Positions 1-53,889 of a DNA stretch of 53,889 bases are shown one piece after another (positions within the stretch are counted from its first letter, which is position 1; every line of letters begins with the position of its first letter). Source of the DNA: Acidobacteriota bacterium (lineage in GTDB: Bacteria; Acidobacteriota; Terriglobia; Bryobacterales; Bryobacteraceae); the NCBI GenBank assembly GCA_021787555.1, contig JAJYLS010000002.1:1-53889 (forward strand), given 5' to 3'. The notes under the pieces are model-generated. The model was given only the letters and a program-made list of their open reading frames with translations. It did no database searches and had not been told where the DNA came from. The position numbers and the translations under genes were made by a program.

Positions 1-1
1 G

Positions 2-61
2 ACTCCACTCCAGGCCAAGGCCTATGCGCTACTCGACACGTTGCCAGTAGCCGGAAAGTGA
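2..61 (+). CDS. Possible 3' end of an upstream gene
   Basis: The reading frame that starts at base 2 runs 19 codons to a TGA at 59-61 and ends in residues LLDTLPVAGK. The composition is compatible with the C-terminus of a gene entering from the left. Too little is present to assign a family, and a second frame is also open to base 126, so this is a weak call. Confidence 0.2.
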   Translation, partial: TPLQAKAYALLDTLPVAGK

Positions 62-122
62 GTTTTGAGCTATCCCTCGCCGAATCAGTGGAGTACTGCC
101 CAGATTCCTTCGGAACTTCGGT

Positions 123-508
123 TTAAAAAATCGCTTTCAACCCCGCCTGCAAATTCCTGCGTGTGTTCGCCGAGTTGATCCGCCCGAAAGCCGGAGCCCC
201 AACCTGCGCGTTGGGCGCGCCGAATGCAGGCGTGTTTGTGGCATTGAACGACCGCTCCGCACTAATATTCAGGGGATACTGCGGCAGGCTGTTGCTCGTT
301 CCTCCCGCACCCGATTCCTCGCGCCCATCTCTGATCGCCTTGGAGAACATATACGAGCCCAGTACGCTCAGGCCCTGCGACAACCTCTTCTCCACCCCTC
401 GTTCACCGTCAGCAGCGGTGCCGCGCCGGTGACCACCACTCCCTGGCCCACCTCGCCGATCTCCATGACCAGGTCGACCAGCCACACCGCGAACTGAATT
501 TGGCCTTA
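123..508 (-). pseudogene. Remnant of Oar-like TonB-dependent receptor (internal deletion plus frameshift)
   Basis: The minus strand carries two pieces of one receptor in different frames. Bases about 508-390 encode the N-terminal plug-proximal motif VDLVMEIGEVGQGVVVTGA followed by APLLTVNE. This matches the segment after the carboxypeptidase-regulatory-like domain of acidobacterial TonB/Oar receptors. About 15 bases further on, shifted by one frame, comes the late-barrel sequence LSQGLSVLGSYMFSKAI. It is followed by the C-terminal pattern NATNTPAFGAPN ... GRINS ... GLKAIF, ending at TAA 123-125 with a terminal aromatic residue as expected for an outer-membrane barrel. Intact members are about 1000-1200 aa, so nearly all of the gene is gone. 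It is clearly non-functional. The next gene downstream is the arabinan cluster on the other strand. Confidence 0.7.
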
Positions 509-599
509 CCGTAGCTCGATCGGAAACCGGGCGCAATGGGGGTCCTCCTTGCGAAGGCAGCGTACTCCCACTATATTGGTGCTTCGTCGAGGTGCCGTC

Positions 600-2561
600 T
601 TGTTGAAGCCGCTCTGTCTTTTCCTTGTCTCTGCGAGTTTGCTGCCGGCTGCCAGCCCGCACGCCCGGCTTGAGCCCGTGGGCTCATCCGAAGTCCGCTG
701 GACCGGCGGCTTTTGGGCGGAGCGTGCCGCACTGGTTCGCGACCATACGCTACCGGTGATCCTCCGCGCCCTCGAAGATCCGCATAACGGTGCGCAGTAC
801 ACGAGCTTTCTCAAAGTCGCGGGGCGCGGCGGCGACGCGCTTGACCTGAGAACCCTGAACTGGTGGAGCGACGGCGACGTGTACAAGACCGTCCAGGCCA
901 TGGCGCTGGCCTTTCAGGCCACGCACGATCCCGCGCTCGACCGCCGCATGGACGAGATGATCGCGACCTTCTCCGCGGCGCAGGCTCCCGACGGGTACAT
1001 ATCCACGCCCGTCAAACTGCGCGGCGTCCGGCGCTGGGAGAGTTTCCAGCACCACGAGTTGTACAACATGGGCCATCTGATGACAGCGGCCTCGGTGCAT
1101 TACAGCGTCACGGGCAAGCGCAACTTCCTCGATATCGCCATCCGCGCGGCCGACTATCTCTACACCACGTTCCAGCCGCGGCCGAAGGCACTTGCGCAGT
1201 TCGGCTTTAACCCGTCGAACATCATGGGCGCAATCGACCTCTACCGGGTCACGGGCAATCCCAAGTACCTGGAGCTCGCCAAGATATTCGTCGATATGCG
1301 CGGCTCGGCCCGCGGCGGAACGGATCTGAACCAGACCCGCGTGCCGCTGCGCCGCGAGACCGAGGCCGTGGGCCATGCGGTCACCGCCATGTACCTCTAC
1401 AGCGGCGCCACCGACCTCTACGCCGAGACCGGCGAGAAGCCGCTGCTGGATGCGCTCGACCGCATCTGGACCGACGTGACCACGCGCAAGATGTATGTCA
1501 CCGGCGCGGTGGGCAACCTCTATAAAGGATTCTCGCGGCGCAACGACGTCGTCCACGAAGCCTTCGGGCTGGACTACGAGCTGCCCAACCGGCTGGCCTA
1601 TACCGAGACCTGCGCCAACATCGGCAACGCCATGTGGAACCAGCGGCTGCTGACCCTCACCGGCGATGCGCGCTACGCCGATGTGATGGAGCTGGTGCTC
1701 TATAACTCGATGCTCTCGGGCATGGGCGTGGACGGTGGCGATTTCTACTATGCCAATCCGCTGCGCCGCTTCGGCGACGAACTGCCGCGCGTGGTGCGGC
1801 GGCAGGACGCCCCGCTGCGCAGCGCGGTGATGGTTTGCTATTGTTGCCCGACGAATCTGGCGCGCACGATAGCGGGATTGAACGGATGGGTCTATTCCAA
1901 AACGGCCGATGCGCTGTGGGTGAATCTCTACGGCAGCAGCCACGTGGAAACTACAATCGCCGGCGGCCGCCTGGCGCTTTCGCAGCAGACCGATTATCCA
2001 TGGGACGGGCGCATCGACTTCACCATCGAGCAGGCGCCATCGCGCGAGACCGGACTTTTCCTGCGTATTCCCGGCTGGGCCGAAGGTGCTACCGTGCGGG
2101 TGGGAACTGGGCCGGTAGCCACCGCGCCCGCGGGCGAATATTTCCGGCTGCGGCGCGTGTGGGCGAAGGGCGAGCGCGTGGAACTGCGGCTGCCGATGGA
2201 GCCGCGGCTGGTGGTGGCCAACCCCTACGTCGAATCCGCGCGCAACCAGGTGGCGGTGATGCGCGGGCCGGTGGTCTATGCGCTCGAATCGCCGGATATG
2301 CCGACGGGCGTGAAGGTGTCGCAAGTGGCGCTTGCGTCCAATGCGCGGATGCGCGCCCGCTTCGACAAGTCGCTGCTGGGCGGAGTGGGGATCGTGGACG
2401 CGCAGGCGGTGATTCGCCCGGCTACCGATTGGGCCGGCATGCTGTATCGCACGCTGCGCCCCGAGCCGGCGCACATCGCCACGGTGCGGCTGATTCCGTA
2501 CTTCGCGTGGTCCAACCGTGGCATATCGTATATGACGGTGTGGATTCCGCGGGCGGACTGA
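600..2561 (+). CDS. GH127 beta-L-arabinofuranosidase-like glycoside hydrolase (DUF1680)
   Basis: This is an exported glycoside hydrolase predicted to release beta-L-arabinofuranose from plant glycans. The TTG at 600 is preferred because GAGGT lies six bases upstream and the product then opens with a Sec-type signal (LKPLCLFLVSASLLPAAS). The frame is open back to a TTG at 549 and no ATG is available near the start. Residues (from 600) E336 and C338 in YTETCAN and C415/C416 in CYCCPTNLAR line up, with a constant offset of two, with Zn ligands E338, C340, C417 and C418 of Bifidobacterium HypBA1. C417 is the catalytic nucleophile there. Length (653 aa) is usual for the family. It is followed after 9 bp by a GH51 enzyme, so the pair probably works together on arabinose side chains. 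Confidence 0.88.
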   Translation: MLKPLCLFLVSASLLPAASPHARLEPVGSSEVRWTGGFWAERAALVRDHTLPVILRALEDPHNGAQYTSFLKVAGRGGDALDLRTLNWWSDGDVYKTVQAMALAFQATHDPALDRRMDEMIATFSAAQAPDGYISTPVKLRGVRRWESFQHHELYNMGHLMTAASVHYSVTGKRNFLDIAIRAADYLYTTFQPRPKALAQFGFNPSNIMGAIDLYRVTGNPKYLELAKIFVDMRGSARGGTDLNQTRVPLRRETEAVGHAVTAMYLYSGATDLYAETGEKPLLDALDRIWTDVTTRKMYVTGAVGNLYKGFSRRNDVVHEAFGLDYELPNRLAYTETCANIGNAMWNQRLLTLTGDARYADVMELVLYNSMLSGMGVDGGDFYYANPLRRFGDELPRVVRRQDAPLRSAVMVCYCCPTNLARTIAGLNGWVYSKTADALWVNLYGSSHVETTIAGGRLALSQQTDYPWDGRIDFTIEQAPSRETGLFLRIPGWAEGATVRVGTGPVATAPAGEYFRLRRVWAKGERVELRLPMEPRLVVANPYVESARNQVAVMRGPVVYALESPDMPTGVKVSQVALASNARMRARFDKSLLGGVGIVDAQAVIRPATDWAGMLYRTLRPEPAHIATVRLIPYFAWSNRGISYMTVWIPRAD

Positions 2562-2570
2562 GGGGCATCG

Positions 2571-4688
2571 ATGAAAAGCGCGATTCTGATTGCCGCGATT
2601 CTGGCGGGCCGGCTTTCGGCGGCCGGACCTGCCGTGTTCCACGTCACGACTGAGGACCTCGCCACGAAGCCGGTGAGCCCTCTGCTCGCCGGCAACTTCG
2701 TCGAACTGGGTTACGGTTTTCAGACCGAACCGATGATGGCGGAGATGCTGTTCAACCGCTCGTTCGAACCCTACCTGCCGTACCGCGACAACACCATCTC
2801 GTGGTTCGGGCTGTGGAAGAACGAGAAGGATCATGCGCTGGGCTACCGGACCGATTGGCGCACGATGAGCTGGTATCACTCAGGGTACGAGCATAACCCG
2901 TGGTTTGCGGCGCCGGGCACGGAAGGCGAGTTCCACATCGACCAGGATTCGACGTTTTTCATCACGCAATCGGCGGTGCGTAAGGTGCGGCTGGAACCTA
3001 CGCGGGACCCCGCGGATGTGGTGCACGGAATCGGCGCCGTGCGGCTGATCAACGAAGAGCCCGCCGAATGGGGAGCGCTGGCGCAGGAAGGGAAGTATCT
3101 GCGGCGTGGCGAGACTTACCGGTTTCGCGGGTTCCTGCGCAGCGCGGGCGCGCCGGTGGAGGCGGAGATCCGCCTCTATCCGCGCGGGCAGTGGCAGAAG
3201 CCCATCGCGGTGATGAAACTGGGGCGCATTACCGATGCGTGGTCGGTGCGCACCGCCGAGTTCCGGAATGAATCGTTCGAAGGCTACGCCACGTTCAGCC
3301 TGTGGATCCCGCCGCGCAGCACAGTGGTTGCGGATAATTTTTCGCTGCTTCCGGCTTCCAATTTTCACGGGTGGCGCGAGGACGTGGTGCGCACCATCGC
3401 GTCGCTCTCGCCCAAGGTGTTTCGTTTTCCGGGTGGCTGCGTTGCGTCTTTCTATGACTGGCGCGACGGCGTGGGCCCGCTGGACCGCCGCCGGCCGGCG
3501 CCCTCGTATTTCTGGGGCGGGATGAATTACAACGATCTCGGCACCGACGAATTTGCCGCCATGTGCCGGCGCGTGGGCGCGGAGATGCTGTTCACGGTGA
3601 ATGTCTATAACCCGCACAAACGGGATTACCTTCTCACCACGCCGAATCATCCGCCCGCCAACACGCCGTACTCGTTTGACATGTCGCGATTCACCGATCT
3701 CGAGACCGGTGCGAAGAACGCCGCAGCGTGGGTGGCGTATTGCAATCGCTCCGGCGACGGCCGTCCGAAGCGGTGGGACGTCAAATACTGGGAGCTGGAC
3801 AACGAGCCCTTCCGCTGGTTCACCGCTGAAGAGTATGGGCACGCAGCGGTGGTGTATGCCAGGGCGATGAAGGCGGTGGATCCCAGCATCAAGATCGGGA
3901 TCGCCACCTATGGCCGGTTCCGGCCGCACATTGTGGAACTGCTGGAGATCGCCGGGCGCGACATCGATTTTCTGGCGGCCCGCACGGCCTCCGAAGAAGG
4001 GTTGGACGAGGTGCTCGCAGTGATGCGCGCCTACAACCAGCGGACCGGCCGGCGGCTGTTCTACGCCAACACCGAATGGCTGCCGCGGGAGGACGTGCAG
4101 AAGCGGCGCGGGGACAATGCCGTCTTCGGCATCACCCGCGTGGAGCAGTGGGACCGGATGAGCCGCTGGCGTATGGGCATGGTGGTGCTGGCCAATATGA
4201 TGTCGTGGCAGCGGCACGGCGGCGATGTGGGCTGGGTCAACTTCAACAACCTGGCCAACACGCACGCGCAGAGCGCCATCGAAACGCCGAAGGAGACAGC
4301 GTACCTGACGGCCTGCGGAGTGGCGCTGCGGGCGATTGCGCGCAGTCCGGCAGCGTGGCCGCTGCGGATTGCCGGGTATGAGACGCGGGTCGCCGACGAG
4401 TTGCAAGTGCAGGCTGCGTGGGACGCCGCGCGCAAGCGGCTGGTGCTTTACGTGCTGAACCGCAGCGCGGAGCCGCGCGAGGTGGTGTTCGATCTTTCGG
4501 CGCTGGAGCGCCGGTTTCGCTCGGCTGCGGTCAGCGCCATCGCTCCGCCGGGTCCCGAAACGCGCAACACGGCAGCCGAGCCGGATGCCATCCGGCTGGC
4601 GGAAAGTGCGCCCGCGCAAGCGGACGTGGGAGACCGCTACGCTGTACACGCAGACGCGTGGTCGTTCCGCGAGATTATCCTGGAGTAA
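2571..4688 (+). CDS. Exported GH51-type alpha-L-arabinofuranosidase
   Basis: This is a predicted secreted alpha-L-arabinofuranosidase. Residues 1-18 form a signal peptide (MKSAILIAAILAGRLSA). The N-terminal region carries the GH51 opening pattern with SPLLAGNFVELGYG. The (beta/alpha)8 domain contains the acid/base motif WELDNEPF with E412, and NTEWLP with E502 is the probable nucleophile, both in the expected order and spacing for clan GH-A. The C-terminal ~100 residues look like the usual beta-sandwich domain. At 705 aa it is slightly longer than cytosolic GH51 enzymes because of the signal and a carbohydrate-binding-like insert around residues 150-230. It starts 9 bp after the GH127 gene and ends 6 bp before an esterase, which argues for one transcript. 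Confidence 0.85.
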   Translation: MKSAILIAAILAGRLSAAGPAVFHVTTEDLATKPVSPLLAGNFVELGYGFQTEPMMAEMLFNRSFEPYLPYRDNTISWFGLWKNEKDHALGYRTDWRTMSWYHSGYEHNPWFAAPGTEGEFHIDQDSTFFITQSAVRKVRLEPTRDPADVVHGIGAVRLINEEPAEWGALAQEGKYLRRGETYRFRGFLRSAGAPVEAEIRLYPRGQWQKPIAVMKLGRITDAWSVRTAEFRNESFEGYATFSLWIPPRSTVVADNFSLLPASNFHGWREDVVRTIASLSPKVFRFPGGCVASFYDWRDGVGPLDRRRPAPSYFWGGMNYNDLGTDEFAAMCRRVGAEMLFTVNVYNPHKRDYLLTTPNHPPANTPYSFDMSRFTDLETGAKNAAAWVAYCNRSGDGRPKRWDVKYWELDNEPFRWFTAEEYGHAAVVYARAMKAVDPSIKIGIATYGRFRPHIVELLEIAGRDIDFLAARTASEEGLDEVLAVMRAYNQRTGRRLFYANTEWLPREDVQKRRGDNAVFGITRVEQWDRMSRWRMGMVVLANMMSWQRHGGDVGWVNFNNLANTHAQSAIETPKETAYLTACGVALRAIARSPAAWPLRIAGYETRVADELQVQAAWDAARKRLVLYVLNRSAEPREVVFDLSALERRFRSAAVSAIAPPGPETRNTAAEPDAIRLAESAPAQADVGDRYAVHADAWSFREIILE

Positions 4689-4694
4689 CTGCTC

Positions 4695-5636
4695 ATGAAG
4701 CGCTTTCTGCTGATTGCTTTTTTGCTGAGTGCACCGGCCTGGTGCGGCCCGCAGCGCAAAGCGGGCTCGAAGAAAGCCGCGACCGCGGCCGTGCGCGCCA
4801 TTCCGCCCGACCACGCGGATTTGAGCTACGGCCCGTATTCCGCCAACAAGCTCGATCTGTGGCTGGCGAAATCGGACCGGCCTACGCCGCTGGTGGTGTT
4901 CATCCACGGAGGCGGATTCGTCGGCGGCGACAAGCGGGGCGTGAACGCGAGATACCTTCAGCAGTGTCTGAATGCCGGGGTGTCGTTCGCATCGATCGAC
5001 TACCGTTTTCGGCCCGAAGTGCCGATCCAGACGATTCTGCGGGATTCGGCGCGCGCTATCCAATTTCTGCGGTTTCATGCAGACGAGTTTCATATCGATA
5101 AGACCAAAGTCGGCGCCTACGGCGGCTCGGCGGGTGCCGGCACGTCGCTGTGGCTGGACTTCCACGACGATCTCGCCGATCCGAAGAGCGCGGATCCCGT
5201 GCTGCGGGAATCCACGCGCCTGACGGCTGCCGGATCGGTTGCCGGGCAGGCGAGCTACGACATCCTCCGCTGGCCGGAAATCCTCGGGCTCAACCCCAAC
5301 GACATCTTCCGCTTCATCAGCGAGCAGGAACTACTGGCGTTTTACGGCCTGAGGAGCATGGACGAACTGCGCGGTCCGCGGGGCGCGAAGATCCGCGCGG
5401 ATGTGGACATGCTCTCGCTGATTACCAAAGACGACGCGCCGGTGTACCTTACCGCCAGCAGCGACCACGACGCCTTGCAGACCCGTGGCGACGTGGACCA
5501 TAGCGCCAAACACTCGATCGCCATCAAGCACCGGTGCGACGAAGTGGGCGTGCCGGCGGTGCTCAGGATTGGCGCTGGAAACGCGCAGACCGTGGGAAAT
5601 CCGGTTGCGTTCCTGCTGGAATACTTGCAGCGTTAG
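4695..5636 (+). CDS. Exported alpha/beta-hydrolase, carbohydrate-esterase-like (HSL-type)
   Basis: The product (313 aa) has a signal peptide (MKRFLLIAFLLSAPAWC), an oxyanion motif HGGGF at residues 71-75 and the nucleophile elbow GGSAGAG with S145. This is the arrangement of hormone-sensitive-lipase / BD-FAE type esterases. A late Asp-rich stretch (ASSDHDALQ) and His residues in HSAKH are candidates for the rest of the triad. It is the third gene of the arabinan cluster, 6 bp after GH51, so deacylation of acylated or feruloylated arabinose decorations is a reasonable inference. The substrate cannot be read from sequence, and a general lipase/esterase role is possible. Confidence 0.75.
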   Translation: MKRFLLIAFLLSAPAWCGPQRKAGSKKAATAAVRAIPPDHADLSYGPYSANKLDLWLAKSDRPTPLVVFIHGGGFVGGDKRGVNARYLQQCLNAGVSFASIDYRFRPEVPIQTILRDSARAIQFLRFHADEFHIDKTKVGAYGGSAGAGTSLWLDFHDDLADPKSADPVLRESTRLTAAGSVAGQASYDILRWPEILGLNPNDIFRFISEQELLAFYGLRSMDELRGPRGAKIRADVDMLSLITKDDAPVYLTASSDHDALQTRGDVDHSAKHSIAIKHRCDEVGVPAVLRIGAGNAQTVGNPVAFLLEYLQR

Positions 5637-5751
5637 GCGAATGCGCACCGGGCCCGGGAATCCTCCTCACCGGAAGTTCTTGTACGCAACAACGTCCCCC
5701 CACCTGAAGCGGATCTCCGTTGCGCCATTCTCTTCCGACCAGTAGTTCCGG
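5637..5751. other. Intergenic gap with a possible coding remnant
   Basis: No intact gene is seen between the esterase and the HNH gene. On the minus strand a frame ending in TGA at 5667-5669 reads DRNYWSEENGATEI followed by RFRWGDVVAYKNFR, which looks like a protein C-terminus. It overlaps the end of the HNH gene in another frame. It may be a decayed neighbour or an alternative end of the HNH protein after a frameshift. Confidence 0.25.
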
Positions 5752-6219
5752 TCAGAATGGCTCGCGTGGCGCTTCGGCTTTGCACCCGCTACGGCGGGTG
5801 TCGCGTTGGCGCACGGTGATGGCGCGGTGGCATTTCAGGCAGAGGGTGCGCATGTTGTCCAAGCCGCACTCGCCGCCGCCGGCGGAAACGGGGACGATGT
5901 GGTCGGCGTCCCAGAGGTGGCGGCGAGGGCCCCAGTGTTTTTCGAACTGGCGGCGGGCAGCGTAGTCGAGCTTGCGCTTGTCCTTGCGGAGTTGCTCCGT
6001 ATCGACGCCGCACAGGGCGCAGACGCCGCGGTCGCGCGCGAAGACCTGCTCGCGGAGGTAGCCGGGGTCGGTGCGCAGCTTCCATTCGTGGACGCAGGCG
6101 GCGGAGCAGAAAGTGAAGCGGCCTTTAGGAACGGGCTGGCCGCACCACCGGCAGGTGGACGCCTTCTGGGCAGGGCGGCGCTGGACCCATCCACCGGGTT
6201 TCGTTCGGCGGGTGCTCAC
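5752..6219 (-). CDS. HNH endonuclease family protein
   Basis: This 155-aa protein has an N-terminal zinc-binding segment with paired cysteines (CRWCGQPVPKGRFTFCSAAC), a second pair in GVCALCGV, and a C-terminal HNH core with DADHIVPVSAGG followed by GLDNMRTLCLKCHR. The His of DADHI, the Asn of LDN and the final His form the HNH metal/catalytic set, and CxxC/CxxxH residues would bind structural zinc. Such stand-alone HNH proteins are common and their role (homing-like nuclease, repair or restriction) cannot be told from sequence. It is divergent from dinB, with a perfect dyad between them. Basic residues at the N-terminus fit DNA binding. Confidence 0.8.
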   Translation of the reverse strand: MSTRRTKPGGWVQRRPAQKASTCRWCGQPVPKGRFTFCSAACVHEWKLRTDPGYLREQVFARDRGVCALCGVDTEQLRKDKRKLDYAARRQFEKHWGPRRHLWDADHIVPVSAGGGECGLDNMRTLCLKCHRAITVRQRDTRRSGCKAEAPREPF

Positions 6220-6237
6220 TGCCGTAAATTATGACAA

Positions 6238-6259
6238 AAGAATCCACTACAGGATTCTT
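6238..6259. promoter_or_regulatory. Perfect 8-bp dyad between HNH gene and dinB
   Basis: The sequence AAGAATCC, a 6-base spacer ACTACA and GGATTCTT forms a perfect inverted repeat 12 bases before the first possible dinB start and 18 bases before the HNH start. The position suits an operator shared by both divergent promoters, and dinB is SOS-controlled in many bacteria. The motif is not the E. coli or Bacillus LexA box, so the regulator is unknown. A small hairpin in the 5' leader is the alternative. Confidence 0.45.
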
Positions 6260-6270
6260 GTTATTTTCAA

Positions 6271-7512
6271 GTGAGCGGTATGCGCACGTATTTCCATGTC
6301 GACATGGATGCCTTTTTCGTGTCGGTGGAGGAGTTGTACGAACCGTCGCTGGTGGGGAAGCCCGTGGTCGTGGGAGGGCGGCCGGATGAGAGGGGCGTGG
6401 TTTCGGCGGCGTCGTACGCGGCGCGGAAGTTCGGGGTGCATTCGGCAATGCCGCTGCGGACGGCTTACAAGCTTTGCCCGCAGGCGATTTTTGTGGATGG
6501 GCACCCGGAGCGGTATCGGGAATATTCGCACAAGGTTTTCGATGTGCTGCGGGAGTTTTCGCCGCTGGTGGAGATGGCGTCGATCGACGAAGCCTATCTG
6601 GATATGACGGGGACGGAGCGGCTGCACGGTCCGCCGCTGAGGGCTGCACATCTGCTGCACGGGCGGATGAAGCAGGCGACGGGGCTGAACTGCTCGGTGG
6701 GGATCGCGTCGTCGCGGCTGGTGGCCAAGATCAGCTCGGATCAGGCGAAGCCGAATGGGGTGCTGTGGGTGGTGCCGGGGTCGGAGGCCGCGTTTCTGGC
6801 GCCGCTGGATGTGCGCAAGGTGCCGGGGGTGGGGAAGGTGACGGAGGCGAATTTGAACGCGCGGGGGATCAGGAAGGTGGAGGATCTGGCGCGGCTGGAC
6901 GAGGGGTTTCTGGAACAGAAGTTCGGGAAGTGGGGGCTGGCGCTGGCGGGAAAGGCGCGGGGGCTGGACGCGGGCGGATGGTTCGATGGCGAGATAGGGG
7001 AAGACGAGGGGCCGAAATCCATCAGCCACGAGCACACGTTTTCGCGGGACACGGCGGATGCGGGGCAGATCGAAGCGACGCTGGCGCGATTGTGCGAGAT
7101 GGTGGGGCGGCGGCTGCGGGAGCACGGGTTGCACGCGCGGACGGTACAACTCAAGCTGCGGTATTCCGATTTTTCGACGATTACGCGGGCGCACTCCGTG
7201 GAGCGGGGGACGCAGGTGGATACGGAGCTGTTTGAGGAAGCGCGCGAGTTGTTCCGGCGGAACTGGAAGGCGGGCCGGGCGGTGAGGCTGATCGGGGTGC
7301 ACGCGTCCTCGTGGGTGGAGGGCGGGGAACAGATGGATTTACTGAACGAGGCGCGGCACGAGAAATGGGAGCAGGCGCTGGCGGCGGTGGACCGGCTGCG
7401 CACGCGGTTTGGAGAATCGGCGGTATCGCTGGCGGCGGGTATGAAGGGGAAGTTTCGGGAGCGGACGCACGAGAACCCGGCGGGGCTGCCGGGGAAAAAG
7501 GATAGGAGTTAA
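6271..7512 (+). CDS. dinB: DNA polymerase IV (Y-family translesion polymerase)
   Basis: The product (413 aa from GTG 6271; an in-frame ATG lies at 6280) copies damaged templates. It carries the first acidic motif HVDMDAFFVSVE near the N-terminus and the second, ASIDEAYLDMTG, giving the catalytic Asp/Asp-Glu set. The helix-hairpin-helix thumb is at KVPGVGKVTEANL, followed by a little-finger domain. Near the C-terminus, QMDLLN resembles the beta-clamp-binding QLxLF motif. Length is typical for the family. It is divergent from the HNH nuclease with a dyad between them. The TAA stop lies inside an 8-bp tandem repeat that also holds the stop codon of the convergent CPBP gene. Confidence 0.93.
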   Translation: MSGMRTYFHVDMDAFFVSVEELYEPSLVGKPVVVGGRPDERGVVSAASYAARKFGVHSAMPLRTAYKLCPQAIFVDGHPERYREYSHKVFDVLREFSPLVEMASIDEAYLDMTGTERLHGPPLRAAHLLHGRMKQATGLNCSVGIASSRLVAKISSDQAKPNGVLWVVPGSEAAFLAPLDVRKVPGVGKVTEANLNARGIRKVEDLARLDEGFLEQKFGKWGLALAGKARGLDAGGWFDGEIGEDEGPKSISHEHTFSRDTADAGQIEATLARLCEMVGRRLREHGLHARTVQLKLRYSDFSTITRAHSVERGTQVDTELFEEARELFRRNWKAGRAVRLIGVHASSWVEGGEQMDLLNEARHEKWEQALAAVDRLRTRFGESAVSLAAGMKGKFRERTHENPAGLPGKKDRS

Positions 7513-7523
7513 GGAGTTAGGAG
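7504..7523. repeat. 8-bp tandem repeat (AGGAGTTA) at a convergent gene junction
   Basis: Two perfect copies of AGGAGTTA and a half copy (GGAG) lie end to end. The dinB stop codon TAA (7510-7512) and the stop codon of the convergent CPBP gene (complement of 7517-7519) both fall inside the array. It belongs to the 7/8-bp boundary repeats seen elsewhere in the window. Confidence 0.7.
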
Positions 7524-8473
7524 AAAAACGCTCGCCAGGTAGTGACAACTAACGCGTGCGTCACCATGCTGGCGCGAATGGAGCCGGCTTCGTTCCTTGC
7601 GCGGCCGCAGAAGAAGCCTAGGATGGTCGCGATGAGGAACCAGCGCCAGTTGGGAAAGCCGCGAAACCAGAGATGCACGGCGCCAAAGGCAAGCGAGGCC
7701 AGGAGGAGGGCCGCGATGCGGTGGCGTGTCCAGTCTTCGAGCCATTGCTGGAGCACGCCGCGGAAGAAAAATTCTTCGCTGAGGGCTACCACCCAGAGCG
7801 TCGCGAAAAAGGCTCCGGCGATTTTCCAGGCGGGCTGAAGGCCGGCGTAGTGCAAAGCGCGGAGAGCCAGCGCGAGGGGAAATCCGATCGCGGCGAAATA
7901 GAGATAGTTCATGGCGCCGGTGCGCCATTCGTGCGCGGTGGGGATGAAGCCGTAGCCGGTTTCGGGGATGCGGCGTTCGAGCATCAGAGCCATGACCGAC
8001 ATCTGGATGAGGGTGAGGTGGCCGAGAACGACAAGATCGAGGCCGTGCACGGGTGCGGCATAGATGGCGTCGAAGAAATGCCCCAGAAGGACCGTGGGGA
8101 TGAAGAGGAGGAAGGCGAGGTCGCTCGCGAGGTTGGCGGGCAGGACGCGGTACCAGAGGGCGACGCCGAGAGCGAGGGCGGCGAGGCGGAGGAGAGCGGT
8201 CCACTGAAAGGGGATGGCGCCGCAGCAGCAGATGAGGTAGGGAAGGATGGTGGAGGCGAGCAGGTAGGGCGTGAGTCGGCCGGCAATGCGTTCGCGCACG
8301 GAAGGAAAGGCCGGCACCAGATAGAATGGATATTCCGCAAGGAAAGCGGCGGCTGAGGGAAGGGCCGCCCAGGCAGGAATCCCTTTGGCCCGCGCGTATA
8401 CGACTGCCGCAATGCCCAGCACCGTCCAGCCGGCCAGGAGTGCCGCCCGGAAGCGGACGGGCGTCTTGGTCAT
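7517..8473 (-). CDS. CPBP-family intramembrane metalloprotease
   Basis: This is a polytopic membrane protein of 318 aa from the ATG at 8473. That start is chosen because a GAGG sits just upstream, although the frame is open to 8602. Eight or so hydrophobic segments surround the CPBP (CAAX protease / bacteriocin-processing, ABI) motifs. Motif 1 is SEEFFFRGVLQQWL, motif 2 FGAVHLWF and motif 3 SMVTHALVV. The two adjacent glutamates and the two histidines are the proposed catalytic/metal residues of this glutamyl protease family. The substrate is unknown. It is convergent with dinB, and its 5' end overlaps that of the divergent secreted-protein gene. Confidence 0.82.
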   Translation of the reverse strand: MTKTPVRFRAALLAGWTVLGIAAVVYARAKGIPAWAALPSAAAFLAEYPFYLVPAFPSVRERIAGRLTPYLLASTILPYLICCCGAIPFQWTALLRLAALALGVALWYRVLPANLASDLAFLLFIPTVLLGHFFDAIYAAPVHGLDLVVLGHLTLIQMSVMALMLERRIPETGYGFIPTAHEWRTGAMNYLYFAAIGFPLALALRALHYAGLQPAWKIAGAFFATLWVVALSEEFFFRGVLQQWLEDWTRHRIAALLLASLAFGAVHLWFRGFPNWRWFLIATILGFFCGRARNEAGSIRASMVTHALVVTTWRAFFS

Positions 8474-9194
8474 CGGCCTCATTCTAGCATCCGGAGCCGC
8501 GACGCCCGCCGCGCGCGCGCAGGATGCGGGGCCGCCGCCGAAGTTCGCGCGGCTTATCGCGCACCGCGAGACCGAGACGGAGGCCGAGCGGAACGAATAC
8601 ACGTACCGGCAAACCGTGACGATTCAGGAATTGGACGAGCACGGCATGATCCGCGGGGAATACCACGAAATGCGGGACGTCATTTTTTCGCCTCAGCACG
8701 AGCGCAGCGAGGAGGTGGTGGGCAAGGTGCGCAACACGCTCCAAAGGCTGCTGCTGACGCCGGAGGATTTCAACGATATCCGCGACATCCAGCCGCTGGT
8801 GCTGACGAAGGACAAGCTGTGGAATTACGAGACGAGGACGCGCGGGGATGAGGTGGTGGACGGGATCGATTGCTGGGTGCTGCAAGTGCGGCCGCGGCAA
8901 ATTCTCACGGGGATGCGGCTGTTCGATGGACTGGTGTGGGCGGACAAGAAAGAATACAACATCGTGCGGATGGCAGGGCGTGCGGTGCCGGAGATCCGCA
9001 CGATGAAATCGGAAAACCTGTTCCCGAGATTCATTACGGTGAGGAAGCCGATCGATGGGAAGCATTGGTTCCCGGTGTTGACGTACGCGGACGACGTGCT
9101 GCAATTCCGGTCGGGGCCGCAGAGGGAACGGCTGAAGATCGAATACAGCAATTATAAGAGGTTCAGCGCGGAATCCACGTTTACGCCGAAATAG
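8412..9194 (+). CDS. Secreted LolA-like fold protein of unknown function
   Basis: I do not recognise a named family with certainty. From the ATG at 8412 the product (260 aa) has a basic n-region, a hydrophobic core (VLVIGLILASGAATPAA) and a probable signal cleavage at ARAQD. The mature part resembles outer-membrane-lipoprotein-sorting (LolA/LolB-like) beta-barrel proteins of acidobacteria. It has repeated short strands, a GLVWADKKEYNIVRM segment and a C-terminal YADDVLQF strand. The start is uncertain: ATG 8412 overlaps the divergent CPBP gene by 62 bp, and TTG 8466 would give almost no overlap but a weak signal peptide. It converges on the response regulator gene with a 3-bp gap. Confidence 0.65.
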   Translation: MPSTVQPARSAARKRTGVLVIGLILASGAATPAARAQDAGPPPKFARLIAHRETETEAERNEYTYRQTVTIQELDEHGMIRGEYHEMRDVIFSPQHERSEEVVGKVRNTLQRLLLTPEDFNDIRDIQPLVLTKDKLWNYETRTRGDEVVDGIDCWVLQVRPRQILTGMRLFDGLVWADKKEYNIVRMAGRAVPEIRTMKSENLFPRFITVRKPIDGKHWFPVLTYADDVLQFRSGPQRERLKIEYSNYKRFSAESTFTPK

Positions 9195-9197
9195 TCA

Positions 9198-9929
9198 CTA
9201 TGCGGGTGCCGACTGGAACCGGTAGCCGACGCCGCGGACGGTGAGGAGGTGCCGGGGCTTGGTGGGATCGTCTTCGACGTAGCGGCGGAGGCGCACGATG
9301 AAGTTGTCGATGGCGCGGGTGTCGGTGTCTTCGTGGAGGCCCCACACGTTTTCGAGCATGGATTTGCGGGAGACCGGCTTGCCCTCGTGCTGGATGAGAT
9401 AGCGGAGCACGTTGGCTTCCATGAGGGTGAGGGGGAAGACCTGGCCGCGGGCGTGGAGCTCGAGCTTGCCGTAGTCGAAGGATTTGCCATCGAACTTGAA
9501 AGCACCGGTATCGCGCTCGGGCGGAGTATCGGGTTTACTTTCGAGGCCCGCGAGGAGCCACTCGCGGCGGCGGAGGAGGCCGCGGATGCGGGCGATTAAG
9601 ATGGACAGGTCGAACGGCTTGGTGAGGTAGTCGTCGGCGCCGGAGGCGAAGCCGTGGAGGATGTCGTCGGGATGGCCGCGGGCGGTGAGCATGAGGGTGG
9701 GGATGAACTGGCCGGCGCGGCGGAGTTCGGAAATGACCTCGAAGCCGTCCTTGCCGGGGAGCATGACATCGAGGACGACGACGTCGCAGGCGGCATCGGG
9801 TGCGGCGAGAAGCGCGAGGGCGGCTTCGCCGGTCTCGACCACGCGGACTTCGTAGCCCTCGGCTTCGAGGTTGTAGCGGAGGCCTTCCGCCAGATGCTTT
9901 TCGTCTTCGACGACCAGGATGCGATTCAT
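9198..9929 (-). CDS. OmpR/PhoB-type response regulator
   Basis: This is a DNA-binding response regulator of 243 aa. The receiver domain (residues 1-120) has the acidic pair E9-D10 (VVEDE), the phosphoacceptor D54 in VVLDVMLPGKDG, and K104 in DDYLTKPF. A winged-helix effector domain occupies about residues 150-240, ending with LTVRGVGYRF as in OmpR/PhoB proteins. It starts at ATG 9929 and overlaps the upstream kinase gene by 4 bp (ATGA), so the two are translationally coupled and form a cognate pair. The target genes are not evident: neighbours are a LolA-like secreted protein and a protease. Confidence 0.9.
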   Translation of the reverse strand: MNRILVVEDEKHLAEGLRYNLEAEGYEVRVVETGEAALALLAAPDAACDVVVLDVMLPGKDGFEVISELRRAGQFIPTLMLTARGHPDDILHGFASGADDYLTKPFDLSILIARIRGLLRRREWLLAGLESKPDTPPERDTGAFKFDGKSFDYGKLELHARGQVFPLTLMEANVLRYLIQHEGKPVSRKSMLENVWGLHEDTDTRAIDNFIVRLRRYVEDDPTKPRHLLTVRGVGYRFQSAPA

Positions 9930-10819
9930 CTCTGCACAGGAAGTTGTAACACGAAAGTGCTGCCGCGGCCGGGGCCGTCGCTTTCGGCCCAGGCGCGGCC
10001 GCGGTGGCGGCGGGCGACGGAGCGCACGATGAAGAGGCCGAGGCCGGTGCCTTTGACGCGCGAGGCGAGCGGGCCCGGGACGCGGTAGAAGCGCTTGAAG
10101 ACGCGCTTGAGCTCGGACTTGGGGATGCCGGGACCGTGGTCGGTGACGCGCACATCCACGAACCGGCCGTCGACGGCCTGAGTTTTGACGATCACCTTCA
10201 TGGATGGGCCGGAGTACTTGACGGCGTTGTCCACCAGGTTGGAGACGGCGGCGCGGACTTCGTCGGGATCGCCCTGGACGGTGAGAGGCGGGCCGGGTTG
10301 GAAGAGGAGGGAATCGGGGCCGAGCGCCTCGCGGGTGCGGGCGCGCGTGACGCATTCCGAGACGAGGTCGTTGATGGCGATGGGGGCGAGGTTGAGCGTG
10401 CGGCGAGAGACGCCGATGCGGCCAGCGCGCAAGACCTGCTCGATGGTGACGAGGAGGCGGTTGCTGTCCTCGAGCATGACGCGGTAGAAATCCTTGCGTT
10501 TGGACTCATCGACGGGGCGGGACTGGAGGGTCTCGAGGTAGAGCTTAATGGAGGCGACCGGAGTTTTGAGCTCGTGAGTGACGGCATTGATGAAGGCGTC
10601 GTGCTGCTCGTTGCGGCGGATTTCGCGAACGAGAAAGGTGGTATTGAGGACTACACCGGCGATGATGGTGGCGAGCAGGACGATGCCGAGGAAGAGGAGG
10701 ATGCCGTGGCGCCAGTTGAGCAGGACCCAGCCGACGTAGAGGAGCAGGATGACGGAGATGAGGCCGACGCCGAGGGCGATGAAGAAGGCAATGGAGCGGC
10801 GCCGGCCGGGGATGACCAT
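9926..10819 (-). CDS. Membrane histidine kinase paired with the response regulator
   Basis: The product (297 aa) has two transmembrane helices at about residues 10-34 and 40-64 with almost no periplasmic loop between them. It therefore probably senses an intramembrane or envelope signal. The dimerisation helix carries the H-box AVTHELKTPVAS with phospho-acceptor H82. The ATPase domain shows the N-box NLVDNAVKYSG, the G1 box DHGPGIP and the G2 box GTGLGLFIV. It lies immediately upstream of, and overlaps by 4 bp, the response regulator gene. Three heptamer repeats lie just upstream of its start. The lack of a sensor domain is typical of small stress kinases. Confidence 0.88.
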   Translation of the reverse strand: MVIPGRRRSIAFFIALGVGLISVILLLYVGWVLLNWRHGILLFLGIVLLATIIAGVVLNTTFLVREIRRNEQHDAFINAVTHELKTPVASIKLYLETLQSRPVDESKRKDFYRVMLEDSNRLLVTIEQVLRAGRIGVSRRTLNLAPIAINDLVSECVTRARTREALGPDSLLFQPGPPLTVQGDPDEVRAAVSNLVDNAVKYSGPSMKVIVKTQAVDGRFVDVRVTDHGPGIPKSELKRVFKRFYRVPGPLASRVKGTGLGLFIVRSVARRHRGRAWAESDGPGRGSTFVLQLPVQR

Positions 10820-10830
10820 GATTACAGGAT

Positions 10831-10851
10831 AGCTATTCGCTATTGGCTGTT
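10831..10851. repeat. 7-bp tandem repeat (NGCTATT x3)
   Basis: Three successive heptamers AGCTATT, CGCTATT and GGCTGTT lie directly upstream of the histidine kinase start. The period is exactly seven and one unit is slightly degenerate. It is one of the boundary repeats of the window. Confidence 0.55.
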
Positions 10852-10874
10852 GACGGGGGCGGGATTCTCAGTGA

Positions 10875-11172
10875 TCACACATCGGCGAGCCCCGCGGTAG
10901 CTTCGGTCTTGTCCAAAACGGCGATGGGCCGGACAAGCTGCCGCATGATTTCCGCCGTCGGGCTGGCGGCGTATTGGCGCACGAACGCATGGCCGCTGTC
11001 GCAAGCTTCCGCGATTTGCGGGTCGATGCTGGCGACCGGTGGCCAGATGAATTGCCTCGGGCTGCCCCGACGGATAGATCGAAAACGCTCCGCACCGCTC
11101 CCGCAGTGCACGGAAACATTTACCGCCGCCACAACTCTTGTACCGCTCGCAAATGATGATTCCGATCTTCAT
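10875..11172 (-). pseudogene. Decayed locus: CGGC-domain N-terminus joined to a MinD/Mrp-like ATPase C-terminus
   Basis: Reading leftward from ATG 11172, the first ~34 residues (MKIGIIICERYKSC, GGGKCFRALRERCGAF) match the conserved start of CGGC-domain proteins, with cysteines at 8, 14 and 19. The frame then loses similarity. In another frame, from about 11050 to the TGA at 10875-10877, the sequence ASIDPQIAEACDSGHAFVRQ then SPTAEIMRQLVRPI resembles the C-terminal part of MinD/Mrp-family P-loop ATPases, which have a D-P-x-I-x-x-A-C-D-x-G motif. The P-loop itself is absent. The simplest reading is a deletion that fused the ends of two neighbouring genes and shifted the frame. The CGGC part is the better supported of the two. 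Confidence 0.5.
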
Positions 11173-11207
11173 GTTGAGTCTCCATCCTTTTCTTCCGAGC
11201 GCAGCGT

Positions 11208-12593
11208 CTACTGTCCCTTGGCGGCCGCGGCTGCACGGTCCCACAGGCGGCCGAGATCGCGCCGCGCCAAAACGTGGCCCTGAATCACTACGGCGGAAAT
11301 CCTGTCTGTGTTGTCGATATCCGCCAGCGGATTACCATCGAGCAGCACCAGGTTGGCGGGTGCTCCCGGTGCGATTCCGAGTGGGGCAGTCCGGCCGAGA
11401 AATTCCTCCGGCGCAATCGTTGCGGCTTCCAGTGCCGCCGCCGGAGACAGGCCCGCCCGCACCAACAGTTTCAGCTCGTCGTGTAAGGCAAAGCCCGGAA
11501 TGCAATACGGCCAAGGCGTGTCGGTCCCCGCCAGAATGCGCACGCCGGCGCGCCACATCAGGCCGGTCAGCCGGAGGTCCAATTCAAAGAGTTTCCTGGC
11601 GGGCTCGACATTCCTCGACGCCTCGGCACTCACTTCCCACTTGCGCCGATAACCCGATGGAACATATTTCAGGCGCGGGTCCAGGTACAGGTCGGGATTG
11701 TGAGCTTCCGCGGGAAAGCGTTGTTCCGTCAGAGTGGGACACAGCCATGTGCCATGCTTGCGGAAATGCGCCGCGAGTTGCGCTGCTCTGTTCGGATCGA
11801 ATGTATCGACGATCGTCTGGATGGGAACGGCCTGGCCGTGTTTCATCAGGTCGCGGAGCCGGGACTCGGCGCTGGAGCAGGCCAGCAGGAGCCCATCCAG
11901 GTGCTCGATGGAGCGTTGGCCGGCGTCGGAAACCTCGGCCGGGGTCAGATCGCGGGGCACGTGGCCAGAGAACGGAAGGTTCAGCCGGCGGCACTCTTCA
12001 GCCAGCCCCAGGTACGCCGGCCGAGGCACATCCGAACCGATGGTCACGAAGTCCGCCCCGATTTCCCGTTGCCGGTCCACCGCCGCCTGGGCATCCGCTG
12101 CATTTTCGACTCCGAACGGCGCCGGCTTTGCCGGTCCCCGTCCCTCGATCGCTTCCGCCGTCGCTACGAGTTGCGGTCCAACGGTTTTGCCGGAAGCGAG
12201 CTCTGCCCGATACTGCTTCAGCCGTTCGAACTCCGGCAGGCTGCATTCCATCTCGCGCAGTCCAACGATGCCGTTCGCCAGGTACAACTGAAACGAGTCA
12301 GGCCCAATCATTCCCAAATGGACGTGCATGTCCCAGAGGCCGGGAATGAGATACTTTCCACGTCCATTGATATGTCGCGCGCCCTCCGGCGCTGCTGCTC
12401 TACTCACCGCCTCGATTCGCTGGCCGCGGACGAGAACAGTCTGGTCGGCGTGGATAGTCGCCGCGTGCACATCGACCACAGTGACGTGCTCAATCGCGAC
12501 AACCGGAACAGTTTGCCCCCATGATGCCAGCAGGAGGAGCATGAACAGCCCAAACCTCCGGCCGTGTCGGTTCCAGAGAGATTTACGAATCAT
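11208..12593 (-). CDS. Exported amidohydrolase-family protein with altered carboxy-lysine position
   Basis: This 461-aa protein (ATG 12593) has a signal or anchor segment (FGLFMLLLLASWG). The amidohydrolase metal motifs follow: DMHVHL (HxH), SGHVPRD (third His), IEHLDG (fourth His) and AGTDTPWP (the Asp). The fold ends with the usual beta-sandwich strand ANLVLLDGNPLADI. In the prolidase/imidazolonepropionase-like branch the carbamylated Lys lies in a segment of the type GADFIKV. Here the aligned stretch is GADFVTIGSD, so Thr appears where Lys is expected. That would make the metal site different from the canonical dinuclear one. The gene overlaps by 11 bp the end of a small membrane-protein gene upstream. 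The substrate is unknown; a dipeptidase or lactonase role is possible. Confidence 0.78.
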   Translation of the reverse strand: MIRKSLWNRHGRRFGLFMLLLLASWGQTVPVVAIEHVTVVDVHAATIHADQTVLVRGQRIEAVSRAAAPEGARHINGRGKYLIPGLWDMHVHLGMIGPDSFQLYLANGIVGLREMECSLPEFERLKQYRAELASGKTVGPQLVATAEAIEGRGPAKPAPFGVENAADAQAAVDRQREIGADFVTIGSDVPRPAYLGLAEECRRLNLPFSGHVPRDLTPAEVSDAGQRSIEHLDGLLLACSSAESRLRDLMKHGQAVPIQTIVDTFDPNRAAQLAAHFRKHGTWLCPTLTEQRFPAEAHNPDLYLDPRLKYVPSGYRRKWEVSAEASRNVEPARKLFELDLRLTGLMWRAGVRILAGTDTPWPYCIPGFALHDELKLLVRAGLSPAAALEAATIAPEEFLGRTAPLGIAPGAPANLVLLDGNPLADIDNTDRISAVVIQGHVLARRDLGRLWDRAAAAAKGQ

Positions 12594-12852
12594 GTTTCTG
12601 CATCCCGAAGAGGTCCGGCGTCCCGGCTTCCGAGGCACGAGTTAAACCGGAAGACAGCTCCCATGGCTTCACGGGCAAACTCCGCAAAAACTCGACATCC
12701 GATCGGGATAGCCGATCCGCTTGTGGTTTTGCACCCCCCTGACGAAGAGGGGCGGTCATGGCCCAGAACAAGCGGCCAGCCCAGATCAGCCAAAGGATCC
12801 CGAGAAATACGAAAGTCAAGACGCTGCCGAGATCCGCCTCGGAACCGGACAC
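12583..12852 (-). CDS. Small single-span membrane protein coupled to the amidohydrolase
   Basis: This 89-aa protein begins at GTG 12852, with a strong AAGGAG site six bases upstream that decides the start. Residues about 10-32 (VLTFVFLGILWLIWAGRLFWA) form one transmembrane helix, followed by a polar cytoplasmic or periplasmic tail. I recognise no family. The end overlaps the amidohydrolase start by 11 bp, so the two are probably translationally coupled. It may help membrane placement or partner the enzyme. The good ribosome-binding site and coupling support it as a real gene. Confidence 0.6.
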   Translation of the reverse strand: MSGSEADLGSVLTFVFLGILWLIWAGRLFWAMTAPLRQGGAKPQADRLSRSDVEFLRSLPVKPWELSSGLTRASEAGTPDLFGMQKHDS

Positions 12853-12883
12853 GTTTTCTCCTTTTCCAACTCCGCTGAGTAGA

Positions 12884-12911
12884 TGTAATCTGCACCTATA
12901 ATGATATTACA
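12884..12911 (-). promoter_or_regulatory. AT-rich inverted half-sites upstream of the membrane-peptide/amidohydrolase operon
   Basis: TGTAAT (12884-12889) and ATTACA (12906-12911) form an inverted pair separated by 16 bases. They stand in an AT-rich patch inside GC-rich DNA, about 30-60 bases upstream of the small membrane-protein gene. This suits a promoter with an operator, but no clear -35/-10 pair can be assigned. Confidence 0.3.
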
Positions 12912-13109
12912 GCAAATCGGGATCTCGCGTCATGCCGCCGGGGAGACCGGGTCCCATGCGGGGACCGCGTATCTGTCGGGTAGGCGGCGCCGGTAGGCGA
13001 GCTACGCCGCCCGAGCGCGGTTCCGGTGGAGCACATCTTCCGGCATGCTTTGGCGGGGAGATATTGGTGACCCCTGCGACGAGGCCGCCCTGTTACGAGT
13101 AAACTCCCG
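12912..13109. other. Non-coding gap with a GC-rich hairpin
   Basis: No convincing gene is seen. GGCGGCG (12983-12989) and CGCCGCC (13005-13011) can pair as a 7-bp stem, downstream of the tldE stop codon. It has no following T-run in either direction, so a role as terminator is possible but weak. Confidence 0.3.
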
Positions 13110-14450
13110 CTAGAAGCGCGTGACTTCGGTGAAGTTGAAATCGCGGACCTTCATGGCCGGGGCGACCAGGTCGCCTGCTTCCTCGCCTGAGGCGCGGACG
13201 GCTTGGGAGAGCGCTTCCACATTGGAGAGCATCTGGATGAGGCTTTCGTTGAAGCGGAAGTTGCGCACGCCGCCGCGGAGCTCGCCGTCTTCGACGAGGA
13301 AGGTGCCGTCGCGGGTCATGCCGGTGAAGATCTTCTCGTAGGGGTCGACTTCGCGGATGTACCAGAAGCGCGTGACGAGGATGCCGCGATCGGTGGAGGC
13401 GACCATCTCGTCGAGGGTGGAATTTCCGCCGGCGATGACGATGTTGCCGGGGGCTTCGCCGAACTCGTTGGGGAGCGGGAAACCGTGGCCGGTGGGGGTG
13501 GTGCCGGCATGCGCGGCGGCCTGGCGGCAGTAGGCGATGTCGCGCACGACGCCGCTCTCGACCAGCTTCAGGCGGCGGCGCGGGACGCCTTCGCCGTCGA
13601 AGGGCGGACCGGCCTGGCCGGGATGCCAGACGTCGTCGGAGATGGTGATGTTTTCGCCGAAGATCTTACGGCCGAGGCGGTCGTTGAGGAAGCTGCGGCC
13701 GTCGCGGATAGCGGTGGCGCTGAAATCGCCGAACATCTGGCCGGTGAGGTCGAGCACGGCGGCGGGCTCGAGGATGACGGTGTAGCGGCCGGGGGGAAGC
13801 TCGCGCGGGCCGGCGGACTCGGTGGCCTTGCGCGAGGCGCGGGCGGCGAGGTCGAGCGGATCGAAATCGCCGTGATAGCAGGCGCTGGCCTTGGCCCAGC
13901 CGGAGCTGTCGCGCCCCATGGCGGTGATGGAAAAGCGGGCCATGGTCTCACCGTGCCAGGCGGAGACGCCGCGGGAATTGAGCAGCGCGAAAAAAGATTC
14001 GCCGGTGGAGTAGATGCCGGCGGCGGTCTGGCCGGCATCCTCGACAACGGCAATGGCCTGGCCGACGGCGAGCGCGCGCGCGTCGGGCGTGGCCTGCGCG
14101 GTGGCTTCGAAGCGGCGGTCGACGAGCACGTATTTGGCCGGCGCGGCGAGCGGGAGGATCTCGGGATCGGGGTCGGTGAGGCGGGTGATGGCGATGGCCT
14201 CTTCCACGACCTCGCCGATGGATTCGCGATCCAGGCAATTGGTGCTGGCGCGGGCGGTGCGGCCATCGACGACGGCGCGGACGGAAAGGTGCACGGTGCG
14301 CTCGGCCACGTTCTGGTGGATGGCGTTATTGGCGAAGCGCGTGAGGGCGTGGTCCTCGCCGGCGACGATGGCTTCCACGTCGGTGACGCCGCGCGCGCGG
14401 GCGGCATCGGCCACCTGGGAGAAGAGGGTCTCGCATTCAGCCCTATCCAC
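13110..14450 (-). CDS. pmbA: TldE/PmbA-type subunit of the TldD-TldE metalloprotease
   Basis: This is a PmbA/TldE-family protein of 446 aa, the non-catalytic partner of TldD. It shows the family pattern in the middle (LPPGRYTVILEPAAVLDLTG, then SFLNDRLGRKIFGE) and the C-terminal block NIVIAGGNSTLDEMVAST followed by RGILVTRFWYIREVDPYE. No HExxxH is present, as expected for the E subunit. It overlaps the tldD gene by 8 bp, and that in turn overlaps thrC, so all three are one transcription unit. In known systems TldD/E forms a heterodimer that trims unfolded or modified peptides. No RiPP precursor is visible nearby, so a general proteolysis role is more likely here. Confidence 0.88.
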   Translation of the reverse strand: MDRAECETLFSQVADAARARGVTDVEAIVAGEDHALTRFANNAIHQNVAERTVHLSVRAVVDGRTARASTNCLDRESIGEVVEEAIAITRLTDPDPEILPLAAPAKYVLVDRRFEATAQATPDARALAVGQAIAVVEDAGQTAAGIYSTGESFFALLNSRGVSAWHGETMARFSITAMGRDSSGWAKASACYHGDFDPLDLAARASRKATESAGPRELPPGRYTVILEPAAVLDLTGQMFGDFSATAIRDGRSFLNDRLGRKIFGENITISDDVWHPGQAGPPFDGEGVPRRRLKLVESGVVRDIAYCRQAAAHAGTTPTGHGFPLPNEFGEAPGNIVIAGGNSTLDEMVASTDRGILVTRFWYIREVDPYEKIFTGMTRDGTFLVEDGELRGGVRNFRFNESLIQMLSNVEALSQAVRASGEEAGDLVAPAMKVRDFNFTEVTRF

Positions 14451-15897
14451 CGTAGGCCCCTCCGGTTTTGATTTTGCGGAAGCGGGCGGGGCTGGCGCCG
14501 TGGCCGGTGCCCATGACCTGCTCGGGCTGGCCCTTGCCGCAATTGGGGACGCCCCACAAGGTCCAGTGCTCGCGGCCGGCGATGGCCACGCAGGAATTCC
14601 AGAAATCGGTCGAGATGCCGCTGTAGCTGGGATTTTTCAGCATGCGCTTGCGTTTGCCGTTGCGCACTTCCCAGCCGATTTCGCAGCCGAACTGGAAGTT
14701 GTAGCGCTTGTCGTCGATGGACCAGCTCCGGTTGGTCTCCATGTAGATGCCGCTGCGGGCGTCGAACACCTCTTCCAGCTCCTGGTCGCCGGGGAGGAGG
14801 CTGACGTTGGTCATGCGAATGAGCGGCAGGCGCGCCCAGCCGTCGGCGCGCATGCAGCCATTGGAGCGCCCGGCGCCGACGGCGGCGGCGGTCTCGCGGG
14901 AGGTCATATAGCCGACGAAAAGGCCGCCGCGGACGATGTCGTTGGATTGCGCGGGGACGCCTTCGTCGTCGAACGCGAACGTGCCGAGGCCGGGGCCGTG
15001 CACCGGACGGGCGTCGCACACCACGTTGACGATTTCGGAGCCGTATTCGAGGCGGCCGAGCCGATCGAGGGTGAGGAAGCTCATGCCGGCGTAATTGGCT
15101 TCGCTGCCGAGCACGCGGTCGAGCTCGATGGGATGGCCGATGGATTCGTGGATCTGGAGCGCGAGCTGCGAGCTGTCGAGGATGAGATCGAATTCGCCTT
15201 CGGGGCACTGGTCGGCGGCGTGCAGGGCGACGGCTTCCTCGGCGATGCGCGGGGCATTTTCGAGGAGGTGCAGCTCGTCGATGAGTTCATAGCCCTTCAA
15301 TTGATACTGGCCGCCGAAGGAATTGGGGTAGGAGCGCCGCTGGATCTCGCCGTTCTTGTAGCTCAGCGCGGAAAAGCCGGCGCCGGACTGGACGCGCGTC
15401 TGATCGATGAGGCTGCCGAGCGTGGAGGCGAAGACCTGGCGGCGGCGCTCGAAATGCATGGAGGTTTCGGCCAGGGTGACGCCGGGGTTGCGGCGCAGAG
15501 CTTCGTCGATGGCCAGGAGCGCGGCAAGCTGGCGGTCCACGGGAATGGAAAACGGATCGATGGCGCAGGGCGAAACCCATTGGGCTTCGTATTTGCCCTC
15601 GGGGGCCAGCACGACGTCGCGCTTGTGGGCGGCTTTGCCGGCGCGCGCGATATCCAGGGCCAGGGCGGCGGCGGCGGCGATGCCCGCGGGGGTCAAATCG
15701 TCGGTGGCGGCGAAGCCCCAGCAGCCGAAGGCGAGCACACGAATGCCGAGGCCCAGGGATTCGGAGCCGGAGACGTGGCCGGCCTTGCCGTTCTTGGTGG
15801 TGATTTCGCGGTCGCGGATTTCGATCGCGCGCACGTCGGCGTAGGTGACGCCGCGGCGGGCGGCGGCGTCCAATGCCTGAAGCGCCAAGTCTTTCAT
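14443..15897 (-). CDS. tldD: TldD-type zinc metalloprotease subunit
   Basis: This is the catalytic subunit of the TldD/E protease (484 aa). The zinc motif HESIGH (H250, E251, H255) matches the family HExxxH. A downstream cysteine in VPNCGKGQP is at the position of the third metal ligand of TldD. Other family blocks include FAFDDEGVPAQ and RADGWARLPLIRMTN. It overlaps thrC upstream by 4 bp and tldE downstream by 8 bp, so the two subunits should be made in matched amounts. The association with threonine synthase is unusual for this pair. It acts in the cytoplasm, since no signal peptide is present. Confidence 0.9.
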   Translation of the reverse strand: MKDLALQALDAAARRGVTYADVRAIEIRDREITTKNGKAGHVSGSESLGLGIRVLAFGCWGFAATDDLTPAGIAAAAALALDIARAGKAAHKRDVVLAPEGKYEAQWVSPCAIDPFSIPVDRQLAALLAIDEALRRNPGVTLAETSMHFERRRQVFASTLGSLIDQTRVQSGAGFSALSYKNGEIQRRSYPNSFGGQYQLKGYELIDELHLLENAPRIAEEAVALHAADQCPEGEFDLILDSSQLALQIHESIGHPIELDRVLGSEANYAGMSFLTLDRLGRLEYGSEIVNVVCDARPVHGPGLGTFAFDDEGVPAQSNDIVRGGLFVGYMTSRETAAAVGAGRSNGCMRADGWARLPLIRMTNVSLLPGDQELEEVFDARSGIYMETNRSWSIDDKRYNFQFGCEIGWEVRNGKRKRMLKNPSYSGISTDFWNSCVAIAGREHWTLWGVPNCGKGQPEQVMGTGHGASPARFRKIKTGGAYGG

Positions 15898-17117
15898 CGC
15901 GGTGTGATTAAGCCGCCAAGTTTATCATGCTCGGTGGCAGCCAGGGCCTGGCCCAGGCGCGAGGCCCAGGCTTCCGGATACTTCAAGCCCGTGGCAGTGT
16001 TGTAGAGCACGATGCGGCTGCCGGGAGCGAGAAAACCGGATTGCAGAAGTTTTTTCAGGGCGGCGGCGGAGGCCGCTCCTTCAGGCGCCGGGTAAATGCC
16101 TTCGGAGCCGGCGAGTTGTACGGCGGCATCCATGATCTCGTCGTCGCTCACGGCGATGGCGGTGCCGGCGCTCTGGCGCAGGGCCTGCAAGACGAGAAAA
16201 TCGCCAATGGGCTTGGGCACGCGCAGACCGGCGGCGATAGTGTGGGAGTTCTCGAAGAAGCGGCTCTCGGAGGCATTTTCCTCGAAAGCGCGCACGATGG
16301 GCTGGCAGCCTTCGGCCTGGACGGCGATCATTTTGGGGCGGCGGCCGCCGATCCAGCCGAGCTTTTCCATCTCCTGGAAGGCCTTCCACATGGCGATCAA
16401 CCCCACGCCGCCGCCGGTGGGATAGACGATGGCATCGGGCAGTTCCCAATCGAGTTGCTCGGCCACCTCGTAGCCCATGGTCTTCTTGCCTTCCAGGCGA
16501 TAGGGCTCGCGCATGCCGCCGATATCGAACCAGCCTTCTTCGGCGGCGCGCCCGGCGACCAGGAGCGCGCAATCGGAGATCAGGCCATCGACCAGCGTGA
16601 CGTGCGCGCCGTGGGCTTTGCACTCCAGGTAATTGGGCTGGGGGACGTCGCGCGGCATGAAGATATTCGCCTCGATTCCGGCCGCGGCGGCATAGGCGGC
16701 GAGCGCGCTCGAAGCGTTGCCCGCGGACGCCATGGCGACCTTGCGGATGCCCATCTCCACGCACACGGAAACCGCGCAGGAGAGGCCGCGCGCCTTGAAC
16801 GAGCCAGTGGGATTGAGGCTTTCGTCCTTGACCCAGAGATTTCCAGCCGCCAGCATGGCGCCGAGGCGGTTCGCCCGGACCAGGGGCGTCCAGCCCTCGC
16901 CGAGTGTTACAATAGACCCATTAGCAGGTAACACTGGCGCGTAACGCCACATGGTGGAGGGACCATTGCGTACTTCCCGTCTTCTCCAGCGGTAGCGTAT
17001 GGTGTCCAGATCGTACCGCGCTAGCAGCGGTCCACCGCAGGTACAGAGGTTTTCGATTCTGCCCGCCTCCAGCCTCTTGTTGCAAGCGCTGCACTCTAGA
17101 TGCGTCACTTTAGCCAT
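15894..17117 (-). CDS. thrC: Threonine synthase, PLP-dependent, with N-terminal zinc ribbon
   Basis: This enzyme converts O-phosphohomoserine to threonine. It has an N-terminal zinc-ribbon-like segment (LECSACNK ... NLCTCGG) and the fold-type II PLP domain. The Schiff-base lysine is in NPTGSFKARG (K109 counting from a TTG one codon upstream). The PLP phosphate loop is PTGGGVGL, and the protein ends at about 407 aa, as in the short (class 1b-like) synthases. The ATG at 17117 is chosen over the TTG just before it. It overlaps tldD by 4 bp. A homoserine dehydrogenase is about 7.4 kb away on the other strand, while homoserine kinase is not in the window. Confidence 0.9.
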   Translation of the reverse strand: MAKVTHLECSACNKRLEAGRIENLCTCGGPLLARYDLDTIRYRWRRREVRNGPSTMWRYAPVLPANGSIVTLGEGWTPLVRANRLGAMLAAGNLWVKDESLNPTGSFKARGLSCAVSVCVEMGIRKVAMASAGNASSALAAYAAAAGIEANIFMPRDVPQPNYLECKAHGAHVTLVDGLISDCALLVAGRAAEEGWFDIGGMREPYRLEGKKTMGYEVAEQLDWELPDAIVYPTGGGVGLIAMWKAFQEMEKLGWIGGRRPKMIAVQAEGCQPIVRAFEENASESRFFENSHTIAAGLRVPKPIGDFLVLQALRQSAGTAIAVSDDEIMDAAVQLAGSEGIYPAPEGAASAAALKKLLQSGFLAPGSRIVLYNTATGLKYPEAWASRLGQALAATEHDKLGGLITPR

Positions 17118-17151
17118 CAAAGAGAAAGTCTAGCATCGGAACAAACTCTGA

Positions 17152-17811
17152 ATGAAGCTCGCTGCAATCGGTCTCTTTTTATTGTCTTCAACCGTGGGTT
17201 ACAGAATTCTGGCCGGCTGGCCGGCCGGGCCGCTTAACCCGACTGAATCCCACAACAGCAAGTTTGGCGCAGTTGCCGCCGGATTTTCGAAATTTCTGAC
17301 ATTTCCTCTCCCGAAGCCCGTCCAGGCGACAGCGCAGCAGCCGGACCAGCAACCGCAGGACGGCGCCTGCGACCAGCCGTATTTGGCGGTGGCCCCGCCA
17401 CCACAAGCGCCAGTAGACGCGCACGCGCTCATCCGCGCGGCCGCGCAGCGGCACAACGTGCCGGTGGCATTCGTCAAGAGCATCGTGGCGGCGGAATCGA
17501 ATTTCGATTGCGATGCGGTATCGCCCAAGGGCGCGATCGGACCCATGCAGTTGATGCCCGAGACGGCGCAGGAGTTCGGCATCGATCCCATGGACCCGGC
17601 GCAGAACATCGACGCCGGCACGCACTACCTGCGGATCCTGCTGGACCGGTACCAGCGATACCAGAATGGCCTCAAGCGCACGATCGCCGCCTACAATGCC
17701 GGGCCGAACGTAGTGGACCGGTACCACGGCGTCCCGCCGTTCAAGGAAACGCGCGATTATGTTCACCGCGTGCTGGCGTACTTGCGGCAATTCCGGCACG
17801 GGCGCGGTTAG
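17152..17811 (+). CDS. Lytic transglycosylase (SLT domain), exported
   Basis: This 219-aa protein cleaves peptidoglycan glycan strands. An N-terminal hydrophobic segment (LAAIGLFLLSSTVGYRI) is a signal or anchor, followed by a Pro/Gln-rich linker to about residue 85. The SLT domain starts at DAHALIRAAAQRH. It contains the catalytic Glu in VAAESNF, then SPKGAIGPMQLMPETA and later TIAAYNAGPNVV, the three conserved SLT family 1 blocks. The domain ends near the C-terminus with YVHRVLAYLRQF. It is divergent from thrC with a gap of 34 bp. Small soluble or lipid-free SLT proteins like this act in wall turnover or make room for envelope complexes. Confidence 0.88.
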   Translation: MKLAAIGLFLLSSTVGYRILAGWPAGPLNPTESHNSKFGAVAAGFSKFLTFPLPKPVQATAQQPDQQPQDGACDQPYLAVAPPPQAPVDAHALIRAAAQRHNVPVAFVKSIVAAESNFDCDAVSPKGAIGPMQLMPETAQEFGIDPMDPAQNIDAGTHYLRILLDRYQRYQNGLKRTIAAYNAGPNVVDRYHGVPPFKETRDYVHRVLAYLRQFRHGRG

Positions 17812-17920
17812 GCTGGGACGGGGCGGCTGGTGATCCCGGGGGAATCTCGAGAAAGGTTCTGGTACGCCCGTGTTACGGCCAGCGCTGTTGTCCGAAGTTA
17901 GTCCGTGGTGAAATCGTGGC

Positions 17921-18067
17921 ATGGACGGAGCTGATGTTCTCGTATTGGCGCTTCTGGCGTCGGCCGATTTCGCGCTGCTGGCGTGGATGCGTATGAGGCA
18001 CGTGCGTCGGTTGCGCGCGGAGCGCATCATGCGGAGCCTGCGCTTCGCGCTCGAGCAGGCGGCGTAG
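17921..18067 (+). CDS. Possible 48-aa membrane microprotein
   Basis: A short frame encodes a start of MDGADVLVLALLASADF, a hydrophobic helix through FALLAWMRM, then a basic tail HVRRLRAERIM and an amphipathic end FALEQAA. A membrane helix with an Arg-rich cytosolic flank is plausible. No strong ribosome-binding site is visible and no family is recognised, so this is tentative. It lies between the lytic transglycosylase and the convergent gamma-glutamyltransferase. Confidence 0.35.
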   Translation: MDGADVLVLALLASADFALLAWMRMRHVRRLRAERIMRSLRFALEQAA

Positions 18068-18085
18068 GAGCGGCAGGACCGCTCC

Positions 18086-19753
18086 CTACGGCCGCGGCTC
18101 GGAGCGCGGGAAATACGGGGGCGGCTCGGGAACCGCGGCGCCGTCTTTGCGCGGGTCGGACGCGCCGAAATTCACGCCTGTCGCCGAATTGTGGATGACC
18201 GCCTGGCCGCCGCCCACGCTTTCGGAAAATTCGCCCAGGACGCGCATTTGGTGGCCCTTCCGCACCAGACCGGTGAGCACGTCCGGGGCAAAACGGCTCT
18301 CGACGGAAAATTCGCAGGTGCCGAAAGAAAGGCGCGTGAAGCGCGGGGCTTCGAGCGCCATCTGGATATTCATCCCGTGGTCCACCACGTTGGAGACGAA
18401 CTGCGCGTGCGCCTGCGCCTGGTTCAGCCCGCCCATAATGCCGAAGCCCATGTGGATATCGCCCTTCTCCATGAACGCCGGAATGATGGTGTGGAAAGGG
18501 CGCTTGCGGCCCTGGAGGGCGTTGGGATGCGCGGGATCGAGATCGAACAGGCCGCCGCGGTTCTGGAGCGCGAAGCCGAAATCGTCCACCACCACACCCG
18601 AACCGAAGTGCTGGTAGACGCTCTGGATGAGCGAGGCGATGTTTCCGTCGCGATCCACCACGGAAAGATAAATGGTGTCGCCCTTGACGTCGAACGGCTT
18701 ACCCGGGGGGACGTTGCAGCCGGCGGCTTTATCGGGATCGATCAGTTTGGCGCGTTCGCGGGCGTAATCCATCGAGATCATGCCCGCGACCGGCACCTTG
18801 GCGAAGCGCATATCGGCGACGTAGCGGTGGAGGTCGGCATAGGCCAGGCGCTGCGCCTCCATCTGGGTGTGCACCTCCTGGACGCCGCGGGCGGGCCAGC
18901 TTGAAAGCGGAAACAGCGAGAGGATGTTGAGCATCTCGATGGCGGCGATGCCCTGGCCGTTGGGCGGCAGCTCGTAGACTTTCCAGCCGTGGTAATCGGT
19001 GGAGAGCGGCTCGACCCACTCGGATTGGAACTCGCTCAGATCCGCGGCGGTCATTTTGCCGCCGAGGCGGTCGCTGGTGCGCAGGATGGCGCGGGCGATA
19101 GCGCCGCGGTAAAAGGCGGATTCGCCCTCGTCCGCGATGAGGCGGAAGGCGGCGGCCATCTGGGGATCGCGGAAGATTTCACCGGCGCGCGGCGCGCGGC
19201 CGTCGTGCAGAAAAACACTGCGGGCGTTCGCGTCCTTGGCGAGCTTGGCTTCCTCGGTTCCCCAGGCTTCGGAGATGATTTCGGTGACGGGGTAGCCGTG
19301 GCCGGCGTAGTAAATCGCCGGCTGGAAGACATCTTTCCAGGGCAGCCGCCCGAAGCGTTGGTGCAGCTTGGACCAGCCATCCACGGCACCGGGCACGGTC
19401 ACGGATTGGATGCCTTCCTGCGGCATGGTCTTGTAGCCGAGCGAGTGCAGGAATTCGATACTGAGCGCTTGGGGCGCCCATCCGCTGGCGTTGATGGCGG
19501 TCAGCTTGCCGGTTTTGGCTTCCCAATAGATGGCGAAGAGGTCGCCGCCGAGGCCGCAGCTTTCGGGTTCGACCACGCCCAGCACGGCATTGGCGGCGAT
19601 GGCGGCATCGATGGCGGAACCGCCGCGCGCCAGCACCTGGGCACCGGCTTGCGAGGCCAGGGTCTGGCTGGTGGCCACGATGCCGCGATCGGAGATCACC
19701 ATGGAGCGAGTCTGGGTGCGGTCCTGGGCATGCACAACCGGTAGGATCGACAT
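18086..19753 (-). CDS. ggt: Gamma-glutamyltransferase (glutathione hydrolase family)
   Basis: This exported Ntn-hydrolase cuts gamma-glutamyl bonds (glutathione and related peptides). From ATG 19753 it is 555 aa. A longer frame to 19819 would run through a heptamer repeat, so the shorter start is preferred, though its signal peptide (MSILPVVHA) is then brief. Family blocks are ESCGLGGDLF, PPNGQGIAAIEMLN and the self-processing site GDTIYLSVVDRDGN. Its Thr (about residue 360) becomes the N-terminal nucleophile of the small subunit. A glycine-rich oxyanion-loop region follows at GIMGGLNQ. The two halves are then about 359 and 196 residues, as usual. It follows the GH172 gene on the same strand. 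Confidence 0.88.
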   Translation of the reverse strand: MSILPVVHAQDRTQTRSMVISDRGIVATSQTLASQAGAQVLARGGSAIDAAIAANAVLGVVEPESCGLGGDLFAIYWEAKTGKLTAINASGWAPQALSIEFLHSLGYKTMPQEGIQSVTVPGAVDGWSKLHQRFGRLPWKDVFQPAIYYAGHGYPVTEIISEAWGTEEAKLAKDANARSVFLHDGRAPRAGEIFRDPQMAAAFRLIADEGESAFYRGAIARAILRTSDRLGGKMTAADLSEFQSEWVEPLSTDYHGWKVYELPPNGQGIAAIEMLNILSLFPLSSWPARGVQEVHTQMEAQRLAYADLHRYVADMRFAKVPVAGMISMDYARERAKLIDPDKAAGCNVPPGKPFDVKGDTIYLSVVDRDGNIASLIQSVYQHFGSGVVVDDFGFALQNRGGLFDLDPAHPNALQGRKRPFHTIIPAFMEKGDIHMGFGIMGGLNQAQAHAQFVSNVVDHGMNIQMALEAPRFTRLSFGTCEFSVESRFAPDVLTGLVRKGHQMRVLGEFSESVGGGQAVIHNSATGVNFGASDPRKDGAAVPEPPPYFPRSEPRP

Positions 19754-19762
19754 AAACAAGAA

Positions 19763-19790
19763 GACAGGAGTCAGGAGACAGAAGTCAGAA
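19763..19790. repeat. 7-bp tandem repeat (GWCAGRA x4)
   Basis: Four units GACAGGA, GTCAGGA, GACAGAA and GTCAGAA lie in perfect register between ggt and the GH172 gene, just upstream of the preferred ggt start. The same units occur in the repeat at 20946-21018. The array is also translatable in frame with ggt, which makes the start of that gene ambiguous. Confidence 0.75.
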
Positions 19791-19819
19791 GGAAACCCGC
19801 GCCGGCGGATGATATTCAT

Positions 19820-20929
19820 TTACGCAGTCCGCACCTTGGGAATGCGCTCTTCCACGGGCGGCAGCGCGGGGAAATCGGTATAGGGCGCGTCCTGATACCA
19901 ATAGGCGGCGGAGAAGAAATTATCGCCGCGATTGTTGGCGTGGCCGTGCTCCATGGTGTGCTTGAGGTAGCGCTGGAAGGCGATGGGGTTGTCGCCGTGC
20001 CAGCGGTAGCAGCAATAGCGGCCGCCGGTGCGCTCGGGATCGACGATCAGGGGCGCACCGTAGAAATGGTGGCCGAAGGGCACGGCGCCGTCGCGCCCGC
20101 CGAAATCCCAGCTTCCCAGGAAATAATCTTCCGATCCGGTGCCGGTCATGACGGGCTTGGTTTCGTCGTCGATGAAGGTCATATCGTCGCCTTCGCCCCA
20201 CCAGCGCTCGGCATTCTGGAGCACGCCGAGGGTGACGCCCATGAGGTGGCCGCGGCCGCGCGTTTCCACATAGACGTAATTGTGACGGCCGTCGAGATTG
20301 ATTTCCGGACCGGTGAATTTCACCGGGACGCACGGCGCCGCCTGGCGGTACTGCGCGTGGAAGTAGAGGGCGTCGTCGGGGAGAGACGGCACGGTCATGT
20401 AGTCGATGTTGGAATAGAAGGCGCCGACGGGCAGTTTGCCTTCGTTGGTCACGGTGAGGCGCGCCGCACGGCGGTAGGGCATGGCGAAGTAGCAGTTGAG
20501 AGACCTGCCCGGCGAGCAGGCGAGATACGCGGACTGGTAGTGGACGTAAGAGCCGAGGTTGAGGCCGAAGAAATCGCCGATGGGCGCTTCGATGCTCGGC
20601 TTGGGGTTGCCGTCCCAGTAACCGCGGAGGACGATTTCCTTGAGGTGGTCGTTGCTGCGCGCGGCGATGGTGAACCAGATGTGGGTGATGACGCCGGGCC
20701 CTTGGGCGGCGAAGACTTCGTGGGTCTCACCCGGGGGGATGGGCCAGGAATCGTGGTTGCCGCCGGTGCGGTCGAAGCTGGACTGCTTGAGCGTGCGATG
20801 GTCCATCGCACGGGCATAGTGCGGCAATTGAGGCGGCGGGGTCGAGGAAGCCGAGCCGGTTTGGGCTTGGGCGGCGGCAAATCCACCGGCTCCAAGGATG
20901 CGTTGCAGAAAACCGCGGCGGTCGTTCAT
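19820..20929 (-). CDS. GH172 (DUF2961) glycoside hydrolase, Tat-exported
   Basis: DUF2961 proteins are now glycoside hydrolase family 172, which includes difructose-anhydride-forming enzymes and D-arabinofuranosidases. This 369-aa protein has a twin-arginine start (NDRRGFLQRILGAGG) and the two family acidic motifs. These are WWGEGDD with E246 and GTGSEDYF with E267. The 21-residue spacing equals that between E270 and E291, the catalytic pair of the characterised Bifidobacterium alpha-D-fructofuranosidase. The fold is a double jelly-roll assembled as a multimer. Its actual furanoside substrate is unknown. It lies upstream of ggt with a repeat between them and a hairpin repeat at its 5' side. 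Confidence 0.85.
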   Translation of the reverse strand: MNDRRGFLQRILGAGGFAAAQAQTGSASSTPPPQLPHYARAMDHRTLKQSSFDRTGGNHDSWPIPPGETHEVFAAQGPGVITHIWFTIAARSNDHLKEIVLRGYWDGNPKPSIEAPIGDFFGLNLGSYVHYQSAYLACSPGRSLNCYFAMPYRRAARLTVTNEGKLPVGAFYSNIDYMTVPSLPDDALYFHAQYRQAAPCVPVKFTGPEINLDGRHNYVYVETRGRGHLMGVTLGVLQNAERWWGEGDDMTFIDDETKPVMTGTGSEDYFLGSWDFGGRDGAVPFGHHFYGAPLIVDPERTGGRYCCYRWHGDNPIAFQRYLKHTMEHGHANNRGDNFFSAAYWYQDAPYTDFPALPPVEERIPKVRTA

Positions 20930-20945
20930 AACCGCTTATTGTAAA

Positions 20946-21018
20946 GGAGTCGGGAGTCAGGAGTCAGGAGGCACCGATACCGGCGCCTCATTCTGACTTC
21001 TGTCTCCTGACTTCTGGG
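20946..21018. repeat. Opposed 7-bp tandem arrays forming a hairpin
   Basis: The left arm is four heptamers GGAGTCG, GGAGTCA, GGAGTCA, GGAGGCA (20946-20973). After 17 bases, the right arm is TTCTGAC, TTCTGTC, TCCTGAC, TTCTGGG (20991-21018), the complement of the same unit type. The arms can fold together. It sits between the GH172 start and the stop codon of a small secreted protein gene, both on the minus strand. Confidence 0.75.
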
Positions 21019-21020
21019 AT

Positions 21021-21341
21021 TTAGAAGCCCAGCTTGGTCTTGGAGCCGCCCAGGTCGATTTCTTCAATCTTATCGACGTTGCCGTCCTTGGTGGACTGGA
21101 CTCTGGTGCCGTCGAACTTCTTTTCCGTGGTCTCGATCTTCACCGGGGTGGTGTAGGACTTGTAGCTGTTGACATCCGTGAAAATCGCGTTCGATCCCTC
21201 GACTTTGAGCTTGTACTGTCCGGGCTTGAGGTCAATGCTTCCCGCCCTGCTCGGGCCGGAAAGAATGATCTCGTAGGTTTTGGCGCTTCCGATGGACAAG
21301 GTGGCGAGGGCCAGGACGCTGATGGCGAACAGTTTTTTCAT
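21021..21341 (-). CDS. Small secreted protein of acidobacterial type
   Basis: This 106-aa protein (ATG 21341; an upstream in-frame ATG at 21359 adds six residues) has a clear signal peptide, MKKLFAISVLALATLSIGSA, with cleavage near SAKTYEI. The mature part is a small beta-rich domain with the pattern LKPGQYKLKVEGSNAIFTDV then PVKIETTEKKF, ending in IDLGGSKTKLGF. Proteins with this layout are abundant and secreted in acidobacteria, but no function is known. Upstream, 21342-21478 is AT-rich and probably holds the promoter, though no clear hexamers are assigned. Confidence 0.75.
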   Translation of the reverse strand: MKKLFAISVLALATLSIGSAKTYEIILSGPSRAGSIDLKPGQYKLKVEGSNAIFTDVNSYKSYTTPVKIETTEKKFDGTRVQSTKDGNVDKIEEIDLGGSKTKLGF

Positions 21342-21478
21342 GGATTTTCTGGTTTTCACTTTCCTTTCAAGGATTGCTGTTGCGTTGCAAGTGTTAAGGC
21401 GAGGCGGGGTGCCGGATAGTTACATTAAAATTCGCCAATGAAACTTTAAGGACCTGTTTATCTTATATTTACGTATAC

Positions 21479-21646
21479 TTACACTTCCGGTGGGTCTTCC
21501 TCGGGAGGCTTCTTATGCTTGGGCTTCTTGCCGGCGGCCTTGGGCTCGATGGGGCGGGCGGCGGGAATGCGCCCGACGCGCTCGCGGGCAATGGCCTTCA
21601 CCTCTTTGGCGAGCTTAAAGCTCTTCTTCCGGTTTCTGCGCGCCAA
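21479..21646 (-). CDS. Small Lys/Pro-rich basic protein overlapping the receiver-domain gene
   Basis: From TTG 21646 a 55-aa frame reads MARRNRKKSFKLAKEVKAIA, then RERVGRIPAARPIEPKAAGK, and ends with KKPPEEDPPEV at TAA 21479-21481. The composition (basic helix, then a Pro/Lys tail) recalls small nucleic-acid-binding or disordered acidobacterial proteins. It overlaps the end of the receiver gene by 32 bp. It lacks an ATG, but the helical heptad of Lys/Ala and the absence of stops support coding. The function is unknown. Confidence 0.5.
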   Translation of the reverse strand: MARRNRKKSFKLAKEVKAIARERVGRIPAARPIEPKAAGKKPKHKKPPEEDPPEV

Positions 21647-22007
21647 GCATCCTCCGGATGGTGCCGGCCAGTTTCTCGGGGGTGAACGGTTTTTGGAGAA
21701 ATGTCACGCGGCCGGGCGCGGCGGCCTCCAGCGGACGCATATCTACGGGATAGCCGCTGGCTTCGATCACGCGCAGCGCGGGATTCGCTTCGAGCATGCG
21801 GAGCGCGAGGTCTTCCGAACTGAGGCCGGTCATGCTGTGGTCGAGCACCGCGGCATCGAAGCCGGCGGGCGCGGACTGCACCTGCGACCACGCTTCATCG
21901 GTGCTGCTAAGAGCGGTCACGTCGTATTCCAGGCGGCGCAGATAGGCGGCCACCATTTTGAGCAGCGCGGGTTCATCATCTACGATTAAAACGCGAGGGT
22001 GATCCAT
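21615..22007 (-). CDS. Stand-alone response-regulator receiver domain
   Basis: This is a single-domain response regulator (130 aa) with acidic residues D10-D11-E12 (IVDDE), phospho-acceptor D56 (AVLDHSMTG), a small residue at S84 and K106 (QKPF). No output domain follows the receiver. Such proteins relay phosphate or bind a target directly. It is divergent from yjbQ with only 14 bp between start codons, so the promoters must overlap the coding regions or each other. No histidine kinase is next to it. A 55-aa basic protein overlaps its 3' end. Confidence 0.85.
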   Translation of the reverse strand: MDHPRVLIVDDEPALLKMVAAYLRRLEYDVTALSSTDEAWSQVQSAPAGFDAAVLDHSMTGLSSEDLALRMLEANPALRVIEASGYPVDMRPLEAAAPGRVTFLQKPFTPEKLAGTIRRMLGAQKPEEEL

Positions 22008-22021
22008 AAAGCCACAGCAGT

Positions 22022-22447
22022 ATGATCGGTTCTATGAAGTGCTATACCGAATATCTCACATTCAGGACCACAAAGCACAGGGACTACATCAATATCACGG
22101 ACCGGGTGGAGGCGGCGCTGCGGAAAAGCGGGATTCAGGAAGGCATGGTGCTGGTATCGGCTATGCACATCACGGCGGGCGTGTATGTGAACGACGCGGA
22201 GGACGGGTTGATTGCCGACATCGACGAATGGCTGGAAAAGCTGGCGCCGTTCCGCCAGGATTACCGGCACCACCGCACCGGCGAGACCAACGGGGATTCG
22301 CACCTGAAAAGCCTGCTGGTGCACCACGAAGTGGTAGTGCCGGTGACCAAGGGCAAGCTGGATTTCGGGCCGTGGCAGCAGGTGTATTACGCCGAATTCG
22401 ACGGGCAGCGGGCCAAGCGGGTCATTATCAAGGTGATGGGCGAGTAA
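22022..22447 (+). CDS. YjbQ/UPF0047 family protein (secondary thiamine-phosphate synthase-like)
   Basis: This 141-aa protein carries the YjbQ/UPF0047 signature: [14 protein letters not shown], then [14 protein letters not shown], and [15 protein letters not shown]. coli YjbQ has weak thiamine-phosphate synthase activity, and the family is a small beta-rich trimer. ATG 22022 or 22034 may be the start. It precedes a DUF4139 gene by 42 bp. The name describes the family; the in-vivo role here is not known. Confidence 0.82.
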
Positions 22448-22489
22448 ACTCCTGGGGAACTTTTGGCGTCTAATCCGGCGGGAGGCAGC

Positions 22490-24484
22490 ATGAAAGGCAT
22501 CCTCTTTACGTTCGTTTGCGCCGCGCTGGCAGTCGGGGCGGCCGAACTGCCGGTGCGGCAGGTGGTGCTCTATAAGCACGGCGTGGGGTTTTTCGAGCGG
22601 TCCGGGCGGCTGGGACCGGGCGCATCGGCGCAGCTGGATTTCAACGCGACGGAGATGAATGACGTCCTGAAATCGCTGACCGTCGAAGAAAAAGGCGGCG
22701 GGAAAATTACGGGGCTGCGGTACGATTCCATGGACCCGCTGAGCCATAAGCTGAGCGAGTTTTCGTTTAAGATCGGCGAAGGGCAGCCGCTGAGCGGGCT
22801 ACTGGATCAGCTCAAGGGCGCGCGGATCGAGCTGCAATTCGGGAATTCGACCATGGCCGGCGCGATTGTGGACGCGCGCGAGATTGCGGCCACCGATAAG
22901 CAGCCGGAGCGCGAGCAGATCACGCTGCTGATGGATTCGGGCGAGTTGCGGACGTTGGATTTGAGCGCGGCAGCGGCAATTCGCTTCCCCGACGCGCAAT
23001 TCGAGCGGCAACTGAAGGATTACCTGGCGGCGGTGGCGGCGGCGCGGTCGAAAGAAAAGCGCAGCGTGTACATCGATTCCACGGATGCCAAAGAGCGCGA
23101 GGTGACGGCCAGCTACACGATTCCGGCGGCGGTGTGGAAATCGAGCTATCGGCTGATATTCGGTACAACCGGGCAGCCGGTGCTGGAAGGCTGGGCGATG
23201 GTGGACAACACCACGGGCGAGGATTGGAACAAGGTGCAGCTCTCGCTGGTATCGGGGCGGCCGATTTCGTTCGTGAGCCAGCTTTACGCGCCAAAATACG
23301 TGAGCCGGCCGACGGCGGAATTGCCGGACGATACCGCGGCGCGGCCGGTGGTGCATGAGGGCGGATATCCAGGCGGCGTGATGGGTGGAATTGGCGGCGC
23401 GGCTCCGAAGGCGGTGGCGCAGCAGTTCGACTCCGGGAGATTGCGGGTCGGCGGAAATGTCGAAAACATCACTGTCGCAACGGGGGCCGCGGCCAGCACG
23501 ATCGCGTCCACCGCTTCCGCACAAGAGCTTGGGGAGTTGTTCGAATACCGCATCGCGCAGCCGGTCACGATCCGCAAGAATGAATCGGCCATGCTGCCGT
23601 TTCTCCAGCAGGCGATCGAGGCGCGCAAGCTGCTGATCTGGTCCGACCGCAGCTCGCAGCATCCCACCAACGCCGCGGAGCTGACCAACAACGCCGGCAA
23701 GACGCTCGACGGCGGGCCAATCACGGTCTACGATGGCGGCGCTTACGGCGGGGAGGCCCTCATGGAGACCTTCAAGGCCGGCGACAAACGGCTGATCAGC
23801 TACGCGGTGGACCTGGGCACGCGGATCACCGACGCCTTCAACACCAAAGCGGCGGTGATGCGCGAGTTTCACGCCTCGCGCGGGGTTCTCACCACCAAGA
23901 TGGCTGCCGAAGAGACCCGGACCTATACGATCCGCAACGTCGATCAGAAAGCCAAGACGCTAATCCTCGATCACCCGCTGCGGGCCGGCTACATGCTGCT
24001 CAACCAGAAGCCCGCGGAGAAAACCGCGAAGGCCTACCGGTTCGAAATTCCGCTTGCCGCCGATGCGACGCGCGAGTTTCCGGTTTCCGAGGAGCGGGTC
24101 TATTCGCAGAGCTACGCGGTTTCCAACCTGACGCCCGACGTGCTTATGCAGTACGTGCAGAACCGCGATCTCACCGATGCCGGGCGGCGACAGCTTCAGC
24201 GCATCGCCGACCAGAAGCGGCAGGTGGCGGAGAACCAGCGGGCGCTCGACGAAGCGAACCGGCAATCGCAGGAGCTGACGTCGGATGAAGAGCGCGTCCG
24301 GCAAAACATCTCGAGCCTGAACGCGGTGAGCGGGCAGCAGCAGCAGGTGCAGAACTACGCGCGCGAACTCGATGCGCACGAGCAGCAGCTTGCGGCGCTC
24401 CGCGACCGCCAGGCGGAGCTGAAAAAGAAAGCAGCGGCGCTGCAAACCGAGCTGGATCGATCGATCGAGGCGCTTTCGTTTTGA
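22490..24484 (+). CDS. Secreted DUF4139-domain protein with C-terminal coiled coil
   Basis: From ATG 22490 (a GGGAGG lies just upstream) this is 664 aa with a signal peptide (GILFTFVCAALAVGAAELP). The first ~200 residues resemble the DUF4139 N-terminal region with LPVRQVVLYKHGVGFFER, followed by the DUF4139 beta-sheet core (VTASYTIPAAVWKSSYRLIF, NTTGEDWNKVQL). A Gly-rich insert lies near residues 285-305. The last ~100 residues are a Gln/Arg/Glu-rich coiled coil (RRQLQRIADQKRQVAENQ...). It probably sits in the periplasm or at the surface. The downstream homoserine dehydrogenase overlaps it by 4 bp, but no functional link is obvious. The family has no assigned biochemical role. Confidence 0.75.
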   Translation: MKGILFTFVCAALAVGAAELPVRQVVLYKHGVGFFERSGRLGPGASAQLDFNATEMNDVLKSLTVEEKGGGKITGLRYDSMDPLSHKLSEFSFKIGEGQPLSGLLDQLKGARIELQFGNSTMAGAIVDAREIAATDKQPEREQITLLMDSGELRTLDLSAAAAIRFPDAQFERQLKDYLAAVAAARSKEKRSVYIDSTDAKEREVTASYTIPAAVWKSSYRLIFGTTGQPVLEGWAMVDNTTGEDWNKVQLSLVSGRPISFVSQLYAPKYVSRPTAELPDDTAARPVVHEGGYPGGVMGGIGGAAPKAVAQQFDSGRLRVGGNVENITVATGAAASTIASTASAQELGELFEYRIAQPVTIRKNESAMLPFLQQAIEARKLLIWSDRSSQHPTNAAELTNNAGKTLDGGPITVYDGGAYGGEALMETFKAGDKRLISYAVDLGTRITDAFNTKAAVMREFHASRGVLTTKMAAEETRTYTIRNVDQKAKTLILDHPLRAGYMLLNQKPAEKTAKAYRFEIPLAADATREFPVSEERVYSQSYAVSNLTPDVLMQYVQNRDLTDAGRRQLQRIADQKRQVAENQRALDEANRQSQELTSDEERVRQNISSLNAVSGQQQQVQNYARELDAHEQQLAALRDRQAELKKKAAALQTELDRSIEALSF

Positions 24485-25464
24485 AACTGGCGCTGATTGG
24501 CTACGGCAACGTGGGGCGCGCGCTGGCGCGGCTCGTGGCGGCGAAGCGCCGCGAATTCCCGTTCACGATCACGGGAATCCATACGCTGCGGCATGGGACG
24601 GCGATCGATCCGGGCGGCTTGCCGCTGGATCCGCCGTTCGGGCCGCGGGCTCCAACGATCGAAGCGTTTTTCGAGGCGGCGGGCGCGGAGATTGCGGTCG
24701 AGCTGACCACGCTAAATCCCTCGACCGGCGAGCCCGCGATGGCGCACATCCTTGCAGCGTTCGCGCGCGGCATGCACGTGGCGACGGCGAATAAAGGGCC
24801 GATCGCGCATGCCTACGCCGCGCTGCGCGAGGAAGCGGCGCGTGCGGGCGTGGGGTTCCGCTTCGAATCGGCGGTGATGGATGGTGCGCCGGTGTTCAAC
24901 TTGTGGCGCGGGTGCATGCCGGGTGTGAAGGTGCTGGGGTTCGCCGGCTCGCTGAATTCGACCTCGAAGGTGGCGATTGAGACGATGGAGCGCGGCGGCT
25001 CGTTCGAGGACGGCTTGAGCGCCGCGCGCCAGATGGGAATCACGGAAGCCGATGGAGCGTACGATATCGAGGGATGGGATTCGGCTGCTAAAACCGCGGC
25101 GCTGGCGAACGTGCTGATGGACGCGCGGACGACTCCGCTGGCGGTGGGAACGCGCGGCATTGGCCGACTCACACCCGAGCGCGTGCGGGAGATCGCGCGG
25201 CAGGGCAAGACCGTGCGGCTGATCAGCCGGGCGCGAATGACGGCGTCCGGCATTGCGCTGCGCGTGCGGGCAGAGGTGTTGGACCGCGGCGACATTCTGG
25301 CCGCGGCGCCGGGGACCTCCAACGTGCTGTTGTTCCACACGGACCTGATGGGGACGTTCGGCACGGTTTCGATCGAGCCGGGGGTCGAGCAGACGGCCTA
25401 CGGGGTGTTCAGCGATCTGGTGAATTTAAGCGGCGGCGGAGCAAAACCGTACAATAGGCAATAG
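24481..25464 (+). CDS. hom: Homoserine dehydrogenase, short form without ACT domain
   Basis: This enzyme reduces aspartate semialdehyde to homoserine in the threonine/methionine pathway. The 327-aa product starts at TTG 24481, overlapping the DUF4139 gene by 4 bp. It has the Rossmann motif GYGNVGRALA, the ATANKGP block binding the cofactor, and substrate-domain motifs FAGSLNSTSK and ADGAYDIEGWD. No regulatory ACT domain follows, so threonine feedback by that route is not expected. The stop codon TAG lies inside two AATAGGN heptamers (25453-25466). The pathway partner thrC lies elsewhere in the window. Confidence 0.85.
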   Translation: MKLALIGYGNVGRALARLVAAKRREFPFTITGIHTLRHGTAIDPGGLPLDPPFGPRAPTIEAFFEAAGAEIAVELTTLNPSTGEPAMAHILAAFARGMHVATANKGPIAHAYAALREEAARAGVGFRFESAVMDGAPVFNLWRGCMPGVKVLGFAGSLNSTSKVAIETMERGGSFEDGLSAARQMGITEADGAYDIEGWDSAAKTAALANVLMDARTTPLAVGTRGIGRLTPERVREIARQGKTVRLISRARMTASGIALRVRAEVLDRGDILAAAPGTSNVLLFHTDLMGTFGTVSIEPGVEQTAYGVFSDLVNLSGGGAKPYNRQ

Positions 25465-25490
25465 GAGCATAGAGGGCGCGAACTCGCGGC

Positions 25491-26174
25491 ATGAAGGCGC
25501 TGCTGGTTGAGGACGATCGAAAGACGGCGATGTATCTGCGCAAGGGCCTCTCGGAGAGCGGCTTTGCCGTGGATGTGGCCGAGCGCGGGGACGACGGCCT
25601 CGACTTCGCTTTGAAAGGCCGTTACGATATCGTCGTGCTCGATATCATGCTGCCGGAGCGCGATGGATGGTCGGTTCTGGAGGAGCTGCGCCGATCCGGA
25701 AATCAGATCCCCGTGCTGATCCTCACTGCCCGCGACGCGGTGGAAGATCGGGTTAAGGGGCTGGAGTTGGGTGCCGACGACTATCTGGTGAAGCCGTTCG
25801 CATTCAGCGAACTGCTGGCGCGCATGCGGACCATTCTCCGGCGGGGCACGAAGGTACAACCGGCGATGCTGCGGCTGGCGGATCTGGAGATCGATTTCGT
25901 CCAGCACCGGGCTGTTCGCTCCGGCAAAAAGCTCGACTTGACTCCGAAAGAATTTGCGCTGCTCTCTCTATTGGTCCGGCGCCGGGGCGAGGTGCTGACC
26001 AGAACGGTGATCGCGGACCAGGTTTGGGGCTTGAATTTCGACAGCCACACCAACGTGCTGGATGTGCACATGCGGCGGCTGCGATCGAAAGTGGACGAGC
26101 CCTTCGAGCGCAAGTTGATCCAGACGGTACGCGGTGTCGGATATGTGGTGGAAGGACCTGCTGAAAGCGAATAG
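25491..26174 (+). CDS. CusR-type OmpR-family response regulator
   Basis: This response regulator (227 aa) has receiver residues D8-D9, phospho-acceptor D51 in [13 protein letters not shown] and K101 in DDYLVKPF, and a C-terminal winged helix with [15 protein letters not shown] and [10 protein letters not shown]. It resembles the CusR/heavy-metal branch of the OmpR family. It overlaps the cognate kinase gene, and the exporter genes follow on the same strand. It therefore probably controls the exporter in response to a periplasmic signal. The target metal or compound is not seen in the sequence. Confidence 0.88.
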
Positions 26175-27603
26175 GGCTCGTAATCGCGGTTGGTCCCTGG
26201 CCGGCCGCCTTACGGCATGGTACACGCTGGCGGCGCTGCTGCTGATTTCCTGCACGGCCGCGATTCTTTATTGGGCGCTCACTTCCAATATGAGCCGGGA
26301 GAGCGACCTATTCCTGGCCGATAAAGTACACGTTTTGCGCGCGATCCTGCGGGACCGCCCGAACGACTATTCGGCCCTGCGGGAAGAAGTGGAGCTGGAG
26401 TCGGCCGCCCGCCGCTATGAGCGATTTTACGTTCGCTTGATCGACGAGAACGGGAAGGAAAGGCTGAGCACGCCGGGCATGGACGGCTTGCTTGTGCCCA
26501 GGTTGTTCCCGGCGGCAATTGCGGCAAACGCCGAGCCCAACAGCCATGGTGCCGCAATCCGCTCGCTCACCGGCAGCCAGTTTTTCGCGGTTACCGCCCG
26601 GGCGGCGATCGGGCATTCCGATCACAGTTGGGTCGCTCAGATTGCCGTGGATCAGACCCGCGACGAGGCGCTCTTAGGCGCTTACCGGGAGTGGCTCTGG
26701 CTGGTGTTGGGCGCCGCTGTCGTGATCTGTCCTTTGATTGCCTACCGGATTGCCACGCAAGGTATCCGTCCGGTGCAAGAGATCACGAAGACGGCGGAAC
26801 GCACCGGTTCTCAAAACCTGAAGACGCGGATCGATCCCGCCGGATATCCCGTGGAGTTGGCTGCGCTGGCGCAGAAGTTCAACGCTATGCTCGACCGCCT
26901 CGAGGAAGCCTTTGGGCGGCTTTCGCGCTTTTCGGCCGACATCGCACACGAATTGCGGACGCCGGTGAATAATATCCGCGGCGAGGCCGAGGTGTCCTTG
27001 AGGAGGGGCCGCTCGCTGGAGGAATACCGCGAAGCCCTGGGTTCCTGCCTGGAAGAGAGCACCCACCTCTCCGAACTGATCGAGAGCCTGCTGTTTCTGG
27101 CGCGGGCTGAAAGCCCCGGGACGCACCTGGTGCGAGAGTCCGTACAGGTGGTCAAGGAGCTTGAAGCCGTGCGGGACTATTACGAACCGGTCGCCACGGA
27201 GTCGGGGGTCGCGCTCTCGGTGACAGCGCACGATGAAATCCAAGCGGACCTGGACCGCGTGCTGTTTCAGCGTGCGATAGCAAACCTGGTGGAGAACGCC
27301 GTCTCGCACACGCCGGCCGGCGGCAACGTTACTCTCGCTGCGCATGCCGATGACGGCTTCGTTCGTATCGATATCAGCGACACGGGCGAGGGAATTCCTC
27401 TGCAGCACCTTTCGCACGTATTCGATCGCTTCTACCGGGCCGACTCGGCACGCTCCTCGCGCGGCGGGCATATGGGGCTCGGGTTGGCGATCGTACAAGC
27501 GATCGTCGAGTTGCACGGCGGTTCGATCGATATTTCGAGCGAGCTCAGCCGCGGGACTTGCGTTAATGTGGCTCTGCCGGTGCGCGCGAGATCCGTGGGG
27601 TAG
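26143..27603 (+). CDS. CusS-type sensor histidine kinase
   Basis: The kinase (486 aa from ATG 26143; the frame is open to 26134) overlaps its regulator gene by about 30 bp. Helices are at residues ~22-47 and ~185-207 (numbered from 26134), with a periplasmic sensor domain between them, then a HAMP region. The H-box is [15 protein letters not shown] with H272 in that numbering. The ATPase domain has [19 protein letters not shown] and GLGLAIVQ. This is the layout of heavy-metal sensor kinases such as CusS, but metal-binding residues cannot be identified from this sequence. A 9-bp-stem hairpin follows at the stop codon, and the ABC exporter begins 160 bp later. Confidence 0.88.
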
Positions 27604-27643
27604 GCCTCGCGCCTGCGGCGCGTGGGCAGGCCAGGAGGCCTAC
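27600..27643. terminator. GC-rich hairpin after the kinase gene
   Basis: GTAGGCCTC (27600-27608) and GAGGCCTAC (27635-27643) pair perfectly over 9 bp with a 26-base loop that itself contains inverted GC-rich bases. The stem starts in the kinase stop codon. There is no T-run, so this may be a weak terminator, an RNA-stabilising structure or a repeat element. It would separate the two-component genes from the exporter genes. Confidence 0.4.
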
Positions 27644-27761
27644 TCCACACCAACTGACGAAATCGTAATCTTCGCGTCAGGCTTTCGTCATTCCCCGGTC
27701 ATTATGCTCAAGGATAGAGGGTGCCATAATCTCCCCGGCTGAATCGAGCGACGGCTTCGCG

Positions 27762-28453
<692 letters not shown>

Positions 28454-28457
<4 letters not shown>

Positions 28458-29545
28458 TACGCAGGTACCTGCTTCCTCTACTGTCGGTCATCGGCGCCGG
28501 CCTCGCGGTTGCGATGGTTATCCAGGACAACCGCACTCCGGCAGCGGCCCAGCCGGTGCCCGGCTATGCCACGCCGCCATTTTCTTCGTACATTTTCGGC
28601 CCCGGCATTGTGGAGGCCAGTACCGAAAACATCGCGGTCGGCACTCCGGTTTCGGGGATCGTGACGGAGATTTATGTCAAGTGGGGTGACCTCGTCAAGC
28701 GAGGAAACCCGCTGTTTAAGATTGACACGCGCGACCTCGAAGCTCAGTTGTTGCCGGCCACTGCCAAGGTCGAGGAGGCGGAAGGCTTGTTGACGCCGGC
28801 GGCGGACAAAGTGAAGGAGATCGAAGCGCAATTGCCGGTGGCCGAGGCAAACGTCAAAGTAGCGGAGGCAAACCTCGCGAAAGCCGCGAACCGGCTGAAG
28901 GTCGGCGAGGGTTTGGAACCGGGGGTGTCCATTAGCAGCGAGGACCTGGCGAACCGGCGTTTCGATGTAGATACCGCTAAGGCGGCGCTGGCATCGGCGC
29001 AAGCCCAAATCGAGCAGATCAAGCCCCAAATTGCATCGGCAGAAGCCCAGGTCCAGCAGGTTAAGGCGCAGATCGCATCGGCCAGAGCTCAAGTCGAGCA
29101 AATCAAGGCGCAGATCGCAATCCGTACGGTCCGGGCCCCGATTGCCGGCCGCATCCTGCAATGGAAGACGCGGCTCGGGGAGTATGCACAAAGCGGCTCT
29201 TCCGGCGCGCCGTTGGTGCTGCTGGGGAACGATACGACGCTGCATGTGCGCGTGGACATCGATGAGAACGATGCCTGGAAATTCCAGCCCTGCGCGCCGG
29301 CAGTGGCCTCCCTGCGGGGCAATCCTGAAATAAGGACGCCCCTGCGATACGTGCGAACGGACCCGGATGTAATCCCCAAGGCCCTGCTCACGGGCGATCC
29401 TGCACAACGCACGGACACCCGGGTCCTGCAAGTCATCTACAGCTTCAACCCCGCATCATTGCCTCTTTATGTGGGGCAACTGATGGACGTGTTCATCGAA
29501 GCGGCTCCAGAACCGTCCAAGAATGCGGCGGCGAGGAAACGTTAA
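28454..29545 (+). CDS. Periplasmic adaptor (HlyD/DevB-type membrane-fusion protein)
   Basis: This is a 363-aa adaptor linking the inner-membrane ABC permease to an outer-membrane factor. It has an N-terminal membrane anchor (LLPLLSVIGAGLAVAMVIQ) and a lipoyl-like half-domain (IAVGTPVSGIVTEIYVKWGD, LVKRGNPLFKIDTRDLEAQL). A long alpha-helical hairpin spans about residues 95-225, and the other half of the lipoyl domain has VRAPIAGRILQWKTRLGEYA. Residues 183-224 are three tandem 14-residue repeats of the pattern xAQxxQxKxQIASA. The hairpin length normally sets the reach to the TolC-like partner. It overlaps the ATPase gene by 4 bp and ends directly before the permease start. Confidence 0.85.
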
Positions 29546-30742
29546 ATGCTGCGGTTGGCCATGAAAATGCTGGTGGGCGATCGCGCGAAGTACGCGGGAT
29601 TGCTCTTTGGCATCAGCTTCACTTCCTTTCTGGTCACGTTCGCCTTGTCTTATTTGTGCGGCTTCCTGACACGCGGATTTGCTGTGGTTACGGAGAATCC
29701 GGCTGCGAATGTGTGGGTGATGGACCCGGCGGTCGAGTCAACCGAGCTGACCACTAACATTCCGGATTCGGCGCTGTCGCGCGTGCGCAGCGTGGCGGGC
29801 ATAGCATTCGCTGTGCCTCTCGCCTTCGCCACCGTGGATGCGCGATTTCCAAACGGCCGGTTTCAGTCGTTTCGGCTCATCGGCGTGGACGACGCGACGC
29901 TGTTTGGTCTTCCACCGCTCCAAGGCGGCATTTCCGCCACCGTGCTGCGCACTCCGGATGCCGGCGTCGTAGCTTCCGGCGGCACCGCCGGCAAGCTGGA
30001 AACGCCGGTTTCAAAGGCGGCCCAGTGGCCGTACGGAGGACCGCGCCTCGACGTACCTGCGCGGCGGTTGGCAGCAGGCGACGAACTGCTGGTGAACGAT
30101 CATCGCGTGGTCATCAGGGGCCTGGCGAAGTCCCTGCCCCGATACCCACCGAAGCCCCTCATGTACACCACGCTATCCAATGCCGCGCGCCTGCTGCCGC
30201 CGGAGCGACATTTGCTGACCTTTGTGCTGGCGCGGGCAGCGCCGGGGGTATCAGCGCGTGAACTGGCGACCCGGATCAAGGCACAGACAGGACTGAAAGC
30301 GCGCTCTTCCGCGGATTTCAAGGCCGATACGGTCAACTGGCTGTTGATCAACTCCGAGGACGTCGGGGACATGGCTTCGATGGTCTCCATCGCGATGTTG
30401 GTCGGATTTGGAGTCACCGGAGTTCTGCTGTTCATGTTCACGACGGACAGCCTGCGCCAATATGCCGTGCTCAAGGCGATGGGCGCGGATTCGCGGCTCC
30501 TGCTTAGCATGATTTTCGTTCAGTCCGGTCTGTGCGCGGTTTTGGGTACCGGTCTGGGGCTCGGCTTGTGCGCCGTCGTCGGCAAAATCGCGATGCTGGA
30601 ATTCGACTACCCATTCAGGATGATGTGGTTCACGCCGATTTTCGGGGGGCTCATGGTCATGATGGTGAGCGTGGTGGCCGCGGTCATCAGCGCGCGGCCG
30701 GTGCTGAAGCTCGAGCCCGGCGTGGTTTTTGCAGGACGTTAG
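29546..30742 (+). CDS. ABC exporter permease (DevC/FtsX-like)
   Basis: This 398-aa permease has an N-terminal helix (about 14-40), a large periplasmic domain (40-270) and three C-terminal helices (about 278-305, 325-350, 362-388). This is the FtsX/MacB/DevC topology. The cytoplasmic segment RQYAVLKAMGADSRLLLSMI is the typical coupling motif for the ATPase. It begins immediately after the adaptor stop codon (TAA then ATG). Together with the ATPase, adaptor and outer-membrane factor it makes a full three-component export path. The substrate is unknown. Confidence 0.85.
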   Translation: MLRLAMKMLVGDRAKYAGLLFGISFTSFLVTFALSYLCGFLTRGFAVVTENPAANVWVMDPAVESTELTTNIPDSALSRVRSVAGIAFAVPLAFATVDARFPNGRFQSFRLIGVDDATLFGLPPLQGGISATVLRTPDAGVVASGGTAGKLETPVSKAAQWPYGGPRLDVPARRLAAGDELLVNDHRVVIRGLAKSLPRYPPKPLMYTTLSNAARLLPPERHLLTFVLARAAPGVSARELATRIKAQTGLKARSSADFKADTVNWLLINSEDVGDMASMVSIAMLVGFGVTGVLLFMFTTDSLRQYAVLKAMGADSRLLLSMIFVQSGLCAVLGTGLGLGLCAVVGKIAMLEFDYPFRMMWFTPIFGGLMVMMVSVVAAVISARPVLKLEPGVVFAGR

Positions 30743-30755
30743 GGCGCGAAGGGCG

Positions 30756-32165
30756 ATGGAATCGATTCGGATACAGATCCTTGGGGTTGCCACGGTGCTG
30801 TGGTTGACCGGATGTGCCATCGAGCACTACACGCCGGCCCCCATTGCTCCCGCCGCGACCGCCTCGCGGTTTGAATCGCGGAGCCTCGCCGGCGCGGGCC
30901 TCCGGTCGTTCGAGGAGAAGAACCTGGGGCACCCGCTCTCGCCCTGGCCGCCCCAAAGTTGGGACCTGCAAACACTTTCGCTGGCCGCCTTGTATTTCAA
31001 TCCCGGGCTGGAATTGCCGCGGGCCCGCGTGGCCACAGCCCATGCAGCGATCACCACCGCCGGGGCCAGACCCAATCCCACGTTCGATCTGGTACCAGGC
31101 ATTCCCAGTCCCTATCTCCTGAGTCAGGACATACTCTTCATGATCGAGACCGCGGGGAAGCGGAGGAGCCGCGTTGAAGCCGCCCGGAGCCTGGACGAAG
31201 CGGCGCGACTCGCTCTGGCGGATTCCGCCTGGACCGTCATGATGGGCGTTCGCCAGGCACTGCTGAACTATCTGGTTGCGGCCCGGGGTGTGGAGCTACT
31301 GGGGTCCGAGGAGAAGGTGAGGGCCGACCAGGTTGCCATCCTGGAAAAGATACTGGCGGCCGGAGAAATCACGCGACTGAATGTGGACCCCGCGCGGATC
31401 GATCTATCGAAGACTCAAGTGGGCATCCGCACGGCCGAGGGCCAGCTTGCCGATGCGAAGGCCGCACTGGCGGCAGCCATCGGCCTTCCGCTCGCGGCCC
31501 TGGATGGCGCCACTTTCTCCTGGCCCCGCATGGACGCGCCTCCGGCCCCGGAATCGCTTGCCGTGGACCAGGTCCGGCGGGCCGCCGTGGTCAACCGCCT
31601 GGATATCCGGCGGTCGCTGGCGCAATATGCCGCCGCGGAGGGGAACCTGCGGTCCGAAATCGCCAGGCAATACCCTAATTTCAACATCGGCCCCGGATAC
31701 ACCTATGAAGAGCGGGACAGTTTTTTCACCGTGGGCTTTTCGACCACGCTGCCCATCTTCAACAGGAACCAGGGGCCCATCGCCGAGGCCGAGAGCCGCA
31801 GGAAAGAAGCGGCGGCCGCGTTTTTGCAGACCCAGGCACAGGCGATCGAAAAAAGCGAGCGGGCATTGGCGGTCTACCGAGCAGCATTGAAGGAAGCATC
31901 CGCGGCCCGGTCGTTATATGAACTTCAGGAATCTCAACTCCAGGCCGTTCAGCGGACAATCCGGGCGGGCGCGGATTATCGACTGAGCCTCGACGCGGTG
32001 GAAATTCAGCTTTCAATACTGGCGCGGGCGCGGCTCGACGCTTTGGCCCGCGCGCAGGCGGCGCTCGGTAATCTGGAGGATGCGGTTCAACGGCCGCTCG
32101 CACCTGGCGAAGCGTTCCCGGCGCCGGAGTCCCCGGCGATCGACAAATTGCCCGAGAACCGGTGA
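30756..32165 (+). CDS. Outer-membrane efflux lipoprotein (TolC/CusC-like)
   Basis: This outer-membrane factor (469 aa from ATG 30756) has a lipoprotein signal with lipobox LTGC (C20) followed by AIEHY. The body shows two repeated coiled-coil halves of the TolC/CusC type (e.g. VAILEKILAAGEITRLNVDP then ESQLQAVQRTIRAGADYRLS). The pattern FFTVGFSTTLPIFNRNQGPI is the family's conserved strand-helix block. It is 13 bp after the permease gene. The end is convergent with the URO-D-like gene with a 1-bp gap. Confidence 0.85.
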   Translation: MESIRIQILGVATVLWLTGCAIEHYTPAPIAPAATASRFESRSLAGAGLRSFEEKNLGHPLSPWPPQSWDLQTLSLAALYFNPGLELPRARVATAHAAITTAGARPNPTFDLVPGIPSPYLLSQDILFMIETAGKRRSRVEAARSLDEAARLALADSAWTVMMGVRQALLNYLVAARGVELLGSEEKVRADQVAILEKILAAGEITRLNVDPARIDLSKTQVGIRTAEGQLADAKAALAAAIGLPLAALDGATFSWPRMDAPPAPESLAVDQVRRAAVVNRLDIRRSLAQYAAAEGNLRSEIARQYPNFNIGPGYTYEERDSFFTVGFSTTLPIFNRNQGPIAEAESRRKEAAAAFLQTQAQAIEKSERALAVYRAALKEASAARSLYELQESQLQAVQRTIRAGADYRLSLDAVEIQLSILARARLDALARAQAALGNLEDAVQRPLAPGEAFPAPESPAIDKLPENR

Positions 32166-32166
32166 A

Positions 32167-33600
32167 TCAGAAACTCAGCACCAGGTGCCAGATGTAGAGG
32201 TACGCCAAGCCTTCGAGATTCTCCCATACGCCGCGGACGATTTCGGGGTCTCCCGGCAGCGGCGGCAGTTCCTGCATTTTCTCCTCGAAGCGCCGGCAAA
32301 CGCCGGGGCGCACTTTCGGCGCGCCGACCCAGGCCGGTACGCCCGTTCCGGCGGACGCAGGGGGCTCCGGCGCGAGCGTTGGAGCCCCGCCGTAAAAGCC
32401 GTATTCCCGCGTGGCGTCCGCCATGGCATTCAGATTTTCGATGGAAGCGTCATTCTGAATAATCGCGCTGGCATCCATGATGTAGCCGCCCTCCGCCCCG
32501 AGCGTCTCGATCAGCCTGCGGCACTCGGCGCGCACCTGCGCGGCGGTTCCGAATGAGAGGAGTGCGTTCTTCAAGCCCCCGCTCAGGCAAAACTTCCCGC
32601 CGAGAATGCGGCGGGCCGTGGCCGGGTCCGTCCGGTCCAGATGGAAGATGACGCTGCCCGTCGGCAGTTCCGAGAAGCGCTCCAGGTGCGCATCCCACTT
32701 GCCCTCGGCGTACATCAGCACCTGGGTGCCCTGCGCCCACAAGGCATCGAAGATGGGCCGCAGCGTCGGCCAGAAAATGGCTTCAAAGTGCTCGCGCGAA
32801 ATCAACGGGACGCAACTGCGGTGCATCCAGATGGGAATGGGCAGCAGGTGCGCGGGATCGGCGCTGGTCAGCGCCACATACGCCAGGTGCGGCATCAATG
32901 CCTCGCACGCGCGCAGCACTTTGTCCGGCATTTCCATCAGGTCGAATGCCAGTCCCATATAGCCGCGCAGCTTGTCGGCCAGGATATCGAGCGGCGCTTT
33001 GAGCATTCCGCAGATCGAGGACGGCATGCCGCACTCCCGGCGCATGCGCTCCACCTGCGGGCCGAAGGCGTTGAAGTAGCTCAGCATCGCCATTCCGCCT
33101 TTCACCAACGAGAGGTTGTGGCGATAGGATGCCGGCTCGCCTTTGGGGCTGATTTCCGTCGACACGCGCGGAAGCCACGTTTCATACAGGAACCGGACCG
33201 GGTCCTCGATGAGCTCGTCGTATTCCTCGCGCTTCATGAATGCGGCGGCTTCGGACGGCTCGCGATACTGGAACGCCACATCGGGCGGCACGTGGATCCC
33301 GGGCACGCCGTAGTAGCGCAGCCCCATCGCGTCCGTGAGCCCTGTCCAGACATAGACCATGTTGGGCACGGCGGCATCCCAGTCGAAATCCCGGCAGCAG
33401 CGAATCACCGCCTCGAACGCCTTGTTGTAATCGTGTGTGATTTCCTGGCACGTGAAGCCGGCGTACTTGCCGGTGATTTCGGCGGCCAACGGCCGCAGCG
33501 GCACGCGGTCCGGGGTGCCGTTCCGCATCGCCGTAACATACCGGCCCAGCCGTGCGGCATAGAGTTCTTCGAGGTTCCCTGCGGTGTGTGGGGCTGTCAT
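32167..33600 (-). CDS. URO-D/MtbA-like methyltransferase-family protein
   Basis: This 477-aa protein (ATG 33600; a longer frame reaches 33639) has the uroporphyrinogen decarboxylase / methylcobamide:CoM methyltransferase fold pattern. It has an N-terminal segment YVTAMRNGTPDRVPLRPLAA and a C-terminal GGYIMDASAIIQNDASIENL. Zn-dependent MtaA/MtbA enzymes have a His/Cys motif near the end. Here the corresponding area reads QVLMYAEGKWDAHL and offers neither ligand, so this branch may not bind Zn that way. Catalytic methyl transfer is therefore uncertain. Such genes recur in acidobacteria and planctomycetes near glycan and sulfatase genes. No corrinoid protein is encoded in the window. Confidence 0.7.
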   Translation of the reverse strand: MTAPHTAGNLEELYAARLGRYVTAMRNGTPDRVPLRPLAAEITGKYAGFTCQEITHDYNKAFEAVIRCCRDFDWDAAVPNMVYVWTGLTDAMGLRYYGVPGIHVPPDVAFQYREPSEAAAFMKREEYDELIEDPVRFLYETWLPRVSTEISPKGEPASYRHNLSLVKGGMAMLSYFNAFGPQVERMRRECGMPSSICGMLKAPLDILADKLRGYMGLAFDLMEMPDKVLRACEALMPHLAYVALTSADPAHLLPIPIWMHRSCVPLISREHFEAIFWPTLRPIFDALWAQGTQVLMYAEGKWDAHLERFSELPTGSVIFHLDRTDPATARRILGGKFCLSGGLKNALLSFGTAAQVRAECRRLIETLGAEGGYIMDASAIIQNDASIENLNAMADATREYGFYGGAPTLAPEPPASAGTGVPAWVGAPKVRPGVCRRFEEKMQELPPLPGDPEIVRGVWENLEGLAYLYIWHLVLSF

Positions 33601-33635
33601 TCCGAATTCTACAGTAGCCGGTAGCCGCCTCCAGT

Positions 33636-34109
33636 TCAACCGCCGGTCTGCTTTTCAGGCCGGCGAGTGTAGAGCCCGGTTTCCAGTTCCAGGGCGGCCA
33701 GCGAGAGGCCCACGTCACGAATGAAGAAGTACAGCGATCCGATCAGCGCGAAAAGCGAGAGGCCAAAGCACGGAATTGCCAGGTACTCGACGGCGATCCC
33801 GAGGATTTGGGAGGTAAACAGCAGCAGGACGGTGACCGCCACAAACAGTATGCTGAGCGACGCCAGAACGATGGCCAACCGCAAAATCCGCGCGCGCCGG
33901 TAGATGATCCGCACCTGCGCCAACAGCGATTCCTGGCGCGATGGCTCCTGCGCGGCTTCCAGATCCTTGAGCAAATCTCTCGTCCGGTCGATTACCTTGC
34001 TGTGGCGATTGGTCATGCTGAGGAGCAGCAAGCCCACGCCGGAAATCACGATTACGGGCGCGATGGACGCCGACAGGATGGTGACGAGTTGTGCGGGTGA
34101 TGTAGTCAC
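33636..34109 (-). CDS. DUF2721 membrane protein
   Basis: This 157-aa protein has three predicted transmembrane helices: about residues 8-32 (LVTILSASIAPVIVISGVGL), 76-97 (ILRLAIVLASLSILFVAVTV) and 103-130. A charged cytoplasmic loop between helices 1 and 2 carries SKVIDRTRDLLKDLEAA. This is the layout of DUF2721 proteins. No function is known for the family. It lies between the URO-D-like gene and the FAD oxidoreductase gene on the same strand. Confidence 0.75.
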   Translation of the reverse strand: MTTSPAQLVTILSASIAPVIVISGVGLLLLSMTNRHSKVIDRTRDLLKDLEAAQEPSRQESLLAQVRIIYRRARILRLAIVLASLSILFVAVTVLLLFTSQILGIAVEYLAIPCFGLSLFALIGSLYFFIRDVGLSLAALELETGLYTRRPEKQTGG

Positions 34110-34119
34110 GCAATTGTTA

Positions 34120-36066
34120 TCAAGTGTAGCAGCGGATCTCGAAGACGCGCGCCAGGCGGTCGCCGTTGGTCGCGCCGATTTCCAACCGGAGGCGGCGCAC
34201 CTCCAGAGCGTCGAACGTGTGCCGGCGCAGGCGTTGAAAATTGTTCTTCACCTCCGCCAAGACGTGCGCCGCGCCGTCCGCCGTGTATCCGGTGAGGGTG
34301 TAGTCGCGGACGGTCTCGGGTTGCGGCGCCCGCAGCATATTCACGTTCTGGCTTTCCAGCGCGCTCAAGGTGAGCTGCCGCTTGAAACCGGTGTCGAAGG
34401 TGATCTGCACCCGCCGCAGGCGCCGTGGATTATCCCAGGCAAGCTCGATCCATGCCGGCTTGCCTGCTTCCACCGGGGCGGCCCACTGGTGCAGTTCCAC
34501 GGGATCGCCGTGCCGGTCCGGAATGTTGCGGACAAATCCGTCGAGCACCAGGCGCGCCGCGGCGCCGCCTTCCTCGGCCGAGGCACTCGCTTTCGCGGAG
34601 CGTGCGAGGTCCAAAGGATCGCGGTTGGCGCGGCCTTTGATGGTCTGGTCGTCGCGCAGCAGCGTCTGCTGAAGTGCCTCCACCTGTTTGGGATCGTGCG
34701 CCAGCCCCCCAGGAAGCAGACCTCGCTCCACGCACTGCGCCGCCGCCGTGCCGATGGCCTGCCCCTCCACCGCGCACGTGGCCATCACCCGCGCGGATGT
34801 GAACGCGACATAGCTGGCGCTGATGTTGCGCCCGGCCATGAAAAGGTTGCGGATGTTGCGGCTGTACAGCGACCGCAGCGGGATGTCGTACACCTCCGGC
34901 GGGCGGACGGTGGTGTTCGGTGGAAGGTCGGGGCGGTCGAACCCTTCCGGCGGGTGCGCGTCCATGGCCCAGCCGCCGATGGCCACTGCGTCGGTGAATC
35001 CGCCGTGCATCAGGTCCTGCTGGGTCAGCACGTGGTCGCCCAAAAGGCGCCGGCTGCCGCGCTTGCCCGGCATCATACCCACCCAGTCCATGGCCCAGAA
35101 ACTGGCGTCCGGGAACTCGCCGCTGTTCTTGATATAGTCCCAGACGCCCATCACGATGGCCAGCAGTTCGAAGCGGATGCGCTCGTTATCTGCGATGATG
35201 TCGCGATCGCCGCCCCATTCAATCCACCAGTAGCCGTATTCCCAACTGTTGATATGCCGGTGAATGAGCTGCTCGCGGGTGATCTTGCGCGCCCATGCCG
35301 GCGCGGTGAACGGCATGTGGTGGTGGTAGAGCCGCGAGGTGAACAGGATGCTCGATCCCAGCGTGCGGTTGTCCGCCTTTTCCGGCGCGAGGCTTTCGTT
35401 GTACTCGGCGCGCGCGTCCCGGCCGACGCGCAGTTCGGCGCCGGCCTCCAGCCCCAGACGGGAATCGCCCGTGCAGTCGCAAAAAACCCTGGCGCGGATG
35501 CGATAGAGATGCTCGCTTTTGTCGCAGCGGGCGGCGACCTCGGTGACGATGCCGCCGTTGACCGTTGCGGCGTAGAGCGTAGTTTCCAGCAGCAGCGTGA
35601 TGTTGGGCTCGCTGACGAGCTTGTCGTACAGCAGCAGGTCCCAAAGCTCCCAGCAGCGCTGCGGATTGTTGACCGCATCGGCCAGGCGCAGTTCCTCGAT
35701 CAATCCGCCTTCCCGCCAACCGGGGCGTCCGGTATGCTGATTGGCGCCCACCACGTGCATCTTCACTTCGCTCGAGGAATTGCCGCCGAGGCGCGACCGG
35801 TCCTGGACGAGCACGACCTTCGCGCCGTTGCGCGCCGCGGCGAGGGCGGCGCACACTCCGGCGAGTCCTCCTCCGGCGACCAGCACGTCCGTTTCGAGAT
35901 GAACCAACCGCATGTGCCGTTCGGCCGGGGAGAACGGCGCGTCGGCCGGCGCCACGGAGTCGAACATCGGTTCGGGAGCGGGATTCTGTGCGCCGGCGGC
36001 ATCCGCGAGGACGATGAGGGAATAGCTCCCGAGTCCGAAACGGGTCAGGAAATCGCGCCGGTCCAT
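34120..36066 (-). CDS. Tat-exported FAD-dependent oxidoreductase with C-terminal sandwich domain
   Basis: This 648-aa protein has a twin-arginine start (MDRRDFLTRFGLGS). The FAD-binding region has VLVAGGGLAGVCAALAAARN, then DRSRLGGNSSSEVKM, as in the FAD_oxidored family of secreted dehydrogenases. Its late FAD-binding block is LFMAGRNISASYVAF. The C-terminal ~150 residues (after residue ~500) have short strands typical of a jelly-roll or discoidin-like carbohydrate-binding domain (AWIELAWDNPRRLRRVQITF). It is predicted to act on a secreted or periplasmic sugar. It is divergent from purU, with about 68 bp between starts. Confidence 0.78.
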   Translation of the reverse strand: MDRRDFLTRFGLGSYSLIVLADAAGAQNPAPEPMFDSVAPADAPFSPAERHMRLVHLETDVLVAGGGLAGVCAALAAARNGAKVVLVQDRSRLGGNSSSEVKMHVVGANQHTGRPGWREGGLIEELRLADAVNNPQRCWELWDLLLYDKLVSEPNITLLLETTLYAATVNGGIVTEVAARCDKSEHLYRIRARVFCDCTGDSRLGLEAGAELRVGRDARAEYNESLAPEKADNRTLGSSILFTSRLYHHHMPFTAPAWARKITREQLIHRHINSWEYGYWWIEWGGDRDIIADNERIRFELLAIVMGVWDYIKNSGEFPDASFWAMDWVGMMPGKRGSRRLLGDHVLTQQDLMHGGFTDAVAIGGWAMDAHPPEGFDRPDLPPNTTVRPPEVYDIPLRSLYSRNIRNLFMAGRNISASYVAFTSARVMATCAVEGQAIGTAAAQCVERGLLPGGLAHDPKQVEALQQTLLRDDQTIKGRANRDPLDLARSAKASASAEEGGAAARLVLDGFVRNIPDRHGDPVELHQWAAPVEAGKPAWIELAWDNPRRLRRVQITFDTGFKRQLTLSALESQNVNMLRAPQPETVRDYTLTGYTADGAAHVLAEVKNNFQRLRRHTFDALEVRRLRLEIGATNGDRLARVFEIRCYT

Positions 36067-36134
36067 GGGGCCATTTTAGTTCAGTTCAGCGATGCTCTCG
36101 CGGTCGCGCCGACGCGCTAACCTGATTGTGAGCC

Positions 36135-36983
36135 ATGAACAATACCGCAGTTCTCCGCATCAACTGTCCGGACCGCAAAGGCTTGGTCGCGGCCGTTTCC
36201 AGCCTGCTATATAACCATGGCGCCAACATCACGCACGCGGACCAGCACCAGGACCACCAGGCTGGGCTCTTTTTTATGCGCGTGGAATGGATGCTCAATG
36301 GATTCGACCTGGACGCCTTCACGGAAGCCTTTCGCAGCACTGCCGCGGAGCTACAGATGCAATGGCGTCTCAACGTGACGGCGGAAGCACCGCGGGTTGC
36401 GATTTTCGTGTCTCAGCACCTCCATTGTCTGGTCGACCTGCTCCACAGGCAACAGGCCGGAGAGCTCCACTGCTCGATTCCGCTGATCGTCAGCAACCAT
36501 CGCAACGCGGAGGGGCTCGCGCGATTTTACGGCGTGGAGTTCCGCTACATCTCCGTGGAACCCGGCGCCAAAGCAGACGCCGAGGAGGAGCAGCAGCGGC
36601 TTCTTTCGGAGCGAGCCGTTGACTTGATCATCCTGGCGCGCTACATGCAGATTCTGTCGCCTGCGTTCGTCAGGGAGTATCCCGCCCGGATCATCAACGT
36701 GCACCATTCTTTTCTGCCGGCCTTTGTTGGTGCCCGCCCCTATCACGCGGCTTTCCGGCGCGGTGTAAAACTGATCGGGGCCACCAGCCACTACGTTACC
36801 GAAACCCTCGACGAAGGCCCGATCATCGAGCAGGACGTAATGCGGATTTCGCATCGCGATCAGGTAGAAGATCTCATCCAGAAAGGCCGCGACATCGAGA
36901 AGGTTGTATTGTCCCGTGCCGTGAAGTGGCACCTCGAGCACCGGATTCTCTGCTACGGAAACAAGACGGTCGTATTCGATTAG
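36135..36983 (+). CDS. purU: Formyltetrahydrofolate deformylase
   Basis: PurU hydrolyses 10-formyltetrahydrofolate to formate and THF. The N-terminal ACT-like regulatory domain opens with LRINCPDRKGLVAAVSSLL. The catalytic formyltransferase fold has RIINVHHSFLPAFVGARPYH, then VKLIGATSHYVTETLDEGPI, the Asn-His-Asp set of the PurN/PurU family. Length (282 aa) is typical. Its 3' end overlaps the convergent sulfatase end by 4 bp. It is the only plainly housekeeping gene in this part of the window. Confidence 0.93.
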   Translation: MNNTAVLRINCPDRKGLVAAVSSLLYNHGANITHADQHQDHQAGLFFMRVEWMLNGFDLDAFTEAFRSTAAELQMQWRLNVTAEAPRVAIFVSQHLHCLVDLLHRQQAGELHCSIPLIVSNHRNAEGLARFYGVEFRYISVEPGAKADAEEEQQRLLSERAVDLIILARYMQILSPAFVREYPARIINVHHSFLPAFVGARPYHAAFRRGVKLIGATSHYVTETLDEGPIIEQDVMRISHRDQVEDLIQKGRDIEKVVLSRAVKWHLEHRILCYGNKTVVFD

Positions 36984-38461
36984 ACCGGCATTTCGAACGA
37001 GACCCCGTTCTGCCGCTGCCAATCCGCCATCGCCGCGCGCAGCCGCAGCAGGTGGGAACGGTGCCCGCTGTGGGCGGCCAGGTTGTGCATCTCGCCCGGA
37101 TCGGTTTCCAGGTCCACCAGCGACTCGCGCCGCTTGCCTTTATCCGGATCGAACGCCGCGTACTTGTACCGGCCGTCCGTGACCATGTAGCCGATTTCCG
37201 ATTCCACCAACAGCGTCGGGCGCTGGCGCGCCGGCGGTTTGCCTTCGACGGACGGCCGCAGGCTGCGTCCCTGCAAGCCCGCCGGCGGCTCCACGCCGCC
37301 GTAGTCGCAGACGGTGGGAAAAACATCCAGGCCGGTGCTGGCCAACACGTCCTCCACTACCACTCCCGCGCGGTGCGCGGCGGGATCGCGGACGATCAGC
37401 GGCACCCGCGCAGATTCCTCGTAGAACGTCGTCTTATGCTCCAACCGGTGAGCGGAATCGTGATCTCCATGATCGGCGAGAAAAATCACCACCGTGTTGC
37501 CGGCGAGCCCGGTATCGTCGAGCGCCGACAAGACCTGGTGGATCTGACCGTCCACGCGCTCCGTCAGGCGGCAGTAGGCCCAGCGATGCCGGCGCCACCT
37601 TTCGGCGTTCCACGTGCGGCGGGCGTGTTCGCGGAAAGGCCGCTCCTTCACCAGCCACTCGATCGCGTCCGGCTCTTCTTTCGGGATCTCGAAGTTTGCC
37701 GGCAGCGGCGGGCACCGGTGCACGAAAAAATCCTTCTCGGAAATGCCCGGCGGCATTGCGAGCGCTTCGTCCAGTTCCTTCGGCGCGTGCAGCGCGATCC
37801 TACCGTCGGGGTTCTCGGCCGCCGCCGCTCCTTTGAGCGACTCCGCGTAATCCCGAATCGCCATGTAGCAGATGTCGTGCGGATTGATGAACGACGTCAC
37901 CAGAAAGAACGGCTTGGAATGCGGCTTGTGAAGATAGTCGACGGACAGCCGGGCCAGTTCTTCCCGCTGATTCGGCGTCACGACGGTGTCGAAGCCGCAT
38001 TCGCGGATACGGGCCATCGGCCCCGGAAGGTGCACCTTTCCGCCGTACGCCGTCTCATAACCGGCGCGGCGCATGATGTGGCCCAGCGCGCGCTGCGGAA
38101 AGTCATTCACCGCGGCGGACGGTTTCGATCCGTTGTGCCGGACGCCGACGGCCGAAGGATATTTTCCGGTAAACATCGCGAACCGCGATGGCAGGCAGAC
38201 CGGATTGGCGGCGTAGGCCTGCGCGAAGCGCACACCCGAGTGCGCCAGGCTGTCCATGGCGGGCGTCCGCAGCCAAGGATTGCCCGCGGCGCTGAGCATC
38301 CGGGACGACTGCTGGTCCGTAATCACCAACAGAATATTCGGCCGGGCGGCGGCGCGCGCGCCAGGCAGCAAACCTCCCGCTATCCCGGCGCCGCCCGCGG
38401 CGGCAACACTCTTCAGCAAGGACCGGCGGGTAAGACTCTTCGCGCTCACTTTCACCTCCAT
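36980..38461 (-). CDS. Tat-exported sulfatase (type I, FGly Cys motif)
   Basis: This sulfatase (493 aa) has a twin-arginine signal (SLTRRSLLKSVAAAGG). The formylglycine motif NPVCLPSRFAMFTG carries C89, which must be oxidised to formylglycine. Further motifs are NILLVITDQQ (metal ligands), GKVHLPG and LADHGDHDS. This is the bacterial aryl/glycan sulfatase layout. No sulfatase-maturing enzyme is seen in the window. It is convergent with purU and divergent from the GH35-like gene, with 85 bp between starts. Confidence 0.85.
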   Translation of the reverse strand: MEVKVSAKSLTRRSLLKSVAAAGGAGIAGGLLPGARAAARPNILLVITDQQSSRMLSAAGNPWLRTPAMDSLAHSGVRFAQAYAANPVCLPSRFAMFTGKYPSAVGVRHNGSKPSAAVNDFPQRALGHIMRRAGYETAYGGKVHLPGPMARIRECGFDTVVTPNQREELARLSVDYLHKPHSKPFFLVTSFINPHDICYMAIRDYAESLKGAAAAENPDGRIALHAPKELDEALAMPPGISEKDFFVHRCPPLPANFEIPKEEPDAIEWLVKERPFREHARRTWNAERWRRHRWAYCRLTERVDGQIHQVLSALDDTGLAGNTVVIFLADHGDHDSAHRLEHKTTFYEESARVPLIVRDPAAHRAGVVVEDVLASTGLDVFPTVCDYGGVEPPAGLQGRSLRPSVEGKPPARQRPTLLVESEIGYMVTDGRYKYAAFDPDKGKRRESLVDLETDPGEMHNLAAHSGHRSHLLRLRAAMADWQRQNGVSFEMPV

Positions 38462-38546
38462 TTCGGTATGTCCGGATTGTACTGCATTTCAACCGCCGGC
38501 GCCCACTCGGCAAGCAATGATAATCAGGTGCGATAATCGGGGGTCG

Positions 38547-40124
38547 ATGCGTTCCTTATTTCCATATATTCTCTGCGCCTGTGCGACTCTCGCCGCGCAG
38601 ACCGCCGATCCAGCGGCTCCCCACCTGCGGAAGCAGGGCGAGGCCGCGCAGCTCGTTGTAGACGGCGCACCCTTCCTGGTCCTCGGAGGCGAATTGGATA
38701 ACTCCAGTTCTTCGAGCCTCTCCTACATGGACCCCATTTGGGACCGCATGGTGGCCCTGAATTTCAATTCCGTGCTGGCGCCGGTTTCCTGGGAGCTGAT
38801 CGAACCCCGGGAAGGTCATTTCGATTTCTCCACGGTGGACGGCCTGATTTACGGCGCCCGCCGCCACGGCCTCCATCTGGTTTTCCTCTGGTTCGGAAGC
38901 TGGAAAAACGGCACGTCGAGCTATGTTCCCGAGTGGGTGAAGAAGGATTTCCACCGCTTCCCGCGTGGGCGGCTGGCGAATGGTGAAGCCGTCGAGGTCC
39001 TCTCGATATTCGCTCCCGCCAACTGGCAGGCGGATGCCGCCGCCTATGCCGCGCTCATGCGCCACATCCGCCAAATCGACGGCTCCGCCCCTACCGTACT
39101 CATGATGCAGGTGGAAAATGAAGTCGGTTTCCGGAACGCCCCGCGCGACCGCTCCGAAGCAGCCGATGCCGCTTTCCGATCCCCCATTCCGAAAGAGCTC
39201 TCCGATTACCTCGAAAAGAACAAGGGCGTCCTGACTCCCGAGATCCGCGCGCGCTGGCAGGCCGCAGGCGCCAAAACCAGCGGCAGTTGGGAATCCGTTT
39301 TCGGTTCCGGTCCCGCCACCGACGAGCTTTTCATGGCTTGGTATTATGCCCGCTACCTCGACCGCGTGGCCGCGGCGGGCAAAGCCGCATATCCCATCCC
39401 GATGTACGTCAACGCCTGCCTGGGCTGCGCGGGAGGCGGCCCGCTGGCGCGCGTCATGGACATCTGGCTGGCCGGCGCGCCGCATATCGACATCCTCTCG
39501 CCCGATATCTACGGCTCCAATTTCGAAGTCTGGTGCCAGCGTTACACGCGGCGCGGAAACCCGCTGTTCATTCCGGAGATGCACCACAGCGAGGACGCCA
39601 CCCGCGATATGCTCCTCGCCATCGGGCAGTACGATGCCATCGGCACTTCACCGTTCGCCGTGGATGCCATCGAAAACCCCGCCGCCAGCCCGCTGGCGCG
39701 CACCTATGCGCTTCTGCAACAGCTCGCACCCGTGATCCTCGCCCACCAGGGACTCGGCCGCCTGACGGGCTTCGTGTTGGATAAGGACCATCCGAGCGTT
39801 ACCCGCGAAATGGGCGGCTACAAGCTGACCATCTCGCTGGACGAGATCTTTCATTCTCACGCCGACATCGGCTACGGCCTCGTTGCAGCCGCGGGACCGG
39901 ACGAGTTCATCGGTGTAGGCGCCGGCTTCGGTGTGACCTTCAAGCCCAAGACCCCGGGGCCATCCCAGGCGGGCCTTGCCGGCGTGGATGAGGGCACCTA
40001 CCGCGAAGGCAAATGGGTTCCCGGGCGCCGCCTCAATGGCGACGAGGATGACCAGGGCCGAGCCTGGCGCTTCAGTCCCGACGCACCCAAGATCGAGCGC
40101 TGCACCGTCTACCGCTACCAGTGA
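38547..40124 (+). CDS. Exported GH35-like glycoside hydrolase with DUF5597-type C-terminus
   Basis: This is a clan GH-A glycoside hydrolase of 525 aa, with a short signal peptide (MRSLFPYILCACATLAAQ). The frame is open upstream, but ATG 38547 gives the clean signal. MMQVENEVGF carries acid/base E192, and FIPEMHHSED carries nucleophile E344. The C-terminal third has the beta-rich character of DUF5597 proteins often found with beta-galactosidases. The substrate is probably a beta-galactoside or related sugar, but this is inferred. It is 85 bp from the divergent sulfatase, and the ROK kinase converges on its end. Confidence 0.75.
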   Translation: MRSLFPYILCACATLAAQTADPAAPHLRKQGEAAQLVVDGAPFLVLGGELDNSSSSSLSYMDPIWDRMVALNFNSVLAPVSWELIEPREGHFDFSTVDGLIYGARRHGLHLVFLWFGSWKNGTSSYVPEWVKKDFHRFPRGRLANGEAVEVLSIFAPANWQADAAAYAALMRHIRQIDGSAPTVLMMQVENEVGFRNAPRDRSEAADAAFRSPIPKELSDYLEKNKGVLTPEIRARWQAAGAKTSGSWESVFGSGPATDELFMAWYYARYLDRVAAAGKAAYPIPMYVNACLGCAGGGPLARVMDIWLAGAPHIDILSPDIYGSNFEVWCQRYTRRGNPLFIPEMHHSEDATRDMLLAIGQYDAIGTSPFAVDAIENPAASPLARTYALLQQLAPVILAHQGLGRLTGFVLDKDHPSVTREMGGYKLTISLDEIFHSHADIGYGLVAAAGPDEFIGVGAGFGVTFKPKTPGPSQAGLAGVDEGTYREGKWVPGRRLNGDEDDQGRAWRFSPDAPKIERCTVYRYQ

Positions 40125-40145
40125 CCGCTGGATAACGCGGCATAA

Positions 40146-40988
40146 TCAGGCGCGCGCCAGCGCCACCGCTCCGTACAGGACGCTGTCGTCGCCCAGCGCC
40201 GCGGGCACCACGTCGATGCGTGCCGCCGACCAGCCGGTGATCTGCCGCCGCAGCTCCGCCCGCAGCGGAACGAACAGCCGGTCGCCCGCTTTGCTGATGC
40301 CTCCGCCAATCACGATCCGCGCCGGGTTCAGGAGCATGATCGCGGCTTTCAGTCCGAGCGCCAGGTCCACCACGTAGGGCTCGACGAACCGCGCGTCCTG
40401 CATCAACTCCTTCGCCGGTTTGCCGTGATCGCGCTGGAGCCACAACCCGCTGCACATCCGCTCGTAGCAGCCGCGCGCCCCGCACAAGCATTCGGGGCCG
40501 TCCGGCCGGATCGTCAGATGGCCGATCTCGCCACCGTAGGAATCCGCGCCGCGCCACACCCGGCCGTCTTCGTAAATGCCGCCGCCGATGCCCGTCGAAA
40601 GGGTCATGTAGAACAGCGGCGAGCAGCCCTTCCCGGCTCCGAATTCGGCCTCGCCGATCGCGCCCGTGTTCGCGTCGTTGTCCATCACCGCCGGCGCGCC
40701 GGTCAGGTCGCGGACCCAGCCGCACAGGTCGAAATCGCGCCAGCCGCCTACGTACGTCGAAAGCACCACGCGCTGCTCCCGGAAATTCACCGGTCCGCCG
40801 AAGCCGATGCCGCAGCGCTCGAAGCGGAACTCAGCCATCCAGGCGCGTGCAATTTCGGAGATCTGGCCGAGCATCCAGTCCCGGCCCCCGCCGGCGTCCG
40901 TCGCGCGCGATTCGCGCCGCACCATCGCCGTGCCGTCGAATACCGCCATGCTGAACTTGGTACCACCGATATCGATCGCGAGAAGCAT
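40146..40988 (-). CDS. ROK-family sugar kinase
   Basis: This 280-aa kinase has the N-terminal phosphate motif AIDIGGTKFS, the sugar-binding catalytic segment VMDNDANTGAIGE (Asp of DND), and the ROK zinc motif GHLTIRPDG followed by CLCGARGCYER. A glycine-rich adenosine motif is at IVIGGGISKAGD. There is no DNA-binding domain, so it is a kinase rather than a repressor, probably a glucokinase or a related hexose/hexosamine kinase. It converges with the GH35-like gene. A hairpin of 8-bp repeats lies upstream of its start. Confidence 0.85.
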   Translation of the reverse strand: MLLAIDIGGTKFSMAVFDGTAMVRRESRATDAGGGRDWMLGQISEIARAWMAEFRFERCGIGFGGPVNFREQRVVLSTYVGGWRDFDLCGWVRDLTGAPAVMDNDANTGAIGEAEFGAGKGCSPLFYMTLSTGIGGGIYEDGRVWRGADSYGGEIGHLTIRPDGPECLCGARGCYERMCSGLWLQRDHGKPAKELMQDARFVEPYVVDLALGLKAAIMLLNPARIVIGGGISKAGDRLFVPLRAELRRQITGWSAARIDVVPAALGDDSVLYGAVALARA

Positions 40989-40998
40989 AATGAAAGGA

Positions 40999-41079
40999 GG
41001 AGTTAAGAAGTTAAGGAGTTAAGGAGTTAGAATCTGCCGCCGGCTTCTTGACTCCTCAACTCCTTCACTCGTTAACTCC
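40999..41079. repeat. Opposed 8-bp tandem arrays forming a hairpin
   Basis: The left arm has four octamers GGAGTTAA, GAAGTTAA, GGAGTTAA, GGAGTTAG (40999-41030). After 13 bases (41031-41043) the right arm, read on the minus strand, has GGAGTTAA, CGAGTGAA, GGAGTTGA, GGAGTCAA and GAAG (41079-41044). It lies between the divergent ROK-kinase and double-thioredoxin genes. Both arms keep 8-bp register and could pair along most of their length. Confidence 0.8.
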
Positions 41080-41139
41080 TCTCTCCATCATATCTGCGGC
41101 GGCATTGGCGGCGGCGCCGTAACCTGCTACGTTACTCTC

Positions 41140-42273
41140 ATGCGCACCATCCTCGCTCTCTTCGCTCTCGCCCTCGCGGCCGGTGCCCAGCAGCACCATC
41201 CCATTCTGCCCATCGGCTCTCCTGCCCCCGATTTCGCGCTCCCCGGAATCGACGGCCAGGTTCACAAGCTCAGCGACTACAGCGCCAGCCCAATCCTGGT
41301 CGTCATGTTCATCTGCAATCACTGCCCGACCTCGCAGCTCTACGAAAGCCGCATCAAGCAGCTCGTCGCGGATTACCGGCCCAAGGGCGTGGCATTCGTC
41401 GCCATCGAGCCCAACGATCCGCGCGCCGTCCATCTCTCGGAAATGGGCTACACGGACGTCGGCGACAGTCTCGAAGAGATGAAAATCCGCGCCGCCTACC
41501 GCCATTTCAATTTCCCCTACCTCTACGATGGCGAGACGCAATCCACCGCCGAAGCTTACGGCTGCCAGGCCACGCCGCACATTTTCATTTTTGACAAGGA
41601 CCGCAAGCTGCGCTACGAGGGCCGCGTCGACGACGCCCAGCGCGAATCGCTGGTGAAGGTGCACGACGCGCGCAACGCGCTCGACGCGCTGCTGGCTGGC
41701 CGGCCCGTAGCCGTGCCGCAGACGCACGCCTTCGGCTGCTCCACGAAATGGAAATCCAAAATCGCCGGCCAGGAGGATGAGATGCGCAAGATCGAGGCCG
41801 AGCCGGTGAACGTAGAAATGGCCACCGCCGACGATCTGAAGAAGCTGCGCGCGAACGCCACCGGGAACGTGCTGCTGGTGAATTTCTGGGCGACCTGGTG
41901 CGGCCCCTGCCTCACGGAACTCCCGGGCCTCGAAACCACCTACCGCATGTACCGCAGCCACCGCAATTTCGACATGGTCACGGTCTCGACCAATTATCCC
42001 GACGAGAAAACCGGCGTGCTGAAGGTTCTCCAGCAAATGCACGCCTCCGGCCGCAACCTGCTGTTCGCCACGACCGACACCTACGGCCTCCAGGCGGCCT
42101 TCGATCCGCAATGGGATTCCGCCGTACCGTTCACCATGGTGATCGCGCCGGGAGGCAAGGTGCTCTACCGGCAGCAGGGCGAGGTGGACATTCTCGAAAT
42201 CCGCCGCGTGATCCTGGCCAACCTGGAAAACGAGAAATACGTCGGCCACCCGGCGTACTGGGCGACCCGCTGA
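41140..42273 (+). CDS. Exported double thioredoxin-fold protein (redoxin + TlpA-like)
   Basis: This 377-aa protein fuses two thioredoxin-fold domains behind a signal peptide (MRTILALFALALAAGA). The first (residues ~22-190) is peroxiredoxin/AhpC-TSA-like, with a CNHC site (C59, C62) in place of the usual CxxC. The second (~225-370) is TlpA/ResA-like with WATWCGPC (C254, C257). The two may act as a disulfide relay in the periplasm, although each could work alone. It is adjacent to the ROK kinase and the MFS gene without an obvious pathway link. Confidence 0.82.
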   Translation: MRTILALFALALAAGAQQHHPILPIGSPAPDFALPGIDGQVHKLSDYSASPILVVMFICNHCPTSQLYESRIKQLVADYRPKGVAFVAIEPNDPRAVHLSEMGYTDVGDSLEEMKIRAAYRHFNFPYLYDGETQSTAEAYGCQATPHIFIFDKDRKLRYEGRVDDAQRESLVKVHDARNALDALLAGRPVAVPQTHAFGCSTKWKSKIAGQEDEMRKIEAEPVNVEMATADDLKKLRANATGNVLLVNFWATWCGPCLTELPGLETTYRMYRSHRNFDMVTVSTNYPDEKTGVLKVLQQMHASGRNLLFATTDTYGLQAAFDPQWDSAVPFTMVIAPGGKVLYRQQGEVDILEIRRVILANLENEKYVGHPAYWATR

Positions 42274-42276
42274 CCG

Positions 42277-43563
42277 TCACCCTTCCAGATTCGGACGCGC
42301 GCGTGCCGCGGGTTCCTCGCTATCCGCCGCCGCCGGCTCCGGCAGCCGTCCGGTAAGATCGGCCCACGCCCACGCCAGTGCCGTGAGCGATCCGAACGCC
42401 CCCGCCACCAGCGCGATGGTGCGCGCGCTGGCAAACTGCGAGGCGATTCCCGCGGCGGCCATCGAGCCGATCATCACCGACCACCGCAGCGATTCCATGG
42501 TGGCGAACACCCGCCCGCGAAAGTCCACCGGCGTGTGCCGCAGAAGCTGGGTGTTGTTCAGCACCGACGCCACCGCCATCCCCACGCGCGAGAACATCAT
42601 GCACACCAGCGCCGCCGCGTACGATTGCATCTGGCTGAACAGCATGTACGCCGCGCCGTGCGCCAGGTACGAAATCGTCACCGTGCGTTTGTACCCGCCG
42701 AAGCCGGCGCGCTTCCCCGCCAGGTGCCCGATGGCGCCGCCCGCCAGCAGCCCGATGCCGGCGAATCCCCACAGCGCACCGATGCCCGCCGCACCGCGAT
42801 GGAAAACCTGCTCGCCGAACAGCGCGAACAGAATCTGCGCCGCGCCGCCGCCCATCGCCCATCCCACGGAAATCATGGCAATCCCCATGACCAGCGGCGC
42901 CGAGCGCATGTATGCCAGGCCTTCGCGGTATTCGTGCCACGGCCGGACCATGGCCGCGGCGGCTTTCCGCGCCACGCGAAATCCGCCGGGCACCGCAATC
43001 CGCGAAATGCACGCGGCCGAAAACACGAAGGAAAGCGAATTCAGAATGAACGCCCACGCGTATCCGAAGCGCGCCGCGCTGAAACCGGCCAGCAGCGTGC
43101 CGGCGGTTAGCGTGGCCCACGAAGTGGTCTGCGTAAGCGAATTGGCGGTGTGCAGTTCTTCGGCGTTGGCGATGGTGGGAAGGATCGCGGCGCGCCCGCT
43201 GGTGAAAAACGGCGACGCGAACATCAGCGCCGCGCTCAGCACGTACAGCAGCCAGGATCGCGGCTCGTGGATGGTGAGCACGAACGCCAGTGCCACCACC
43301 GCGCGGATGATATCGCTCGCAATCATGATGCGCTTGCGGTCGAGGCGATCGAGCAGCACGCCGGCGATCGGGCCCGCCGCCACCGCCGGAATGGCGCGCG
43401 CGAGCATCACTCCGCTCACCACCAGTCCCGAGCCGGATTTCTCCATGACCAGCGCGAACACGGCGATGTTATTGAAGTAGTCGCCGATCTCGCTGACCAC
43501 CTGTCCCATCCAGGTGTAGCGGTAGTTGCGGTTTTGCCGGAGAAGTCCGAGGAGCGAGGTCAC
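42277..43563 (-). CDS. MFS transporter (12-helix, exporter-like)
   Basis: This 428-aa protein has about twelve hydrophobic helices. The conserved loop between helices 2 and 3 reads GVLLDRLDRKRIMIASD, which is the MFS signature. The family resembles EntS-like or multidrug MFS exporters of the MFS_3 type rather than sugar importers. It is encoded 7 bp from the Gfo/Idh gene on the same strand and ends 3 bp from the convergent double-thioredoxin gene. The substrate is unknown. Confidence 0.8.
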   Translation of the reverse strand: MTSLLGLLRQNRNYRYTWMGQVVSEIGDYFNNIAVFALVMEKSGSGLVVSGVMLARAIPAVAAGPIAGVLLDRLDRKRIMIASDIIRAVVALAFVLTIHEPRSWLLYVLSAALMFASPFFTSGRAAILPTIANAEELHTANSLTQTTSWATLTAGTLLAGFSAARFGYAWAFILNSLSFVFSAACISRIAVPGGFRVARKAAAAMVRPWHEYREGLAYMRSAPLVMGIAMISVGWAMGGGAAQILFALFGEQVFHRGAAGIGALWGFAGIGLLAGGAIGHLAGKRAGFGGYKRTVTISYLAHGAAYMLFSQMQSYAAALVCMMFSRVGMAVASVLNNTQLLRHTPVDFRGRVFATMESLRWSVMIGSMAAAGIASQFASARTIALVAGAFGSLTALAWAWADLTGRLPEPAAADSEEPAARARPNLEG

Positions 43564-43570
43564 GGCCGCG

Positions 43571-44782
43571 TCAGGCTTCCACGCGCTGGAGCGCCGCGTT
43601 CCATTTCAGCCGCCGGCCCTGTTTGATCGACATGTTGGCCATCTGAACGACCAGCGCGGCCTGGAAGGCGATGCGCATCGGCGCCGCGGGCGGCTTCCGC
43701 GTGCGCACGCATTCGAGGAAATTCTGCACGTGCAAGTCCGTGGCCCAGCCGAAACCCTTCGGCGATTTCATCTCCATGGCCGGCGCGTCCTCCGCGCCCT
43801 TGAGATAGACCTTGAAATTCTCGCGGCCGATGTCCATGCGCGCGCGATCGCCGTCAAGCTGATTGAGCTGATCGTTCGCCATCTTGTACTGCATGGCGGC
43901 GTAGTTGATGGTGAATACGCCGAGGAAATCCTCGGGATATTCCGCGATAGCCACCACCGATTCCGGCATGTCCACACCGGCCAAGTGCGGCTTGCCGCCC
44001 GACGCGTTCACCGCGCTCGGGTAGCCCGCGCCCATCAGCATGTGGATGCCGTCGAAGACGTGCGCGCCCTGGTCCGCCAGGATGCCGCCGGCGTAATCGG
44101 AATAGTAGCGCCACTCGCGGAAGCGCTGAGGATCGAACGGCCGATGCGGCGCCGGTCCCTGCCACTGCTCCCAATTGAGCTTGCCGTCGAGTTTGTGCGG
44201 CGTTCTTCCCAGGTAATTGTTCAACCACCACGAGCGCACCATCCGCACGGTGCCGAGCTTGCCGGAAGCCACCACCTCGCGCCCCTGCTGGTAGAGGTCG
44301 TAGCTGCGCCGCTGCATGCCCACCTGGATGATGCTCTTGGTGTGCTTCTCCGCCTCGACCAGTTTGACGCCCTGCTCCGGCGTATGGCACAGCGGCTTTT
44401 CGACGTAAACGTCCTTGCCCGCCGCGAGCGCGTCCATCACCATCTGGTAATGCCAATGCTCCGGCGTAGCGATGAGCACCGCCTGCACGTCTTTATCCGC
44501 GAGCAGCTCTTTGTAATTGCGGTAGATTTTCGGATTGTAATTGCGGTAGATTTTCGGATGCGTGCCGGGGACTTTGGAAGCGGCCGAGACCGCGCGCTCC
44601 AGGTTGGGCTCGTAGACATCGCAAATCGCGCCGACGCGCAGGGCGGGATCTTTCTGAAAGACGCCCATGACGAAGGTGCCGCGGCTGCCGCTGCCGATGA
44701 CGCCGAGTACGACCTGCTCCGAAGGCTGCGCCGCCTGCGCCAGCGCCGCCGCGGAGGAAAGGAAAAAGATTCTGCGATTCAT
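43571..44782 (-). CDS. Gfo/Idh/MocA-family oxidoreductase with 8-residue internal duplication
   Basis: This 403-aa dehydrogenase has an N-terminal signal-like segment (MNRRIFFLSSAAALAQA), the NAD(P)-binding motif GVIGSGSRG (27-35) and the catalytic-fold block VEKPLCHTPEQ (EKP 128-130). A C-terminal substrate domain follows. It should oxidise a sugar or cyclitol, probably outside or at the membrane because of its signal. Residues 77-92 hold two tandem copies of KIYRNYNP, the second continuing as KIYRNYKELL. This comes from a perfect 24-bp DNA duplication and lengthens one loop. It lies upstream of an MFS gene in the same operon. Confidence 0.83.
   Translation of the reverse strand: MNRRIFFLSSAAALAQAAQPSEQVVLGVIGSGSRGTFVMGVFQKDPALRVGAICDVYEPNLERAVSAASKVPGTHPKIYRNYNPKIYRNYKELLADKDVQAVLIATPEHWHYQMVMDALAAGKDVYVEKPLCHTPEQGVKLVEAEKHTKSIIQVGMQRRSYDLYQQGREVVASGKLGTVRMVRSWWLNNYLGRTPHKLDGKLNWEQWQGPAPHRPFDPQRFREWRYYSDYAGGILADQGAHVFDGIHMLMGAGYPSAVNASGGKPHLAGVDMPESVVAIAEYPEDFLGVFTINYAAMQYKMANDQLNQLDGDRARMDIGRENFKVYLKGAEDAPAMEMKSPKGFGWATDLHVQNFLECVRTRKPPAAPMRIAFQAALVVQMANMSIKQGRRLKWNAALQRVEA
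44511..44558. repeat. Perfect 24-bp tandem duplication inside the Gfo/Idh gene
   Basis: Two identical 24-bp copies lie end to end (44511-44534 and 44535-44558), beginning TTGTAATTGC and ending TTTTCGGA. They are in frame and duplicate eight residues. The perfect identity suggests a recent slippage event. Confidence 0.9.
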
Positions 44783-44819
44783 GGCTGCCTTCCTAGAGAG
44801 TATCAGGAGACAGCCAGAT

Positions 44820-44871
44820 CCGCTCGCTGACGCTCGCGTCTCCGATCGGAGCCGCGACCGTGAGGGAGCGG
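44820..44871. repeat. 52-bp near-perfect palindrome (likely dispersed repeat)
   Basis: The 26-bp left and right halves match in 22 of 26 positions when one is reverse complemented, with no loop. The outer arm reads CCGCTCGCTGACG and the right end CGTGAGGGAGCGG, with TCCGATCGGA in the centre. It lies between the Gfo/Idh and DUF1501 genes. The motif CCGCGACCGTGAGGGAGCGG is, to my knowledge, frequent as a dispersed sequence in this bacterial group, but I cannot confirm copy number here. Confidence 0.6.
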
Positions 44872-44882
44872 TGCTTTTGGGC

Positions 44883-46127
44883 TTACACCAATCCCAGGAA
44901 TTTCGGAGTGTAGCCCGGGAAGACGCCGTTGAGCGTGGGATTGCCCAGGTGGCGCGCCACCAGTTCGCCGAGGATGTCGCGGAAATCGCTGGTGAGGGCG
45001 AGGTCGCGCTGCTGGTAGAGTTGCTCCCGTTCGAGGCCCGGCCACCGGCCGTAGACTTTGCCGCCCTTCACCGGACCTCCCATCACGAACATGCAGTTGG
45101 CGTGGCCATGATCGGTGCCGCGGTTGCCGTTCTCGTGCGCCGTGCGGCCGAATTCCGACATGGTGACGAGCACAACGTCCGCCATGCGGTCGCCCATATC
45201 CGTCCAGAACGCGCTGAGCGCGCGGCCGTATTCGGTAAGCAGTGTGGCGAGTTGTCCCTCGGAAGCACGCTGGCCGAGCTCGTTGACGTGATGGTCCCAT
45301 CCGCCGATATCGGCGAACGCCATCTCCACGCCGACGTTCGATTTGATGAGCTGGGCGATCTGCCGCAGGCTGTCGCCGAAGCGGCCGTGCGGATATTCGG
45401 CGCCGCCGGCGGGCGCGTAGGGCTGCTGGCGAACGGATTGCAGTAGCGACACCGCCTCGAACGTCTCGCGCCCCACGGAGCGGAGCAGCGGATCTTTGCA
45501 ATCGAGATACATCTGCTGGAATTCCTGCGCGGCCTGCTTGTCGCGCACCTGGAAAGCTTGGAGGCTCTCGAGCGCAATGGCGGGATTGCGGCCTTCCATG
45601 GAGCGCGGCAGCACCGCGCCGAGGGCCACGGCACGCACCGGCGAGGGCGGCTCCTGCTCCTTCGGAAGCGCGCGGTTCATCCAACCGTCGTTGGTGGCCT
45701 TCACGCCGGGCGTGCCGGATTCCATATAATCCTGCGCGTCGAAGTGGGACCGCGTCGGGTCGGGCGATCCCACGGCATCGACGATGGCGAGGTGCTGGCG
45801 GTCGAACAGCGGCTTGAGCGCGACGAGCGAAGGATGCAGGCCGAAGAAGCCGTCGAGATCGATGGCGGCGTCGGCGCGGCTGTCGCTGCCGGAAGCGGGC
45901 CGCGGCACGGCGATGGTGGGCCGCAGGTTGTAGTACGCTTTCTCGCCGTGCGGCACGACGACGTTCAGCCCGTCGGCCGCGCCGCGCTGGAAGATCGCCA
46001 CCAGAATTTTCTTGCGCGGCGAGGGCGCATCGGAAGCGTAGAGCGCGCGCTGGAGCCAGAGCGGAGCCCTGCCCATACCGACCATGGCGAGCGCGGAATT
46101 GCGAAGGAAAAAGCGGCGGTTGGTCAT
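44883..46127 (-). CDS. DUF1501 protein, Tat-exported
   Basis: This 414-aa protein has a Tat-like start (MTNRRFFLRNSALAMVG). It matches DUF1501 through segments such as LVAIFQRGAADGLNVVVPHG, then VLVTMSEFGRTAHENGNRGT and DHGHANCMFVMGG, the blocks with conserved His and Asp residues. DUF1501 resembles alkaline-phosphatase/sulfatase folds, but its reaction is unknown. The DUF1800 gene is directly upstream on the same strand, its end 25 bp from this start, and four heptamers fill the junction. The pair is conserved in acidobacteria and planctomycetes, where it is thought to act in the periplasm. Confidence 0.85.
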   Translation of the reverse strand: MTNRRFFLRNSALAMVGMGRAPLWLQRALYASDAPSPRKKILVAIFQRGAADGLNVVVPHGEKAYYNLRPTIAVPRPASGSDSRADAAIDLDGFFGLHPSLVALKPLFDRQHLAIVDAVGSPDPTRSHFDAQDYMESGTPGVKATNDGWMNRALPKEQEPPSPVRAVALGAVLPRSMEGRNPAIALESLQAFQVRDKQAAQEFQQMYLDCKDPLLRSVGRETFEAVSLLQSVRQQPYAPAGGAEYPHGRFGDSLRQIAQLIKSNVGVEMAFADIGGWDHHVNELGQRASEGQLATLLTEYGRALSAFWTDMGDRMADVVLVTMSEFGRTAHENGNRGTDHGHANCMFVMGGPVKGGKVYGRWPGLEREQLYQQRDLALTSDFRDILGELVARHLGNPTLNGVFPGYTPKFLGLV

Positions 46128-46128
46128 A

Positions 46129-46156
46129 AGCTATCAGCTCTCAGCTTTCAGCTATT
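46129..46156. repeat. 7-bp tandem repeat (AGCTNTC x4) at the DUF1800/DUF1501 junction
   Basis: Four heptamers AGCTATC, AGCTCTC, AGCTTTC, AGCTATT run from 46129 to 46156 with exact 7-bp period. The complement of CTA at 46152-46154 is the DUF1800 stop codon, so the array forms the end of that gene and occupies the ribosome-binding region before DUF1501. Confidence 0.8.
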
Positions 46157-47870
46157 TCTTCTGGAACTCCGGAGAGCCCAGATCCATGGCAGCTTTCGCC
46201 ACCTCCACTTTCACGCCCGGCACCTTGTTATTCCCAAGCTGCAAGGCAAAATTCATGCGCGCCAGGAGGCCGGCCGAGTTGGCCCACTCCTCGCTGGCAT
46301 TGGAATATCCGGTCGGCTCGACCTTGCGGTAGAGCGGCTCGCCGAGCAGCGCAACCTCGTTGGCGAGGCCGAGCGCATAATCCACGTCGCCATTCACCGC
46401 GCGGACCGCGCCGGCCACGAATTCGAGCGGCGACTTGATTTTCGTGCGGTAGGCACCCACGGACCAGAACTCCTTCGAGTTGAGCATGGTCTTCATGACT
46501 TCGCGCAGGTCGCCATCGGTCTTGAGAAAGGTCTTCGCCATGCGGTCCACGAGCGATTCCGGCGGGTCGTCGGCCACGAAGCGCTGCGCCAGTTCGCGGC
46601 AAATGAAATGCGCGGTCGAGGGATGATGGGCCAGGATGTCCAGCACTTCTTCTCCGTCCTCGATGCCGCCTCCGGCAGGAATGGTGATGCCCAGCACGAC
46701 TTTCTGGCCCTTGTCATGCAGCCGCGGATTGAACACGAAGGTGCCGCCGCGCTGCACATTGCTGATGGTCCAGCCGGAGAAGCAGCGCGCCACTTCGATG
46801 ACGTCCTTCTGGGTATAGCCGCCATTCACGCCGAGCGTGTGCAACTCCATCAGCTCGCGGCCGTAATTTTCGTTGAGGCCGCGCTCGGCGCGGGTTTTCC
46901 GCGCACGCCGCGCCAGCGCGGTATTCGGCCCCACCGACTGCCAGTTGTCCAGGTAATAGAGCATGGCGGGGCTCTTGGCCGTAGCTTCGAGCAGGTCGCG
47001 GAACTTGCCGAGCACATGCGGCCGGATCACGTCGCGCTCGTATTCGGTGACAAGGTAACGGTCGGCGCCTTTATCGAGGTAGATATTGAAATGGTTGAAC
47101 CAGAAATCGGTGAGTACCTCCTGCAATTGCCGGTTGCTGTAGATGCCGCGGAGCAGCTTGCCTTCCTGAAGATCGCGCGAGACGATCTGCTGCGGTCCGG
47201 CGGTCAATTCGATGCGGCGGCGCAGATCGGGCGGTGCGGCGGTGAACAGCGCTTGGCGGATTCCTCCGGGGAGAGACACGAGCACCTGGTCCTGCGTTTC
47301 TTTGGGCAGAGCTTCAAACGCGGCCATGCGGTACTGCGGCGTGCCGGTGCGCAGCGAGCGGACCTCCGCCCGTGAGAGCAATTCGTTCAGGGGGCGGGGC
47401 GGCTCCGGCAGGTTGGGATTCTGCCCCGCCTTCAGGCGCGCCTCAAAGCGCTGGACCTCTTTCTGAATCATGGCGCGGCGCCCGGGGTCCGAGGGATAGG
47501 GAACGATGCCGCGCACCATCAGGCGCACGACCTGCGGTGTGGGATAGTTTTGCACCATTTGTTCGCTGGACATGGAAAGGCTGTCCAGGATTTTCAGCTT
47601 CTGCCCGAGCTCGGAGTTTTCGGCGATGGTCTCCGGGTGCAGTTGCCGATCGATCCATTTCTTCAGGCCGATAGCGCGGACTTTTTCGATGTCGCCTGGG
47701 CGCGGGCCGAAGGTCAGGCGGTCGAGAGCGTGAGCGATCCGTTGGTTCCTGGAAATGAGCTTGTGAAACTGGCGGGAGGGGTCGACCTTCTTCCTGGCGT
47801 ACGGGGAAACACCGGATAAAACAGACAGACCCAGACAACACGCCAGCGCAACGAGTGCCTTCTTGCGCAT
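46152..47870 (-). CDS. DUF1800 protein, exported
   Basis: This 572-aa protein has a signal peptide (ALVALACCLGLSVLSGV) and the DUF1800 core: RIAHALDRLTFGPRPGDIEK, then FWFNHFNIYLDKGADRYLV and NENYGRELMELHTLGVNGGY followed by TQKDVIEVARCFSGW. Further C-terminal segments (LAQRFVADDPPESLV, MLNSKEFW) are typical. It is the usual partner of DUF1501, and the two are probably co-transcribed. The function is unknown. Its stop codon lies within a heptamer repeat array. Confidence 0.87.
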   Translation of the reverse strand: MRKKALVALACCLGLSVLSGVSPYARKKVDPSRQFHKLISRNQRIAHALDRLTFGPRPGDIEKVRAIGLKKWIDRQLHPETIAENSELGQKLKILDSLSMSSEQMVQNYPTPQVVRLMVRGIVPYPSDPGRRAMIQKEVQRFEARLKAGQNPNLPEPPRPLNELLSRAEVRSLRTGTPQYRMAAFEALPKETQDQVLVSLPGGIRQALFTAAPPDLRRRIELTAGPQQIVSRDLQEGKLLRGIYSNRQLQEVLTDFWFNHFNIYLDKGADRYLVTEYERDVIRPHVLGKFRDLLEATAKSPAMLYYLDNWQSVGPNTALARRARKTRAERGLNENYGRELMELHTLGVNGGYTQKDVIEVARCFSGWTISNVQRGGTFVFNPRLHDKGQKVVLGITIPAGGGIEDGEEVLDILAHHPSTAHFICRELAQRFVADDPPESLVDRMAKTFLKTDGDLREVMKTMLNSKEFWSVGAYRTKIKSPLEFVAGAVRAVNGDVDYALGLANEVALLGEPLYRKVEPTGYSNASEEWANSAGLLARMNFALQLGNNKVPGVKVEVAKAAMDLGSPEFQKK

Positions 47871-47954
47871 GGTTACCTTCTGCTCTTATTTAACTCCAGT
47901 TCCGGCCGGGGAGTTGCGGAGAGGAGGGGTGAAGGTGTGTAAACAGAGACCGGA

Positions 47955-48878
47955 TTACTTTCCCCCCCAGGCGGCCTCCCAGCGCTCGATGCCGACGAAG
48001 GACATCTGTGTGCCGGGAGCGAGAGTAGAGAGCGCGGCGTAGACGTTGGCGCGGGCGATGGCTTCAGCTTCGCCGCAGCCGCCGGCGAGAGAGACGGCGA
48101 AGCTGCCGATGAAGGCGTCGCCGGCGCCGGTGGTATCGACCGGCTGGACGCGATGCGGAGGGACGTGAACATCGCCCCACAGCGCGCCGTTGGCGCCGAG
48201 GGTGGTGATGACGCCGCGCAGTCCACGCTCGTGCAGCCTGCGCGAGCAGGCGCGGGCTTCGTCGAGATTGCGCACCGGCCTGCCGCTGAGCGCCTCGGCC
48301 TCGGTTTCGTTCGGAATCACGTAATCGGCGTTGGCGATCTCGGCGAGATCCAGTGGCTGGCCGGGAGCGGGATTCAAGATGCTGCGGATGCCGTGGCGGC
48401 GCGCGAAGCGCAGCGTGTAATACACGGTCTCGACCGGAATCTCGAGCTGAAGCACGATGCAATCGGCGCTGCGCAGCAAATCGGCGGCGGCATCGACATC
48501 GGCCGGCGTTAGGCGGTCGTTGGCGCCCTTGACCACGAAAATCCGGTTCTGGCCGGCGCTATCGACGAAGATGGGCGCGACGCCGCTGGAAACGCCGGGC
48601 GTGATCGAGACATGGCCGGCATCCACGCCGCGATCGGTGAAATTGCGGATGGTGGCGGGGCCGAAGAGGTCGTCGCCGACGCGCGCGACCATGGAGACGC
48701 GGCCGCCGCAGAGGCGCGCGGCTACCGCCTGGTTGGCGCCCTTGCCGCCGAAACCGAGCTGAAAACGGTCGCCGAAGATGGTTTCGCCGGGACGCGGGAA
48801 TTGATCGGTGAAGGTGGTGAGATCGATGTTGGCGCTGCCGACTACGACGATATGGGGCTGTGGGCTGTTTTGCCTCAT
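47955..48878 (-). CDS. rbsK: Ribokinase (PfkB-family sugar kinase)
   Basis: This 307-aa kinase phosphorylates ribose or a related pentose. It has the PfkB motif 1 with GFGGKGANQAVAA (44-50), a substrate-binding SANIDL near the start, and motif 2 PVDTTGAGDAFIGSF with catalytic Asp D254. ATG 48878 overlaps the end of the sulfatase gene (ATGA), so the two are coupled. A longer frame up to 48929 is less likely. The pairing with a sulfatase suggests use of a sugar freed outside the cell, but this is inference, and other PfkB substrates are possible. Confidence 0.85.
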   Translation of the reverse strand: MRQNSPQPHIVVVGSANIDLTTFTDQFPRPGETIFGDRFQLGFGGKGANQAVAARLCGGRVSMVARVGDDLFGPATIRNFTDRGVDAGHVSITPGVSSGVAPIFVDSAGQNRIFVVKGANDRLTPADVDAAADLLRSADCIVLQLEIPVETVYYTLRFARRHGIRSILNPAPGQPLDLAEIANADYVIPNETEAEALSGRPVRNLDEARACSRRLHERGLRGVITTLGANGALWGDVHVPPHRVQPVDTTGAGDAFIGSFAVSLAGGCGEAEAIARANVYAALSTLAPGTQMSFVGIERWEAAWGGK

Positions 48879-50401
48879 AGCAACCATTTCTCCGCGATCT
48901 GGTCGTTCTCGTCGGCGGTGATCAGCCATTCGAGCAGGCGCGCGCGCATTTCGTGCTCGGTTTCGGCGTGGGACTTTTCGCCGCTGAGGTTGCGCGTCTC
49001 GCCGGGGTCTTCGGCCAGGTCATAAAGCTCGGCGCCGTGGCTGGGATAGTAGTTGAATTTCCAGCGCGCGGTGCGCACCATTTTCGAATCGGGGTGGCGA
49101 ATGCCCTTCACACCCTGGCCGGGTACAAAGTAAAAATCCTGGTGGCCGCCGGTGATGATTTCCGGGATGATGTTCTCCGCGAAAACCACATCGGCGGGTG
49201 TGTAGGTTCCTTGGCCCGTTACCGCCGCCGCGAAACTGCGGCCCTGGACATGCTTCGAAATGGGGACGCCGCAGAGGTCGAGGACCGTGGGCAGCATGTC
49301 GATGGTGCCGATCAACTCGGTGCGACGGCCGGGTGCGATGCGGCCGGGGAAGCGCATCAGGAACGGCACGTGCTCGGCCGACTCGAAAAACAGGTTCTTG
49401 TCGACGAGGCCGTGTTCGAGGAGGAAGTCGCCGTGATCGCTGGTGAATACCACGATGGTGTCGCGGGCGCGGCCGCTGCGCTCCAACTCGTCGAGGATGC
49501 GCCCGATTTCGTAATCGACCATGGCGACCGAGCCGTAGTAGCTGCGGTAGACCCATTCGAGGCGCGTGCGGTCCATGTCGTATTGCGGGTGGAAGCGCAG
49601 GATCTGCTTCTGGACGGGCAGCGGAAGCTTGTCAATCTGGTCGAGCGTTACGGGCGCGGGGAGCGGGATCTCCACGTCGCTGAACATGGAGTCGTAGGGC
49701 GGCGGAACAGTGTAAGGCGCGTGCGGCTTGAAGAACGAGCAGTGCAGGAAAAACGGCTGTGGCGAGCGTGCGACCTCGCGCAGCATCTGGACGCTCTGCT
49801 CGCCGGTCCAATGGGTGGGGGTATATTCGTAATCGATGACACCGCAGAAGGGATTTTTCGCGCCGCGAACCGTGGCATTGATCGGAGTGGCGTCGCGCGG
49901 ATCGTGCTGCTTGCGCCAGACGCCGTAATCGGAGGAGGAATACAAGGCGGAGACGCCGTCGTCATATTGCACGTGGTCGAATCCGGTGGCACGGGCGTGC
50001 TCGGCGGTGGGCGGCCAGTAGTGGAGCTTGCCTACGGAGCCGGTCTGATAGCCGGCGTCATGCAGCATGCGCTGGAGGAAGACCTCACGCGGATCGCAGG
50101 GCGTGTAGTTGACACGGTTTTTGTGGCTGTGCGGGTAGCGGCCGGTGAGGAGGGTGATGCGTGAGGGGACGCACACCGGTGCCTGAACGAAAGTCGAGGA
50201 AAAATTGGCGGCGCCGGCCGCCAGTTTATCGAGGTTGGGGGTGCGGATCAGGCGGTTGCCGTTCGCGCCCAGACAATCGTAGCGGAACTGATCGGCAAGA
50301 ATGACGAGGACGTTGGGGCGGGTTGCGGCGGCAGCGCCGGCCTGAGCGGCGGGGGCGGCCAGCATTCCGGCGGCACTACCCAAGAATTTTCTGCGGTTCA
50401 T
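48875..50401 (-). CDS. Exported sulfatase (second copy, FGly Cys motif)
   Basis: This sulfatase (508 aa from ATG 50401; an extra in-frame ATG at 50413 lies upstream) has a Tat-like signal (MNRRKFLGSAAGMLAAP). The FGly motif is QAPVCVPSRITLLTGRYP. Metal-binding blocks are NVLVILADQF and FTSDHGDFLLEHG. It is the second sulfatase in the window, with low similarity to the first outside these motifs. It overlaps ribokinase by 4 bp. A C-terminal LYDLAEDPGETRNL segment is typical of arylsulfatases. Confidence 0.87.
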   Translation of the reverse strand: MNRRKFLGSAAGMLAAPAAQAGAAAATRPNVLVILADQFRYDCLGANGNRLIRTPNLDKLAAGAANFSSTFVQAPVCVPSRITLLTGRYPHSHKNRVNYTPCDPREVFLQRMLHDAGYQTGSVGKLHYWPPTAEHARATGFDHVQYDDGVSALYSSSDYGVWRKQHDPRDATPINATVRGAKNPFCGVIDYEYTPTHWTGEQSVQMLREVARSPQPFFLHCSFFKPHAPYTVPPPYDSMFSDVEIPLPAPVTLDQIDKLPLPVQKQILRFHPQYDMDRTRLEWVYRSYYGSVAMVDYEIGRILDELERSGRARDTIVVFTSDHGDFLLEHGLVDKNLFFESAEHVPFLMRFPGRIAPGRRTELIGTIDMLPTVLDLCGVPISKHVQGRSFAAAVTGQGTYTPADVVFAENIIPEIITGGHQDFYFVPGQGVKGIRHPDSKMVRTARWKFNYYPSHGAELYDLAEDPGETRNLSGEKSHAETEHEMRARLLEWLITADENDQIAEKWLL

Positions 50402-50478
50402 GACCGTCAGCATAGCAAGTTATAATAGTTGTATTGAATTAGACGCCTCGTTCATTTGGTCGGAGGTCAACAATTAGC
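50401..50478. promoter_or_regulatory. Promoter region of the TPR/EamA operon
   Basis: A perfect TATAAT lies at 50421-50426. With an 18-bp spacer the weak TTCATG (50397-50402) would be the -35 element. GGAGGT lies at about 50462-50467, before the ATG at 50479. The divergent sulfatase promoter must share this area. Confidence 0.4.
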
Positions 50479-51336
50479 ATGAACCTGCGGATCGTCGTGG
50501 GGATTTTTCTCCTGCTGCCGGCGGCTTATGCCTCGCCCGAAGTTGTGGGGCAGGCGGACGCGCTCTACGAGCGCACCGACTACACGGCTTCGCTTAACGT
50601 GTTGAACGGCGACAAAGCACCGGATGCCTCCGACTACGCGCTGATGGGCAAGAACTACTTCATGCTGGGCGATTACATTACTGCCACGCGGCTGCTGGAA
50701 GAGGCGGTGGCGCTGGCCCCGGGCCACTCGGAATACCAGTTGTGGCTGGGACGGGCATATGGCCGGCGGGCCGAGACCGGAACATGGCTGAAGGCGGGGT
50801 TCAATGCGTCCAAGGCGCGGCAGCATTTCGAGAAAGCCGCGGCGCTCGATCCGCACAACGCCGACGCCGTTAACGATCTTTTCGAGTATTATCTGAACGC
50901 GCCGCCTTTCCTGGGCGGAGGGGTGCAGAAGGCGGAGGCGATCGCGCGGCGGATCGCTGCGGAGCGGCCGGCGGAATCGCATTTCGAACTGGCGCAGATT
51001 GCCGAGCGGCGCAAGCAGTACGCCGAAGCGGAAGGCCAACTGCGGCGCGCCATGGAAGTGGCGCCGGGACAGGTGGGTCGGGTGCTCGACCTGGCAGGCT
51101 TTTTCGCTCGGCATGGGCGGATCGCGGAGAGCGACACGTTTTTCGCGCTGGCGGTGCGCATGGCGCCAGCGAATCCGGGCGTGCTGTTTGCGCGGGCGAA
51201 GACTTATATCGAGCAGCGCCGCAACCCCGAGCAGGCGCGGAACCTGCTGCGGCAATACTTGGCATCCAGCCTGACGCCGAACGATCCTCCGCGGGCGGCG
51301 GCTGAGAAACTCCTGCGGCAGGCGACCGGCGGATGA
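50479..51336 (+). CDS. Exported TPR-repeat protein
   Basis: This 285-aa protein has a signal peptide (MNLRIVVGIFLLLPAAYA) and about five TPR-like helix pairs, for example YALMGKNYFMLGDYITATRL then LEEAVALAPGHSEYQLWLGR, and KARQHFEKAAALDPHNADAV. The layout is a secreted or periplasmic scaffolding protein. Its stop codon overlaps the first EamA-like gene (ATGA), so the three genes form one operon. It may organise the membrane pair or a cell-envelope complex. No substrate is apparent. Confidence 0.82.
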   Translation: MNLRIVVGIFLLLPAAYASPEVVGQADALYERTDYTASLNVLNGDKAPDASDYALMGKNYFMLGDYITATRLLEEAVALAPGHSEYQLWLGRAYGRRAETGTWLKAGFNASKARQHFEKAAALDPHNADAVNDLFEYYLNAPPFLGGGVQKAEAIARRIAAERPAESHFELAQIAERRKQYAEAEGQLRRAMEVAPGQVGRVLDLAGFFARHGRIAESDTFFALAVRMAPANPGVLFARAKTYIEQRRNPEQARNLLRQYLASSLTPNDPPRAAAEKLLRQATGG

Positions 51337-51797
51337 CGACCGCGCGACCCAAGCGGGCATCGACGCTGCGGGTGAGCGCGGTGCTGATTCTGTTCATCGC
51401 CACCCAATCGGCCGGCAATCTGCTGCTGGCCTGGGGGATGAAGCACCTGCACCCGGGACCGCTGAGTCCGTACCTGGCGGCGGCGGTGAACCCGTTCGTG
51501 GGGGCGGGGGTGCTGGCGCTGATCCTGGCGGTGCTGACGCGCATGGCGCTGCTCAGCCTGGCGGATTTGAGTTATGTCCTGCCGGTAACGGCCATCGGGT
51601 ACGTGCTGGCCACGTTTCTGGGCATGACGTGTCTGCACGAAGCGGTGTCGGGCGAGCACTGGCTGGGCACGATCCTGATTTTCCTGGGAGCCGCGCTGGT
51701 GGGCTCGACGGCGCACTCCACGACGGAGCCTCTACCCGCAAGGCAGGCTGTCCTGGAAACCGTGGCGTGCGCCCAGGCGGAGGGGCAAGTCGAATGA
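51333..51797 (+). CDS. Half-size EamA/SMR-like membrane protein, first of pair
   Basis: This 154-aa protein has four transmembrane helices and the EamA/SMR architecture: VLILFIATQSAGNLLLAWGM, then a large central pair and a final helix with LGTILIFLGAALVGS. The block DLSYVLPVTAIGYVLATFLG is the typical EamA half-domain signature. It overlaps the TPR gene upstream and the next EamA-like gene downstream by 4 bp each. Such half-size proteins act as heterodimers; ArnE/ArnF-type lipid-linked sugar flippases are one precedent. Confidence 0.75.
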   Translation: MTTARPKRASTLRVSAVLILFIATQSAGNLLLAWGMKHLHPGPLSPYLAAAVNPFVGAGVLALILAVLTRMALLSLADLSYVLPVTAIGYVLATFLGMTCLHEAVSGEHWLGTILIFLGAALVGSTAHSTTEPLPARQAVLETVACAQAEGQVE

Positions 51798-52153
51798 GGT
51801 GGATTCTGCTTGCCGTCGTGGTGGCGGGCACGGTGCTGAGCGACCTGCTGCAAAGCTACGAGATGAAGCGGGTAGGGGCGCAATCGGTCAAGCCGCGCGG
51901 GTTGATGCGGCTGGCGCGGATGATTGTGGAGCGGCGGTTCCTGGCGCTGTCCATCGCGTGCATGGCAGCGGCGTTCTTCGCGTTTATGGCGCTGGTGCGG
52001 ATCGCGCCGCTGAGCTTCGCGGTGCCGGCTTCTGCCTCGAGCTTTGTGCTGGAGACGATTCTGGCGAAAGTGGTGCTGCGGGAGCGCATCGGCGCCCGGC
52101 GCGCGGCGGGGGCGCTGATCGTGCTGTGCGGGGTGATTTTGGTGGGGCGGTAA
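51794..52153 (+). CDS. Half-size EamA/SMR-like membrane protein, second of pair
   Basis: This 119-aa protein begins at ATG 51794, overlapping the previous gene by 4 bp. Four helices are seen, with ILLAVVVAGTVLSDLLQSYE first and a typical last pair: IAPLSFAVPASASSFVLETI, then GARRAAGALIVLCGVILVG. It probably partners the previous protein as a heterodimeric transporter or flippase. Its substrate is unknown. Confidence 0.75.
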   Translation: MRWILLAVVVAGTVLSDLLQSYEMKRVGAQSVKPRGLMRLARMIVERRFLALSIACMAAAFFAFMALVRIAPLSFAVPASASSFVLETILAKVVLRERIGARRAAGALIVLCGVILVGR

Positions 52154-52175
52154 GGGGGAGAGCCGGAAGCCTGCG

Positions 52176-52388
52176 GTGCTGGTCTCGGGACAGATTGCGG
52201 TTTTAGCTGTCGATGTTTCCTGTTCCGAGGGTTCGCTTTCCGTCACCTTAAGTGACGGGCGGGTGGTTTCGGTGCCACTCGTCTGGTTTGCACGGCTTGC
52301 GGATGCCTCGCCTCGGCAACGATCGGACTGGGAGTGATCTCCGCGAACGCCGTTTGAGGCCAATGTCACCCTAGCGGGAGTTTATTAA
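52176..52388 (+). pseudogene. Remnant of a DUF2442 protein
   Basis: A GTG-started frame encodes SLSVTLSDGRVVSVPLVWFA, then RLADASPRQRSDWE and an in-frame TGA at 52335-52337. After the stop it continues as FEANVTLAGVY. This matches DUF2442 (L..DGR..SVPL.WFPRL..A....R..WE...), with the IHWPDIDED segment lost. DUF2442 proteins often pair with DUF4160 as toxin-antitoxin modules. No toxin partner is seen here. It is decayed. Confidence 0.65.
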
Positions 52389-52394
52389 AACTCC
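52377..52394. terminator. Small perfect hairpin
   Basis: GGAGTTT (52377-52383), a loop ATTA and AAACTCC (52388-52394) form a perfect 7-bp stem at the end of the DUF2442 remnant. It may be a terminator or part of a mobile-element end. Confidence 0.3.
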
Positions 52395-52447
52395 GGGCCC
52401 GTTCTTAGCCAAGCTCCTGTGTGTAAATGATTTCGGATGTTCTGATC

Positions 52448-52539
52448 TGTATATACGTAATCGGCTGGGCATTTGGGGGTCGTGCCGCTTCTGGAAATAA
52501 TCCTTAACTTGCCTTCTGGAATGAGTGTATATACGTAAT
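52448..52539. repeat. Two copies of a 14-bp sequence flanking the transposase start
   Basis: TGTATATACGTAAT occurs at 52448-52461 and again at 52526-52539, directly before the transposase-derived frame. They are direct repeats 78 bp apart. Each includes a partly palindromic TATACGTA. They may be an insertion-element end or its target duplicate. Confidence 0.5.
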
Positions 52540-52910
52540 TGATGGCTTCCCTCCAAGCCTACCAGTCGCACGGAATTCGCTATTACCGTATCATCGAGTC
52601 TTTTCGCCAGGACGGCAAGCCGCGCCTTCGTGTGGTCGCCCATCTCGGCCGCGTGGAGGACAGCCAACAAGCAGTTCGTCACTACAAAGAGTTAGCCAAC
52701 GTCGAGCGCGCCTTTCGCAGCCTGAAGAGTGTGGATCTCAAAATTCGACCCATTCATCATCATCTGGAGGAACGGGTTTGTGCACACGTGTTCCTCTGTA
52801 TGCTGGCGTATTATGTCGAGTGGCATATGCGTCAGGCACTCGCTCCGATGTTGTTTGACAATCACGATCCGGCCGCCGGCGAGGCGCTGCGTCCTTCCAT
52901 CGTGGCGTAG
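52539..52910 (+). pseudogene. Internally deleted IS1634-family transposase
   Basis: The first ~45 residues (MMASLQAYQSHGIRYYRIIE, then SFRQDGKPRLRVVAHLGRVE) match the N-terminus of IS1634-type IS4-superfamily transposases. The frame then jumps to the C-terminal block AVRHYKELANVERAFRSLKS followed by VDLKIRPIHHHLEERV and CAHVFLCMLAYYVEWHMRQA. The remaining frame is 123 aa, against more than 500 aa for a complete enzyme. An in-frame deletion removed most of the catalytic core, although the E of the DDE triad (in VERAFRSLK) may remain. It cannot be active alone. Confidence 0.7.
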
Positions 52911-52957
52911 CGAGTGAAGGTTTCACGCCTTTCGGTAGCATCATGGTAGAGTTGGGC

Positions 52958-53206
52958 ATGTCCTATTTCGTCAGCGTCCAGGATGATGCCGGTCACCTTA
53001 CCTCTTTCATCAACCTCGACTAGGTCCGCATGATTACGGATATCAGCCCCGACGGCTGCAAAGTCCACTTGGGAGCCAATTTCACGGCCATAATCAATGG
53101 CGCGGAATCCGCGAAGCAGTTTCTCATGCTTGTCGCAAAGTACTCTGCGAGCAGTGCGCCGGCCGACGAAACTACTTCGGTGCCGCCGGCAGCGCCTGCC
53201 AGTTAA
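52958..53206 (+). pseudogene. Small gene interrupted by an in-frame amber codon
   Basis: The frame from ATG 52958 reads MSYFVSVQDDAGHLTSFINL then D and TAG at 53021-53023. It resumes with VRMITDISPDGCKVHLGANF, then TAIINGAESAKQFLML, and ends at TAA 53204-53206. Both sides have normal coding character in one frame, so the stop appears to be a single mutation. The phrase FINLD-x-VRMI is a natural beta-strand pattern. Downstream ATG 53030 could give a shorter product. The function is unknown. Confidence 0.6.
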
Positions 53207-53424
53207 GCAGTTAAGCAGCGGCCGAATATCGCCCGTCGGTGATGATTATGGGCGTAAATCTCCTGGGTGGTCCGGACGGGGCTATGGCCCCGGCCAGCAG
53301 GGCCGATGTGCTCGTGGGAGAAGCCGTGTACCAGTTCATGTACCAATTAGCGCCGAACACTCCGCACGGTCCGCAATTTGCGCGCGCCTCCGCGTATAGT
53401 TATCATATATTTACGCCCTTGCCC
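53207..53424. other. Region left of the tRNA-Pro fragment, no clear gene
   Basis: One plus-strand frame reads MGVNLLGGPDGAMAPASRAD then VLVGEAVYQFMYQ, which may be a decayed accessory gene, but it has no recognised family and no clear ribosome-binding site. The rest up to the tRNA fragment is AT-rich and has no obvious features. Confidence 0.2.
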
Positions 53425-53474
53425 CTTGCCTTGGGCGCAGGGGGTCGGGCGTTCAAATCGCCCCGCCCCGACCA
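53425..53474 (+). tRNA. Orphan 3' half of tRNA-Pro(UGG), likely attachment-site scar
   Basis: The anticodon stem CTTGC/GCAGG (53425-53429 with 53437-53441) encloses loop CTTGGGC with anticodon TGG. The variable region is GGGTC, the T-arm is GGGCG-TTCAAAT-CGCCC, and the acceptor strand CGCCCCG, discriminator A and CCA end at 53474. The matching 5' acceptor (CGGGGCG) and D-arm are absent upstream. This is the 3' half of a tRNA-Pro gene, as left at one end of an element integrated into a tRNA. Given the plus orientation, the element would lie to the left. Confidence 0.8.
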
Positions 53475-53820
53475 TGAAATTAAAAGACTTATCGCAATTG
53501 TTACACGCGTCGAATTCCTGAGTTTGTGTGCACTTGTGTGCAGTTCGGAGCCGTTCTGACCGGATGTTGGCCCCGATAACTTCCGGCACCACTCGGCCCG
53601 AATCAGGCGTACTTTCCGGTATGGGCGTTTTTCGTCAAGGCGCCCCGACCTGCCCACGTTCAGCAAGTCCTCTCAGGGTTGGCCTCCGGCCTGCTGACCA
53701 CCATAGGGTGGCCTTTGACCCAACCACTGGCCGTCGGGCAAAATGGCGATTCCACTCTCGCAACCTGCACTATAGACCACTGTATAAATGATGCAATAAT
53801 GGTACAGGAGACGAGTTCCT
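53475..53820. other. Region right of the tRNA fragment, no gene seen
   Basis: No convincing gene is present. A 9-bp direct repeat TTGTGTGCA occurs at 53524-53532 and 53534-53542, with a 10-bp period. Short open frames on both strands here derive from the tRNA sequence and are spurious. Confidence 0.35.
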
Positions 53821-53889
53821 GTGCCAAGACCGAAGGGTAGTGCGGATCTCCTGTCCGACCGGCGTCGGCGCGCCTTGGCGTTGCTGAAG
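53821..53889 (+). CDS. 5' end of an IS630-like transposase (truncated by window)
   Basis: From GTG 53821 the frame reads VPRPKGSADLLSDRRRRALA then LLK and leaves the window. This is the start of the helix-turn-helix N-terminus of IS630-type transposases in this group (RRRALALLxxG...). AGGAG lies about 10 bases upstream. Only the first 23 codons are present, so integrity cannot be judged. Confidence 0.5.
   Translation, partial: MPRPKGSADLLSDRRRRALALLK

Follow-up and report, generated by a model that had tools for sequence, protein, structure and literature searches.

The window analysed here, a stretch of 53,889 nucleotides, is the whole of contig C513 of a draft genome in 516 contigs that is 92% complete. 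Near its right end, on the plus strand at 53427–53474, it carries the 3′ 48 bp of a tRNA-Pro(UGG) gene, from the anticodon stem and loop to the CCA, without the 5′ half. In 10 genomes of the same family the intact gene ends in the identical sequence (48/48 positions; DNA E-values 1e-17 to 7e-19). The anticodon arm of this core reads CTTGC (53425–53429), the loop CTTGGGC (53430–53436, with the anticodon TGG at 53432–53434) and GCAGG (53437–53441), the T arm is GGGCG-TTCAAAT-CGCCC, and the CCA occupies 53472–53474. The fold from anticodon stem to CCA proposed from the sequence alone is right, except that positions 53425–53426 lie outside the identity with the tRNA, which starts at 53427, and pair by chance rather than by descent from it. 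The tRNA-Pro 5′ half is absent from the window and ARAGORN finds no complete tRNA there, so that, given the 48/48 identity, the orphan 3′ half that had been described is real. It is the only tRNA-Pro fragment on the contig, the arm motifs on its two sides are unlike, and no further copy of tRNA-Pro, whole or partial, is found in the 516-contig draft; a single copy with arms on both sides argues against a tRNA split by an assembly error and against a piece scattered at random through the genome. A mis-join may lie further left of the fragment, at an IS1634 relic.

None of the 31 tRNA-like matches given by a covariance scan of the draft genome is a proline tRNA. Most amino acids have a tRNA in the draft; proline has none, and other tRNAs are missing too. 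This absence is expected, because the draft is only 92% complete and fragmented and because proline is not the only tRNA lacking, and the intact tRNA-Pro gene most likely lies in an unassembled or unbinned part of the genome.

Relatives of this bacterium often have one intact tRNA-Pro(UGG) gene plus at least one orphan 3′ half of about 45–48 bp, and tandem 3′ halves are common, lying in several relatives on one contig. Nearly all of these halves extend through the CCA and share, to within about 3 bases, a starting point that immediately precedes the anticodon loop. The window half starts at the same point (53427), which places the crossover in the anticodon stem/loop region, and the anticodon-loop class is a known class of tyrosine-integrase sites (PMC4383910; PMC3706429). 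Because the break lies in the anticodon stem/loop, where the relatives too have orphan 3′ halves, the window fragment is, as far as its sequence can tell, the product of integration by a tyrosine integrase; random rearrangement or deletion is unlikely, since the break sits exactly in the integrase crossover region. The scar of tRNA-targeted integration that the sequence-only reading had proposed is in this way supported by both the core identity and the break point. That reading had also pointed to an intact tRNA-Pro(UGG) gene next to an integrase as evidence to look for. Such a pair is found in three relatives (G004, G023 and G035) and in the record of a prophage of about 62 kb, with a convergent integrase, whereas the window's own draft is without any intact tRNA-Pro. 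The ancestral site could not be placed by synteny because the neighbourhoods of tRNA-Pro in the relatives hold no conserved genes, upstream or downstream, at E 1e-15. tRNA-Pro(UGG) is a repeated integration site in this bacterial family, and repeated integration there may explain why draft genomes break at this gene or lose it.

To the right of the core, the 25 bp that follow the CCA (53475–53499, plus strand) extend the match into the flank of the ~62-kb prophage integrated at tRNA-Pro(UGG) (record IMGVR_UViG_3300048599_000861; L175 in G247), core and flank being 93% identical over 73 bp. The prophage record has phage-like ORFs and an integrase with PF00589. A pair of direct repeats, TTGTGTGCAC and TTGTGTGCAG, lies at 53524–53543 on the plus strand, 50 bp from the CCA and with a 10-bp period (p=0.002 versus shuffles); direct-repeat pairs 10–12 bp apart occur at +34 to +69 in 12 of 16 tRNA–integrase pairs tested in the family, each with p≤0.005 versus shuffles. 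The exact 20-mer formed by the right pair is found elsewhere in the genome only at C8:9394–9413, and at up to 1 mismatch it is absent from 199 other genomes of the class. The C8 site follows an intact tRNA-Val(TAC) gene at a distance of 60 bp and is itself followed by a broken integrase, which is 47–58% identical to the prophage integrase and of the same family. A short-peptide scan found no relative of a piece of this broken integrase in named genomes, and 19 of 150 family genomes, among them that of the window, hold relatives of the intact prophage integrase. In the window itself, a reading frame on the minus strand (53347–53592) that spans the repeats and reaches into the tRNA half resembles the C-terminal tail of an integrase, with RTAHKCTQ here and SAHKCTQ at the C8 site. 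No integrase catalytic domain is left in this frame, nor is there one on the window contig. The contig ends inside a multi-copy insertion sequence, whose left end (53768–53889, plus strand) is 100% identical to C398:6353–6474 and 97% identical to C318:64–182; this insertion sequence, found at two or more further sites in the genome, cuts off the right-hand element. Judging from the homology to the prophage flank, the repeat pair at +50 and the 20-mer common to another tRNA–integrase site, what lies on the right is an element's integrase-proximal (P) arm and not plain chromosome.

On the left, a second pair, TGTACCAGTT and TGTACCAATT, 12 bp apart, starts 100 bp before the core (53326–53348, plus strand). 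Its two members are the sole matches to TGTACCAGTT at up to 1 mismatch in the 53.9-kb window, the joined pattern appears in 0 of 100 shuffles, and the tRNA-Pro prophage has the same motif in its P-arm repeat (TTGTGTACCAGTTGTGTACCAG); judged as a repeat alone, the pair is marginal (p=0.06). Next to it, 52911–53325 (plus strand) is presumably the last remnant of a left-hand element, and contains an amber-interrupted ORF (52943–53203, TAG at 53021–53023) for which searches of Pfam, PHROGs and 60 family genomes gave no homologue. It is preceded by an IS1634-like transposase relic (52371–52910, plus strand) with an internal deletion and a missing right end, which is recognised by its DNA matches (99% to C441:13421–13711 for 52371–52662, 85% to copies in G001 and G020 for 52661–52907) and by a weak match to DDE_Tnp_1. 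The interrupted gene and the IS1634 relic had both been noted from the sequence alone and both are present. The DUF2442 remnant listed with them has no Pfam match even at E≤5, and the decayed accessory DNA of which the left side was said to be full does not extend beyond about 1.5 kb: the region from 0.5 to 52.2 kb (549–52150) consists of ordinary chromosomal genes, outside any element, with products such as GH127, a DNA polymerase IV family protein, TldD/PmbA, gamma-glutamyltranspeptidase, homoserine dehydrogenase, a formyltransferase, ROK, MFS, PfkB, TPR and EamA proteins. Two genes at 50.5–52.2 kb are present in most relatives, but neither near tRNA-Pro nor adjoining each other. A long prophage covering the left 52 kb was considered and rejected, as no protein is common to this region and the 62-kb prophage record. 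The chromosome came to lie beside the last half kilobase of the left element either by an assembly mis-join or through deletion or rearrangement, in both cases at the IS1634 relic.

A published attP (PMC3706429) has repeats of matching number, length, spacing and position, and on these grounds the repeat pairs of the window are taken to be putative arm-type integrase-binding sites. In the elements of G004 and G023, of which both ends are known, the same motif is present at both ends, whereas the two sides of the window core differ; an unlike arrangement of arms on the two sides, as in the window, is found at two other loci described below (L199 and L174). A seam between two elements would be the simplest reading of the differing arm motifs. 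With a probability of about 0.63, we propose that the fragment is the shared core of a phage-type attachment site, in a P′-core-P junction between two tandem element remnants, and not the right edge of one element. The edge model of the sequence-only reading, with the element to the left, holds in so far as the distal (P′) arm does seem to lie on that side; it fails on the right, which carries the P arm of another element instead of plain chromosome.

Binding of an integrase at the repeats, ownership of the two arms by two elements and the order of events are what we infer from these observations, as follows. An integrase of this family would have recombined an attP into the anticodon loop of tRNA-Pro(UGG) in a way that restored the tRNA; a second element would then have entered the tRNA restored by the first, the 3′ half staying between the two elements. 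The resulting order would be intact tRNA, element 1, 3′ half, element 2, 3′ half, chromosome. Element 1, on the left, would have arm repeats of the TGTACCAG kind and would be reduced to about 0.5 kb beside the IS1634-like relic. Element 2, on the right, would have arm repeats TTGTGTGCA(C/G), like the tRNA-Val element of the same genome, and would have lost its integrase gene behind the insertion sequence at 53768 and the contig end. Both elements would have decayed, with the involvement of two IS elements. Several observations weigh against this seam: the left pair is weak when taken purely as a repeat, an integrase catalytic domain and an intact tRNA-Pro are missing from both the contig and the draft, and, with chromosome left of 52.9 kb, element 1 is known from about 0.5 kb alone. 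In addition, GTGTACCAGTT and GTGTGCAGTT are not very unlike, and both pairs might belong to one integrase.

This last point also favours an explanation in which the locus is a single complete attP (P′-core-P) that was never split, either because an element was captured through IS-mediated or homologous recombination, or because of a mis-join in the contig, at the IS1634 relic, between the chromosome and a phage or plasmid in its free form. Both arms would then naturally flank one core, GTGT and CAGTT are common to the two repeat motifs, and the chromosomal genes start just left of an IS relic whose 99% partner in C441 makes it a possible mis-join point. A single attP is the chief rival of the seam, but we nevertheless regard it as unlikely, since elements with known ends have the same motif at each of them, unlike the window, and since the draft contig runs through the site without a break. 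The model proposed earlier, in which the core is the attR of one left-lying element and chromosomal DNA that lay downstream of the original tRNA-Pro begins after 53474, accounts for a plus-strand 3′ half without its 5′ half and for a distal-arm-like repeat pair on the left; it is quite improbable given the three features that identify an integrase-side arm on the right, the 20-mer being common only to another tRNA–integrase site, and given that no element-like genes occur for 52 kb leftward.

Chromosomal genes and an IS relic on the left, together with the p value of 0.06 for the left repeat, could instead mean that only the right-hand element exists, with chromosome on the left, the tRNA 5′ half lost by deletion or rearrangement beside the IS1634 relic, and a left pair due to chance. 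A random deletion would not pick the exact integrase crossover region, however, and the left motif is a prophage arm motif, which together make this explanation very improbable. A functional split tRNA, of which the 3′ half gene would be joined in trans, or a tRNA interrupted by an intron, would agree with a draft devoid of intact tRNA-Pro. Such an absence is expected from this incomplete draft, no 5′ half is present, the gene is intact in relatives, and no intron RNA family is found nearby, an Rfam scan of 52.0–53.9 kb for introns and tRNA-like families giving no match except chance snoRNA matches; we give this possibility practically no credence.

The seam that we favour would be an ordinary structure of a well-known kind, and everything at this locus is of known kind. 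Tandem arrays of tDNA-targeted elements are recognised (PMC4383910; PMC3146451). The tDNA-targeted islands and tandem arrays found by Islander (PMC4383910) share with the window the displaced 3′ tDNA fragment, the anticodon-class crossover and tandem members separated by tDNA fragments; they differ in that the window contig has neither an intact tDNA nor an integrase ORF, and in that both window elements are remnants. The attP of Cluster J mycobacteriophages, which target tRNA-Leu, has a 44-bp tRNA core with pairs of 10-bp direct repeats on both sides (PMC3706429). The window resembles it in the core of 44–48 bp starting from the anticodon loop, in an apparent position near the 3′ end of int and in 10-bp direct-repeat pairs on both sides, of which the left one is putative, but all Cluster J arm sites follow one consensus (PMC3706429) whereas the left and right pairs of the window differ. 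The L175 prophage is similar in its tRNA-Pro(UGG) target, in its right flank and in its arm motif, which is that of the window's left pair; its integrase and its tRNA are intact, and it has otherwise no genes in common with the window. The ssrA islands of Dehalococcoides (PMC3146451) likewise lie in tandem, in large numbers and with a copy of the target-gene 3′ end between neighbours, and include decayed and integrase-less members, but their target is a tmRNA and their enzyme a serine recombinase.

An orphan tRNA half need not mark the edge between an element and the chromosome, and the methodological lesson is that edge and seam, one element and two, can be told apart by the arm repeats on both sides of the half. 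We would go further only tentatively, and with some doubt, in suggesting that the seam joins prophage-type elements with related integrases and different arm codes, one integrase family having spread over many tRNA targets in this bacterial family while keeping its core-arm layout and changing its arm repeats. If this were true, tandem accretion could be read from the locus, and the arm specificities of integrases decoded from it.

Several other loci present related arrangements. A second orphan half in the window's genome, on contig C228 (G000, locus L111, 635–685), is a tRNA-Cys 3′ half identical at 51/51 positions to the intact gene on C182; a complete 432-aa integrase lies on its right, with the same geometry as in the window. 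In another genome (G326:C8, locus L199), an orphan tRNA-Thr(CGT) 3′ half has an integrase on the right and unlike repeat pairs, TGTGTGCC and TTGTTCAA, on its two sides, a close parallel to the window. In the record IMGVR_UViG_3300029953_001161 (L174), which is not circular, two tRNA-Pro 3′ halves enclose a 4.1-kb unit that has an integrase and a beta-clamp-like ORF; the junction of the record bears the arm of another element. Integrase-less mini-elements of 1.4–1.8 kb, also between tRNA-Pro 3′ halves, are found at L072, L073 and L074 (in G014, G018 and G021) and at L079, L086 and L118. They have one or two cargo ORFs, carry the 22-bp repeat GCTGTAGATNATTTTGTAGCTG at either end and, in several genomes, share a conserved distal arm of about 130 bp; they look like small cassettes moved in trans. 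Finally, an apparent orphan tRNA-Val(GAC) 5′ half is present at a contig start in the window's genome (G000:C8:15–97, locus L146), and 24 bp of the window at 53611–53634 (TACTTTCCGGTATGGGCGTTTTTC) match C359:15203–15226 in an otherwise unrelated context.
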